Positions 1 through 64,000 of a stretch of DNA of 64,000 nucleotides are shown piece by piece. Origin of the DNA: Argopecten irradians (Eukaryota; Mollusca; Bivalvia; Pectinida; Pectinidae); contig NC_091146.1 of assembly GCF_041381155.1 (NCBI RefSeq), forward strand, positions 2,497,224 through 2,561,223, in the 5' to 3' direction. Position 1 is the first letter of the stretch. Every line of letters starts with the position of its first letter. Below the pieces are notes generated by a model. The model was not told the DNA's origin and searched no databases. It saw only the letters and a list, made by a program, of their open reading frames with translations. The translations under genes and the position numbers were made by a program.

Positions 1-1085
1 TAAACTACACACAGGAGTGTATTAAAACCATATCTGAGTCTAAACTACACACAGCAATGTATTAAACACCACATCTGAGAGTAAACTACACACATGAGTG
101 TATTAAACACCATATCTGAGTCTAAATTACACACAGCAATGTATTAAACTACACAGGAGTATGTTAAAACCATATCTGAGTCTAAATTACACACAGCAAT
201 GTATTAAACTCCACAGGAGTATGTTAAAACCATATCTGAGTCTAAATTACACACAGGAGTGTATGTAACTCAATATCTGAGTCTAAACTACGCAAAAGCA
301 GTGTATTAAACAAGATATATGAGTCTAAACTACACAGAGCAGTGTATAACGCAATATACATAAGTCTATACTACACACAAGAGTCTATTAAACACCATAT
401 TTGAATCTAAACTACACAGGAGTGTATTAAGCACCATATTTGAGTCTAAACTACACACAAGAGTGTATTAAACATCATAAATGAGTGTACACTACACACA
501 GAAGTGTATTACACAAAATACCTGTGTCTAAACTACGCACAGAAGTGTATTATATATATAAGCACCATATGTGAGTTTCAACTACACACGGGAATGTATT
601 AAACACCATATCTGAGTCTAAACTATACATAGAAGTGTATTACACAACATACCTGAGTCTAAACTACACACAGGAGTGTATTAAACACCACATTTTAGTG
701 TAAACTACACAGGAGTGTATTAAACACCATATCTGAGTCTAAATTACACATGGGAGTGTATTAAACACCATATCTGAGTCTAAACTACACAGCAGTGTAT
801 TAAACACCATATTTGAGTCTAAACTATACACAGGGGTGTATTGAACACCATATCTGAGTCTAAACTACACACAGGAGTGTATTAAACACCATATTTGAGT
901 CTAAACTACACAGAAATGTATTAAACACCATATCTGTGTCTAAACTACACAGGAGTGTATTAAACACTACACAGCAGTGTATTAAATACCAAATCTGAGT
1001 CTAAAGTACACACAGGAGTGTATTGAACACCATATCCGAGTCTAAACTACACACAGGAGTGTATAAAACACCTTATCTGAGTCAA
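1..1085. repeat. Minisatellite, ~41-bp unit
   Basis: A direct tandem array whose unit starts TAAACTACACACAGGAGTGT and ends in CATATCTGAGTC. About 26 copies are visible, with scattered substitutions and short deletions. The array enters from outside the window and decays near 1085. No gene is seen in it. Confidence 0.95.
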
Positions 1086-1814
1086 AATTAAGACAGAAGT
1101 TTTACTTGGTTGCGTATTAATCACAATTGCTGAGTTTTGTAATGTACAAAAAAGACTATGTTGTTTTTAAGTTATGGGTTTTTAAACCGTGGTGAGAATG
1201 ATATTACAACAATATATCGTTATCAGCTAATATTTAACGATTCTTACTCTACATGAAAGAGCACATGTACTGTAAATTAATTAGTTTTTTTTTAATCTTA
1301 TTATGTTTTCTTTATTTATTTATTTAAAGAAGTGAAGTAACTCAGTGCCAGTGCATGCTGAATAGTTATATGGATTAATGGAATTATTTAGCAATGCTTT
1401 CAGTGCACAATGAAGCATTTCAACGTTATCTATTACATATTTTACATTATTGTACAATAAAAGCAGCATAATACGATATGTGGTTTTTTTTACAATGCAA
1501 CGATTAAAAATTTGATATAGTAGTATTACAGTATGCTAGCTGGTACAAAGGACATGACAGAGGCTAATCACACCCAGGGTCAGTACCACCCATTGTACGG
1601 TATTGGCAGTAAACGAATATTAAAAACTGCAATCGTGAGCGTTTATGAAGACGAAAGATATGACGTCACGAACTTTTGAGTATATAAACATGAGTATCTT
1701 TAAGTTACGGCATTAATTTCGATACTTTCCCCAACGACCAAGCTGTTTTCGCATTAGAAAATGTACGTAGCAGGTTCGCAAAAGTACGTTTAATGTTTTT
1801 TTCAGAATTATAAA
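1086..1814. other. AT-rich stretch without a recognisable gene
   Basis: No open frame with protein-like composition, no RNA gene and no clear repeat was found between the 41-bp array and the palindromic AT array. Confidence 0.6.
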
Positions 1815-2640
1815 TATATAGTATATAAGATATCTTATTTAATTTTCTATATAAGATATCTCATATCGTATATAAGATATCTTAATTATTACATAAGATA
1901 TCTTGTATAATTGAAATATCGTTGCTATATAAGATATCTTATATAAAATGAAATTTCGTAGCATTTCAAACCAGAAACTAATTTCTCCCTCGAGCATTAT
2001 TTGGAGCACTTTGGAGCACATCTTAGAATCGTTCGCAATGACAGAGACGGCACTGAAAGGGAGAATCAACCGCTGTTTGGTTGTATTCAACGATGTATTT
2101 AAAACACAGAAGCAGTTAATTCCCATCACTCTAGTTGTCAAGTCGTACATGTCGACAATGAATATATTGGTTATTTTCCTGACCTGTTTATGAAACTTTT
2201 GTCTCGTTCAACCAATACTGGCGTAGCATGCATATAGTAGCCAACAAGAGTCTGGCTGAACGAGTAGTAGTATACTGTACAACTCTCTATGACTTTCGGG
2301 TACGGAGACTTCATTTTTGGGAACCTGTTGAAATCCTATATAGCAACGAGATTTCAATTATATAAGATAGTTTATATATCATATTAGATATCTTATATAG
2401 ATAACTCAAATGAGATATATTATATACGATATAAGATATCTTATATAGAATTAATTAAAATATATATATATAAGATATCTTATATATTATATGAGATATT
2501 TTATATATTAAATAAGATATCTTATATATTATATGAGATAGTTTATATATTATATGAAATACATTGTATCTCATATACTATATGAAAGATATCTCATATA
2601 TCGCAATCAAGATATCTTATATATATGCATTGAAATTAAG
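1815..2640. repeat. AAGATATCTT palindromic array with inverted arms
   Basis: Two clusters of the palindrome ATAAGATATCTTAT (about 1815-1945 and 2350-2640) flank a 400-bp non-repetitive core. The core is bounded by inverted copies of a 26-bp sequence (1906-1931 and 2337-2363, one mismatch; it reads GTTGCTATATA at its inner end on the left). The layout resembles a non-autonomous element with repeated subterminal palindromes. Short open frames in the core have no recognisable similarity and are not called. A related cluster lies at 44780-45000. Confidence 0.7.
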
Positions 2641-4124
2641 GATCGGCAATGCTCTTTGAATAAATGTCATGTTGGCTCGCCATATTGATTGCCATGATAA
2701 TAAGACGGTGGTAGCTGATTGGTTGATATTGATACATATTGCCAGATTTTAATGGAAATTGGTATACATATATATGCTGAATAACATATGAACACCTCCA
2801 AAATGTTTGGTTTCCATGGTAACAGAATGGGCGACTCTGAATGGTTGAAATTTAGATATTTTAAGCATAAGTGAAACTTAGTACATAGGGCAATGGATAT
2901 ATAAAGTATTGTAGTAACTTCTACAAATTTATCCTTTTATAATATGTATCGTATATGTTAAATCATGATCATAATCGTATTAAGCATTACTCTCTTTTTC
3001 CAGTTTTATTGGGTGCGAATCTAGTATTCGCTTGTGTTAGGGGCTTTTGCCAATAACTGGCTATGGACTTTTGTAGTCCCAGACACAGGAAGAATCACTG
3101 GATTATGTATTAAAACTGAGAAAAATTCAAAAAGTATTAGTGGCTTACTAGTCTGTTATACTACATAACTAATTACTATCTTACTGCTATAATTTGATTC
3201 AGTCTATTAATGAATTAACTCCCTTGTACAATTATTAGAAAAAAAATATATCAAAATGAAATTTATTCCTAAACTTGTATATCCATAGGAGTATATAATA
3301 CATGGCATAGTATTAATATTTTTTGTTACTTACCATATTTGATTAAATAACATGATGTTTAATCAACTTATTACATGTATATAATTTAATTTGTATAGTT
3401 TCTGGCTAGGAAGGGAGGAGCCTATATAGGCCTAGCCTGTTGCCCAATCCTTTTGATTTTTTTCAATATATTTTCTCGAAATGAAATGTGCCTTCAAATC
3501 CAATAACGTCGGTTTTTCATTGTTGGGATAAATGGATTTTGACCTTTCGTTCTGATCAAGTTATGCCCCAAAATGGACAGACCATAGGGAAAGGCCAAAC
3601 TCATCAAAATCTATCCAACATATTTTGATACAAAATCGCCAAAATTTCCCGACGCAAAAATTTACAATTTACGGTAACAAGTAGATTCTTGTCGTGACGC
3701 TAACCTTGTGTTTAATCTTCATAACTTAAAAATAAACAATCATCGCGAAAGATACACCTCATCAACATATACAATAGTATAACATTCTAGGTGGCGTTTG
3801 ATAACTATTTCGTTCATACCTACGAGTGTAATACTGGCTGGTCCAGGGCAATACACCCATGTCTCCTGAGTCTGTACTGCATGCGCTATGGCTACCCATA
3901 CAATAAAGCTTTATGACGTCACGGCGTCAACAATATCTCTATATCCCCGGTAAAATTTTAACATTTTTTTTCACAAATATGACTGGTTTTACCATAAAAG
4001 ATCAAGCAACGGAATTTGTTCATGTATGGAAAATTGACTTCCAGTCGTCGATTTCATCGAATTTATTTCAAAATGGCTGGATATTATAGCTGTAAAATTG
4101 CAATAAAACATCGAGGTATGAAAG
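2641..4124. other. Stretch without a recognisable gene
   Basis: AT-rich, with short open frames only. Nothing was recognised as coding, RNA or mobile. Confidence 0.5.
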
Positions 4125-4280
4125 AAAAATACTCTTTCATAAGTGGATATGAAGGATATGGATATTCTACCCTCGGGATCACAAAATGTTGCAAAACCCT
4201 CGGTAAACCTCGAGTTTTACTACATTTTGTGACCCTCGGGTAGAATATCCCTATCCTTAATACCACATATGAAAGAGTCT
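4125..4280. mobile_element. Fold-back (near-complete palindrome), MITE-like
   Basis: A 150-bp imperfect palindrome. The best-matching arms are 4152-4189 and 4222-4258, sharing CCCTCGGG flanked by ACAAAATG and CATTTTGTGA, and pairing continues outward into CTCTTTCAT / ATGAAAGAG. The short open frames on both strands here are products of the palindrome. A miniature inverted-repeat element or an inverted duplication would both fit. Confidence 0.75.
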
Positions 4281-4412
4281 TATATTATATAGCTGGAACT
4301 AAAACATTCTCTATTCTCCATCTAAAACATAACTATACGGTACATATTACAGTGAACGATTTATTTGTCCTACTTATGTTGTTGTTTTTTATTTTCGTTA
4401 CGCAGCCCCAGT

Positions 4413-5096
4413 ATGAATGTGACTCTCGGCGTCACCTTGTGTCTTATACTGTCGACATATGCACACCCAAGTCCAGACAACTGGGACGGTGGAGAAACAG
4501 CTGACAGGATCCGTCGTCAGGTTGGTACACAGGATACGTTGTCCGACACAGCGGAAATGGTAACAACGGAAGAAAGCGTCGAACCAACTGTCGAAGAAAG
4601 CGTCGAACCAACTGATGAAGAAAGCGTCGAACCAACTGATGAAGAAAGCGTCGAACCAACTGAATCACCAGCAGTCGATTTTCCAATGGCAACTGATGTC
4701 AACGAACCAGACGACAGTCTGACGTCTAACTTGGGTGATACGGCACAGACGGCAATAACAGAGGAGACAGGGCAAACAGCGACAGAACAGGACGACCAGC
4801 AACGAGTTGAGGATACGACTGGAGCGGCTCTGGAAGCAGGACTGGGCGTCATTGCCGAGGCACAACAGTCAGTGAGGGGAGCGGTCCAGACAGAGATAGG
4901 AAGTACTGGTGAGGAGAGTGAGAACGCTTTCTCGGCCATAAAGGCGATTTTACAGGCAATAAGAGCTGCAAGAAAGGAAGCACGAGAAGCAAGGAAGGAA
5001 GAAAGACAAGCAAAGAAGGAAGAAAGACAAACGAGAAAGGAAGAAAGAAAGGCAAACAAAGCAGCAAAACAGGCGGCGAGGAATCAGGAGGAATGA
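4413..5096 (+). CDS. Putative secreted protein with acidic repeats and basic helical tail (exon)
   Basis: The open frame starts upstream at 4365, but the ATG at 4413 is preferred. It opens a clear signal peptide (MNVTLGVTLCLILSTYA, likely cut before HPSPD), and a pyrimidine-rich tract ending CGCAG at 4405 just before it looks like a splice acceptor, so this may be the coding exon of a gene with an upstream non-coding exon. The 227-residue product has a dibasic site (RIRR, near residue 32) and four copies of an acidic octapeptide (EESVEPTD or EESVEPTV, 24-bp DNA repeat). A Thr/Glu-rich middle follows, then a C-terminal 50-residue Lys/Arg/Glu helix with repeated RKEER and AKKEER, probably coiled coil. 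The family is not recognised. The charge-segregated, secreted, repetitive design recalls extracellular matrix or shell/byssal proteins, but that is inference. No polyadenylation signal is evident close to the stop. The antisense frame is also open, which is usual for such biased sequence. Confidence 0.6.
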   Translation: MNVTLGVTLCLILSTYAHPSPDNWDGGETADRIRRQVGTQDTLSDTAEMVTTEESVEPTVEESVEPTDEESVEPTDEESVEPTESPAVDFPMATDVNEPDDSLTSNLGDTAQTAITEETGQTATEQDDQQRVEDTTGAALEAGLGVIAEAQQSVRGAVQTEIGSTGEESENAFSAIKAILQAIRAARKEAREARKEERQAKKEERQTRKEERKANKAAKQAARNQEE

Positions 5097-7636
5097 TAAG
5101 TGTATCGTGATTCTTGATATTGACATAACGCACAATTTTTAGATTGACTGTTCTGTCACGGAAGTTCACGAGGTTGAAAAATGACTTTATATTAGGAATT
5201 ATGTTTTCTATTCAGAATAGAAAAAATACGTTTTTGTTCAAATATACGTGTGCGAAATTGCTACTGAAAATTAAAAAAAGTATTCGAAAAATTGCGTTTT
5301 TTCTTTGTCTTGCAGGATTGCCGAATGTCGGAAATGACGTCAATTGCGCTCGTCATGTTCTAAAATAATGACGTCTTGTACATTCAATGACGTTACATAA
5401 AAGTGACCGAACATTGTGCGTGACGTCATTGCTTTCTCTGATCACTGTACTGTCTATAGCGTACGCACGTAACAGTGAGCATCGTTATGACTTAAGCATT
5501 GATTTAACTAGTTTGAACTTCATCGGGGTATGAAAGAAGTTTTGTTTGCAAACTATGTGAATCTGCGTAGCGGATACTCTCAAAAGAAATTCTGTATGCC
5601 AACTGTAACCCGATGAAGTTAAAAAATAGTTACTTCAATGTTTATAATTAATTTTTCAGACTACCTGATAACACAAAATACGATAAAACGTACAATTCCA
5701 TTGATTCTCCAAAGGATTTTGTTTTTCAAAATCAAAACGGAACGTCGACGTCTCTGTTGACGTCATATTAACCTCGGGTATTCGCGCCATTCTCGGATTT
5801 TTTCTTCTCAGTATATGAAGAAAAATCATCTGCCAATAAGAAAGCCGGATTTAGTATGAAAACAAATAATTTTTTTCGGATTTAGTATGAAAACAAATGA
5901 ATGTAATTATTTCTGTATGATTACGTTAAAAGTGTGTTAACTATTTTTCATACACCGATGGTGGTATGAAATAGTGACATAAATGTATATTGTTTTTCCA
6001 TTGGCAATTATGTTTTAAAATCAGTACGCAAAGTCAATGCCGCTATTGTGACGTCACGATAACAACGGGTTTTTGCGCCATTCTCCTAAGTTAAAAGAGG
6101 TATGAAATAAAGGATCGGCCAATCAGAAAGTCAGATTTAGTATGGAATTAAAGAAAGCATAGTTATTATCGCGTTTTGATGATTACATAGATTAGAAAAA
6201 TTCGATAGTACCGTACAAAATGTTTTTTTTATTAATTTTGTATCAAGAAAATATTTCGTTGTTTGTAACGTCGTATCTGATTGGCTGAAACAACGGCACA
6301 TTGATTTCATGCAAAAATTAGTACCTTAAGATTGAATTTTAAGACTATATTTAGATGTTATGACGCTGTAACACTAACATATTCTCGTCTTTAACAGTTT
6401 CATGATTAATTTAGAGTACAAATATTTTTGTGCTGTATCTCCATAACATCACAAAATATATCGAAGTTACTCTATAAACAAAAAGCTGAATACTTTTAGT
6501 AGAGTACCCGATTCATGGGTTTATAGAAGTGTTTTCGAGTCCACCTACATATTAATTATTAGTAAGTAAATCCAGACGATTAGCACACCTGTACTAGGTG
6601 GTGCGATGTCAAATCTTAAAGATGCTCCACCACCGACAGATCATAAATGATACCATCATTGGAACAATAACGGAGGTATACTCGTGTATATACAAAAAAA
6701 ATGTATGTGGTGTGTAATTAACACAAAAATATAATACGAAAGTATTCATTTTGTATTTGCGCAATCAATTCTTCATTCCATATAGGGCAAAGTGCCACAG
6801 AATGTTTTTTTTCGGAATTCAAATAATAATTTATAACATTTTTTATCTTTAATTAAAATTAGAAGCTCACACTTTTCAATGGTGGTAATATGGTTTATGT
6901 AACTTTTAGAACTGAAGAAAAATATTAATTCATCTGCTCCTGTTTTTGATAGAGAAAAATATACCATTAGTCAGCGGTGGAGCATCTTTAATTCTTATCT
7001 AAAACTCAATGCAGTTTTGGAATTGAAGAACAGATTCAAACATTTTTTTTCATATAAATTTATACATCTCTATTGACACGAATTTAGAAGAAAAAGCTTG
7101 ACAATGGTCATCCTCTGTTAAATTGTGTTTCTTTGATATGTATATATATATATATACTTGTCATTGACCTCGGATAATTCGATATGAATGTATGTACTGA
7201 AGATTGGTAATCTGGTATAAATAAAGCTTCAATGTAGAAAAGTGTTGTTGGATTTTCCTTTGATATTTATGATATAATAACGTGATACACACAACAAAGG
7301 GATGTAATTATGTGCACCAGAAGGTCACTGCAAATAATGTTCATCCACCTTGAGCTTTCCAAAGATGACTATTACCCGTGGACTTGTCACATCAAAGTTG
7401 AAGACTATTCGTGCAACAACAGGTCTGACATGTAGCTTGGTCCCTTGGTATTCTTCAAAAGAATCGAATGACGTGATATTTGTTTAGTATGTATTGTCAC
7501 TCTCTGTAACTCTCCAGAGGAAGGCTCTGTAGACCCGGGATTGGTTTATTTCTCATGGCTATCGTCATACTTGTCTACACTATAGTATTACATCGAATAG
7601 CTTACTAACTGAACTGATTAGATCCTCCTTATACTA
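5097..7636. other. Stretch without a recognisable gene; minor inverted and direct repeats
   Basis: It holds a small fold-back (AACTTCATCGGG at 5516-5527, inverted at 5609-5620, pairing further outward to about 5507-5630) and a diverged direct repeat (about 5755-5910 and 6045-6165, both containing GCGCCATTCTC and GGATTTAGTATG or close to it). A possible polyadenylation signal, AATAAA, sits near 7218 followed by T/G-rich sequence, but no coding region leading to it was recognised. Confidence 0.5.
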
Positions 7637-7760
7637 TCCTCGATACTCCAGGGGTTCCGATCACTTACGATCTCACACCCCTGGACTATCTCATAGCAAA
7701 ATTGAAGGCAACTCAGCGGAAAACAGCTGAACCAATCACGGGTGTGCAAATATTTCCTTT
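7637..7760 (+). mobile_element. Dispersed repeat, CTCCAGGGGTTCC family, copy 1
   Basis: Begins TCCTCGATACTCCAGGGGTT and contains an internal hairpin (CCAGGGGT / ACCCCTGG), followed by CTATCTCATAGCAAAATTGA. Copies with the same head occur at 42127 and 60951, so this is a multicopy element. No coding capacity; the class is uncertain (SINE- or MITE-like). Confidence 0.75.
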
Positions 7761-8311
7761 AAAGACTACAGAGAGGGCGACGCCCAACATCAAATCCACA
7801 CATTCAACCACAGTGTACATCTTATCAATACGGATTCATACCGATTACGAATACATATAGTTCCAAGTGTGTAGACGACCGCCATTGTTCTGACCCATCA
7901 CTTTTCGCTTCGTCAACGTCGTGTCCATCGAACTAGGAATAGTAAGAGAGGGAAACAGGTGGCTATATATGTAGGCCTAATATCATGTCATATAATTCAT
8001 AAGAATAGTTGATTATGAATTATAAATAGGCTTAGGAAAAGTTCTACCTTGGGCTAGACCTGTTTAATATTGTTTTAAAATATTCCCAAAAAATATCAAT
8101 GTATATATTGTACAATGACGGTACATGATCAAGCGCACCTAGGCTAAGAGTTTTCATAGTCGATAGATGTAATTTATTAGATATTTATTTATTGTTATAT
8201 CATGGTGACAGCAAGGAACAAACATTTGCTTTACGGTACCCTTCCCAAAAATAATTGGGTTTTTTTTCAATTTACCAAAATTAAAGGAAAGAGCAAGTAA
8301 TAAAAGTGGCC

Positions 8312-8827
8312 GAAAAAAGAGGTGATATTACCAACCAAATGCAGGATTTCCTGCGTAAACCATTGGATTTCGTGGGTAAACCATTGGATTTCCTGCGTAA
8401 ACCATTGAATTTCGTGCGTAAACCATTGAATTTCGTGGGTAAACCATTGGATTTCCTGCGTAAACCATTGGATTCCCTACGTAAACCATTGGATTCCCTA
8501 CGTAAACTATTGGATTTCCTGCGTAAACCATTGGATTCCCTACGTAAACCATTGGATTCCCTACGTAAACCATTGGATTCCCTACGTAAACTATTGGATT
8601 TCCTGCGTAAACCATTGGATTCCCTACGTAAACCATTGGATTTCCTGCGTAAACCATTGGATTTCCTGCGTAAACCATTATGTTGTTAGGTGTTTAGCAC
8701 GCTGGTAATTAAGGACCCACTATACACTAATATATAGAGAAAGTCTGTATATATAAACAAGTCTATAGTGAGTCTGTGACGTACCAGCGTGCTAAACAAC
8801 TCGGCGTAAAATATGTTAACTGTGCGG
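8312..8827. repeat. Higher-order repeat unit 1: 21-bp minisatellite plus hairpin tail
   Basis: The leader AAAGAGGTGATATTACCAAC is followed by about 16 copies of a 21-bp unit (ATTGGATTTCCTGCGTAAACC and variants, 8340-8683) and a tail of about 145 bp. The tail contains a perfect 16-bp inverted repeat, GTTTAGCACGCTGGTA, whose other arm ends near 8793, with a smaller CACTATA / TATAGTG pair inside. The 21-bp period contains no stop in several frames, so both strands are open; this is not taken as coding. Confidence 0.85.
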
Positions 8828-9952
8828 AAAAGAGGTGATATTACCAACCAAATGCAGGATTTCCTGCGTAAACCATTAGATTTCGTGGGTAAACCATTGG
8901 ATTCCCTGCGTAAACCATTGAATTTCGTGGGTAAACCATTGGATTTCCTGCGTAAACCATTGGATTTCCTGCGTAAACCATTGGATTCCCTACGTAAACC
9001 ATTGGATTCCCTACGTAAACTATTGGATTTCCTGCGTATTCCATTGGATTCCCTACGTAAACCATTGGATTCCCTGCGTAAACCATTGAATTTCGTGGGT
9101 AAACCATTGGATTTCCTGTGTAAACCATTGGATTTCCTGCGTAAACCATTGGATTCCCTACGTAAACCATTGGATTCCCTACGTAAACTATTGGATTTCC
9201 TGCGTATACCATTGGATTCCCTACGTAAACCATTGGATTTCCTGCGTAAACCATTGGATTCCCTACGTAAACCATTGGATTCCCTACGTAAACCATTGGA
9301 TTCCTTACGTAAACCATTGGATTCCCTACGTAAACCATTGGATTCCCTACGTAAACCATTGGATTCCCTACGTAAACCATTGAATTTCGTGGGTAAACCA
9401 TTGGATTTCCTGCGTAAACTATTGGATTTCCTGCGTAAACCATTGGATTCCCTACGTAAACCATTGGATTTCCTACGTAAACCATTGGATTGATTCCTGC
9501 GTAAACCATTGAATTTCCTGCGTAAACCATTGGATTTCCTTCGTAAACCATTGGATTTCCTGCGTAAACCATTGGATTTCCTGCGTAAACCATTGGATTC
9601 CCTACGTAAACCATTGGATTTCCTGCGTAAACCATTGGATTCCCTACGTAAACCATTGGATTTCCTGCGTAAACCATTGGATTTCCTGCGTAAACCATTG
9701 GATTTCCTGCGTAAACCATTGGATTCCCTACGTAAACCATTGGACGTCCTGCGTAAACCATTGGATTTCCTTCGTAAACCATTGGATTTCCTGCGTAAAC
9801 CATTATGTTGTTAGGTGTTTAGCACACTGGTAATAAAGGATCCACTATACGCTAATATATAGAGAAAGTCTGTATATATAAATAAGTCTATATTGAGTCT
9901 GTGACGTACCAGCGTGCTAAACAACTCGGCCTAAAATATGTTAACTGTGCGG
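8828..9952. repeat. Higher-order repeat unit 2: same leader, longer 21-bp array, same hairpin tail
   Basis: Repeats the organisation of the preceding unit: the same leader, about 45 copies of the 21-bp unit (8855-9806), then the GTTTAGCAC...GTGCTAAAC hairpin tail ending in TTAACTGTGCGG. Expansion differs between units while leader and tail are conserved, so the duplicated unit is leader + array + tail. One array interruption near 9490 shifts the phase. Confidence 0.85.
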
Positions 9953-10034
9953 ATCATGTCGTCTGGCGTAGTGATAATCAACCGACACGCAGTAATTAGG
10001 ATGACATTGTGAAACAAAACGACCCGCGTTATGA

Positions 10035-10195
10035 AAATTAGCATTAGATTAAGTTTGGGTTCGAACCCAGGACCTAGCCAGATGATGTTCCAATTATTAC
10101 GTTACCTGGTCTTAACACTTATCATGCACAGATGATTCTCCAAGATGATGTTCCAATTATTAAGTTACCTAGTCTTAAAGTTATATGTGCCGTAA
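10035..10195 (-). mobile_element. SINE remnant and 66-bp tandem duplication
   Basis: GGGTTCGAACCCAGGACCT near 10050 is a tRNA-type B-box region read on the minus strand. It is followed by two copies of a ~66-bp segment containing GATGATGTTCCAATTATTA. The sequence AACACTTATCATGCACAGAT here recurs at about 13325. Confidence 0.5.
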
Positions 10196-10240
10196 CTGGG
10201 CGACAATTTTGACATGCTATTTTTTCATCATTAATTTATT

Positions 10241-12884
10241 ACAAGAGGCCCATGGGCCTTAACGGTCATCTGACTATTAGTACAATACAACATAGTCATT
10301 TAAAGATTTTAGCCTATTTGACCTGTGACCTTGATTGAAGGTCAAGGTAATTCATTTGAGCAAACTTGGTAGCCCTTCATCCCAGCATGCTACATGCCCA
10401 ATATCAGTACCCTGGGCCTTCTGGTTCTTGAGAAGAAGTCGTTTAAAGATTTTAGCCTATTTGACCCTCGGGACCTTGAATGAAGGTCAGGGTCATCTAT
10501 TTGAACAAACTTGGTAGCCCTTCATCCCAGCATACCACAGGCCTAATATCAGGTCTCCAGAAGAATATCTAGGTCTCCAGTTATTCACAAGAATTTTTTT
10601 TTAAAGGATTTTAGCCTATTTGACCCCTGTGACCTTGAATGAAGGTCAAGGTCATTTATTTGAACAAACTTGGTAGCCCTTCATCCCAGCATGTCACAGG
10701 CCCAATATCAGTACCCTGGGCCTTCTGGTTCTTGAGAAGAAGTGGTTTAAAGATTTTAGCCTATTTGACCCTCGTGACCTTGAATGAAGATCAAGGTCAT
10801 CTATTTGAACAAACTTGGTAGCCCTTCATCCCAGCATGTCACAGGCCTAATATCAGTACCCTGGGCCTTCTGGTTCTTGAGAAGAAGTCATTTAAAGATT
10901 TTAGCCTATTTTACCCCCGTGACCTTGAATGAAGGTCAAGGTCATTCATTTGAACAAACTTGGCAGCCCTTCATCCCAGCATGCCACAGGCCTAATATCA
11001 GGTCTCTAGGCCTCTTAGTTATTCACAAGAATTTTTTTTAAAAAATTTTAGCCTATTTGACCCCTGTGACCTTGAATGAAGGTCAAGGTCATTTATTTGA
11101 ACAAACTTGGTAGCTCTTCATCCCAGCATGTCATAGGCCCAATATCAGTACCCTGGGCCTTCTGGTTCTTGAGAAGAAGTGGTTTAAAGATTTTAGCCTA
11201 TTTGACCCTCGTGACCTTGAATGAAGGTCAAGGTCATCTATTTGAACAAACTTGGTAGCCCTTCATCCCAGCATGTCACAGGCCTAATATCAGTACCCTG
11301 GGCCTTCTGGTTCTTGAGAAGAAGTCGTTTAAAGATTTAAGCCTATTTGACCCCCGTGACAGTCATTCATTTGAACAAACTTGGCAGCCCTTCATCCCAG
11401 CATGCCACAGGCCTAATATCAGGTCTCTAGGCCTCTTAGTTATTCACAAGATTTTTTTTTAAAGAATTTTAGCCTATTTGACCCCTGTGACCTTGAATGA
11501 AGGTCAAGGTCATTTATTTGAACAAACTTGGTAGCCCTTCATCCCAGCATGTCATAGGCCCAATATCAGTACCCTGGGCCTTCTGGTTCTTGAGAAGAAG
11601 TCGTTTAAAGATTTTAGCCTACTTGACCTTCGTGACCTTGAATGAAGGTCAAGGTCATCTATTTGAACAAACTTTATAGCTCTTCATCCCAGTATGCCAC
11701 AGGCCTAATATCAGGTTTCCATGCCTCTTAGTTATTCACAAGAAGTTTTTTAAAGGATTTTAGCCTATTTGACCCCTGTGACCTTGAATGAAGGTCAAGG
11801 TCATTTATTTGAACAAACTTGGTAGCCCTTCATCCCAGCATACTACAGGCCTAATAATATCAGTACCCTGGGCCTTCTGGTTCTTGAGAAGAAGTCGTTT
11901 AAAGATTTTAGCCTTTTTGACCCCTGTGACCTTGAATGAAGGTCAAGGTCATCTATTTGAACAAACTTGGTAGCCCTTCATCCCAGCATGTCACAGGCCT
12001 AATATCAGTTACCCTGGGCCTTCTGGTTCTTGAGAAGAAGTCGTTTAAAGATTTAAGCCTATTTGACCCCCCCGTGACAGTCATTCATTTGAACAAACTT
12101 GGCAGCCCTTCATCCCAGCATGCCACAGGCCTAATATCAGGTCTCTAGGCCTCTTAGTTATTCACAAGAAGTTTTTTAAAGAATTTTAGCCTATTTGACC
12201 CCTGTGACCTTGAATGAAGGTCAAGGTCATTTATTTGAACAAACTTGGTAGCCCTTCATCCCAGCATGTCACAGGCCTAATATCAGTACCCTGGGCCTTC
12301 TGGTTCTTGAGAAGAAGTTGTTTAAAGATTTTAGCCTATTTGACCCCTGTGACCTTGAATGAAGGTCAAGGTCATTCATTTGAACAAACTTGGTAGCCCT
12401 TCATCACAGCATGCCACAGGCCTAATATCAGGTCTCTAGGCCTCTTAGTTATTCACAAGAAGTTTTTTTAAAGGATTTTAGCCTATTTGACCCCTGTGAC
12501 GTTGAATGAAGGTCAAGGTCATTTATTTGAACAAACTTGGTAGCCCTTCATCCCAGCATACTACAGGCCCAATATCAGTTCCCTGGGCCTTCTGGTTCTT
12601 GAGAAGAAGTCGTTTAAAGATTTTAGCCTTTTTGACCCCTGTGACCTTGAATGAAGGTCAAGGTCATTTGTTTGAACAAACTTGGTAGCCCTTCATCCCA
12701 GCAACCTACAGGCCAAATATGAGTACCCTGGGCCTTCCGGTTATTGAGAAGAAGTCGTTTGAATGAAAAGTTTATGGACGGCGGACGGCGGACGACTGAC
12801 GGCGGACGGCGGACGGCGCACGACGACGGACGGTGCATGATGACAATAGGTCATCCTGACCCTTTGGGTCAGATGACCTAAAAA
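10241..12884 (+). mobile_element. Dispersed element with internally expanded ~146-bp repeats
   Basis: The left end is ACAAGAGGCCCATGGGCCTT followed by GGTCATCTGAC. The right end is a GACGGCGGACGG-rich tract (12776-12835) followed by a hairpin AGGTCATCCTGACC / GGGTCAGATGACCT and AAAAA. GGTCATCTGAC and its inverse therefore lie near both ends. The body is about 17 tandem units of ~146 bp, each with TTTAGCCTATTTGACC, TGAATGAAGGTCAAGGTCA and GCCCTTCATCCCAGCATG. Two unit types alternate: one with CTGGGCCTTCTGGTTCTTGA, one with TCTAGGCCTCTTAGTTATTC. Open frames of about 60 codons recur in every unit and are repeat by-products. Shorter relatives end at 20754, 36030 and 42105. Confidence 0.8.
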
Positions 12885-13384
12885 GCTATAAGTTTTGATG
12901 AACAAAGTAGTAAAAATCATTCAAATGGCTTCAGATGACTTATAAACGTTAGTTATAACACAGAACTTTTGTACTGAAAAAATGTTGTTTTTATGCCTTA
13001 AATATGTTTAAATGAAAACATACCTGCAGAAGTCACTTTATAATTACTAAAAACATTGTAAAAATGTGTAATGAAATTGAAGACCACAATTTGGCTTCAT
13101 GGTCTCACCGTATGTACTCATTTCACTTCACTATTGATGTAAATAAATGATTTTTGGCAGTACTGCCAAAAATCATTTTCAGCTCTTATTTGTACATGTA
13201 AAATTAAAACCTATGCATTGAAAGCACTGTAATTTTCGAAAAGTTAGTAATTTTTGGTGATGAATAACATATTAAAAGCTCATCTTGATTGGTGAGTATG
13301 AAAAATACGGCACATATAACTTCAACACTTATCATGCACAGATGATTCTCCAAGATTCTTCATGCTATATAGCTACTTTTCGTG
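12885..13384. other. Stretch without a gene; contains a perfect 34-bp palindrome
   Basis: The palindrome is at 13145-13178, centred on GTAC with inner arms TTTTTGGCA / TGCCAAAAA. At 13308-13325 the sequence TACGGCACATATAACTT is the inverse of AAGTTATATGTGCCGTA at about 10176. No coding sequence was recognised. Confidence 0.6.
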
Positions 13385-13712
13385 CTTGTGTAACAGGAGA
13401 GGAGAGAATATAGTGGCCAAACAGCGAACACTAGTAATGTCTACAACTGAGCTACTTGGTCACCGGTGATCGACCCAGTCCAATCCCACTACACTCCTCC
13501 CTTCCTTTTCAAAGCCTTCGGCCTCGATTCTCGAAGACATACAAAACCCTTATACAACCACATTGGGTAATTTAGTTGGGCGCTAAGTTTGTGACAGGAG
13601 AGATGGAGCAGCCAAACAGGTGTTTGTACCCGGTACCTCTGAACACTAGACAAATGTTCTAACGCTGAGCTACCTGGTCACCGAGGATTGATGCAGTTCA
13701 ATCCTGCTATAC
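13385..13712 (-). mobile_element. tRNA-derived SINE, two diverged heads, minus strand
   Basis: Two segments (about 13393-13495 and 13591-13712) each run from a CAGGAGAG end through a degenerate B box and A box (GAGCTACTTGGTCACC; GAGCTACCTGGTCACC) to GATCGACCCAGTCCAATCCC or a close variant. This is the same family as the copies at 29895, 30124 and 60773. Between them lies the family linker with GCCTTCGGCCTCGATTCTCG. Both are too diverged to be tRNA genes. Confidence 0.7.
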
Positions 13713-15943
13713 TTTAGCTACTGTTATAGCGGAAAGGATATCACAGGTGATATCTACAGAGGGTGATATCTACAGAGGGTGATATCTACAGAGGGTGATA
13801 TCTACAGAGGTGATATCTACACAGGTGATATCTACAGAGGTGATATCTACACAGGTGATATCTACACAGGTGATATCTACAGAGGTGATATCTACACAGG
13901 TGATATCTACACAGGTGATATCTACAGAGATGATATCTACAGAGGTGATATCTACAGAGATGATATCTACAGAGGTGATATCTACACAGGTGATATCTAC
14001 AGAGGTGATATCTACAGAGGTGATATCTACACAGGTGATATCTACACAGGTGATATCTACACAGGTGATATCTACACAGGTGATATCTACAGAAGGTGAT
14101 ATATACACAGGTGATATCTACACAGGGTGATATCTACACAGGTGATATCAGTACACAGGTGATATCTACACAGGTGATATCTACAAGGTGATATACACTA
14201 CACAGGTGATATCTACACAGGTGATATCTACACAGGTGATATCTACACAGGTGATATCTACACAGGTGATATCTACAGAGGTGATATATCAGTGATATCT
14301 ACAGAGGTGATATCTACAGAGGTGATATCTACAGAGGTGATATCTACACAGGTGATATCTACAGAGGTGATATCTACAGAGGTGATATCTACACAGGTGA
14401 TATCTACACAGGTGATATCTACACAGGTGATATCTACACAGGTGATATCTACACAGGTGATATCTACAGAAGGTGATATCTACACAGGTGATATCTACAC
14501 AGGTGATATCTACAGAAGGTGATATCTACACAGGTGATATCTACAGAAGGTGATATCTACACAGGTGATATCTACACAGGTGATATCTACACAGGTGATA
14601 TCTACACAGGTGATATCTACACAGGTGATATCTACACAGGTGATATCTACACAGGTGATATCTACACAGGTGATATCTACACAGGTGATATCTACAGAGG
14701 TGATATCTACACAGGGTGATATCTACAGAGGTGATATCTACAGAGGTGATATCTACACAGGTGATATCTACACAGGTGATATCTACACAGGTGATATCTA
14801 CAGAAGGTGATATCTACACAGGTGATATCTACACAGGTGATATCTACAGAGGTGATATCTACACAGGTGATATCTACACAGGTGATATCTACACAGGTGA
14901 TATCTACACAGGTGATATCTACAGAAGGTGATATCTACACAGGTGATATCTACAGAAGGTGATATCTACAGAAGGTGATATCTACACAGGTGATATCTAC
15001 ACAGGTGATATCTACACAGGTGATATCTACACAGGTGATATCTACACAGGTGATATCTACACAGGTGATATCTACACAGGTGATATCTACACAGGTGATA
15101 TCTACACAGGTGATATCTACACAGGTGATATCTACACAGGTGATATCTACACAGGTGATATCTACACAGGTGATATCTACACAGGTGATATCTACACAGG
15201 TGATATCTACACAGGTGATATCTACACAGGTGATATCTACACAGGTGATATCTACACAGGTGATATCTACAGAAGGTGATATCTACACAGGTGATATCTA
15301 CACAGGTGATATCTACAGAAGGTGATATCTACACAGGTGATATCTACAGAAGGTGATATCTACACAGGTGATATCTACACAGGTGATATCTACAGAGGTG
15401 ATATCTACAGAGGTGATATCTACAGAGGGTGATATCTACACAGGTGATATCTACAGAGGTGATATCTACAGAAGGTGATATCTACAGAGGTGATATCTAC
15501 AGAGGGTGATATCTACACAGGTGATATCTACACAGGTGATATCTACAGAAGGTGATATCTACACAGGTGATATCTACAGAAGGTGATATCTACACAGGTG
15601 ATATCTACAGAAGGTGATATCTACACAGGTGATATCTACAGAAGGTGATATCTACACAGGTGATATCTACACAGGTGATATCTACACAGGTGATATCTAC
15701 ACAGGTGATATCTACACAGGTGATATCTACACAGGTGATATCTACAGAAGGTGATATCTACACAGGTGATATCTACAGACAGGTGATATCTACACAGGTG
15801 ATATCTACAGAAGGTGATATCTACAGAGGTGATATCTACAGAGGGTGATATCTACACAGGTGATATCTACACAGGTGATATCTACACAGGTGATATCTAC
15901 ACAGGTGATATCTTTTCCGCTACATTAGTAGCTAGCTATACTT
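13706..15943. mobile_element. TIR element filled with a 16-bp minisatellite, 9-bp target duplication
   Basis: The element body is 13715-15934 (2220 bp). Its ends are inverted over 30 bp with 26 matches: the left starts TAGCTACTGTTATAGCGGAA, and the right, read in reverse complement, starts TAGCTACTAATGTAGCGGAA. It is flanked by a 9-bp direct repeat GCTATACTT at 13706-13714 and 15935-15943. The interior is about 135 tandem copies of GGTGATATCTACACAG with CAGA/CACA and one-base length variants. No transposase is present. A 9-bp duplication is known for Mutator-like and fold-back elements; the superfamily is not decided. The insertion lies at the end of the SINE to its left. Confidence 0.85.
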
Positions 15944-15954
15944 GAAACCGGTTT

Positions 15955-16060
15955 TCGGTCACAACATCAAATTTAAGAGGAGTGGGAAAATGCACAATCA
16001 GACCGGAGTTTGAACCCGGAACCTCCAAATATTAGCCAGATGTTAAACAGTACCAGTACA
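15955..16060 (-). mobile_element. SINE remnant
   Basis: GGAGTTTGAACCCGGAACCT around 16006-16025 matches a tRNA B-box region on the minus strand. It is a short remnant without a clear A box. Confidence 0.45.
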
Positions 16061-16069
16061 AGGGTTTCA

Positions 16070-16600
16070 AGATATCAAAACAACTTATAAAACATTAAAT
16101 ATTTTACCAGTTATATTACTCTTTATTAACTTTTGCCACAGGCCAACACGATAAACCGAGTCAAAGGCCTTTTTGAAATAAATAAAGGCACAGTATTTTT
16201 TTTACCTGAAGACAAGTACAACGATATAAAGTACATGTAAAATAAATATATTGTCTACGGTTGAATGACCTTTTCGGAAGCCCGCCTGTGCGTGACTGAT
16301 GAGATCAATTTCATCCGATAGTTTATACAACCTAGCATTGATAACAGACGTAAAAACCTTTCCAAGACACGAAACGAGTGTAATTGCCCTGTAATTATCT
16401 AGATCTTTGGGATCACCTTTATTTTTAAAGATAGGCTTAATAATCCCCGTACTCCAGCTTTCCGGAATAATACCGGTGTCGAGAACAATATTAAAAAGTT
16501 GCTGAGGTACAGGTGTTGTCAATGGTTCCTCTATGGTAGATGGTACCGACACGGTTGAACGGTATTGCCTCACCCTCTTTGACCGATGGTTAATACTTTT
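16070..16600 (-). pseudogene. Non-LTR retrotransposon reverse transcriptase fragment
   Basis: On the minus strand, conceptual translation gives reverse-transcriptase core motifs in order: IPESWSTGIIKPIFKNKGD, NYRAITLVSCLGKVF, ISHAQAGFRKGHSTVDNIF, then, in another frame at the lower-coordinate end, FKKAFDSVYRVGLWQKL (motif A region, D present) and NITGKIFNVL. This is the order found in LINE ORF2 of Jockey/RTE-like invertebrate elements. Endonuclease, catalytic motif C and both ends are missing, and a frameshift lies near 16200. It is therefore a dead 5'- and 3'-truncated fragment. The first ~20 residues of the open frame at the high-coordinate side do not look like LINE sequence. Confidence 0.85.
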
Positions 16601-16619
16601 CGCCCTGGGCATGCTGATT

Positions 16620-17740
16620 ATCTGTAGATCTTATAAAAACACAAATGATTCAATACATTATCCGTGTTTTAATTACATTTAAAGCTTAAAATAGTGATGT
16701 AAACATGTACTTGATTTCATGACCATGCCCTGCATTAATGTAAACCAATAGTTTTATCCAGTCTGACAGCTGCCTGGCCGCAGGCGAATGTCAACAAATT
16801 TGCAAACTTTTGATAAGCATTATGATGTTCTTGTTGTACTTTTGCTGTATGTTTTATAGAAATAGAATAGTTATTAATCACTTCATTAAAGTGTTTGTGC
16901 GTTTTTAAGACTTATTATTTATTGTTTTGATCCTGAGGTCTATACGGCAGCCCTGTTGAGACAACACGTGTTATGTGTATATAATGATACAGAATATAAT
17001 GGCAATTCCTATTTGTTCTAATCCTAAATTGTACATGAACTCTTGGTACTAGGTAAGTCATATTCACAAAAATATTGAAATTTAAACAATATTCATGTAT
17101 TTATAATACGGTTTTAAGTTCTTTTAGTTTTACCCATTTTGTGCCTCTTTTACATGTATTTTTTTTTGTCTGGTTCCATCACTCTTTACAGACAATCATC
17201 TAACCAATTTTACAATTTCTAATTTATGTACAGAATGATCCCAAGACACATTGGAAACAGTCACTGACGGAAGAATTCCTTGTGTAATTTTTGTTATCCT
17301 CACCTTGATTGGAGCATAGACAATTCTACGACGTAAGACGTTCCGAGGAAACATTGACATTGATTCATTTTATCTACGGGAGGTATCCTGTATCTGTACC
17401 TCATGGTATCAGTTATAAATTAAATCCTATATTGATCAGCTATACACATGTATCTTAAAAAAATACCGGTATATGGTATGGAATTTTTGTCCATCAGCAA
17501 GTATAATGCAGATTTCCAAATATTAGAATCAAATGGATGTTTAAAACATATTTGCCATTAAAATGTTTTATAAATTACATTAAATTGACACCTTTTTGAA
17601 ACCACTCCAGAATAAATATTCTAAAATTGACATAATGTGTCTGATCATGAAAGGCCTCCATACTTTTTAGAAAGTAGTTCCAAAATGGGTCCTTTCAGTT
17701 TTTTAGACTTGATTAATTTGTTGTTTTTTTTGTTAGGTCA
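16620..17740. other. Stretch without a recognisable gene
   Basis: AT-rich intergenic or intronic sequence. Short open frames only; no repeat structure noted. Confidence 0.5.
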
Positions 17741-17747
17741 CCTAATA

Positions 17748-18336
17748 TTAAAGGGACAATTCAGTCTAAGAGAACATTAAAATTTGTACATATATCGAAA
17801 AAACCCAGTTCTAATGGAAATAAGATCAGTCGGTTTTACTGTGATATGGCAGAAAAGCCCATGGTGGTGAAATGCGTGTGAAATGTTTATACTCGCTCGC
17901 TGTCCGCAATTACACATTGTGGTCGAACATCTTGTATGCCGAACCCTGTCCTTTGCTCGTAGAGTAATGCAACTTTTGTCTAGAACTGCTTAAATCGCTC
18001 TGGTAGTAGTGTGTTTACCTTTTTAGGTGAATTGTCGTGTCTAAAAAATCATTTATCACCTCCTCAGTGGCTATGTAGTTCATCTGTTAAACGTGGGTGA
18101 CTTTGGCTCGGGTATTGGTACAGCGTACATGTACATATTGTACCTGTTTAATCGTATAATCGTATTGATCAACAATTTGTAATTACAACGGTATCAATTA
18201 AAATACTTAACAATGACGTGGAATTTGTCAATATTTTGAGTTATATGTTTCATAAGAAATGTAGAACAATACATTTATGCGATATTTTGATTCTTGGTTA
18301 TGTAAAAGAATTAGCCTGAGTGAATTGTCCCTTTAA
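17748..18336. mobile_element. TTAA-flanked MITE
   Basis: The element body is 17752-18332 (581 bp). Left end AGGGACAATTCAGTC and right end, reverse-complemented, AGGGACAATTCACTC match at 14 of 15 positions, and both ends abut TTAA. TTAA duplications are characteristic of piggyBac and Kolobok superfamilies, so this is probably a non-autonomous member of one of them. There is no coding frame. Confidence 0.8.
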
Positions 18337-18389
18337 ATATCTACATTAAACTATTACTCAAAAATTGCACGACCAATTTATACAAACAT

Positions 18390-19020
18390 GGTTTAAACCA
18401 ATTAGAAAACACGCCGAGAGGACAGACATACTCTATATTTAAATACCATTTTGGCTTCGAAGATTATCTGGTGCGAGTAAATGTAAAAGACAGGAAAACA
18501 ATATGTAAATTTAGAACATCTAATATATTTCCGGTTGAAACTTGAAGATGGGCTGGGATACAACGTCAAGATAGAGTATGTCCACTTTGTAGCACTGGTA
18601 CGGGAGACGAGTTCCATTTTTTATTTGTGTGTAACAACCATAATGTAGCCCAGTTGCGTAGAAAATGTATCCCAAATTACTACCATAAAAATCCTAATAA
18701 CTACAAAATGAAAGGAATGTTCTCAATATTTTATTTAAAAAAAAAACTATATATAAATGTCAGTTTATTCATCCAAAAAATAGTCAAGTTATTATTACAC
18801 ACTTTTATCATCCATCTTTGTGATTATGTAGTAGGTAAGTTTATTATATTTATAACTACAATTATGAAATGTTAATACGTATGTTTTTTTTCCGTATTTT
18901 TTTTTTTTTGCATATTATGTTACATTTTCCCTGTCATGCACTAACTCTGTTTAAAATTGTATGAACTCTTGTTACATACTATATTGTGTGTCTGAGAGAA
19001 TAAATAAAATCTTAAAATCT
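18390..19020 (+). pseudogene. Non-LTR retrotransposon ORF2 C-terminus and 3' end
   Basis: Conceptual translation gives the C-terminal motif run of LINE ORF2: YHFGFEDYLV, KTICKFRTSNIFPVET, RWAGIQRQDRVCPLCSTG, GDEFHFLFVCNN. The cysteine pair CPLC followed by H and C (FHFLFVC) is the zinc-knuckle-like motif common at the end of these proteins. One in-frame TGA stands where a glycine is usual before RWAGI. The 3' end is near 19020, after AATAAATAAAATCTTAAAAT. Being on the opposite strand from the fragment at 16070-16600, it is a separate insertion. Confidence 0.8.
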
Positions 19021-19084
19021 TGTAGTAAGAATTACCTTTTAATGTTTTATAATAACGATAGAAACCATCAGTGAAAGTAGTTAT

Positions 19085-19880
19085 CCTTTGTCTGTAGTAG
19101 GTTTATAGAACCATTCGATTTAAATGTGTTCGAAAGGCTACACAGCTAGAATTATAGAACCATTCGATATAAATATGTTAATTAGCTAGGATTATAGAAC
19201 CATTCGATATAAATGTGTAAAGAATAGGAAACCAATCATGCTGTATGATTCGGAGTATAATCACTTTTAAATATTTGGGATACTAGTAATGTGTAGTCAA
19301 ACTTGATAGATACGTACTGTGTAGAAAGTGAGCACTTATTACTTGAAATACGGTAAAGAGTATAAAAACACTTGGTCTGATATAAAGTCCGCAACAAGGA
19401 AACATTCAGTGAAATTCCCCCAAAACCAGCAATTGATGCTCAAGTGAAGGTACTTATAACAATAGTGAATCGAGGCTTTGTTAGGAAATCGACCTACGTG
19501 TATATGATAAATGTCGATAAGTATCAAACTGTTACAGGGAAATTCCCTGAAACCCAGAACTGTTTCTCAAGTGAAAGCAATTATAACAATTCTGAAGCAT
19601 ACTAGGAAATTGGCCCACATGTTCTATGACAGATGTTGATAAGTATCCAATAATGAAATTCACTGAAACCCGGAACTATTTCTCAAGTGAAGGTACTTAT
19701 AACAATACTAAACAAACCTTGTAATTGACCTACGTGTATATGATAAATGTCGATAAGAGTCCAACAGTGAAATTTACTGAAACCCGGAAATATTTCTCAA
19801 GTGAAGGTACTTATAACAATAGTAAACAAAACTTGGAAATTGACCTACGTGTTCCGTGACAGATGTTGATAAGTATCTTG
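19085..19880. repeat. Two small tandem repeats (~55 bp x3; ~110 bp x5)
   Basis: Three copies containing TATAGAACCATTCGATATAA (19105-19220), then about five copies of a ~110-bp unit with TTTCTCAAGTGAAGGTACTT and GACCTACGTG (19385-19880). No gene is seen. Confidence 0.75.
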
Positions 19881-20245
19881 TTTATTCAACTAATATTTAT
19901 ACAAATGAACTATGCACATGAAGCATCGGACACGTCGGTATAACTTATTAAGCTTGTCGTTTAATACTTTTATTGTATAATTATTTCGTCCTATTGTCCT
20001 TATTGCATGGCTAACTAATCACTGTCAATGAACGACTTAGGTACACTAGTTTCTGTTAATAATGTTCAAAATGTATATGATTGTAATGTAAATGAAGGCA
20101 GATGTTGTAGTATTTTAACCCTCCCTCAACCAATATCATACATTGTTATCATATGTAATGCCAAAGTCATTTATGATTTTTAAGTATCATTTGATAAAAA
20201 AAGAAACTATTAGGGGGAGGATTATTACCATGGTCATGATATACA
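19881..20245. other. Stretch without a recognisable gene
   Basis: AT-rich sequence; nothing recognised. Confidence 0.5.
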
Positions 20246-20754
20246 ACAAGAGTCCCTGAGGGCCTGTATCGCTCACCTGGTTTGTAATGCCAAGTAATGT
20301 TCTGAATACATGTTCATTGTTTCTTTTCTGAAGGAATTTGAATATTTACCTCTAACTCCTCCATTGAGCCCCGCCCCTCCTGCCCCCAGGCGGTCAGAGC
20401 CAAAATTAATACAAGTTCTCTTCCTCTTCCCCCTAGGATATTTGTGGCCAAATTTGGTTACAATCCATGCAGAACTGTAGGACAATTAGCGATTTATAGG
20501 ATTATAGGATTTACCTCTAATTCCCCTGTTGGGCCCCGCCCCTCCTGCCCCTGGGGGGGATCAGAGCCAAATTGTTTACAAGTTCTGTTCCTCTTCCCCT
20601 AAGGATATTATTGTGGCCAAATTTGATTACAAGATTACAATCCGTGCAGAACTCTATGACTCAGTAGCGATTTAAAGGAAATGTTGACTGACGGACGAAG
20701 GACGCCGCGCCATGACATAAGCTCACCGGCCCTTTGGGCCAGGTGAGCTAAAAA
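20246..20754 (+). mobile_element. Dispersed element ending in GAGCTAAAAA hairpin
   Basis: The left end is CAAGAGTCCCTGAGGGCCTG followed by GCTCACCTGG. The right end has GACGGACGAAGGACGCCGCG, then the hairpin GCTCACCGGCCC / GGGCCAGGTGAGC and AAAAA. GCTCACC(T)GG is thus inverted between the ends. Two tandem internal segments contain CCGCCCCTCCTGCCCC. It is a short relative of the element at 10241-12884 and has no coding capacity. Confidence 0.75.
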
Positions 20755-20940
20755 TTTTGTTTTAATACAATAGGTTATTCAGTTAAGTACATATGGAAAG
20801 CCAAAATTATCCTTAGTATTTTTGGGAATAGGGTCTATATCATCATAGCCATAGTACTTTGATTCCCCTCTTCACTTCTGAAGAAATTTTCTCATATTCT
20901 CTACAAATAACCCTTAAAATAATTAAAAATCATCAGTTTT

Positions 20941-22687
20941 CTCATCTACGGCGGCGTATTACGGCCACTATATAATTCAGTTTATCTTGTACGTACGACT
21001 TAGTATCTTGTACGTACAAGTTATTATCTTGTCCGTACAACTTAGTATCTTGTACGTACAAGATAGTATCTTGTACGTACAAGTTAATATCTTGTACGTA
21101 CAAGTTAGTATCTTGTACGTTCAAGATACGTAAAAGTTAGTATCTTGTACGTACAACTTAGTATCTTGTACGTACAAGTTATAATCTTGTACGTACAACT
21201 TAGTATCTTGCACGTACAAGATACTATCATGTACGTATAAGTTAGTATCTTGTACGTACAAGTTATTATCTTGTACGTACAACTTAGTATCTTGTACGTA
21301 CAAGATAGTATCTTGTACGTACAAGTTACGTACAAGTTAGTATCTTGTACGTACAAATTAATATCTTGTACGTACAAGTTATTACCTTGTACGTTCAAGA
21401 TACGTAAAAGTTAGTATCTTGTACGTACAACTTAGTATCTTGTTGTACGTACAACTTAGTATCTTGTACGTACAAGATACTATCATGTACGTATAAGTTA
21501 GTATCTTGTACGTACAAGTTACTATCTTGTACGTACAACTTATAGTATGCTGTACGTACAACTTAGTATCTTGTACATACAAGTTGAGTTGAACTGCTGT
21601 TCTTCATCGCAGAATTGAGTCACCCGCCTGATATTTTTCGCAATTAAAGATAGTCTGTCGACTTTGCATTGCTTCAAGCACGATCATAGGTTTATTAACT
21701 TATTTGACAATATTAAAAATATAAATATATATTAATGAGGACAATATCTTTTTCACAATCCTAATTTGAAATTGCCGGATTATGAGTTGAAACTGTATAG
21801 TCACTTGCATTATTTTGAAACTGACACTGTATAGTTCCTTTCGAGGAAACTGTATAGTCGCTTGTTTTATAGATAAGATATATTTAGTGATAAAATGGAT
21901 ATGATACATCTCCGATGAATGATAAATTTTATCTATTAAAAAGAGGAGAAAACAAATTCGTAATTTTCTTCAGCAATTAAAGCTAAATACTTCACACTGG
22001 TGCCATTATTGGAAATGTTGGAGCATTTATTTTACTTTAGAATAGTAGTATTGAAAATAATTAACTGCCTCCGAAAAAAATCCTAGGCATTATGCCGTAA
22101 TTCGAACGAGTTATTGATTGCACTGACAACAAACGCAAAACAAATTATTTCATATGTGTTTTTGTGTTTATTAGACATATATACACACATCAATTATTGT
22201 CCAAATGATGATCATAGTTAATACTCCGTTTTAAACATTTACATGTATATGTTCGGAAACTTATCACAGCATCACAACTCAACAAAATGTCGCAAGGTAT
22301 TCTTTTTTTTCCATTTGGCTTAAACAAAGGGTACGTAATATACGTATAGCTTCATGCGATGCCATTGTGACAGTAAACCAGTCACAGCCTTTAATAGCGA
22401 GAGTTTCAACATTATTCTACCTTGTACGTACAAAATACTATCTTGTACGTACAAGATACTAAGTTGTACGTACAAGATAGTAACTTGTACGTAAGATACT
22501 AAGTTGTACGTAAAAGATACTACCTTGTACGTACAATATACTACCTTGTACGTACAAAATACTACCTTGTACGTACAAAATACTACCTTGTACGTACAAG
22601 ATACTAACTTGTACGTACAAGATAATAACATGTACGTACAAGATAAATAAAATTTTGTAGTGGCCCTAATATGCCGCCGTACTCATC
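20941..22687. mobile_element. TIR element with inverted palindromic 21-bp arrays, 6-bp target duplication
   Basis: The element body is 20947-22681 (1735 bp). The ends are inverted with 43 of 50 matches: left TACGGCGGCGTATTACGGCC, right reversed TACGGCGGCATATTAGGGCC. A perfect 6-bp direct repeat CTCATC flanks it (20941-20946, 22682-22687). Directly inside each TIR is a tandem array of 21-bp units carrying the palindrome CTTGTACGTACAAG: about 28 units at 20983-21588 and about 11 at 22419-22645, in opposite orientation. An ~830-bp non-repetitive core separates them. No transposase was recognised. The design matches fold-back elements, whose long inverted ends are built from short tandem repeats. 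Confidence 0.88.
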
Positions 22688-22779
22688 CAATTCTCCATAA
22701 ATGACATAAAATGGTATCTAAAATCACAAAGGACATAATCTAAGTCTAACTTTAATCAGTTAGAATGGTTAGTTTGAAA

Positions 22780-23475
22780 AAAAAAGAAAGTGGGGACAGT
22801 TGGAAAAGTGTTTTGATCATTTCACCATGGCCATGGTATTTATTTTACTGTCTCCTTCTAAGTAGGTCTCATAGTCATAGGTTTTTGCAAATAACATTTA
22901 CTGTCAGTAACATTCACTGAAATCATAATATATATGATTTTATTGTACCTTAAGGAAGCTATATGTCAGTGATAAAATGAAAATAATTAATTAATTGAAG
23001 TGGGAAGGGGGTCATTTCACCATGACCATGGTATTTTGACCCCCACCCCCACCCCACCCCCAACCTAAGTTCTCATAGTCATGAGGTTTTGTAAATAATA
23101 CTTAATATCAACTGAAATCATAATATATATGGTTTTATTGTAGCTTAAGGCAGTTATATGTCAGTTGAAAAGAATTAATTGGAATGGGGAAAGGGAGGGG
23201 GGTCATTTCACCATGGCCATGGTATTTTGACCCCCCCCCCCCAAAAAAAAAAAAAAAAAAAAAAAAAACAACAACAACAAAACATAACAATCCACTGCTA
23301 GCCATAGGTCTAACTTAATCCCAATTTGGAGTTTATCATTAATGAGAAGAAAAAAATATGTCTTCAAGTGTTATAGTAACTTTTAGAAGGGGGGTCATTT
23401 TACCATGGGGTGGCTCATTTCACCATAATGGTATTTTGACCCCGGGGTCATTTCACCATAATCAAAATACCATGC
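22780..23475 (+). repeat. Repeat array with GGTCATTTCACC / TATTTTGACC palindromes
   Basis: About four units of 170-190 bp, each with TCATTTCACCATGGCCATGG followed by TATTTTGACC and long C and A runs (the A run is at 23233-23267). The core ACCATGGCCATGGT is a perfect palindrome. The right end reads CTACACCGGGCCTT. An inverted relative occupies 33930-34715. Confidence 0.8.
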
Positions 23476-23560
23476 TACACCGGGCCTTTAAGTGGGAGTA
23501 CTTCACGGATAACCATAATACAGGCATTGCTTTCCTGGAGAGGGACGTAACGTGTACCCA

Positions 23561-26062
23561 CAGGATACTCACATCATCACAAAACTATTTATAATAAAAC
23601 AATCGTCTTCTCATTAAAAGTACCTTATCGAAACAGTTTTTAATTTTTAAAATGGAAATGTAGAACATTGATTATAATGTTATCTAATACCCGATACATC
23701 GAATACCGTGATAGCTAGCCTAATACATGTATCTATTCTGTATGTATATATGGGGACATAAGATGATCTATCTAATACCTGATACATCGAATACATGATA
23801 GCTAGCCTAATACATGTATCTATTCTGTATAATATATGGGGACATATAGATCTATCTAATACCTGATACATCGAATACCATGATAGCTAGCCTAATACAT
23901 GTATCTCTTCTGTATAATATATGGGGACATGTAGATCTATCTAATATCTGATACTCCGAATACAATATGTACTATGATAGCTAGCCTAATACATGTATCT
24001 ATTCTGTATAATATATGGGGACATGTAGATCTATCTAATACCTGATACATCGAATACCATGATAGCTAGCCTAATACATGTATATATTCTGTATAATATA
24101 TGGGGACATGTAGATCTATCTAATACCTGATACATCGAATACCATGATAGCTAGCCTAATACATGTATCTATTCTGTATAATATATGGGGACATGTAGAT
24201 CTATCTAATACCTGATACATCGAATACCATGATAGCTAGCCTAATACATGTATCTATTCTGTATAATATATGGGGACATGTAGATCTATCTAATACCTGA
24301 TACATCGAATACCATGATAGCTAGCCTAATACATGTATATATTCTGTATAATATATGGGGACTTGTAGATCTATATAATACCTGATACATCGAATACCAT
24401 TATAGCTAGCCTAATACATGTATCTATTTCTGTATAATATATGGGGACATATAGATATATCTATAATACCTGATACATCGAATACCATGATAGCTAGCCT
24501 AATACATGTATCTATTCTGTATAATATATGGGGACATATAGATCTATCTAATACCTGATACATCGAATACCATGATAGCTAGCCTAATACATGTATATAT
24601 TCTGTATAATATATGGGGACATATAGATCTATCTAATACCTGATACACCGAATACCATGATAGCTAGCCTAATACATGTATATATCTTCTGTATAATATA
24701 TGGGGACTTGTAGATCTATCTAATACCTGATACACCGAATACCATGATAGCTAGCCTAATACATGTATCTATTCTGTATAATATATGGGGGACATATAGA
24801 TCTATCTAATACCTGATACATCGAATACCATGATAGCTAGCCTAATACATGTATCTATTCTGTATAATATATGGGGACATGTAGATCTATCTAATACCTG
24901 ATACATCGAATACCATGATAGCTAGCCTAATACATGTATCTATTCTGTATAATATATGGGGACATGTAGAATCTATCTAATACCTGATACATCGAATACC
25001 ATGATAGCTAGCCTAATACATGTATCTATTCTGTATAATATATGGGGACATGTAGATCTATCTAATACCTGATACATCGAATACCATGATAGCTAGCCTA
25101 ATACATGTATCTATTCTGTATAATATATGGGGACTTGTAGATCTATCTAATACCTGATACATCGAATACCATGATAGCTAGCCTAATACATGTATCTATT
25201 CTGTATAATATATGGGGACATGTAGATCTATCTAATACCTGATACACGAATACCATGATAGCTAGCCTAATACATGTATCTATTCTGTATAATATATGGG
25301 GACATGTAGATCTATCTAATACCTGATACATCGAATACCATGATAGCTAGCCTAATACATGTATCTATTCTGTATAATATATGGGGACATGTAGATCTAT
25401 CTAATACCTGATACATCGAATACCATGATAGCTAGCCTAATACATGTATCTATTCTGTATAATATATGGGGACATATAGATCTATCTAATACCAGATACA
25501 TGGAATACCATGATAGCTAGCCTAATACATGTATCTATTCTGTATAATATATGGGGACATGTAGATCTATCTAATACCTGATACATCGAATACCATGATA
25601 GCTAGCCTAATACATGTATCTATTCTGTATAATATATGGGGACATATAGATATATATAATACCAGATACATGGAATACCGTGATAGCTAGCCTAATACTT
25701 GTACATATTCTGTTTAATGTATGAGGACATGTAGATCTATCTAATATCCGATACATCGAATACCATGATAGCTAGCCTAATACATGTATCTATTCTGTAT
25801 AATATATGGGGACATGTAGATTTAATTAATACCTGATACACCCGAATACAGGCGCATTTCCTAAAACTTTCAACACGTATGTTCAACCCTTTAATGATGA
25901 AAATTCCAATACACACAAACTAGAACTAAAAACACATCGTAAAAACCCATCTCAACCATTATAAATCGTCATATTTTCCCCCGGGTGAGATCCCCGGGCC
26001 CTCCTCACACCAAAATGTCGCGCCTTCGGCGCTCGCAAAATCATCAAATTACACCGTAAGAC
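23561..26062. repeat. 85-bp satellite, block 1, with leader and trailer
   Basis: The leader GGATACTCACATCATCACAA runs to GTTATCTAATACC. It is followed by about 25 copies of an 85-bp unit (CTGATACATCGAATACCATG, GATAGCTAGCCTAATACATG, TATGGGGACATGTAG; 23690-25850) and a trailer from ACAGGCGCATTTCC to CGCCTTCGGCGCTCGC and TACACCGTAAGACTCA. Short open frames are repeat by-products. Confidence 0.9.
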
Positions 26063-28715
26063 TCAGGATACTCACATCATCACAAAACTATTTATAATAA
26101 AAAACATCTCATTAAAAGTACCTTATCATTATTTTTTAAAATGGAAAGTAGAACTTATCGTTATCTAATAGCTTTTAATTTAGCTTAAAATGTACTAATG
26201 TATGATACATTGACATATAGATGTTATCTAATACCTGATACATCGAATACCATGATAGCTAGCCTAATACATGTATCTATTCTGTATAATATATGGGGAC
26301 ATATAGATCTATCTAATACCTGATACATCGAATACCATGATAGCTAGCCTAATACATGTATCTATTCTGTATGATATATGGGGACATATAGATCTATCTA
26401 ATACCTGATACATCGAATACCATGATAGCTAGCCTAATACATGTATCTATTCTGTATGATATATGGGGACATATAGATCTATCTAATACCTGATACATCG
26501 AATACCATGATAGCTAGCCTAATACATGTATCTATTCTGTATAATATATGGGGACATGTAGATCTATCTAATACCTGATACATCGAATACCATGATAGCT
26601 AGCCTAATACATGTATCTATTCTGTATAATATATGGGGACATGTAGATCTATCTAATACCTGATACATCGAATACCATGATAGCTAGCCTAATACATGTA
26701 TCTCTTCTGTATAATATATGGGGACATGTAGATCTATCTAATATCTGATACTCCGAATACAATATGTACTATGATAGCTAGCCTAATACATGTACATATT
26801 CTGTATAATATATGGGGACATGTAGATCTATCTAATACCTGATACATCGAATACCGTGATAGCTAGCCTAATACATGTATCTCTTCTGTATAATATATGG
26901 GGACATGTAGATCTATCTAATATCTGATACTCCGAATACAATATGTACTATGATAGCTAGCCTAATACATGTACATATTCTGTATAATATATGGGGACAT
27001 GTAGATCTATCTAATACCTGATACATCGAATACCATGATAGCTAGCCTAATACATGTATCTATTCTGTATAATATATGGGGACATGTAGATCTATCTAAT
27101 ACCTGATACTCCGAATACAATATGTACTATGATAGCTAGCCTTATACATGTATATATTCTGAATAATATATGGGGACATATAGATCTATCTAATACCTGA
27201 TACATCGAATACCATGATAGCTAGCCTAATACATGTATCTATTCTGTATAATATATGGGGACATGTAGATCTATCTAATACCTGATACATCGAATACCAT
27301 GATAGCTAGCCTAATACATGTATCTATTCTGTATAATATATGGGGACATGTAGATCTATCTAATACCTGATACATCGAATACCATGATAGCTAGCCTAAT
27401 ACATGTATCTATTCTGTATAATATATGGGGACATGTAGATCTATCTAATACCTGATACATCGAATACCATTATAGCTAGCCTAATACATGTATCTATTCT
27501 GTATAATATATGAACCAGAATGGGGACATGTAGATCTAACTAATACCTGATACACCGAATACCATGATAGCTAGCCTAATACATGTATATATTCTGCATA
27601 ATATATGGGGACTTGTAGATCTATCTTATACCTGATACACCGAATACCATGATAGCTAGCCTAATACATGTATATATTCTGTATAATATATGAACAGGGA
27701 CATGTAGATCTATCTAATACCTGATACACCGAATACCATGATAGCTAGCCTAATACATGTATCTATTCTGTATAATATATGGGGACATGTAGATCTATCT
27801 AATACCTGATACTGATCACGAATACCATGATAGCTAGCCTAATACATGTATCTATTCTGTATAATATATGGGGACATGTAGATCTATCTAATACCTGATA
27901 CATCGAATACCATGATAGCTAGCCTAATACATGTATATATTCTGTATAATATATGGGGACATGTAGATCTATCTAATACCTGATACACCGAATACCATGA
28001 TAGCTAGCCTAATACATGTATATATTCTGTATAATATATGGGGACATGTAGATCTATCTAATACCTGATACACCGAATACCATGATAGCTAGCCTAATAC
28101 ATGTATATATTCTGTATAATATATGGGGACTTGTAGATCTATCTAATACCTGATACACCGAATACCATGATAGCTAGCCTAATACATGTATCTATTCTGT
28201 ATAATATATGGGGACATGTAGATCTATCTAATACCTGATACATCGAATACCATGATAGCTAGCCTAATACATGTATCTATTCTGTATAATATATGGGGAC
28301 ATATAGATATATATAATACCAGATACATGGAATACCATGATAGCTAGCCTAATACTTGTACATATTCTGTTTAATGTATGAGGACATGTAGATCTATCTA
28401 ATATCCGATACATCGAATACCATGATAGCTAGCCTAATACATGTATCTATTCTGTATAATATATGGGGACATGTAGATTTAATTAATACCTGATACACCG
28501 AATACAGGCGCATTTCCTAAAACTTTCAAACACGTAATGTTCAACCCTTTAATGATGAAAATTCAATACACACAAACTAGACTAAAAACACATCGTAAAA
28601 CCCATCTCAACCATTATAAATCGTCATATTTTCCCCCGGGTGAGATCCCCGGGCCCTCCTCACACCAAAATGTCGCGCCTTCGGCGCTCGCAAAATCATC
28701 AAATTACACCGTAAG
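26063..28715. repeat. 85-bp satellite, block 2, same leader and trailer
   Basis: A tandem second copy of block 1: a shorter leader, about 27 copies of the 85-bp unit (26215-28500), and the same trailer. The last ~400 bp of the two blocks (25640-26062 and 28300-28715) share the same rare unit variants (CTTGTACATATTCTG, then TTAATGTATGAGG), so the duplication includes the array end. Confidence 0.9.
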
Positions 28716-29380
28716 ACTCATCTCAGCCATTCTAAATTGTAATAGTGTTTTCCTGGGGGAGACTCCCGGACCCCAAACACCAAAATCCCGCGTCTTTGGC
28801 GCTCGCACGCCAATTTGGCCAATTGCGTATTCATTAATTTCCTGTTAGCGACGTCAAAGTCTATAGATGTGTACAAGGATTATTTGTAATGATATAGTAT
28901 ACAAAGTATGTATGGTTGTGTGTTGAATTGTTCTGTGGATGCGGGGTGGGGTGAGGTGGGGGTTAAAAACTATTGAGGACCTATGCCCCCCTCCCCCAGC
29001 CCCATTACCTACGCCACTGTACATTCATGGAGCAATATGTTATACAATCAAATTAGACTGTACTTAATGTTTACATTGCGACATCTTCAAAAGCTTATAA
29101 AGGAGGTGTTGCATGGCCGCCCACGATCGATTTTAAAGCTTTTAGTGCAAATGCATCAATCGGCACATAATACGTATAGGACCAGTACTTATTCCATGAA
29201 TAGATTAATGCTGCTAATACAGCGCCATCTTTTATAAGTTTTACGTCCGATTCCTACTTGTGCGCCTTTAATGTTAATATATCATATGAAGGCATACAAA
29301 AGCCAAAGATAAATTATTTTGGTGTAATAACATAACATTTTGTATTATCTTTTTAACGATATACAAGACTTCAGCATTAA
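28716..29380. other. Dispersed repeat tail, then stretch without a gene
   Basis: The first ~100 bp (to about 28815) repeats the preceding trailer in diverged form (CTCATCTCAGCCATTCTAAA, then TCTTTGGCGCTCGCACGCC), giving a second, older copy of the same module. The rest shows no recognisable gene. Confidence 0.55.
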
Positions 29381-29389
29381 ATTTGGGGT

Positions 29390-30620
29390 TTTCTTGCAAT
29401 TGTTTTGTAAAGGGCCTTAAGACCTTTCAATCAATGAAGAGTATTTGGTTCCATCAAATCAGTGAATTCAGAAGAAAGATTTTGACCCAATTAAGACGAT
29501 ATCAGCCCCATTATGACAAACACCTTGAACGGCAGCTAATTAATATTCACGGTGGCCGATCCGGATAAAATATGCATGACCCTTCTTGTATATAGTACCA
29601 TGTAGAGTATGATTTTTATCGGTTTTTATCTAGGGCTCTAAAACGCCTGTGATATAGGCAATACGCCTGTTGTCGTATTCTTTTGACAAGATAATGTATA
29701 TATATATATACTCTGTATTTTTGTATTTTTGTATTGTTAATACAATATTCCTGAAATGAAATCTATGAAGAGGATTTGATTCTACACCGTACCAGTTCCA
29801 GAATTTCAGAAGAAGATTTTTGAAGTTTCAGCCTATTTGACCCTTTTGGCCCTGTTCCTATTGCCCCTGGGGTCAGTCATGGAAAATGTGTTATGTAGCG
29901 GGATTGGACTGGGTCGATCATTGGTGACCAGGTACAGTCAGTATATCACTCGGCTAGAGTTCGGAGGGTCCCGGGTTCCAGTGGTTCGAATCCCGGTCTG
30001 GCCGCTATATTTTCTCCTCTCCTGTTACAAAATTGGCGCCCAACTAAAATACAGACGGTGATGGTGTTTGAAAGGGTCTCGTATGTCTTCGAGGGCGAAG
30101 ACTTCGGGAAAGGAGGGAGAAGTGTAGCGGGATTGGACTGGGTCGATCATCGATGACCAGGTACATGTAGCTCAGTCGATAGAGACTTGGTTAGTGTTCG
30201 GAGGGTCCCGGGTTCGAATCCCGGTCTGGCCGCTATATTTGCTCCTCTCCTGTTACAGTTAATAGGATTCAATGGCCATCTCATACTGGTAATTTTGACA
30301 AAATTTGACTAATTTCCTCTTATAAATGACCAAATAATGTTCAAATATGTGTTTTCCCTATATAAACTATAGTAAACGTCATCCCCTCCCCAAGGGGAAA
30401 CCTGAGGCCCCAGAGTAATATAATTCACAATTTTCATAAAGCACCATAAGAGGGCCTTGAAACCTTTCTATCTATGAAGAGTCTTTGATTCCACCACATC
30501 TGTGAGTAGAGAAGAAGATGTTTGAAATTTTAGTCAATTTTACCCTTTTTGGCCCCACCCACAGCCCCTTGGGGGGTGGGGCCATCTAATTCAATATATT
30601 TCATATGACCCTATATAGCC
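29390..30620 (+). mobile_element. Diverged repeat bodies of the dispersed-element family
   Basis: Three related segments (about 29410-29490, 29755-29880, 30435-30575) share the pattern CTTTC(A/T)ATC(A/T)ATGAAGAG, TTTGATTCCA and a terminal TTTTGGCCC...CCCCTTGGGG or similar. They resemble the internal units of the elements at 10241 and 20246. SINE copies interrupt the run at 29895-30257. No coding sequence. Confidence 0.5.
29895..30257 (+). mobile_element. tRNA-derived SINE, two tandem copies
   Basis: Copies start with GTAGCGGGATTGGACTGGGT at 29895 and 30124. The second has a good A box (TAGCTCAGTCGATAGAG) and a perfect B box (GGTTCGAATCC), followed by CGGTCTGGCCGC and CTCCTCTCCTGTTACA. The first carries a small insertion between A and B boxes. 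Their linker contains GTCTTCGAGGGCGAAGACTT. Acceptor-stem pairing of a genuine tRNA is absent, so these are SINE heads rather than tRNA genes. Confidence 0.85.
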
Positions 30621-30639
30621 AATGGGAGGGGAGTTGCGT

Positions 30640-30940
30640 TCAAGTTAGCGTAATCGCAATGACGTATGAATACAAACCCAGTGCAGGTAGTGCAGTCTAC
30701 TTCTAGTTCACGCCTCGATAATTTTTTGCGTCATAAGTTGACGGATTTTAAAATAACAATAAAGAGTTTTTATTAGATCCAATTAAATATGTATTTGACA
30801 TCAAAACAAAAAAAAATTCTTTGTAACGGTAATAAACAACAAAATGAATCGCTGGTCGGGGCTACAACTGGGGGCTTTCCTCGGGAATGTTCGGGGAATC
30901 CCGTAATTACGTCAGTAGGTGTGTACACAGTGACCAATTA
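30640..30940 (+). repeat. Paralogous copy of the gypsy insertion site
   Basis: From AATAAAGAGTTTTTATTAG at about 30759, the sequence continues into ATCCAATTAAATATG and on to GGGGAATCCCGTAATTACG without interruption. The same sequence at 36021-36040 and 40476-40640 is split by the gypsy element, so this is a natural unoccupied relative of that site. Confidence 0.85.
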
Positions 30941-30944
30941 ATAT

Positions 30945-31030
30945 CCCTACGGCCCAAAAGTCCAAAGGCTCATTAGTCCTAAGGCCCGTTAGTCCGAAGG
31001 CCCAATAGTCCGAAGGCCCGATAGTCCAAA
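30945..31030. repeat. 16-bp tandem repeat (GGCCCGTTAGTCCGAA)
   Basis: About five copies of a 16-bp unit, AAGGCCCGTTAGTCCG and close variants. Inverted relatives are at 44270-44330. Confidence 0.75.
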
Positions 31031-32845
31031 AACAAATCATATAACTGGAATTAATATGCGAACAGTATTCGAAATGTTTATTACGGTTTTCGATGCAAAA
31101 TATTTGTTGTAAAAAGGTATACTTACATGTATGTGACTTTATACATTTGATATGAAAATGATATAAACAACGAAATGTTGCGAATTTCAAAAAAAAACAG
31201 CGTAATTTTGAAATACGTGAACGGACCTGATATTAAAGAGAATATGCATTTTATTTGTACAATGCAATCTGGTTTAAAATCTCCCCCCAAAATATCATTA
31301 TGCGGACCATTACCGGCATTAAGGGTACAATAAACAAGTCAAAGAAAGGGGAAGGAAACGCAAAAAGAAGTCGTTAAATACATGTACATATTGTACAATA
31401 TAACGACGTTTACAGGTGTAAACTAGAAATATGTCTGTTAGACATTAAGTGCTCGCTACCTACTTCCTAACCTTAATTTCCAGTATGAAATAATCCTCGG
31501 CAACAGGTGTCCCCGTGTACATAGCACTTTCGCTCATTATCTCTGGGACTATTGCAAGGAGATGGTTTACAACCTTGGTGTATTGTAATAGATACATTCC
31601 TTTACTTCATCAGAACTTTAAATGTGAAATACCTTTGAACTTTGTTAAGTGTGTTCTTTGTTACATAGAAGCGTGTTTATTATTATATACATTGTAGATA
31701 TTGATACGATAGACTAAAGACTTGATTCGCTAATCAAAATAGTCGTCCGCTAGAACACTGTCTAGTCTCTGTGCACATGGTGACTCACCTGTGCCACGCT
31801 TGAACGCCTTTCTGGGGTACATTAGATCTAGAGCTCAGACACCCAGACTGATATTTTATATTGTCTTTTTTTTGTTTCAATCGTATGATAATGCGCTTCA
31901 CAATGCGTCTATATTTATCGACTATTTGAACCTTTTTAATACATCATCGGTGAGGTGCATGGATTTCTTGAGACATACAAGCGTTTGTATGTTTATACGC
32001 TTCCAGTTCCATAATCCTTTATCGACTATTTAAACCTTAATGCACATTGGTGTACAAAATCGGCGAGGTGCTTGAATATATAGAGAGATGCAAGCGTTTT
32101 TTATGATTATACGCTTCCAGTTCCAAACGTATTTTTGTGATAAGTGTTTAATCCAGGTACGTTCTTGATTACTGACAATTGCATATGTAAATCGTTGCAA
32201 AAGAGTTGATATTTAATTTATGTTTATGTAATCATAAGCTGTGTATGTAACCATAAGCCAAAGACCAACAGAATATAGTTATTCAATACGTAGATCTCAC
32301 TTCCGGTATTTCATGCGCACTAGGCATAACGGATGTACACAGACTCTACACACGACAAGGAAAACAATAGGGCGAGCGTACTCTGCTCGCCCTAAAAAGG
32401 TCATTTTTCGGTAAGGTTTGATTATATGCATCATTTATTCAGGGAGCAACGTTAATCCTGGTGCAATCAAATTACAGTATGCCTGCCCTTACAATCGGAC
32501 ATCTTAATTGGAGCTTGTATGTTTGTAAGATAATTCATAGAACGTAAGCTTGTGAGATATCTTATAAAATATAACATAAAACCCTGTTTTAGTATTTGTT
32601 TTTTTAATTTTGATGTAATTTTGACCTTGCAATACTCCATGAAGAAATGACAACTTGCCAAATTGTCAGATCAACAGTGCAGAAAAATGTTTTCGTGAAA
32701 ATACAACTGTTTGTTAATTATAACAGCTACGCAAGGGACAAGGAAGTAATTCCAATTGTGTGGACAAAACAAAATTGTCAAATTTTCGAGGCGATCTGCC
32801 CCTTTATCAAGACATTCAAAACGAACACGATTACATAATAGGATA
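31031..32845. other. Stretch without a recognisable gene; one ~107-bp tandem duplication
   Basis: Two copies of a ~107-bp segment from TTTATCGACTATTT(G/A)AACC to ACGCTTCCAGTTCC lie at about 31913-32133. A hairpin GGCGAGC / GCTCGCC followed by CTAAAAA is at 32372-32398, resembling the end of the dispersed family. The stretch 32505-32740 is a diverged paralogue of 43965-44235 (shared GTAAGATAATTCA and TTATAACAGCTAC or similar). No coding sequence. Confidence 0.55.
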
Positions 32846-32952
32846 CGTAAAAGTTATTGCATGGCTTTCGAGTAACAAGGGATTTATTACGCCCGAGCGA
32901 AGCGAGGGGGTATTAAGTCCCGAGTGACGAGAAATCATGCAATAACTGACTT
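32846..32952. repeat. Fold-back / hairpin
   Basis: GTTATTGCATG and CATGCAATAAC bracket an inner imperfect inverted repeat (GGGATTTATTAC / GGTATTAAGTCCC) around CCCGAGCGAAGCGAGGG. It is an imperfect palindrome of about 105 bp. Confidence 0.7.
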
Positions 32953-33925
32953 ACTGCATGCTTCTCAACCTCGAAGAAAACGACAGGTTGATTGAAAAAA
33001 TACACACCTTTCCATCCCTATACCCCCACTCTCCCATTGTTCTCTGTTTGACTTACCTGTACCTATTATGCTTGTGAGCACTTTTCAGTATTAGAGGTTC
33101 TTTGATCAATGTTAATACTTCAGTTTGTCATTGTCCATCGTAAGGAACACAAGGAGTTTTGCCATGTGTACAGATAAAAACTTTGATTCTGCAAAATGCT
33201 GCATCAAAATGTTTTAGGAGATATGATCAAGCTCTGTTCAGCGATTGCAAGAAAAATAAGTAAATGGAAAAAAATGAATTGTTGAAAACTTTAAATGTAA
33301 GTAAATTTTATTTTAAATTAATTCCATATGTGCTTTCAATTGATGAAATGTATATATTCATTATTTTGTTGATATTCAGGTTCATGAGGAATTAAAACTT
33401 TTCCTTACGATACGAAGTTACTATCATATACTTAATTGAAATAATAATTAATGAATCTTTTAGATGTACATTTAAATAAATGTCATTTACTTATTGCATT
33501 GTATTTTTAAAAAAATTGTCAGCATTGGTTGGTTAGTCTATTGATTAATCTAATCATTAGAACAAGGTGAGGAACATGTTGAGTAATGATTATCTCCCCT
33601 CACTTACAGCATTTGTTACCATGGTTGACTGCACATACATATGTGTATGTCCAGCCCCTTTCATGGTCAGGTAATAATCCGGATTGGCCATGAATGGGGA
33701 ATTCAGCCCCTTTCATGGTCAAGTAATCTTGATTGGCCATGAAAGGGGGTTATTGTGAAGTCAACTGTGGTAGCAAGACATTTATTGGCCACACTTTTCC
33801 TTTGTGAGAGGTTGGAGGTATGCAGTAAGAACAGTTATGCGGGACAAAGCAGACAAATATTAAACTACTTTATAGCACAATGGAGCGCAATTTACCCTTC
33901 GGCAAGTGGCAGCCGAAGGCCGGTG
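32953..33925. other. Stretch without a gene; fold-back at 33600-33785
   Basis: In 33600-33785, CAGCCCCTTTCATGGTCA is repeated and inverted (TGGCCATGAAAGGGGG), bracketed by GTTACCATGGTTGAC / GTCAACTGTGGTAG. The remainder shows nothing recognisable. Confidence 0.6.
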
Positions 33926-33929
33926 TAGT

Positions 33930-34715
33930 ATAATATTTTGACCCCCATGGTAGAATGACCCCGGGGTCAAAATACCATTATGGTGAAATGACCCACTTGA
34001 AGACATAAATTTTTCTTCTCATTTATGATGAACTCCAAATTGGGATTAAGTTAGACCTATGGCTAGCATGTGGAAGGCATTTTTTTTCTTTACTTTTTTT
34101 TTTTTTGGGGGGGGGGGGGGGATCAAAATATCATGGCCATGGTGAAATGACCCCCCCATCCCCACGCCAATTATGTCTTTTTAATTCACATTTAACTGCC
34201 TTTAGATACAATAACATCATATTATATATTATGGTTTTAATGAATATTAAATATTATTTGCAAAAACACTATAACTATGAGAACTTCAACTTAGAAGGGG
34301 AAGGTTGGTGGGTTCAAAATACCATGGCTATGATCAAATGACCCCCCTCCCCACAACAATTAAATCTTTTTAATTCACACTTAACTACCTCAAGATACAC
34401 TATAATCATATATACTATGATTTCAGTGAAAATTAAATGTTATTTGCAAAACACTATCACTATGAGAACGTCATTTTAGAAGAGGAAAGGGTGGGGGGTC
34501 AAAATACCATGGCCATGGTAAAATGACCCCCCCCCCCCCCCCCAAAAAAATTAAAACATTTAACTGCCTTAAGATACAATAAAATCATATACATCATGAT
34601 TTCAGTGAATATTAAATGTTATTTGCAAAAAACTATGACTATGAGAACTTCAAATTAGTAGTGGAATGTGGGGGGGGGGGGGGGGGTCAAAATACCATGG
34701 CCATGACCCATTACC
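33930..34715 (-). repeat. Inverted relative of the GGTCATTTCACC array
   Basis: The same units as 22780-23475 on the other strand: GGTCAAAATACCATGGCCAT with GTGAAATGACC and G or C runs, about four units. The flank GGCTAGCATGTGG... and CCAAATTGGGATTAAGTTAG also match the other copy in reverse, and the outer end reads AAGGCCGGTGTAG. Confidence 0.8.
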
Positions 34716-34766
34716 AATTTTTCATAACATTTAACAGTCGAAATTACACGTACACGTAATGCTAGG

Positions 34767-35952
34767 TTTACACTATGTTCCCGGCGGCCACGGCAGCCCC
34801 GTTTCAGGCCACCGTGGACAAAACGTGGTGACCGCGAGACAACGTGAGACAACGCAGAAGTACGTGATAGACAAACGTGAGCGGTCGTGATTACCGTGGA
34901 TGCCGTGCCAGATTTTTAAACTGTCAAAAAAATTGCCACGGCAGTCACGGTACAGATGGTGAACGCCACAGGACGTAATAAAACGGGATTGACGTAACAA
35001 AACGTAACAGTGCGTACGAGGCCGTAACAGAACTTCAATACGGTCCGTGGTGGAACGGGCAGCAAGCACGTTCCCCGGAATCTCACGGTGATTTCGAGTT
35101 TTGTGACGTTCTGTTGCGTTTTTTCCACGTTTTATCACGGTTGATGCAGATTGGCTGAACGTTTTGTGCCGTTTTTTCCAGGTTTGTCAAGGTTTTTACG
35201 GCAAGCCCAGGTGGATGAAAACCGTTTTGATGCGTTCTGTAAAGGCATCTCACGGCTTGTAGCGGTTGAAAGTCCGACGTTATACGGCTTGTTGCGTGTT
35301 ATTACGGTCTTACGTTGCAAGCAATATATGATGGAGTATCAATGCCTAGCCTTAAGCTGGTACATATTTGCTACTTCAAGGAGTTATTTGTATTAATAAA
35401 TAGAAATAGTCATAATCAAACACATTTAAACCATCAAATTATAACAAAGCTATTATTGCAAAAGGCAGATTAAGTGAGAACCACTACAGAAAAATAATAT
35501 ATTTGTGTAGAAACACTTGGCCATAATAATTATAATTTTGTAATCAAAACGTGTTTGAAATGACATTTTCGGCAATAAATATTGTTTCATTTGCTGAAAA
35601 AAGCCCGGCATCAGACTTTCATCCCTAGTAAGCCTTGGCAGACCGTGAAAAACGTATCGGAGCTTGATCAAAACGTTTAAAACGTAGCAGACCTCATCAG
35701 ATCGTAACAGGCCTAGAGGGAACGTAGTGGTATCCTTGAAAGACCGTGCTAAAGCCGTAATGTACCTGTAACCTCCGGGAAGAGCACTTTCCCCTATATC
35801 CACGGTCCACCACGTAATCCGTAAAAGACCCTGAAAAAACTTCACAAGACCTAGCTGAACTTGAATACAGATACAAAAATAGCCAAAATTCCACGGCACA
35901 CCACGTTCCGGGCAAACGGGGCTACCGTGGTCGCCGGGAACATAGTGTAAAC
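34767..35952. mobile_element. Non-autonomous DNA transposon with ~39-bp TIRs
   Basis: The ends match at 37 of 39 positions in inverted orientation: left GTTTACACTATGTTCCCGGC, right reversed the same 20 bases. Length is 1186 bp. The interior is rich in short variants of CGTAACA, ACGGTT and CGTGA on both sides, as in elements with many subterminal motifs. Flanking 8-bp sequences (AATGCTAG, ATTGCATG) are only partly alike, so the target duplication is uncertain. No transposase motif was recognised in the open frames. Confidence 0.8.
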
Positions 35953-35954
35953 AT

Positions 35955-36030
35955 TGCATGACGCCGACGCCGACGCCGGGGTGACAACACTAGCTCCCCC
36001 TATTCTTTGAATAGGCGAGCTAATAAAGAG
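35955..36030 (+). mobile_element. 3' end of a dispersed element (GACGCCG tract plus hairpin)
   Basis: ACGCCGACGCCGACGCCG is followed by a hairpin CTATTCTTTGAATAG and GCGAGCTAATAAAG. This is the same kind of terminal module as at 12776-12884 and 20690-20754. Its left part is missing or displaced by the TIR element. Confidence 0.6.
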
Positions 36031-36040
36031 TTTTTATTAG

Positions 36041-36210
36041 TGTTGTGTTGTCTGATTGACAAATAAAATACTCAACGCCACATCTTCACTGTAACACATG
36101 TATTCAGAAGACTCAAGACCCGGATCGGATCATACATTTTACAGATTGGACAGTACATACGGAATGCACTATCATAACATGCGGAACGCACTACAATAAC
36201 ATATACAACA
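36041..36210 (-). repeat. LTR of the Ty3/gypsy element
   Basis: Read on the coding strand it starts TGTTGTATATGTTATTG and ends ACAACACAACA. It abuts the polypurine tract on the inside and the ATTAG duplication on the outside. Confidence 0.85.
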
Positions 36211-36672
36211 TCTCCCCTTTTAAGTAAAGAGAGATTATCAACATTTAAACTTAAATGTCTTTTCAAAGAATATTTTCTATATTCTTTTAATTTAACCATT
36301 TCACCATTTAACTTATATTTATCAAATGAGCACAGTTCTATAATTATGATTTCAGAAAATTAACCACGTAATCGCGAAACCTTTCTGGAATTCTCACTTG
36401 TCTTCCCGCGCGAGTCGCGATAGGTTCCGTAACACTCTCATCATTAGAACTGTTTATATGACCATTGTCCGAAGGCTCGCTGTCCAAGTCAGATGGCATA
36501 TATGAATCTACGAATTCCTCCTCCTCATCTGTTGACATATGATCATCATCTGTTGACACATATGTTGACACATCATTTTACCATAGTATTTGACTTGACA
36601 CATCATCATCTGTTGACACATAGTCATCATTTGTTGACACTTGTATCTCGTCATCATTGTTGACACATGTCA

Positions 36673-39477
36673 TCATTTGTTGACACTTGAATCGTCATCT
36701 GTTGACACATAGTAATCATTTGTTGACACTTGATCGTCATCTGTTGACACCGACTCTTCGTCCGATAGAGAATCTTGAAATTCATCGTCCCCTATTTCCT
36801 CAGTTACCCTTTGTGGTTGTGAGGGCGTCAAATGAACTCTGTTCCTCCTTAATGTCTGTCCATCTGTTGTGCGGATAATATAAGACCGATCCCCATACAG
36901 ATCAATAACTGTAGCCGTTTTCCAGTTTTTCATTCCCTGGTTTTTATACTTAACAGTGTCACCCCTCCCTAAAGGTGGGAGTGTTTTCGACTTCTGGTCA
37001 TAATATTGTTTATTTTTTTGTTGTTGTCTCTCCATGTTTTTGAATGCTTCGGCATTACGATCGCGACTTGACGGTTTAAGTAGTTTCGATGACATTGGTA
37101 GAGACGATCTTAACCTTCGTCCCATCAACAGTTGAGCTGGTGATGAACCTGAATCTCCAGGAGTATTCCTGAATTCCAGTAATGCTAAGTAAGGATCTTT
37201 CCCGTCTTTCATCGCTTTCTGGAGCATGTTTTTGACAGTTTGAACCGATCTTTCCGCCATGCCATTACTTTGAGCGTGGTGTGGACTACTCGTTATGTGC
37301 TTAAACTTCCAGCTCTGGCTGAATTCCTTGAAATCCCTTGAACTATATTGAGGACCATTATCGGATACTACTTCCGTTGGAATTCCGTATCTAGCAAAGA
37401 TTGATTTCATGTGACTGATTACTGTAGTCGAGCGTGTATCACTCAATATTGACATTTCTATAAACTTTGAGTGGTAGTCAACAACCAACAAGTATGAATG
37501 TCCATCAAATTGAAACAAGTCTGTCCCTATCTTCTCCCACGGTCCAGCAGGTATCTCGTGAGGTTTTAAAGGTTCCCGCGTATTGGCGTTTCTGTAGGAA
37601 CAGCACACGTCACACTTGGACACAAAGTCCTCTATTTGACTATTCATACCAGGCCAATATACTGCTTCACGTGCTCGAGCTTTACATAGCTTCATTCCAA
37701 AATGACCTTCATGGATTATTTCGAGTATCTGTTTTCTCATACTCACTGGCACTACAATACGGTCATGTTTGAACACAATACCTTCATTTACGGTAAAGTC
37801 AGCTTTCTCATTAAAGTATGGTTGAACACACTGTGGAACTTTACGTTTGTCGTCCGGCCAACCAACCTGAATTACTTTGGTGAGTTCTTGCAAAGTAGTA
37901 TCCTTGAGCGTTTCTCTCTGAAACTCCTCCAACTTTGTAGTAGTTACAGGTAAACTATTCATCACGAGATGAATTTGTGCCTCAACATCCTCTGTAAGGT
38001 CATCCTCATTTTCACAATAAGATAATGGTGATCTTGACAACTGATCTGCGATATGCATTTCTTTGCCTGGCTTGTAAACAACCTGAAGCTGATATCTCTG
38101 TAGTCTCATAAGTAGCCGTTGTAGTCTAGGAGTTGTCTCCCCTATGGCCTTTTTAACTATAGTCACCAGAGGTTTATGATCGGTTTCCACCAAAACCTCT
38201 CTGCCATATACATATTGATGAAACCGTTCACAGCCATATACAATCGCCAGTAGTTCTTTTTCAATCTGTGCGTATCCTCGCTGTGTATCATTGAGAGTTT
38301 TTGACGCATATTCCACTGGTCTGTCATGTTGAAGTAGTACAGCTCCTACCCCGTACATAGACGCATCTACAGATAATGTTACAGGTTTCGATACATCATA
38401 AAACTGTAAAACTGGTGCATTAGTAACTAAAGCTTTCAGATCCTTGAAGGATTTTTCCTGACTTGCTTCCCATACCCATAGCACATCTTTTTTCAACAGT
38501 TCACGGAGTGGTGCAGCAATTGTTGACAGATCTTTTACGAATTTGGCTAGGTAGTTTACCATGCCTAAGAATCGCTGTAGTTCTTTTTTGTTGTTAGGCG
38601 TCGGCATTTCCCTTATAGCACTGACCTTTGTATCATCTGGCTGTATACCTTCCCCAGAATATTTATGTCCAAAATATACTACCTCTGTGAGCCCTATTTG
38701 GCATTTATCTTTATTCAGACTCATTCCTTTGTTTTGTAACCGCCTAAGGACTTGTTCCAGTCTACTGTCGTGTTCTTCACGTGTTGTTCCCCATATGAGA
38801 ATGTCGTCGATTATCGATTTGACACCTTTAATGCCATGCAGAATGTTACATATCATCTTGTGAAAAACTTCTGGTGCACTTTTAATTCCGAACGGCAACC
38901 GTTTGAAACAATAACGCCCATATGGTGTATTAAAAGTGGTCAACTTTGAACTTTCAGTGTCTATTTTGACTTGCCAAAACCCGCTGCTAGCATCAAGTTT
39001 ACTGAAATACTTCGCACCTGCAAGCAAACTGCTTACTTCTTCTGATGTTGGTAAGGGATAATGTTCACGACGAATGGCAACATTAAGATCTTTAGGATCT
39101 AAACAAATGCGTAACTTGCCATTAGGTTTTTCGACGACAACCATTGAGCTAACCCATTCGGTGGGCTGATCTACTTTCGCTATCACCCCGAGTTCCTCCA
39201 TTCGTGAAAGTTCATCAAGTACACGATCCCTTAATGCTACAGGTAGGCGACGCGGTGCATGAACAACAGGAATCACTGATGAATCCACTTCAATATGATG
39301 CTCACCAGGTAAACAACCTAACTTGTCGCTGAACAAATCACTGAACTTGTCTAGTAATTTCGAATGTTTATCAGAGTTGACTGCGTTGACTGTAACTTGT
39401 TGTACTAAATTCCACTCCTCACAGGTTTGTTGTCCTATGACTGGCATAGAGTCTAGTTTCACCACTAAGAATTCCAC
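36673..39477 (-). pseudogene. pol region of the gypsy element (RT, RNase H, integrase)
   Basis: A fossil part of the element. In order it shows the reverse transcriptase (LPFGIKSAPEVF, SIIDDILIWG), RNase H (LSVDASMYGVGAVLLQ, TDHKPL), the integrase zinc finger (HEGHFGMKLCKAR, CDVCCSY) and the integrase core (SDNGPQYSSRDF, SNGMAERSVQTVK). The C-terminal tail carries an acidic Ser/Thr/Asp-rich repeat (VSTDDD-like). Strand and order agree with the LTR and polypurine tract positions. Confidence 0.92.
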
Positions 39478-39478
39478 A

Positions 39479-40407
39479 TTAGCTGTTCTGTTTTTGTGTT
39501 TTTACACATTTACCTAACACAGGGATACCTTGGCCAGTGTAGGTTGAGAGTTTGGCGTTGGATTTTTGTAGTTTTGTCTTCCCTTTAACTTGTCGGAACA
39601 TTTTCTCAGGTATCACATTTGCCTCAGCACCGGTGTCTAACTTCAAATCAATCATATGATTGTTTACATTAAGTGTAGTTTCCCAATTCCGGTTTTTACT
39701 TCTCCGTCTGTTTACCACACCAATGAATAGATGATTGACAGTCTGACCTGTATTTGTCGTCGTACCTGTAGACCTGCACATGGACTTGTAGTGATTTTTA
39801 ACACCACATTTGTAACATGTCCTACCAAATGCTGGGCATTGTCTGGGTGGATGGTCTGTACCACATTTACCACATGATTTCCCTCTGTGTGAATTGTTAG
39901 GACTAGGTTTTTGACCTCCTTTCCTCTGATTAGAACCATTTTTAGATTTGGGATTCCCTGTAGACTGACTTGACTTCTTCTGTTTGACTACGTGAACTTT
40001 GTGATCATCATGACTAGTCGTTTCATTCAAGTCTTTTAACTGTGCACTTGTTGTCTCCGCAACACGACAGATATCGACTGCTTTTCTTAATGATAGTTCA
40101 GGTTCCCTTAACAATCTGGCCCTAGCCGTGTCTGACGTAATTCCCCCGACAATTCTGTCCTTAATTAGACACTCGTATAAGTCTGCAAATTCGCACTTTT
40201 TTGCCTGATTTTTTAACTCTGTGACAAATTGGTCGATTGTCTCGGACTGTCCCTGGGAGCGGAAAAAAAATTATGTCTCTCATATGTAACATTTTTTAAC
40301 GGAGCACAATGAGCTTCATACCTTTGTAGAAGGGGCACGATTTTATCAACATCTTCATCCGGAAATTGGAATGTGTTGAAAACTTCTATCCCTTCATCTC
40401 CGACCAC
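39479..40407 (-). pseudogene. gag (nucleocapsid) and protease region of the gypsy element
   Basis: A fossil part of the element. It includes a basic region followed by cysteine knuckles (CGKCGTDHPPRQC, CYKCGVKNHYKSMC) and a retroviral-type aspartic protease start (LKLDTGAEANVIP). It lies upstream of pol in the coding orientation, as expected for Ty3/gypsy. Confidence 0.85.
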
Positions 40408-40480
40408 GTGGAGTAGCAGCGCGCACTGTAGTTTTTCCGGAACATGCGGAACGCACTACAATAACATATACAACAATTAG

Positions 40481-40694
40481 ATCCAATTAAATATGCATTT
40501 GACATCAAAACAAAAGATATGTTCGTTGTAACGGTAATAAACAACAAAATGATTCGCTGGTCGGGGCTACAACTAGGGGGCTTTCCTCGGGAATGTTCGG
40601 GGAATCCCGTAATTACGACAGTATGTGTGTACGGTCACTTCTCTCACCTAATATAAATAAACAGAACATCTGATAGTCGGAGAAAAATTGGGGG
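40481..40694 (+). repeat. Continuation of the repeat interrupted by the gypsy element
   Basis: ATCCAATTAAATATGCATTT through GGGGAATCCCGTAATTACG matches 30779-30930, about 10 kb away in the same orientation. Confidence 0.8.
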
Positions 40695-41888
40695 AGCGTC
40701 TAAGCGAACAACAGGTAATCAGGTAATGTACATATTTCCAAGAATAAAAACATTACAGGTAGCTTATCCTAAACAGTATCATCAGCTTTATCCTCCGTCA
40801 TTGCATTCAAAATGGGCCTACACACACCATGCAAATACTTGTCTACATACCTGCAGTCGTTTCGTATTATTGATATATGATCAAATTGAATAAAAAGCAT
40901 ATTTTAGAAATAATAGAAAGCTGTCATTGTTATATTTCAAACCAAACTGCAGCTATAACATTCAACACTCGGAACTATATCTACCGCCATCCTGACTACC
41001 GTAGTTACCCAGCTTAGCAACCAACATCGTTTTAAATTTGATCACGAACATGTAAAAATAGAATTATTCATGTAAATATAATGTTATAGATTGAACAGTG
41101 TTTTGATTGCGAGGTGGTATGAACGCAATGGGATACAGACATATTCCGTACATGTAGCACTAACGCGCTACATTGAATAAGCGAACAATAGGTAACAGGT
41201 CATGTACAGGATTCCAGAAAAAAAAAAACATGTAGCCTATCCGAAACAGCATCGTCAGCTTTATCCTCCGTCTTTGCATTCAAAATAGGTCTACTGTACA
41301 CACACCATGCAAATACTTGTCTATCCGCCGTACTATAAAATAAAAGCCGTGACTATGAAGAAGTTAGTCCATATCGCGTTCGTACACCGATACATACATG
41401 ACAAACATTCAGCAGCTCAACGGTCATACCGTCAATAACTGTCCTCGGTTGAAAATCAAATATGGCGGCTCGCTCCACTTCGGACCTTGACAAAGATACA
41501 TACCGGTAGTCGTTTCGCCTCGGTTATCTCTATTTTTATACGAAATGGACATTATTGACAGATTGATTCTATATTTAATCAAATTGAAAAAAAAAAAAAA
41601 AAAAAAAAAAAAAACATTTCAAAAATAATTGAAAAGTGTCATTGTTATATTTCAAATTAAACTGCCGCTATAAAGTTCAACAATCGGAACTATATCTTCG
41701 GCAATCCTGACTACCGTAGTTACCCAGCTTTTGCTTAGCAAATTCGTTTTAAATTTTATCACGAACATGTATGTGGAAATTGACTTATTTATGTAGATAT
41801 ATAGATTGAACAGTTTAACGCGCTACATTGAATATGTCTGTATCCCATTGCGTTCATACCACTTTTAACGCAATCAAAACACTGTTTA
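40695..41888. repeat. ~480-650-bp direct duplication with an inverted 53-bp arm
   Basis: Two diverged copies (40695-41093 and 41180-41820) share AAGCGAACAA, CTTTATCCTCCGTC, CACACCATGCAAATACTTGT and CCTGACTACCGTAGTTACCC. In addition, 41094-41146 is inverted at 41830-41886 (GCAATGGGATACAGACATAT and its complement), so the second copy is bounded by inverted arms. The A run at 41588-41612 is a simple repeat. No coding sequence. Confidence 0.75.
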
Positions 41889-41889
41889 A

Positions 41890-42105
41890 TCTCTATTTTG
41901 ATTGGCCTTATGCCCTAGAAAGTTTTTTTGGTATAATTTCATTCAAATTGCTTCAGCGGTTTTGGAGAAGAAACCGAAAATACAAATTGTTTATGGACAC
42001 ACGACGGCCGACGCACGACGCACGACGGACGACAACGCACGACGGACGAAAGGCGATTAGAATAGGTCACTTGAGATTTCGTCTCAGGTTACCTAAAATG
42101 TTACC
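41890..42105 (+). mobile_element. 3' end of a dispersed element (ACGACGGACGAC tract plus hairpin)
   Basis: A body with TTGCTTCAGCGGTTTTGGAG leads to a CACGACGGCCGACGCACGAC tract and then the imperfect hairpin AGGTCACTTGAGA / TCTCAGGTTACCT with AAAA. Same terminal design as the elements at 10241 and 20246. Confidence 0.65.
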
Positions 42106-42126
42106 ATGAAAGTATGTCAAGCTTCA

Positions 42127-42203
42127 TCCTCGATACTCCAGGGGTTCTGATCACTTACGATGTAGAGATCGTAAGTGATCGGAACCCCTGGACTACCGAG
42201 GAG
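42127..42203. mobile_element. Fold-back of the CTCCAGGGGTTCC family
   Basis: Two heads of the family face each other: 42127-42164 (TCCTCGATACTCCAGGGGTT) and 42170-42203 (its inverse, with AACCCCTGGACTACCGAGGA), separated by about 5 bp. The other copies (7637, 60951) have a single head. Confidence 0.8.
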
Positions 42204-42651
42204 TGTCAAGCTTATTCAAGTAAACAAATGGAATACTACAGGCCCACCATCAGAGTTCGTTATCACATATTGATTGGGGGAGGAGCTGCTGCAACAGTTA
42301 CATATATTTGACCTGTCTGAAGCCCTTTATGCCAGTATACTACTCTCAGTTAATGTCGTTTAGGTTTGCCAAGTTAAACCCTTTGACCTATATGTACTTT
42401 GGTATTATGACAAAATCAGGGGGTAGACAAAATTAACCTAAACAAACTTGGCATTTCCAGTGATTCATCAACTTGAGCTGTTTATGGTGAACCGATGATA
42501 ACCTGAATATAATTTTAAACATCAAAATGTTAGGGTACTCTACGAGTAGTGTTTTACTTATTGTGTTACTCAAGTGAAAAAAAAGTCCCATTTGCTGTCA
42601 GATTTGATATTTACCTTCGATTTGTGATAAAATGATATAGGATACAGCCAA
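42204..42651. other. Stretch without a recognisable gene
   Basis: No gene or repeat was recognised. Confidence 0.5.
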
Positions 42652-43707
42652 GTGTGATTGGAGGGCTGAAGTTGATTGCGAGTTCCTAGTCTCTAGTTCC
42701 GTTTAATAAACAGAACTAGGAACCAGACCCGAGTTCCGTTTGAGCTTACACGGAACTAGGAACCAGACCCGAGTTCCGTTTAACTAGGAACCGGAACTAG
42801 GAACCAGACCCGAGTTCCGTTTAATACAAATACTGGTCAACAAGCCGAGTTCCGTTTATTAGGATTTCTACTTCTTATAAGATATTAAATTACATATATT
42901 ATACAGGAATCTAGCTCTGAACTTTCAGGAACGATACAACTTATATAATTTATCTCTATAACACAGATTTTCTAAAACAGATCTGACACCTATACCCTAG
43001 TTCCGTTTTGCTTAAACGGAACTAGGAACCAGACCCGAGTTCCGTTTACGTTTAACTTAAACGGAACTAGGAACCAGACACGAGTTCCGTATAAGCTTAA
43101 ACGGAACTCGGATCTGGTTCCTAGTTCCATTTAAGTTAAACGGAACTCGGATCTGGTTCCTAGTTCCGTTTAAGTTAAACAGAACTCGGGTCTGGTTCCT
43201 AGTTCCGTTTGAGTTAAACGGAACTCGGGTCTGGTTCCTAGTTCCGTTTATTAAACAGAACTAGGAACTCGGGTCTGGTTCCTAGTTCCGTTTATTAAAC
43301 AGAACTAGGAACTCGGGTCTGGTTCCTAGTTCCATTTAAGTTAAACGGAACTCGGGTCTGGTTCCTAGTTCCGTTTAAGTTAAACGGAACTCGGGTCTGG
43401 TTCCTAGTTCTATTTAAGTTAAACGGAACTCGGGTCTGGTTCCTAGTTCCGTTTGAGTTAAACGGAACTCGGGTCTGGTTCCTAGTTCCGTTTAAGTTAA
43501 ACGGAACTCGGGTCTGGTTCCTAGTTCCGTTTGAGTTAAACGGAACTCGGGTCTGGTTCCTAGTTCCGTTTATTAAACAGAACTAGGAACTCGGGTCTGG
43601 TTCCTAGTTCCGTTTATTAAACAGAACTAGGAACTCGGGTCTGGTTCCTAGTTCCGTTTATTAACAGAACTAGGAACTCGCAACCAACTTCAGCCCTCCA
43701 TTGTGAT
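42652..43707. mobile_element. Fold-back-type element with 39-bp palindromic repeats
   Basis: The element body is 42659-43700 (1042 bp). The ends match at 31 of 32 positions in inverted orientation (TGGAGGGCTGAAGTTG, then TTGCGAGTTCCTAGT). Inside, a short left array reads GGAACCAGACCCGAGTTCCG and a longer right array (about 43080-43680) reads the opposite strand, CGGAACTCGGGTCTGGTTCC, with a ~39-bp period. Each junction is itself a palindrome (AGTTCCGTTTAA / TTAAACGGAACT). A ~140-bp unique spacer lies at about 42855-42995. Possible 7-bp target duplication GTGTGAT / TTGTGAT with one mismatch. No coding sequence. Confidence 0.85.
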
Positions 43708-44269
43708 AGATGTATGTCGTTATAAAGGTAATCTTATGTGGTATTTTCAGTCACAACAAAAACATGATTTCACTATGACTTATGCCAGGCCAAAGGCCAA
43801 ATGGGCTTTCGATTTACCAGTGTTAATGTAGGGGGTACTGTAGTCATAATAATGTTCCAATCTGGGTTAAAGTATTATAGACATATGTGTATCAATGCAA
43901 TTAACTAATTTAAAATTCAAAAATCAAAAAATTATCGTGAGCGGATTTTCACCCTCTATGCAACACCTCCTCTGTAAGATAATTCACAGAATGTGTGTTT
44001 GTGAGATACATTTATCTTATAAAACGTAAGATATTTTCTTTCTTTTCAAGATTTTTTTTATAACTTTGATGCAATTCTGATCATGCAATGCTTTTTGAAG
44101 AAATCACAACTTTCCGTCTATAACAATTAGCAGTTAAATCAATTTAAAGCAGTGCCGAAAAAAATGTAATGATCAAAACCCATCGAAAACATACCAAATT
44201 ATCGAATTTACGTAAATTATAACAACTACATATATATAACTACTAATATTTACTTATTTTCTGACGAAC
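43708..44269. other. Stretch without a gene; paralogue of 32505-32740
   Basis: 43965-44235 is a diverged relative of 32505-32740 in the same orientation (GTAAGATAATTCACAGAA, TTTGATGCAATTCTGA, TTATAACAACTAC). An unclassified dispersed repeat is likely. Confidence 0.55.
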
Positions 44270-44330
44270 GGGCCTTCGGACTAATGGGTCTTTGGACTAA
44301 CGGGCCTTCGGACAATTGGGCCGTTTCATT
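44270..44330. repeat. 16-bp tandem repeat, inverted relative of 30945-31030
   Basis: GAACGGGCCTTCGGACTAAT and variants, three to four units, the inverse of AAGGCCCGTTAGTCCG. Confidence 0.7.
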
Positions 44331-44779
44331 TCAAAATATTTTATTAAATCGAATAGATTCAATTTTGGATTGGGCAACAGCTGGTAAAGCTTATATATGC
44401 CCTCTTCACATGATTACATGCATGTAGTGCATAGAGAAGCATATTTTTAAGAGCATATCTTTAAAACCATATGTGAACTGGACTTGATCAATAAATAACA
44501 TTTAATCATTTTAGAATTATCACAAATCGTACATATTACTGAAAACACTTATAGTTATTTACATGTATAATAGAAGAGATCACCTATAGCGATTGCTAAC
44601 ATGCATAGCTTGCTGTTGTTTTAAACACTAATTGATAACGGCATTAATTGGTCTGTACTCAATATTTGCTTGATCATAACTTAATCCTTCGTTGTAACCA
44701 GGCAGCACTAAAAGTCTATTAGGCCGTAGATATGGCAACCCAATTTAACATTTATTAGAGGAGCAAGGTCTATCCCGTA

Positions 44780-45000
44780 TTTAATCGAATTATATAATAT
44801 ATATATCTTATATAACATATAAGATATCTTATATAGCATATAAGATATCTCATATAATTATAAAAAAAATCTCATATAATATATAAGATATCAATATAAG
44901 ATATATCATATATTATATAAGATATCTTATAAAGTTTCTCTAATATAGAAATTAAATAGGATATCTTATTTATGTATATAAGATATCTCATATAATATAA
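44780..45000. repeat. AAGATATCTTATA palindromic array, second locus
   Basis: About ten copies of ATAAGATATCTTATA-like palindromes, as at 1815-2640, without the core found there. Confidence 0.75.
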
Positions 45001-45020
45001 ACCGTGTCCAACCGTACTTT

Positions 45021-45490
45021 TGAGGTTGCGGTTGAGGTAACGCAGAGATTGCAGTTAAAAGGCGGAAATCGGAGGTAAGTCGGAAGACAAAAGGTATTAT
45101 TTTCTCCCATGATAATTTTCTGCAAATATGAAGCGTGCACTTGGTGGAGTAATGCTATATTCATATTTGGGAAGCGGTGACCTTGTTGTTTACCGTCGCT
45201 GTTTTGCAAACACTTCGTAAATATTGCCAAATTTGCCCACTTTTCACCAATTGTCAAGTTCATGACGTTCTGCTGCTTCACATTTATATAGTGAGTGCAG
45301 ATCAATATCAACACATGTCTGAAACTACACCATGTTTTAATTTAATGTTTTCCAATAGCAAAAATGATCGAAAACACCTCTAAAACATCCCAAGTTCACA
45401 GATAAGTTGATCATCATCCAAAACATTATAGGTTTTGTGTGACCAAAAACCGTAACCCCAAGATTTTACTTTATCCAACCGCAACCTCAT
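45021..45490. mobile_element. Possible MITE with 14-bp TIRs
   Basis: TGAGGTTGCGGTTG at 45021-45034 is perfectly inverted at 45477-45490. Less exact pairing surrounds it (CCGTACTTTTGAGG; ACCGTAACCCC). No coding sequence; no clear target duplication. Confidence 0.5.
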
Positions 45491-45539
45491 TTACCAAAAC
45501 AATTTGCTTTTATGTACCAACTTCAAGTGTCTTTTTGAT

Positions 45540-46330
45540 AGAGACACTTTACAACACATTTACATGTCATTCATTAGACCCATCATAGAATATGCGGATA
45601 CTTAATTGATAGGTTAGAAAATGTTCAAACAGAAGCGGCCCGAATTATAACAGGGGGAACCAAACTTTCGAAAATAGAGTTACTTTATAAAGACACACAA
45701 TGGGAAAAGCTATTCGAACGTCGTAGAAAACATAAACTTTTACAATATCACAAAATGGTTCATAACACATCTCCAACATATCTTTCCTCCATATTACCCC
45801 CTAGACCAACCGCAATTCATGCATCAAACAATTCGCACAAGGACAACTTTGTATTATGAATCTTTTTTACCTTCATCGACTCGTGCATGGAATGAACTTC
45901 CATTAGATAAAAGAGAAAATTCCTCTATTAAGGCTCTCAAAAACTACTTTGAAACTGAAATCACAAGAACACCGATTAGCTATTTTAACACAGGTAATAG
46001 ATCAGACCAAATACTTCATGCTCGGTTGCGTCTAGAATGCAGTATATTAAACCAACATCTTTACAGTAAAAATCTTATAGATTCGCCTCGTTGTGCATGT
46101 GGTTTTATAATAGAAGATTCCTTTCATTTTTTGTTCAATTGCATCAAATATGCTGATATTAGGCACCAATATCTTTCTGGTATATTCACAAAATATAATA
46201 TCGTTGACGATTTAAATATCCTTTTATGGGGTGATCCTTTATTTGAAAATAAAATGAACGAGGAAATTTTTGTTTCGGTACAGAAGTTCATCTTTTACAG
46301 TAAAAGATTTTAGTAATTCATACCTTGTAT
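45540..46330 (+). pseudogene. Non-LTR retrotransposon ORF2 C-terminal fragment
   Basis: Conceptual translation shows the LINE ORF2 thumb and C-terminal region. One frame gives FIRPIIEYADT, RLENVQTEAARIITGGTK, WEKLFERRRKHKLLQYHKM and YLSSILPP. A second frame from about 45840 gives TTLYYESFLPSSTRAWNELP, FNTGNRSDQILHARLRLEC, SPRCACGFIIEDSFHFLFNC and ends at 46311. A frameshift lies between about 45825 and 45845, and a stop lies near 45605. The CACG...HFLFNC knuckle is typical of Jockey/Nimb-like elements. The 5' part, including catalytic motifs, is absent. A 3' UTR with AATAAATATTG may extend to about 46770. It is a different LINE from the fragment at 18390. Confidence 0.85.
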
Positions 46331-47174
46331 AGTTTTCTTCTTTTTTTTCACTGGGGTTTCAAATCAATATAACTTGTCAAACTACATAATTAATTCATAA
46401 TTATAACTTTACATTTACTATCACAAAATTATTATTTTAAATGTCTGCAGTAGACGTATACGTAAATCATATAGATTTATCACTTAATTGAAAAGTAACT
46501 ATAAAATTAATTGTCTATTGACAGTATATTTCTATATTAAACACTTAATGTACTACGAAAAAAATATATATAGAGAGAGAGAGAAATATCTCTACTTAAG
46601 TATGAATGTATTGTCTCACTGGTTGTTCTGTTATTGTGTATATGTCCATGTCAAAACGCCGTGCTTTTATTTCAGGAGAGGAATTAATATAAGCTCTAAG
46701 CTTGCTTTCCCATCCTAGCTGTCTGTATGTATTGGTGTATATGTATGTATATATTTGAATAAATATTGTTTAAACTAACTTCAAGACAGAAATGTATGAC
46801 ATTCGCCTGGTTTGTTTTTAGTATATCCTTTCGACGGCTGGCAGGATTCGAACTTGACTCAATTTTGATAGTAGGTTATAACAAATGCCATCTATGGAAG
46901 CAGTTTGCATCTAGATTTCGGTTTGATGCCATTTTCACGATGATAACAAACAGTACACACTATAAACAAGCAAAAACAGTCACCGGAAGTCCCCTAAAGA
47001 TCACCACGCACGGGTTATGGGGGGCAGAAACCTGCGCGTGGGACTTGTTTTTTTTTTTTTTTTTTTTGGAAATCGGTGCTATTTAACCACTTCCTTTTCC
47101 CTTTCTCTCTATTTTCTCTTACTTTAATATCTCTTCTATCGTTTAAGACCATCTGCATGTCTGTATCTTGATAA
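46331..47174. other. LINE 3' UTR, simple repeats and unannotated sequence
   Basis: (AG)n near 46572-46584 and a T run at 47049-47068 are simple repeats. Beyond the presumed LINE tail (about 46770) no gene is recognised. Confidence 0.5.
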
Positions 47175-47396
47175 TTAAAGCTGACAATGCAAGTTAAAAA
47201 CATGGATTTGAAATTAAAAAAAAAAATTATTAGCGAAATATTTTTTCAAAAATTGTTTCTGAGACATCCCCTAGTTATGACAGTGTGGTATCTAAGGAAG
47301 TGGCAGCCATTTTTCTTTTGCTCTGCTTAGTAACCTTCACTGGCCAACCCCCTATATAAAGCACGTGACACTTGACACACGTGTGTCATTCTAAAC

Positions 47397-47633
47397 ATGT
47401 CTTGTCTCAGATACACATGCCCCGATATTGCAAATAACAATGTCAAATTAAAAATAAACACTGCACTCACCTGTCAATATTTCATTGATGTAATAGATGA
47501 ATGTGTTGTCAGCTATATCCCAACATATGTCCAATACGAACTAATAAAACACTTCAATATACACCAAGTTTTACACGTACATCGACACGTGTGTGTCCTT
47601 GATAGTTGTCGCTCGTTCGGGTCAGGTACGTAG
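47397..47633 (+). CDS. Hypothetical 78-residue frame inside the TTAA element
   Basis: Begins 44 bp after the TATA box in the left TIR (ATG in CTAAACATGTCTTG). The product (MSCLRYTCPDIANNN at the start) is unrecognised. Composition is not repeat-like and includes hydrophobic, aromatic stretches (YFIDVIDECVVSYIPTYVQY). It overlaps the next frame by 28 bp. It might be a decayed or miniature gene carried by the element; a chance frame cannot be excluded. Confidence 0.3.
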   Translation: MSCLRYTCPDIANNNVKLKINTALTCQYFIDVIDECVVSYIPTYVQYELIKHFNIHQVLHVHRHVCVLDSCRSFGSGT

Positions 47634-47884
47634 TCACGTGTACATGGTCAGTTGAGTGCATCGAGTACGATGATATACGTGGAGATATGTGGACGGATTA
47701 TTGTTTGGATTTCTATTCACTTGCGTTGGAATTTTATTTTGAGAAACATCTAAATGACAACTTAGAGGAGTTGACATGTTTTCTTGCTAAAAAAGTCCCA
47801 TATAGTTTTACAGGTGAGGGATTTGTTTACCTATTTGTAGGTGATTTATACTGTGGACTGCTAGGTGTATGGGTACACGAATGA
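47606..47884 (+). CDS. Hypothetical 92-residue frame inside the TTAA element
   Basis: Follows the preceding frame in a different phase and ends at the inner edge of the right TIR. It is non-repetitive and acidic/aromatic (DYCLDFYSLALEFYFEKHLN, then EGFVYLFVGDLYCGLLGVW). No family is recognised. The two frames together span almost the whole non-TIR interior, so they may be one gene split by an indel, or chance. Confidence 0.3.
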   Translation: MSLVRVRYVVTCTWSVECIEYDDIRGDMWTDYCLDFYSLALEFYFEKHLNDNLEELTCFLAKKVPYSFTGEGFVYLFVGDLYCGLLGVWVHE

Positions 47885-48065
47885 GCGCACGTGTGTCGAT
47901 TCACGCGCTTTATATAGGGGTCGGTGAGTCGTCGGAATGTAAAACAAAAATGGCTGTCCTCAACCGGGGAATGTCTCATAAACGATTATTGAACAACAAG
48001 TATACTTATTTAAAAAAAAAAAAAAAAATCATTTTAATAATTTTAACTTGCATTGTCAGCTTTAA

Positions 48066-48474
48066 GCTCACAACGACAGGTTTCCGGGCACACACTAAAA
48101 TCCGGATTTCAGACCTCAATTTTTGACTTATTTGGGCATGTTCAAAGGTGATTTGTGACGTCACTAATACAATGACCGAATCGATATTGACATGCTATAT
48201 AGGGATGAACATCTCCTTTTCAAAAAACTAGTATTTAGTTTTTAACGGTCTCAGTGGGGCTCCAGAAGGGTGCATGAAATGGTGCAAATGAATAATTACG
48301 CATAGATACGTTACGGCCGTCCAAAGGATATAACTATGCTATTAGAAAGTGTTAAAATCAAAGAATTCAACTAGAAACTTACTGAAATTTCGATTTGATT
48401 ACAACAATTCATCGGTGACCAAAATATTCACGAAGTGTTTGGACTGCATGAAAACTTAGCACTACATTATTGTA
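48066..48474. other. Stretch without a recognisable gene
   Basis: No gene or repeat was recognised before the 37-bp satellite begins. Confidence 0.5.
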
Positions 48475-51375
48475 TATCGATAACCATACATTAGGGATTG
48501 AACCAGCACTCCATCGATAACCATATAATCAGGGATTGAGTTAGCACTCTATCGATAATCATACATCAGGGATTGAGCCAGCACTCTATCGATAATCATA
48601 CATCAGGGATTGAGCCAGCACTCTATCGATAACCATACATCAAGGATTGAGTCAGCACTCTATTGATAATCATACATCAGGGATTGAGCCAGCACTCTAT
48701 CGATAACCACACATCAGGGATTGAGCCAGCACTCTATCGATAACCATACATCAGGGATTGAGCCAGCACTCTATCGATAACCATACATCAGGGATTGAGC
48801 CAACACTCTATCGATAACCATACATCAGGGATTGAACCAGCACTGTATCGATAACCATACATCAGGGATTGAGCCAGCACTCCTTCGATAATCATACATT
48901 AGGGATTGAACCAGCACTCTATCGATAACAATACATCAGGGATTGAGCCAGCACTCTATCGATAACCATACATCATGGATTGAGCCAGCACTCTATCGAT
49001 AACTATACATCAGGGATTGAGCCAGCACTCTATCGATAGCCACAACTCAGGGATTGAGACAGCACTCTATCGATAATTTTACATCAGGGATTGAGCAAGC
49101 ACTCTATCGATAATTTTACATCAGGGATTGAGCCAGCACTCTATCGATAACCATACACTTAGGATTAAGCACGCGCTCTCCCTCGATAATCATATATCAG
49201 GGATTGAGGCAGGACTCTATCGATAACTATACATTAGGGATTGAACCAGCACTCTATCGATAACCATACATCAGGGATTGAGCCAGCACTCTATCGATAG
49301 CCACAACTCAGGGATTGAGAGAGCACTCTATCGATAATTTTACATCAGGGATTGAGCAAGCACTCTATCGATAATTTTACATCAGGGATTGAGCCAGCAC
49401 TCTATCGATAACCATACACTTAGGATTAAGCACGCGCTCCCTCGATAATCATATATCAGGGATTGAGACAGGACTCTATCGATAACTATACATTAGGGAT
49501 TGAACCAGCACTCTATCGATAACCATACATCAGGGATTGAACCAGCACTCTATCGATAACTATACATTAGGGATTGAACCAGCACTCTATCGATAACCAT
49601 ACATCAGGGATTGAGACAGCACTCTATCGATAATTTTACATCAGGGGTTGAGCCAAGCACTCTATCGATAACCATACATCAGGGATTGAGTTAGCACTCT
49701 ATCGATAATCATACATCAGGGATTGAGCCAGCACTCTATCGATAATTTTACATCTAGTGATTGAGCCAGCACTCTATCGATAACCACACATCTGTGATTG
49801 AACCCGCACTCTATCGATAACCATACATCAGGGATTGAGTTAGCACTCTATCGATAACCATTACATTAGGGATTGCAACCAGCACTCCATCGATAACCAT
49901 ACATCAGGGATTGAGTTAGCACTCTATCGATAATCATACATCAGGGATTGAGCCAACACTATATCGATAACCATACATCAGTGATTGAGCCAACACTATA
50001 TCGATAACCATACATCAGGGATTGAGCCAGCACTCTATCGATAACCATACATCAGGGATTGAGCCAGCACTCTATCGATAACCATACATCAGGGATTGAG
50101 TCAACACTCTATTGATAACCATACATCAGGGATTGAGCCAGCACTCTATCGATAACCATACATCAGGGATTGAACCCGCACTCTATCGATAGCCACAACT
50201 CAGGGATTGAGACAGCACTCTATCGATAATTTTACACCAGGGATTGAGCAAGCAGCACTCTATCGATAATTTTACATCAGGGATTGAGAGCCAACACTCT
50301 ATCGATAACCATGCATCTGTGATTGAACCCGCACACTATCGATAACCATACATCAGGGATTGAGTTAGCACTATATCGAAACCATACATTAAGGGATTGA
50401 ACCAGCACTCATCGTACATATATCATATCGATAATCATACATCAGGGATTGAGCCAGCACTCTCATCGATAACCATATACATCAGGATTGAGCCAGCACT
50501 ATATCGATAATTTTACATCAGGGATTGAGCAAGCACTCTATCGATAATTTTACATCAGGGATTGAGCCAGCACTCTATCGATAACCATATACTTAGGATT
50601 AAGCACGCGCTCTCTCGATAGTCATATATCAGTGATTGGGACAGGACTCTATCGATAACCATATATCAGTGATTGAGCCAGCACTCTATCGATAACCATA
50701 TATCAGGGATTGAGCCAGCACTCTATCGATAACCATACATCAGGGATTGAGCCAGCACTCTATCGATAACCATACATCAGGGATTGAGCCAGCACTCTAT
50801 CGATAACCATATATCAGGGAATGAACCAGCACTCTATCGATAACCATACACTTAGGATTAAGCACGCGCTCTCTCGATAGTCATATATCAGTGATTGAGC
50901 CAGCACTCTATCGATAACCATACATCTGTGATTGAACCCACATCCTATCGATAACCATACATCAGGGATTGAACCAGCACTCTATCGATAACCATACACT
51001 TAGGATTAAGCACGCGCTCTCTCGATAATCATACATCAGAGATTGAGACAGGACTCTATCGATAACCATACATCAGGGATTGAACCAGCACTATATCGAT
51101 AACCATACACTTAGGATTAAGCACGCGCTCTCTCGATAATCATACATCAAAGATTGAGACAGGACTCTATCGATAATCATACATCAGGGATTGAGTTAGC
51201 ACTCTATCGATAACCATACATCAGGGATTGAACCAGCACTGTATCGATAACCATACATCAGGGATTGAGTTAGCACTCTATCGATAACCATACATCAGGG
51301 ATTGAACCAGCACTATATCGATAACCATACATCAGTGATTGAGTCATTCACTCTATTGATAACCATTCTTTAGGG
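48475..51375. repeat. 37-bp satellite, block A
   Basis: About 78 copies of a 37-bp unit reading ATCGATAACCATACATCAGG then GATTGAGCCAGCACTCT. Named variants (GATAATTTTACATCAGGG; CACTTAGGATTAAGCACGCG; CTCAGGGATTGAGACAGC) recur in the same order in block B. Many one- to few-base indels interrupt units between about 49620 and 50520. Confidence 0.92.
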
Positions 51376-51464
51376 ATTGACTAATCACGGTTTGTGTAAC
51401 ATACACAATATATTATCTCATCGTTGATTGGCTGATGTGTATAAATTTATACATAAGTGGATAG

Positions 51465-51472
51465 TATATAAG
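51465..51472 (+). promoter_or_regulatory. TATA box, FREP copy A
   Basis: TATATAAG with GATTGGCTGATG about 40 bp upstream (CCAAT-like ATTGG). Identical to the promoter of copy B. Start of transcription is expected near 51495. Confidence 0.6.
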
Positions 51473-51607
51473 CAATGAACACGGACATATTAGATACATC
51501 AAGTAATAACTCAACAACAGTAAGGATACCACACGGTGGATACATATCATAACAACAGTAGGACACATTACAGGATAACCAATTTACAGAAAACTAGTAT
51601 CGTTATA

Positions 51608-52053
51608 ATGCATATCTACATTGTCGTAATGGTATTAGTGTTGGTAAATACCACTTACCAGCAAACCATGGGTCCGGAACGTGAGTTCTGTAAAGCAGTT
51701 CAAGAAAATGAAATTTTGGAGAAGGCATTGCCTCTTATTCGACGTCACCTTGAGGCCGAGACCGAATCCAGTAAACTTCAAATGGACGAGGTCAACGCTG
51801 AACTTACAGCGGTAAAAGCCGAACTAGAAGCAACAAAAGAACAAAATAACGCCATGAATGTTTCCCTGGAAGCTGTAAAGGCAGAATTGGAAACAACAAA
51901 ACAACGCAATAACGCCATGAATGTTTCCCTGGAAGCTGTAAAGGGCAAAATTGGAAACAACAAAACAACGCAATAACGCCATGAATGTTTCCCTTGAAGC
52001 TGTAAAGGCGGAACTAGAAAATATAAAACGACGCTATGACAATGGACTGAAAG
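51608..52053 (+). pseudogene. FREP first exon, copy A (frameshifted duplicate)
   Basis: Nearly identical to the exon at 56369-56813: about two substitutions and one extra G in a G run (51943-51945) over some 600 bp including the promoter. The insertion shifts the frame and ends the product shortly after the third coiled-coil unit begins. The signal peptide start (MHIYIVVMVLVLVNTTYQQ), the repeats and the GT donor after 52053 are otherwise the same. No fibrinogen-domain exon follows before block B starts. Either a recent pseudogene from a tandem duplication, or an assembly duplicate with an uncorrected base error; the noisy surroundings make the second serious. Confidence 0.7.
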
Positions 52054-52079
52054 GTATCCGTTTATTTTCCCATGCTACT

Positions 52080-53855
52080 GCCTCTTGTCGCTGACCACCA
52101 AGGTTTTTTTTTCTCTTTTCTAAGTACATTATTCTCTTACGAACTGAAAGAACAAAAATTTATCGTAGCAATAGGTTAAAAAATTGATGCTCTTAATGTG
52201 CCCCTCGGCCGTCCTAATCTTGTCACGCCGAATCACAAAGTTATTTCAAAATGTGAGTATTATATAAAAAAACTCTATTTCCACTCGTACAATATAGTAA
52301 TCTTAGGAATAAACAAAATTCTCTACTTTCCGTCCTTACTGAGTGTATACTATTTATAATAATGACGCTAATTTCTCCCCTTAAACTAATTGTATCTAAT
52401 TTTGAAAAAAAATATTTTGTCCTCTATTTCAATGTACATCTCAGTACCAGATAGGCGACTGTTATTATAATATCCCCAATTTTCCCCGTACTATTGTCAT
52501 TAGTTTTATAATATCTCTATTTCCCCGTACTAATGTATCTAGTTTTAAAATGTCTCTACTTCCCCGTACTAGTGTATCTAGTTTTATAATATCTCTATTT
52601 TCCCGAACTAATGTATCTAGTTTGATAATATCTCTATTTCCCCGTAACTAATATCTCTATTTGTACATCTGTAATATCTCTATTTCCCCGTACTAATTAG
52701 TTTTATAATATCTCTATTTCCCCGTACTAATGTATCTAGTTTTGTAATAATCTCTATATTTCCCCGTACTAATGTACTAGTTTTATAATATCTCTATTTC
52801 CCCGTACTAATGTATCTAGTTTTAAAATGTCGTCTAATGTTCTAGTTTTAAACTGTACATTTCATGTACTAATGTCACTAGTTTTAAATATCTCTATTTC
52901 CCCGTACTAATGTATCTAGTTTTAAAATGTCTCTATTTCCCCGTACTAATGTCACTAGTTTTATAATATCTCTATTTCCCCGTACTAATGTATCTAGTTT
53001 TAAAATGATCTCTATTTCCCCGTACTAGCCGGTATCTAGTTTTAAAATGTCTCTATTTCCTCGTACTAATGTATCTAGTTTTAATGTCTCTATTTCACTG
53101 TACATCATGTACTAATGTCACAGGTTTTAATAATTTACTCCCTATTTCCCCGTACTAATCAGTCACTAGTATTATAATGTCTTTATTTCCCTGTACTAAA
53201 TGTCACTAGTTTTATAATTATCTCTATTTCCCCTACTAATGTCACTGGTTTTATACAAAATCTCTATTTCCCCGTACTAATGTGAAACTGGTTTTATAAT
53301 ATCTCAAGAATTCCCTCGTACTAAGTGTCATTCTAGTTTTATAATGTCTTTATTTCCCTGTACACTTATGTCACTGGTTTTATAATATCTCTATTTCCCC
53401 CCGTACCTATTTTTATGTCAATGGATTTTTTTATAATGTCTTTAGTTCCCTGGTACTAATCGACACTACATCTTAGTTATATAAATATACTCAATTATCC
53501 CTGTACTGAAAAGTCAACTGGGGTTCTTTATTATAGCAATCGCGGTCGTATTTCCGCCGAACTACTGTCCCATGGTTTTTAAAAATATCTCCACCTATTT
53601 TCCCCGTACTATTGTCCATCAGTTTTATAATGTTCTTTATTTCCCGGAACTTTATGACACTAGTTTATATAAATATCCTCTATTTCCACCGTACTTAACT
53701 TCACTGGAATAATAATGCTCTCCTATCATACCCCGAAACATAATGTATCTAGTTTTATAATTACTTCTAATTTATCCCTGTTGACTACAAATACAATAGT
53801 TTTTATAATATCTCTTATTTCCTCCGTTTATAATGGACATCATGGATTAGCACAG
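52080..53855. repeat. 39-bp minisatellite, block A (heavily degraded)
   Basis: 52460-52640 matches 57086-57290 almost exactly, unit by unit (TCTACTTCCCCGTACTAGTG, TTTTCCCGAACTAATG). On either side (52080-52450, 52650-53855) the same repeat is recognisable only through dense random indels and substitutions. Confidence 0.75.
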
Positions 53856-56140
53856 CATACATTCAGGGATTGAACAGCACTCTATCGATAACAATACATC
53901 AGGGATTGAGCCAGCACTCTACATCAGGGATTGAGCCAGCACTCTATCGATAACCATACATCAGGGATTGAGCCAGCACTCTATCGATAACCATACAATC
54001 AGGGATTGAGCCAGCACTCTATCGATAGCCATACATCAGGGATTGAGCCAGCACTCTATCGATAATTTTACATCAGGGATTGAGCCAGCACTCTATCGAT
54101 AACCATACATCAGGGATTGAGCCAGCACTCTATCGATAATTTTACATCAGGGATTGAGCAAGCACTCTATCGATAATTTTACATCAGGGATTGAGCAAGC
54201 ACTCTATCGATAACCATACATCAGGGATTGAGCCAGCACTCTATCGCGGATTAAGCACGCGCCCCTCGATAATCATATATCAGGGATTGAGACAGGACTC
54301 TATCGATAACTATACATTAGGGATTGAACCAGCACTCTATCGATATAACCATACATCAGGGATTGAACCAGCACTCTATCGATAACTATACATTAGGGAT
54401 TGAACCAGCACTCTATCGATAACCATACATCAGGGATTGAGACAGCACTCTATCGATAACCATACATCAGGGATTGAGCCAGCACTCTATCGATAACCAT
54501 ACATCAGGGATTGAGTTAGCACTCTATCGATAATCATACATCAGGGATTGAGCCAGCACTCTATCGATAATTTTACATCTGTGATTGAGCCAGCACTCTA
54601 TCGATAACCACACATCTGTGATTGAACCCGCACTCTATCGATAACCATACATCAGGGATTGAGTTAGCACTCTATCGATAACCATACATTAGGGATTGAA
54701 CCAGCACTCCATCGATAACCATACATCAGGGATTGAGTTAGCACTCTATCGATAACCATACATCAGGGATTGAGCCAACACTCTATCGATAACCATACAT
54801 CAGGGATTGAACCAGCACTCTATCGATAACCATACATCAGGGATTGAGCCAGCACTCTATCGATAACCATACATCAGGGATTGAGCCAGCACTCTATCGA
54901 TAACCATACATCAGGGATTGAGCCAGCACTCTATCGATAACCATACATCAGGGATTGAGCCAGCACTCTATCGATAACCATACATCAGGGATTGAACCCG
55001 CACTCTATCGATAGCCACAACTCAGGGATTGAGACAGCACTCTATCGATAATTTACACCAGGGATTGAGCAAGCACTCTATCGATAATTTTACATCAGGG
55101 ATTGAGCCAACACTCTATCGATAACCATGCATCTGTGATTGAACCCGCACCTATCGATAACCATACATCAGGGATTGAGTTAGCACTATATCGATAACCA
55201 TACATTAGGGATTGAACCAGCACTCCATCGATAACCATATAATCAGGGATTGAGCCAGCACTATATCGATAATTTTACATCAGGGATTGAGCAAGCACTC
55301 TATCGATAATTTTACATCAGGGATTGAGCCAGCACTCTATCGATAACCATATACTTAGGATTAAGCACGCGCTCTCTCGATAGTCATATATCAGTGATTG
55401 GGACAGACTCTATCGATAACCATATATCAGTGATTGAGCCAGCACTCTATCGATAACCATATATCAGGGATTGAGCCAGCACTCTATCGATAACCATACA
55501 TCAGGGATTGAGCCAGCACTCTATCGATAACCATACATCAGGGATTGAGCCAGCACTCTATCGATAACCATATATCAGGGAATGAACCAGCACTCTATCG
55601 ATAACCATACACTTAGGATTAAGCACGCGCTCTCTCGATAGTCATATATCAGTGATTGAGCCAGCACTCTATCGATAACCATACATCTGTGATTGAACCC
55701 ACATCCTATCGATAACCATACATCAGGGATTGAACCAGCACTCTATCGATAACCATACACTTAGGATTAAGCACGCGCTCTCTCGATAATCATACATCAG
55801 AGATTGAGACAGGACTCTATCGATAACCATACATCAGGGATTGAACCAGCACTATATCGATAACCATACACTTAGGATTAAGCACGCGCTCTCTCGATAA
55901 TCATACATCAAAGATTGAGACAGGACTCTATCGATAATCATACATCAGGGATTGAGTTAGCACTCTATCGATAACCATACATCAGGGATTGAACCAGCAC
56001 TGTATCGATAACCATACATCAGGGATTGAGTTAGCACTCTATCGATAACCATACATCAGGGATTGAACCAGCACTATATCGATAACCATACATCAGTGAT
56101 TGAGTCATTCACTCTATTGATAACCATTCTTTAGGGATTG
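53856..56140. repeat. 37-bp satellite, block B
   Basis: About 61 copies of the unit seen in block A, much more regular in length. From about 54130 the order of variants follows block A from about 49330, at an offset near 4.8 kb, up to the promoter of the gene. Confidence 0.92.
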
Positions 56141-56225
56141 ACTAATCACGGTTTGTGTAACATACACAATATATTATCTCATCGTTGATTGGCTGATGTG
56201 TATAAATTTATACATAAGTGGATAG

Positions 56226-56233
56226 TATATAAG
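56226..56233 (+). promoter_or_regulatory. TATA box of the FREP gene
   Basis: TATATAAG, with ATTGG at 56188-56192 upstream. Transcription probably starts near 56255, giving a 5' leader of about 110 nt to the ATG at 56369. The 37-bp satellite ends less than 100 bp upstream of the TATA box. Confidence 0.65.
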
Positions 56234-56368
56234 CAATGAACACGGACATATTAGATACATCAAGTAATAACTCAACAACAGTAAGGATACCACACGGTGG
56301 ATACATATCATAACAACAGTAGGGCACATTACAGGATAACCAATTTACAGAAAACTAGTATCGTTATA

Positions 56369-56813
56369 ATGCATATCTACATTGTCGTAATGGTATTAGT
56401 GTTGGTAAATACCACTTACCAGCAAACGATGGGTCCGGAACGTGAGTTCTGTAAAGCAGTTCAAGAAAATGAAATTTTGGAGAAGGCATTGCCTCTTATT
56501 CGACGTCACCTTGAGGCCGAGACCGAATCCAGTAAACTTCAAATGGACGAGGTCAACGCTGAACTTACAGCGGTAAAAGCCGAACTAGAAGCAACAAAAG
56601 AACAAAATAACGCCATGAATGTTTCCCTGGAAGCTGTAAAGGCAGAATTGGAAACAACAAAACAACGCAATAACGCCATGAATGTTTCCCTGGAAGCTGT
56701 AAAGGCAAAATTGGAAACAACAAAACAACGCAATAACGCCATGAATGTTTCCCTTGAAGCTGTAAAGGCGGAACTAGAAAATATAAAACGACGCTATGAC
56801 AATGGACTGAAAG
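56369..56813 (+). CDS. Fibrinogen-related protein, exon 1 (signal peptide and coiled coil)
   Basis: The ATG at 56369 is chosen over an in-frame ATG at 56297 because it opens directly on a signal peptide (MHIYIVVMVLVLVNTTYQQ). The mature part starts near TMGPEREFC and is a heptad-rich coiled coil. It contains three near-identical 21-residue (three-heptad, 63-bp) units, NNAMNVSLEAVKAELETTKQ plus R, each with an N-glycosylation sequon (NVS). A canonical donor follows: CTGAAAG | GTATCC after 56813, leaving phase 1. That fits the exon at 60491, which starts the fibrinogen C-terminal domain. Known FREPs and ficolin-like lectins use a coiled coil to oligomerise a C-terminal fibrinogen domain that binds glycans or microbial surfaces, secreted into haemolymph. 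The role here is inferred from that architecture. Confidence 0.85.
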
Positions 56814-59800
56814 GTATCCGTTTATTTTCCCATGCTACTGCCTCTTGTGTTGACATGGTTTTTTCTTCGTACTAATGTACATTTTTTGTATCTAGTTTAA
56901 AAATGTCTCTATTTCCCCGTACTAATGTCACTGGTTTTATAATATCTCTATTTCCTCGTACTAATGTATCTAGTTTTAAAATGTCTCTATTTCCCCGTAC
57001 TAGTGTATCTAGTTTTAAAATGTCGCTATTTCCCCGTACTAATGTATCTAATTTTAAAATGTCTCTATTTCACTGTACATCATGTACATAATGCGACTTG
57101 TTTTATAATATCCCTATTTCCCCGTACTATTGTCATTAGTTTTATAATATCTCTATTTCCCCGTACTAATGTATCTAGTTTTAAAATGTCTCTACTTCCC
57201 CGTACTAGTGTATCTAGTTTTATAATATCTCTATTTTCCCGAACTAATGTATCTAGTTTGATAATATCTCTATTTCCCCGTACTAATGTCACTGGTTTTA
57301 TAATATCTCTATTTCCCCGTACTAATGTATCTAGTTTTGTAATATCTCTATTTCCCCGTACTAATGTATCTAGTTTTATAATATCTCTATTTCCCCGTAC
57401 TAATGTATCTAGTTTTAAAATGTCTCTATTTCACTGTACATCATGTACTAATGTCACTAGTTTTATAATATCTCCATTTCCCCGTACTAATGTATCTAGT
57501 TTTAAAATGTCTCTATAAATGTCTCTATTTCCCCGTACTAATGTCACTAGTTTTATAATATCTCTATTTCCCCGTACTAATGTATCTAGTTTTAAAATGT
57601 CTCTATTTCCCCGTACTAATGTATCTAGTTTTAAAATGTCTCTATTTCCTCGTACTAATGTATCTAGTTTTAAAATGTCTCTATTTCACTGTACATCATG
57701 TACTAATGTCACTGGTTTTATAATTTCTCTATTTCCCCGTACTATTGTCATTAGTTTTATAATGTCTTTATTTCCCTGTACTAATGTCACTAGTTTTATA
57801 ATATCTCTATTTCCCTGTACTAATGTCACTGGTTTTATAATATCTCTATTTCCCCGTACTAATGTCACTGGTTTTATAATATCTCTATTTCCCCGTACTA
57901 TTGTCATTAGTTTTATAATGTCTTTATTTCCCTGTACTTATGTCACTAGTTTTATAATATCTCTATTTCCCCGTACTAATGTCACTGGTTTTATAATCTC
58001 TCTATTTCCCCGTACTAATGTATCTAGTTTTATAATGTCTTTATTTCCCTGTACTAATGTCACTAGTTTTATAATATCTCTATTTCCCCGTACTAATGTC
58101 ACTGGTTTTATAATCTCTCTATTTCCCCGTACTAATGTATCTAGTTTTATAATGTCTTTATTTCCCTGTACTAATGTCACTAGTTTTATAATATCTCTAT
58201 TTCCCCGTACTAATTTCACTAGTTTTATAATGTCTTTATTTCCCTGTACATAATGTGACTAGTTTTATAATATCTCTATTTCCCCGTACTAATGTCACTA
58301 GTTTTATAATATCTCTATTTCCCCGTACTAATGTATCTAGTTTTAAAATATCTCTATTTCACTGTACATCATATACTAATGTCACTTGTTTTATAATCTC
58401 TCTATTTCCCCGTACTATTGTCATTAATTTTATAATGTCTCTATTTCCCCGTACTAATGTATCTAGTTTTAAAATGTCTCTATTTCCCTGTACTAATGTC
58501 ACTAGTTTTATGATATCTCTATTTCCCCGTACTAATGTCACTAGTTTTAAAATGTCTCTATTTCCCCGTACTAGTGTATCTAGTTTTAAAATATCTCTAT
58601 TTCCCCGTACTAATGTATCTAGTTTTAAAATGTCTCTATTTCACTGTACATCATGTACTAATGTCACTGGTTTTATAATATCTCTATTTCCCCGTACTAT
58701 TGTCATTAATTTTATAATGTCAGTCTTTATTTCCCTGTACTAATGTCACTAGTTTTATAATATCTCTATGTCCCCGTACTAATGTCACTAGTTTTATAAT
58801 ATCTTTATTTCCCCGTACTAATTTCACTAGTTTTATAATGTCTTTATTTCCCTGTACATAATGTGACTAGTTTTATAATATCTCTATTTTTCCGTACCAA
58901 TGACACTAGTTTTATAATATCTCTATTTCCCCGTACTAATGTCACTCGTTTTATAATGTCTGTATTTTCCTGTACCAATGACACTAGTTTTATAATGTCT
59001 GTATTTTCCTGTACTAATGTCACTAGTTTTATAATGTATTTATTTTCCCGTACTAATATCATCAGGGTTTTTTTCGTGTCACTGTTTTGTCTACGCAGAC
59101 TCTGTTCCACTATCACCTCATGTGTTCATGGTAGATACATTGTAATTACCAAAATTTAAGAACAAAATGTATTAAATCATTACAAAAAAGTGTATCATTA
59201 ACGGTACATTAGTTAATAGTTTTCTCCGAACGATTCCAAATATGTACAGATTGTATTAATTATTGTTACAAGATTATGCAATGACAGTCAAAGGGAGATA
59301 ATTTAGTTTTTGTGTATAAAGAGTTATTCCCCTTCATGGTATTCTCTTGGTTTGGAACTGAACAGACGTCTTCTTGTGTCACTACTAATTCCAAGATGTA
59401 AGAGAAGAGCGAGGCCCCCTAAGCCCTCTCACTACACTACATGGTGGAGAATTCAAATCGGGATTGTGAGTTATTATCATAATGTAACTTTCGGAGCTGA
59501 ATCGCCTGTGTGGCGGGCGAGTATATTACTCGTCAGTCAGGGCGCGCCGGCCAGACGTCATTCCGTACCATGTCCTTTTGGGCGGGAAAGATATTTTGTG
59601 ATTTTACAATTTTGAATGACTTTATATTATACATTATATAGTTTGATGCTGATATATCAAAACTTGAACCCATATCTTTTTATTTGACATTGGATCACTG
59701 AATTTGACATTTTCGCCAATTTAGAAATTGTTAAAAATATGTCTGACGAGTCACTAACTTTTGCCGTAGTCGTCGACTAGGGTACTGTGAGCATTATTGA

Positions 59801-60490
59801 AGTTTCTGTCATATGTTGTCTAAGGAAAGGGGTTCCTTGAACTGTTTATTACTTGTTTATTACCGGAAGAACCATTCAACAATATATGCACGTACAGTCT
59901 GTATTGTTGAATGGTTATTCCGGTAAGTAGATTTCTAATAAAATCTAGTTTCAAACTTTGTTAGTAACTTAGTATAGTGAAACAGGTGGTGTGAAGGTTC
60001 ATATTATGCCATATTCAGAGGATACATTATATGTATGAAGACACGACAAAAAATGTTTCGTTGATTTTTTTTTATGTTTTAACTGAATTGTATTTGAAGT
60101 TTGAAAAAAAGTTCCAGTCTCCATGTGATCGGACCAATACAATATCTACGTAATGGCTCCAGTCTCCATGGCTACAGGTCAAACAGAAGTTGAAATAATT
60201 GGATGATACAGAACTTTCAGAATATAAACAATATTTTTACTTTATTTAAAACTGTGGTTTTCATCTTTACTAAACCAGCCTGTTGACTTTCTAAGAACTT
60301 TATATTAAAAAGTTTGTCTCCTGTATCTAGCTCATCATTTATAATTGTTTATTGTATTTTAGTTGTAAACTGAAGTGTTTAAGTGCCATAAATGTTTTCG
60401 CAAAAATTTACTTTTAAACTTTAAGAGCGGAATCTGTACTAATAACTGTTGGTACACACACTTATTATCTCATCTATATTTTCTGTTTAG
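56814..60490 (+). other. Intron 1 of the FREP gene
   Basis: GT at 56814 to AG at 60489-60490 (acceptor TTTTCTGTTTAG). The first 60% is the 39-bp minisatellite. The remainder (59065-60490) is unique AT-rich sequence with a 25-bp-arm hairpin at 59860-59926. Confidence 0.75.
56880..59060. repeat. 39-bp minisatellite, block B, inside FREP intron 1
   Basis: About 56 copies of a 39-bp unit (TAATGTATCTAGTTTTAAAA then TGTCTCTATTTCCCCGTAC) with the variants GTCACTGG, GTCATTAG and CACTGTACATCATG. The period is 13 codons, so long open frames exist on both strands. They lie in an intron and are not coding. Confidence 0.9.
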
Positions 60491-60612
60491 GTCTTACCAG
60501 CTGTAGTGATGTCACACCTGGCAGTCCCTCCGGTATTTACACAGTGACCTTGACCCCTGGCCGGAGTGACGATGTTTACTGTGACATGGACACAGATGGA
60601 GGGCCATGGACA
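60491..60612 (+). CDS. Fibrinogen-related protein, exon 2 (start of fibrinogen C-terminal domain)
   Basis: Acceptor at 60489-60490 and donor ACA | GTAAGA after 60612 (phase 0). Translation begins by completing the glycine codon of exon 1 and reads LTSCSDVTPGSPSGIY, then TVTLTPGRSDDVYCDMDT and DGGPWT. The C-x(10)-SGIY and VYCDMDTDGG-WT signatures are the first conserved blocks of the fibrinogen C-terminal domain; the two cysteines form a disulfide in known structures. The following residues (usually V/FQRR) would be on the next exon, which is not found before the window ends, so the domain is incomplete here. Phase 1 and the shared glycine agree with exon 1. Confidence 0.85.
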
Positions 60613-60633
60613 GTAAGAATAATTATGATAGTT

Positions 60634-60669
<36 letters not shown>

Positions 60670-60772
60670 GTATTTATAAAAAATTTGAAGAAAAAGCCTT
60701 ATGGACGAAATCTAATTAAAACAATAACGAATATTTTTGCATATATCACTAGTGTAACATGAGTGGACAAAT
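60613..60772. other. Start of FREP intron 2, with a (CT)n microsatellite
   Basis: CT repeat at about 60639-60668. No further exon is seen. Confidence 0.7.
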
Positions 60773-60950
60773 TGTAGTGGCCAGAACGGGATTTGAACCC
60801 GGGACCTGTGAGCTCTACCGACTGAGCTACCAGGTCACCGATGATCGACCCAGTCTTACTTAACCCTTATACCACCACCGTCTATAAATGTAGCGGCCAG
60901 ACTGGGATTAGAACCCTCGGCTACTGATCGACCCAGTCCAATCCCGCTCA
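60773..60950 (-). mobile_element. tRNA-derived SINE, minus strand, plus partial second copy
   Basis: On the minus strand it reads TAGCTCAGTCGGTAGAG (A box) and GGTTCAAATCC (B box), then TTCTGGCCACTACA. The tail GATCGACCCAGTC and a second partial copy (60890-60947) follow. Same family as 13385 and 29895. It lacks a paired acceptor stem, so it is not a tRNA gene. It lies in FREP intron 2. Confidence 0.8.
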
Positions 60951-61041
60951 TCCTCGATACTCCAGGGGTTCCGATCACTAACGATCTCTACACCCCTGGA
61001 CTATCTCATGGTAAAACTGGAGGCAACAGAATAGAACAGGT
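60951..61041 (+). mobile_element. Dispersed repeat, CTCCAGGGGTTCC family, copy 3
   Basis: TCCTCGATACTCCAGGGGTT through CACCCCTGGACTATCTCATG and GAGGCAACAGAATAG. It directly abuts the SINE. Confidence 0.75.
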
Positions 61042-61127
61042 AATTTAGTCATTTGATGTACATCAAAGGAGCCGTATAAGGGTACACTATTATGGAAATC
61101 CATAGCTGTCTTATGCGGTAAATCTTA

Positions 61128-63080
61128 AATATATTATGTGGTTTTGTCTTTATATTTTGTGCTTTTGTCTTTATATGATGTGCTTTTGTCTTTATATTAT
61201 GTGCTTTTGTCTTTATATTTTGTGCTTCTGTCTTTATATTTTGTGCATACACCAATATATGATGTGGTTTTGTCTTTATATGACGTGGTTTTGTCTTTAT
61301 ATGATGTGGTTTTGTCTTTATATGATGTGGTTTTGTCTTTATATGATGTGGTTTTGTCTTTATATGATGTGGTTTTGTCTTTATATGATGTGGTCTTGTC
61401 TTTATATGATGTGGTCTTGTCTTTATATGATGTGGTTTTGTCTTTATATGATGTGCTTTTGTCTTTATATGATGTGCTTTTGTCTTTATATGATGTGCTT
61501 TTGTCTTTATATGATGTGCTTTTGTCTTTATATGATGTGGTTTTGTCTTTATATGATGTGCTTTTGTCTTTATATTATGTGCTTTTGTCTTTATATTTTG
61601 TGCTTCTGTCTTTATATTTTGTGCATACACCAATATATGATGTGGTTTTGTCTTTATATGACGTGCTTTTGTCTTTATATGATGTGGTTTTGTCTTTATA
61701 TGATGTGCTTTTGTCTTTATATGATGTGCTTTTGTCTTTATAATATGTGCTTTTGTCTTTATATTTTGTGCTTCTGTCTTTATATTTTGTGCATACACCA
61801 ATATATGATGTGGTTTTGTCTTTATATGACGTGCTTTTGTCTTTATATGATGTGGTTTTGTCTTTATATGATGTGGTTTTGTCTTTATATGATGTGGTTT
61901 TGTCTTTATATGATGTGGTCTTGTCTTTATATGATGTGGTTTTGTCTTTATATGATGTGCTTTTGTCTTTATATGATGTGGTTTTGTCTTTATATGATGT
62001 GGTTTTGTCTTTATATGATGTGCTTTTGTCTTTATATGATGTGCTTTTGTCTTTATATGATGTGGTTTTGTCTTTATATGATGTGGTTTTGTCTTTATAT
62101 GATGTGCTTTTGTCTTTATATGATGTGCTTCTGTCTTTATATTATGTGCTTTTGTCTTTATATTTTGTGCATACACCAATATATGATGTGGTTTTGTCTT
62201 TATATGACGTGCTTTTGTCTTTATATGATGTGGTTTTGTCTTTATATGATGTGGTTTTGTCTTTATATGATGTGGTTTTGTCTTTATATGATGTGGTCTT
62301 GTCTTTATATGATGTGCTTTTGTCTTTATATGATGTGCTTTTGTCTTTATATGATGTGGTTTTGTCTTTATATGATGTGGTCTTGTCTTTATATGATGTG
62401 GTCTTGTCTTTATATGATGTGCTTTTGTCTTTATATGATGTGGTTTTGTCTTTATATGATGTGGTTTTGTCTTTATATGATGTGCTTTTGTCTTTATATG
62501 ATGTGGTTTTGTCTTTATATGATGTGGTTTTGTCTTTATATGATGTGGTTTTGTCTTTATATGATGTGGTTTTGTCTTTATATGATGTGGTTTTGTCTTT
62601 ATATGATGTGCTTCTGTCTTTATATTATGTGCTTTTGTCTTTATATTTTGTGCATACACCAATATATGATGTGGTTTTGTCTTTATATGACGTGCTTTTG
62701 TCTTTATATGATGTGGTTTTGTCTTTATATGATGTGGTTTTGTCTTTATATGATGTGGTCTTGTCTTTATATGATGTGGTCTTGTCTTTATATGATGTGG
62801 TTTTGTCTTTATATGATGTGGTTTTGTCTTTATATGATGTGGTTTTGTCTTTATATGATGTGGTTTTGTCTTTATATGATGTGGTTTTGTCTTTATATGA
62901 TGTGGTTTTGTCTTTATATGATGTGGTTTTGTCTATATATGATGTGGTTTTGTCTTTATATGATGTGGTTTTGTCTTTATATGATGTGGTCTTGTCTTTA
63001 TATGATGTGGTCTTGTCTTTATGTTATGTGCTTTGGTCATTATATTATGTGCATACACCAATATATTATGTGGTCATTTC
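61128..63080. repeat. 21-bp minisatellite with higher-order blocks
   Basis: About 91 copies of a 21-bp unit (GATGTGGTTTTGTCTTTATAT and variants with GTGCTTTTG, GTGGTCTTG). Blocks of variable length end with TTTTGTGCATACACCAATAT, at about 61243, 61617, 61787, 62164, 62647 and 63047. Because 21 is a multiple of three and the unit lacks stops in several frames, very long open frames run on both strands (up to 659 codons). These are not called as genes. Confidence 0.93.
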
Positions 63081-64000
63081 TTTATATCGAAACACCAATA
63101 TATCAAACGTTTTAAAAATTCAGTTGGAACTAAATATCTGGGGTCGTTGTTTGACCAACACACATCTAAACGTCTTCTTGAGATATATTTTTTTTTTCAG
63201 TGGAAGCTGAATGTTTTTGCTGATTCAAATTGAAATATTTGTAAGTATGGGAGCAGAAATAAAAATAAAATGGGAAATATATGTACGACACTATTTTCCC
63301 AAACAGTGAATGGTATTATTTGCACACAAATGGTACAAAAAAACTCGAGTTGACCGATAGCTATTAAGTATAAATCACTCAACATTCATAAATCGACCCG
63401 AAGTGTCACTATTTACTGCAAAAGCAAAAAAAAAAAAAAAAAAAACGATAGCGTTTGAACAGACAATACAGGCACACACAAGTATTTGCTGTGCTACATC
63501 TATTTCTGACATTCGGTAATATTTCTAATTTTACTAGTAATTGGTATCGGTTGGAAATTGATAATCGATTAATCAGAATAACCGATCGATAATCAATATT
63601 AAAATCGGATACGTATATTTTGTATAGATCTAATAACTTTGTTATTTAACATTCAACAGTCTTTTTTCTAAATCACTCTGTTACCTACTGCTGGTAAAAA
63701 AATGTTGATTGTTTTGATCATATCAAAATTTAGCTTAGCTGTTGAAACGTTAAAAAGTCCGAAGAAGGGATAACTTAGGCCTATAGATTTCATTCCCAGG
63801 ATGGCCATGGGTTATACCGTTTCCACTCCGCCGTCTCAGGGCCTCTCTGAAACGCACCCTGTCTCCGATTGTCTGTAACCAGAGGGTTGTTAGCGCATTG
63901 TCAGATGAACTCCGACATAGATTTACATCGAATTTGTTCGTTTAGAAGTTAGGATGTAGAGCTGCAAGATCGATTTCTCATAGTAGCTTCTCCATTTTTT
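63081..64000. other. Stretch without a recognisable gene
   Basis: AT-rich, with an A run at 63427-63445. No continuation of the fibrinogen domain (no QRR, W--Y--GFG blocks) was found. The last 200 bp are more GC-rich but not recognised. Confidence 0.5.

What the first reader, a model, noticed from the sequence alone, without database searches (positions are those of the whole stretch)
20941..22687. Fold-back-like element: 50-bp TIRs, inverted arrays of a self-palindromic 21-mer, 6-bp target duplication
TIRs beginning TACGGCGGC and perfect CTCATC duplications delimit 1735 bp. Each end carries a tandem array of units containing CTTGTACGTACAAG, in opposite orientations (~28 versus ~11 units). 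Long inverted ends made of short tandem repeats are the hallmark of Drosophila FB and sea urchin TU elements. Here each unit is itself palindromic, giving dozens of potential dimeric protein-binding sites beside the TIR.
Basis: partly seen in the sequence, partly recalled or inferred. Interest (0 to 1): 0.8.

Follow-up and report, generated by a model that had tools for sequence, protein, structure and literature searches.

The report
Foldback transposon with phased palindrome arms
This is one copy of a recently mobile, gene-less DNA transposon whose two ends are long mirror-image arrays of a 21-base palindrome, and its likely driver, an integrase-like transposase of the IS3EU type, was found beside the same ends elsewhere in the genome.

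Summary
Confirmed: a 1,735-bp element at 20947-22681 with CTCATC on both sides and inverted arrays of a palindromic 21-mer. It is one of many in this 846-Mb genome: the 24-nt end occurs 280 times exactly, 541 with up to 3 mismatches, controls 0. Of 39 fetched loci with both ends, 27 have perfect 6-bp duplications; two insertions have empty-site matches. Arms are opposed (linkers 332:3 and 373:8), units are 21 bp apart in 1208 of 1335 gaps, and arm length differs between duplicates of one insertion. The foldback shape holds; kinship with FB or TU does not. On C5 a two-exon gene for a rva_4 (integrase-core) transposase sits behind the same TIR and 34 phased units, and the window core carries a decayed copy of its start. 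TACGG..CCGTA ends, 6-bp duplications and transposase type point to IS3EU/GingerRoot. Paper searches listed no IS3EU foldback element. No two-ended autonomous copy was found. That the palindromes bind the transposase is inferred.

The parts
20941..20946 (.). target-site duplication, left (CTCATC)
   Evidence: the duplicate of this insertion, L002, has the same flanks at 98-99%
20947..20984 (+). left terminal inverted repeat, about 38 bp before the array
20983..21585 (+). left array, about 27-28 units of the palindromic 21-mer
21586..22416 (.). core, 831 bp, no intact gene; 91-99% identical in L002-L030, 86% in L064, partial and 80-83% in the older L071 and L073
22238..22414 (-). remnant of the 5' end of the transposase gene; ATG at 22365, in-frame stop after 28 codons (MASHEAIRILRTLCLSQMEKKEYLATFC*)
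   Evidence: 7 other element copies give short matches starting at residue 7 of the exon-1 frame in a whole-genome protein search
22417..22645 (-). right array, about 11 units in opposite orientation
22644..22681 (-). right terminal inverted repeat
22682..22687 (.). target-site duplication, right (CTCATC)

Best explanation
The element is a non-autonomous, foldback-structured cut-and-paste DNA transposon of the IS3EU/GingerRoot kind. A DDE integrase-like transposase (rva_4) recognises the TACGGCGGC... ends and inserts with a 6-bp staggered cut. The element descends from an autonomous one laid out as TIR, array of phased palindromes, transposase gene; most of the gene has been deleted, leaving its first ~28 codons in the core. 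Each arm is a platform of dimer-binding sites two helical turns apart. Most likely the transposase itself binds them to gain specificity and bring the ends together, and to control its own promoter, which the array abuts. Arms grow and shrink by unequal exchange or copying between units, and pairing of the arms deletes the core and gives 156-428-bp miniature copies. Shown: multi-copy insertion with 6-bp duplications, opposed phased arrays, linked transposase gene, shared 5' sequence, arm-length differences. Inferred: that this transposase moves the element, that it binds the palindromes, and the route of arm change and core loss.
For: 280 exact TIRs, control 0. 27 of 39 both-ended loci with perfect 6-bp duplications against a shuffled mean of 0.85, maximum 6 in 2000. 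Empty-site matches for L005 and L004. 17 of 30 aligned cores within 1.1% of consensus (these are top hits to the query, not a random sample). Of 153 rva_4 matches two lie beside our TIRs, judged by eye against the 270 of 280 exact TIR places that were listed. In L081: TIR, 34 units all 21 bp apart, ATG 60 bp after the last unit, CAG|GTAAGT donor, AACAG acceptor, 385 aa, rva_4 E = 2e-32. The window core aligns in frame with the gene start. TA..TA / TAYGG..CCRTA termini and 6-bp TSDs are those given for IS3EU. Palindrome bases deviate 1.6%, the TA flanks of the same units 3.3%, flank higher in 29 of 39 elements. Galileo transposase domain binds the tandem repeats of its long TIRs (PMC3688188 abstract).
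Against: No second TIR or array within about 6.6 kb downstream of the gene in L081+L082, nor about 5.2 kb downstream in L080+L083, so no complete autonomous copy is shown; both gene copies are one inverted duplication. In L080 the array before the gene starts at a damaged end (AACGGCGGC), is less regular and stands behind further nested copies, so the clean layout rests on L081. No IS3EU reference protein was available, so rva_4 = IS3EU is by features only. 12 of 39 loci lack a perfect 6-bp duplication. The left ~650 bp of the core has no match at the C5 gene locus apart from the nested copies there. The nearest relative (59%) on C6 has no such TIR and no such array in the 1.2 kb fetched, which is upstream of and partly over its gene. 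The palindrome-conservation test finds units by allowing at most 2 changes in the palindrome, which favours it; only 10 units were added back by phase.
Confidence: 0.7

Rival explanations
1. The palindromes are bound by a host dimeric transcription factor, not by the transposase: an enhancer array for transposase expression that hitch-hikes in the non-autonomous copies.
For: In L081 the array lies directly upstream of the transposase ATG, 60 bp away; a 12-bp palindrome with 21-bp phasing suits any dimeric factor.
Against: Arrays are kept at both ends and in nine coreless 156-428-bp copies that have no gene to express, which favours a role in transposition.
Confidence: 0.25
2. The arrays are passive minisatellites that expanded in the arms by slippage and exchange and have no binding function.
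For: Unit number differs between duplicates of one insertion (27/11 against 41/6; 6, 13 and 14); L002 shows a repeated block of units; dispersed satellite-like arrays carried by Helentrons are reported in oyster (PMC7492417, listing only).
Against: Palindrome bases change half as often as the TA flanks of the same units (units and copies are not independent and detection favours the palindrome); orientation by arm is rarely broken (332:3, 373:8); each of the 39 copies keeps at least 4 units.
Confidence: 0.2
3. The element is moved by another transposase of the genome and the C5 gene was only captured next to a TIR.
For: Both C5 copies are one-ended as far as seen and duplicates of each other; many other rva_4 matches exist (153).
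Against: The window core and seven other copies carry the 5' end of this very gene, so gene and arms were one element.
Confidence: 0.08
4. It is a member of the Mutator/Foldback group (FB, TU, Tetris, Tm1).
For: Same gross architecture: long inverted arms of short tandem repeats.
Against: 6-bp duplications and a rva_4 transposase rather than 8-10 bp and Mutator as stated for Tetris. A Mutator transposase was not searched for.
Confidence: 0.02

Closest known systems
IS3EU/GingerRoot superfamily (Repbase; PMC10045372 passages and section 3.3, PMC12730594 passages)
   Same: TA..TA and TAYGG..CCRTA termini, TIR over 30 bp, 6-bp duplications, DDE integrase-like transposase with no zinc-binding domain found
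   Different: Long foldback arms of phased palindromes, not mentioned in the IS3EU passages seen
Galileo (P superfamily, Drosophila; PMC3573991 passages, PMC3688188 abstract)
   Same: Foldback-like copies, tandem repeats inside long TIRs, arm length varies independently, repeats hold transposase-binding sites
   Different: Different transposase superfamily (THAP/P); repeats about 210 bp in the F group, not palindromic 21-mers
Drosophila FB, sea urchin TU, Tetris, Tm1 (Foldback/Mutator; PMC4079207 passages)
   Same: Inverted arms of short tandem repeats around a variable middle; rearranged copies
   Different: 8-10-bp duplications for Tetris, most foldbacks said to be Mutator; here 6 bp and rva_4
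Tandem-repeat-bearing non-autonomous elements of bivalves (PMC7492417 listing, PMC8268682 passages)
   Same: Short dispersed arrays carried by mobile elements; CgiSat35 and CgiSat47 of oyster are annotated DNA/IS3EU
   Different: Described as satellite monomers; opposed terminal arrays of palindromes linked to a transposase are not described in what I saw

Membership tests
IS3EU/GingerRoot | termini TA..TA, in rust fungi TAYGG..CCRTA | tested here: met
   57 of 61 ends in L001-L030 begin TACGG (ends were found by likeness to the TIR); criterion
IS3EU/GingerRoot | 6-bp target-site duplication | tested here: met
   27 of 39 loci perfect 6 bp, 2 with 7 bp, 3 with one mismatch, 7 none (best pair per locus); shuffle control mean 0.85
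IS3EU/GingerRoot | DDE integrase-like transposase without HHCC zinc domain | tested here: met
   rva_4 E = 2e-32, besides it only rve below its cut-off, no zinc domain listed; D131, D190, E230 assigned by eye from motifs
IS3EU/GingerRoot | groups with IS3EU transposases in a tree | not testable with these tools
   no IS3EU reference proteins on hand
IS3EU/GingerRoot | autonomous element with both TIRs around the transposase | tested here: inconclusive
   one TIR with array beside the gene; other end not found in about 6.6 kb
Foldback (structural class) | long inverted arms built of short tandem repeats, length variable | tested here: met
Foldback/Mutator lineage (FB, TU, Tetris, Tm1) | 8-10-bp duplication | tested here: not met
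   6 bp; criterion from PMC4079207 passages on Tetris; no values for FB and TU were looked up
Foldback/Mutator lineage (FB, TU, Tetris, Tm1) | Mutator-type transposase between the same TIRs | not tested
   no search with a Mutator family was run
P superfamily (Galileo) | THAP/P-type transposase | tested here: not met
   the linked gene is rva_4; Pfam lists no THAP domain in it

The most novel reading that the evidence does not exclude
Phased arrays of dimeric palindromes, 21 bp or two helical turns apart, are an end architecture of their own for DNA transposons: a cooperative transposase platform that serves both as a long synapsis enhancer and as the promoter switch of the transposase gene, and which has arisen more than once (a second array of a different palindrome, TATAAGATATCTTATA, stands in inverted arms elsewhere in this window, with 7 of 13 within-array gaps equal to 21 bp).
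Probability: 0.3. Interest if true: 0.7.

Novelty: new variant of a known kind. Interest (0 to 1): 0.52.

Why it matters
Foldback elements have long been orphan structures; most that are placed are said to fall in Mutator, with Galileo in P. This adds the integrase-like IS3EU kind, with a linked transposase gene, so that foldback arms look like a convergent solution and can be tested. Dozens of near-identical phased sites make a clean substrate for asking whether arm repeats are transposase-binding sites, and many young copies allow the growth of arms to be followed.

Tried and rejected
Transposase search with NCBIfam IS481: 63 matches, 30 loci fetched; none has our TIR within 8 mismatches in its 1.5-kb flanks, and the frames that I could read looked like retroelement pol (which read the forward strand only, so minus-strand matches were not read properly). 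TIRs not followed by an array (59 places): six candidates fetched, L071-L076; no transposase-like frame seen by eye (not scanned with profiles). L071 has an abundant unrelated repeat in its core. L072 has a TIR but no array and no second end in 3 kb and stays unexplained. Longest TIR pairs, L077-L079: cores interrupted by other sequence, no transposase frame seen. PDB sequence search with the exon-1 frame: 0 matches. Pfam with exon 2 alone: nothing significant; with both exons the rva_4 match reaches profile position 174 instead of 150. A test for perfect 12-nt palindromes 21 bp apart met only this element in the window, not the second kind of array. Structure prediction was not run: its stated rule does not cover loci taken as this gene was. 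Organism not identified; 16 chromosome-sized contigs and 846 Mb would suit a scallop, which is recall and guess.

Full report
What is there. At 20947-22681 lies a 1,735-bp element between two copies of CTCATC. Its ends are inverted (TACGGCGGC...GCCGCCGTA), and behind each end runs a tandem array of a 21-mer, about 28 units left and 11 right, around an 831-bp core. The palindrome occurs 36 times in the window with up to two mismatches, all in the element, against 0.28 by chance.

It is a mobile family. The genome that holds the window (G000, 846 Mb; window = C13:2497224-2561223) has 280 exact copies of the 24-nt end TACGGCGGCGTANTANGGCCACTA and 541 places within three mismatches of the consensus end; the backward controls give 0. 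Of the 280, 210 are preceded by C or G and 70 by A or T. The full-element DNA search gave 194 matches with only 40 of 3105 candidates scored, so its count is a lower bound. I fetched 30 loci by that search (L001-L030), 30 integrase hits (L031-L060) and 24 by place (L061-L084). Of the 53 loci scanned for element ends (L001-L030 and L061-L083), 39 hold both ends and 14 do not. Taking the best pair per locus, 27 of 39 have a perfect 6-bp duplication, 2 a 7-bp one, 3 one mismatch, 7 none (counted by hand from its rows; 39 and 27 also). Re-pairing the flanks at random gives a mean of 0.85 and at most 6 in 2000 shuffles. L001/L002, L008/L009, L061-L063 and L078/L079 are duplicates of one insertion each, by shared flanks, so the perfect cases stand for 24 of 34 distinct insertions. 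The duplications prefer S at both ends and W inside (25 sequences). Two insertions have empty-site matches: L005 sits inside another copy of the element, and its joined flanks align over 200 bp without a gap to the uninterrupted copy in L030; L004 sits in a repeat of which the window holds unfilled copies, one at 40866-41004 aligned across the junction with small gaps beyond it, one at 41491-41719 with a T-rich insertion next to the junction. Of 30 aligned cores (29 distinct, since L005 and L029 overlap) 17 lie within 1.1% of consensus and the window copy at 5.7%. These are the best hits to the query, not a random sample. The family moved recently; the window copy is older.

Anatomy of the arms. 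The 39 elements hold 1374 units; 1208 of 1335 gaps, core-spanning gaps included, are exactly 21 bp. The unit is TA-W-S-TTGTACGTACAA-S-W-TA plus one spacer base, in essence a 20-bp palindrome repeated every two helical turns. The flank of each half is GATA (1597 of 2768), GTTA (517) or CTTA (402). Orientation was read from four asymmetric linkers and their complements; in core-bearing copies it is 332 forward and 3 reverse in the left arm, 373 reverse and 8 forward in the right, with 189 and 193 linkers of other types not scored. Palindrome bases deviate at 1.6%, the TA bases flanking them at 3.3%; the flank is higher in 29 of 39 elements, lower in 8, equal in 2 (Wilcoxon p = 1.3e-4). Units and copies are related, and units were found by allowing at most two changes in the palindrome, so this is indicative only. 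Genome-wide there are 3769 perfect adjacent unit pairs, control 0. Arms change: the window insertion and its duplicate L002 have 99.3% identical cores but 27/11 against 41/6 units, and L061, L062 and L063 have 6, 13 and 14; assembly error in arrays may add to this. Nine fetched copies have no core and are 156-428 bp of arm against arm. A single strand of the right arm folds at -65.5 kcal/mol against a mean of -25.3 for shuffles (z = -11.9). L018 has an inverted duplication of one end with 29 bp of host flank, as expected if a broken, self-complementary end was copied.

The transposase. A search with the IS481 profile met no element of this kind. The Pfam family rva_4 gave 153 matches. Compared by eye with the 270 of 280 exact TIR places that were listed, two, at C5:8349481 and C5:8412065, lie beside our TIRs. 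L081 reads: TIR, 34 units all 21 bp apart, then 60 bp to an ATG. Exon 1 ends at CAG|GTAAGT; a 646-bp intron ends at AACAG; exon 2 continues the frame to a stop; together 385 aa. The protein matches rva_4 at 2e-32 and otherwise only rve below its cut-off. A D-D-E set at 131, 190 and 230 was assigned by eye. The second gene copy is 99% identical over exon 1 and has exon 2 open too; there the array before the gene starts at a damaged end (AACGGCGGC), is less regular and stands behind further nested copies. Both lie in one inverted duplication; no second TIR or array appears in about 6.6 kb downstream of the gene in L081+L082 or about 5.2 kb in L080+L083, so these are one-ended copies as far as seen.

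The link between gene and element is direct. Window 22238-22414 (minus strand) aligns to the start of the gene: MASHEAIRILRTLCLSQMEKKEYLATFC* against MDTHEAIRTFHTLGLSQLDILEYLATVCGV. A whole-genome protein search with the 318-codon exon-1 frame (its Met is residue 14) gave 125 matches; seven of them are short, start at residue 7 and end at 45-73. All seven overlap a core or lie within 1.7 kb of a TIR or array of this family. The copies are thus internally deleted derivatives of TIR-array-transposase. The left 650 bp of the core is not explained by the C5 locus.

Classification. IS3EU is described with TA..TA termini, usually 6-bp duplications, no HHCC motif (PMC10045372, section 3.3 read), and in rust fungi TIRs over 30 bp with TAYGG..CCRTA (PMC12730594, passages). 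All these are met. A tree with IS3EU proteins could not be made. Foldback elements are said mostly to belong to Mutator with exceptions, and Tetris has 8-10-bp duplications (PMC4079207, passages); Galileo belongs to P (PMC3573991, passages). No Mutator transposase was searched for. In the library searched, 'IS3EU' with 'foldback' occurs in one paper, on oyster satellites; there foldback stands in the reference list and two satellites are annotated IS3EU (passages). A search on foldback, palindromic, 21-bp and related words listed 10 papers, none of which shows such an element in title or start of abstract. Repbase itself was not searched.

How it works. Shown: it is inserted in many places with 6-bp duplications, and shares ends, arrays and gene start with a transposase locus. 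Inferred: the transposase binds the TIR and the phased palindromes. Galileo is the nearest precedent, where the transposase domain binds the tandem repeats of the long arms (PMC3688188, abstract). Because the array also abuts the transposase ATG, the same sites could regulate its transcription. A host factor or no function at all remain possible.

A parallel in the same window. At 1815-1960 and 2355-2625, and again at 44791-45000, stand arrays of another palindrome, TATAAGATATCTTATA (17 matches in the window with up to two mismatches, 16 of them there, chance 0.17); 7 of the 13 gaps inside these arrays are 21 bp. The first two form inverted arms around a ~400-bp core. Against it: no ends or duplication were established, a test for perfect 12-nt palindromes 21 bp apart does not pick these arrays, and none of the 84 loci holds an exact copy. 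Beside the nearest relative of the transposase (C6, 59% identity) there are 2.3 copies of a 23-bp repeat with GGCGGCCGCC and a 39-bp array of 8.2 copies. These are leads only.

Noticed in passing
window 1815-1960, 2355-2625 and 44791-45000: Arrays of a different palindrome (TATAAGATATCTTATA), 7 of 13 within-array gaps being 21 bp, the first two in inverted arms around a ~400-bp core; no TIR or duplication established.
   Followed up: partly
L018, about 2812-3079: One end of an element is duplicated in inverted form together with 29 bp of host flank, as if a hairpin or self-primed end had been copied.
   Followed up: partly
L080-L083 (C5:8345500-8356000 and C5:8404500-8413900): Inverted duplication (94-98% identity in three pieces totalling about 7.6 kb) carrying two rva_4 transposase genes with open exons and one-ended TIR and array.
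   Followed up: partly
L084 (C6:1295050-1296250): Beside a 59%-identical transposase relative: a 39-bp tandem array of 8.2 copies and 2.3 copies of a 23-bp repeat with GGCGGCCGCC.
   Followed up: partly
L072 (C5:28063700-28066700): An exact TIR with no palindrome array and no second end in 3 kb.
   Followed up: partly
L064 and L077 right arms: Short blocks of units flipped against the rest of the arm, suggesting local inversions inside arrays.
   Followed up: no
L078: An element ending in CAGGGTGTCCCAAAAA inverted repeats is nested in the core, and the left array holds a further insertion of about 1 kb that its duplicate L079 lacks.
   Followed up: no
window 51524-51976 and 56285-56875: The same ORF twice with matching 37-bp and 39-bp arrays around it: apparently a tandem duplication of about 4.8 kb.
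   Followed up: no
window 36673-40270 (-): Ty3/gypsy-like pol and gag frames (read by eye).
   Followed up: no
window 30946-31030 and 44259-44322: The same 16-bp repeat (GGCCCATTAGTCCGAA) in opposite orientations 13 kb apart, possibly ends of a larger element.
   Followed up: no
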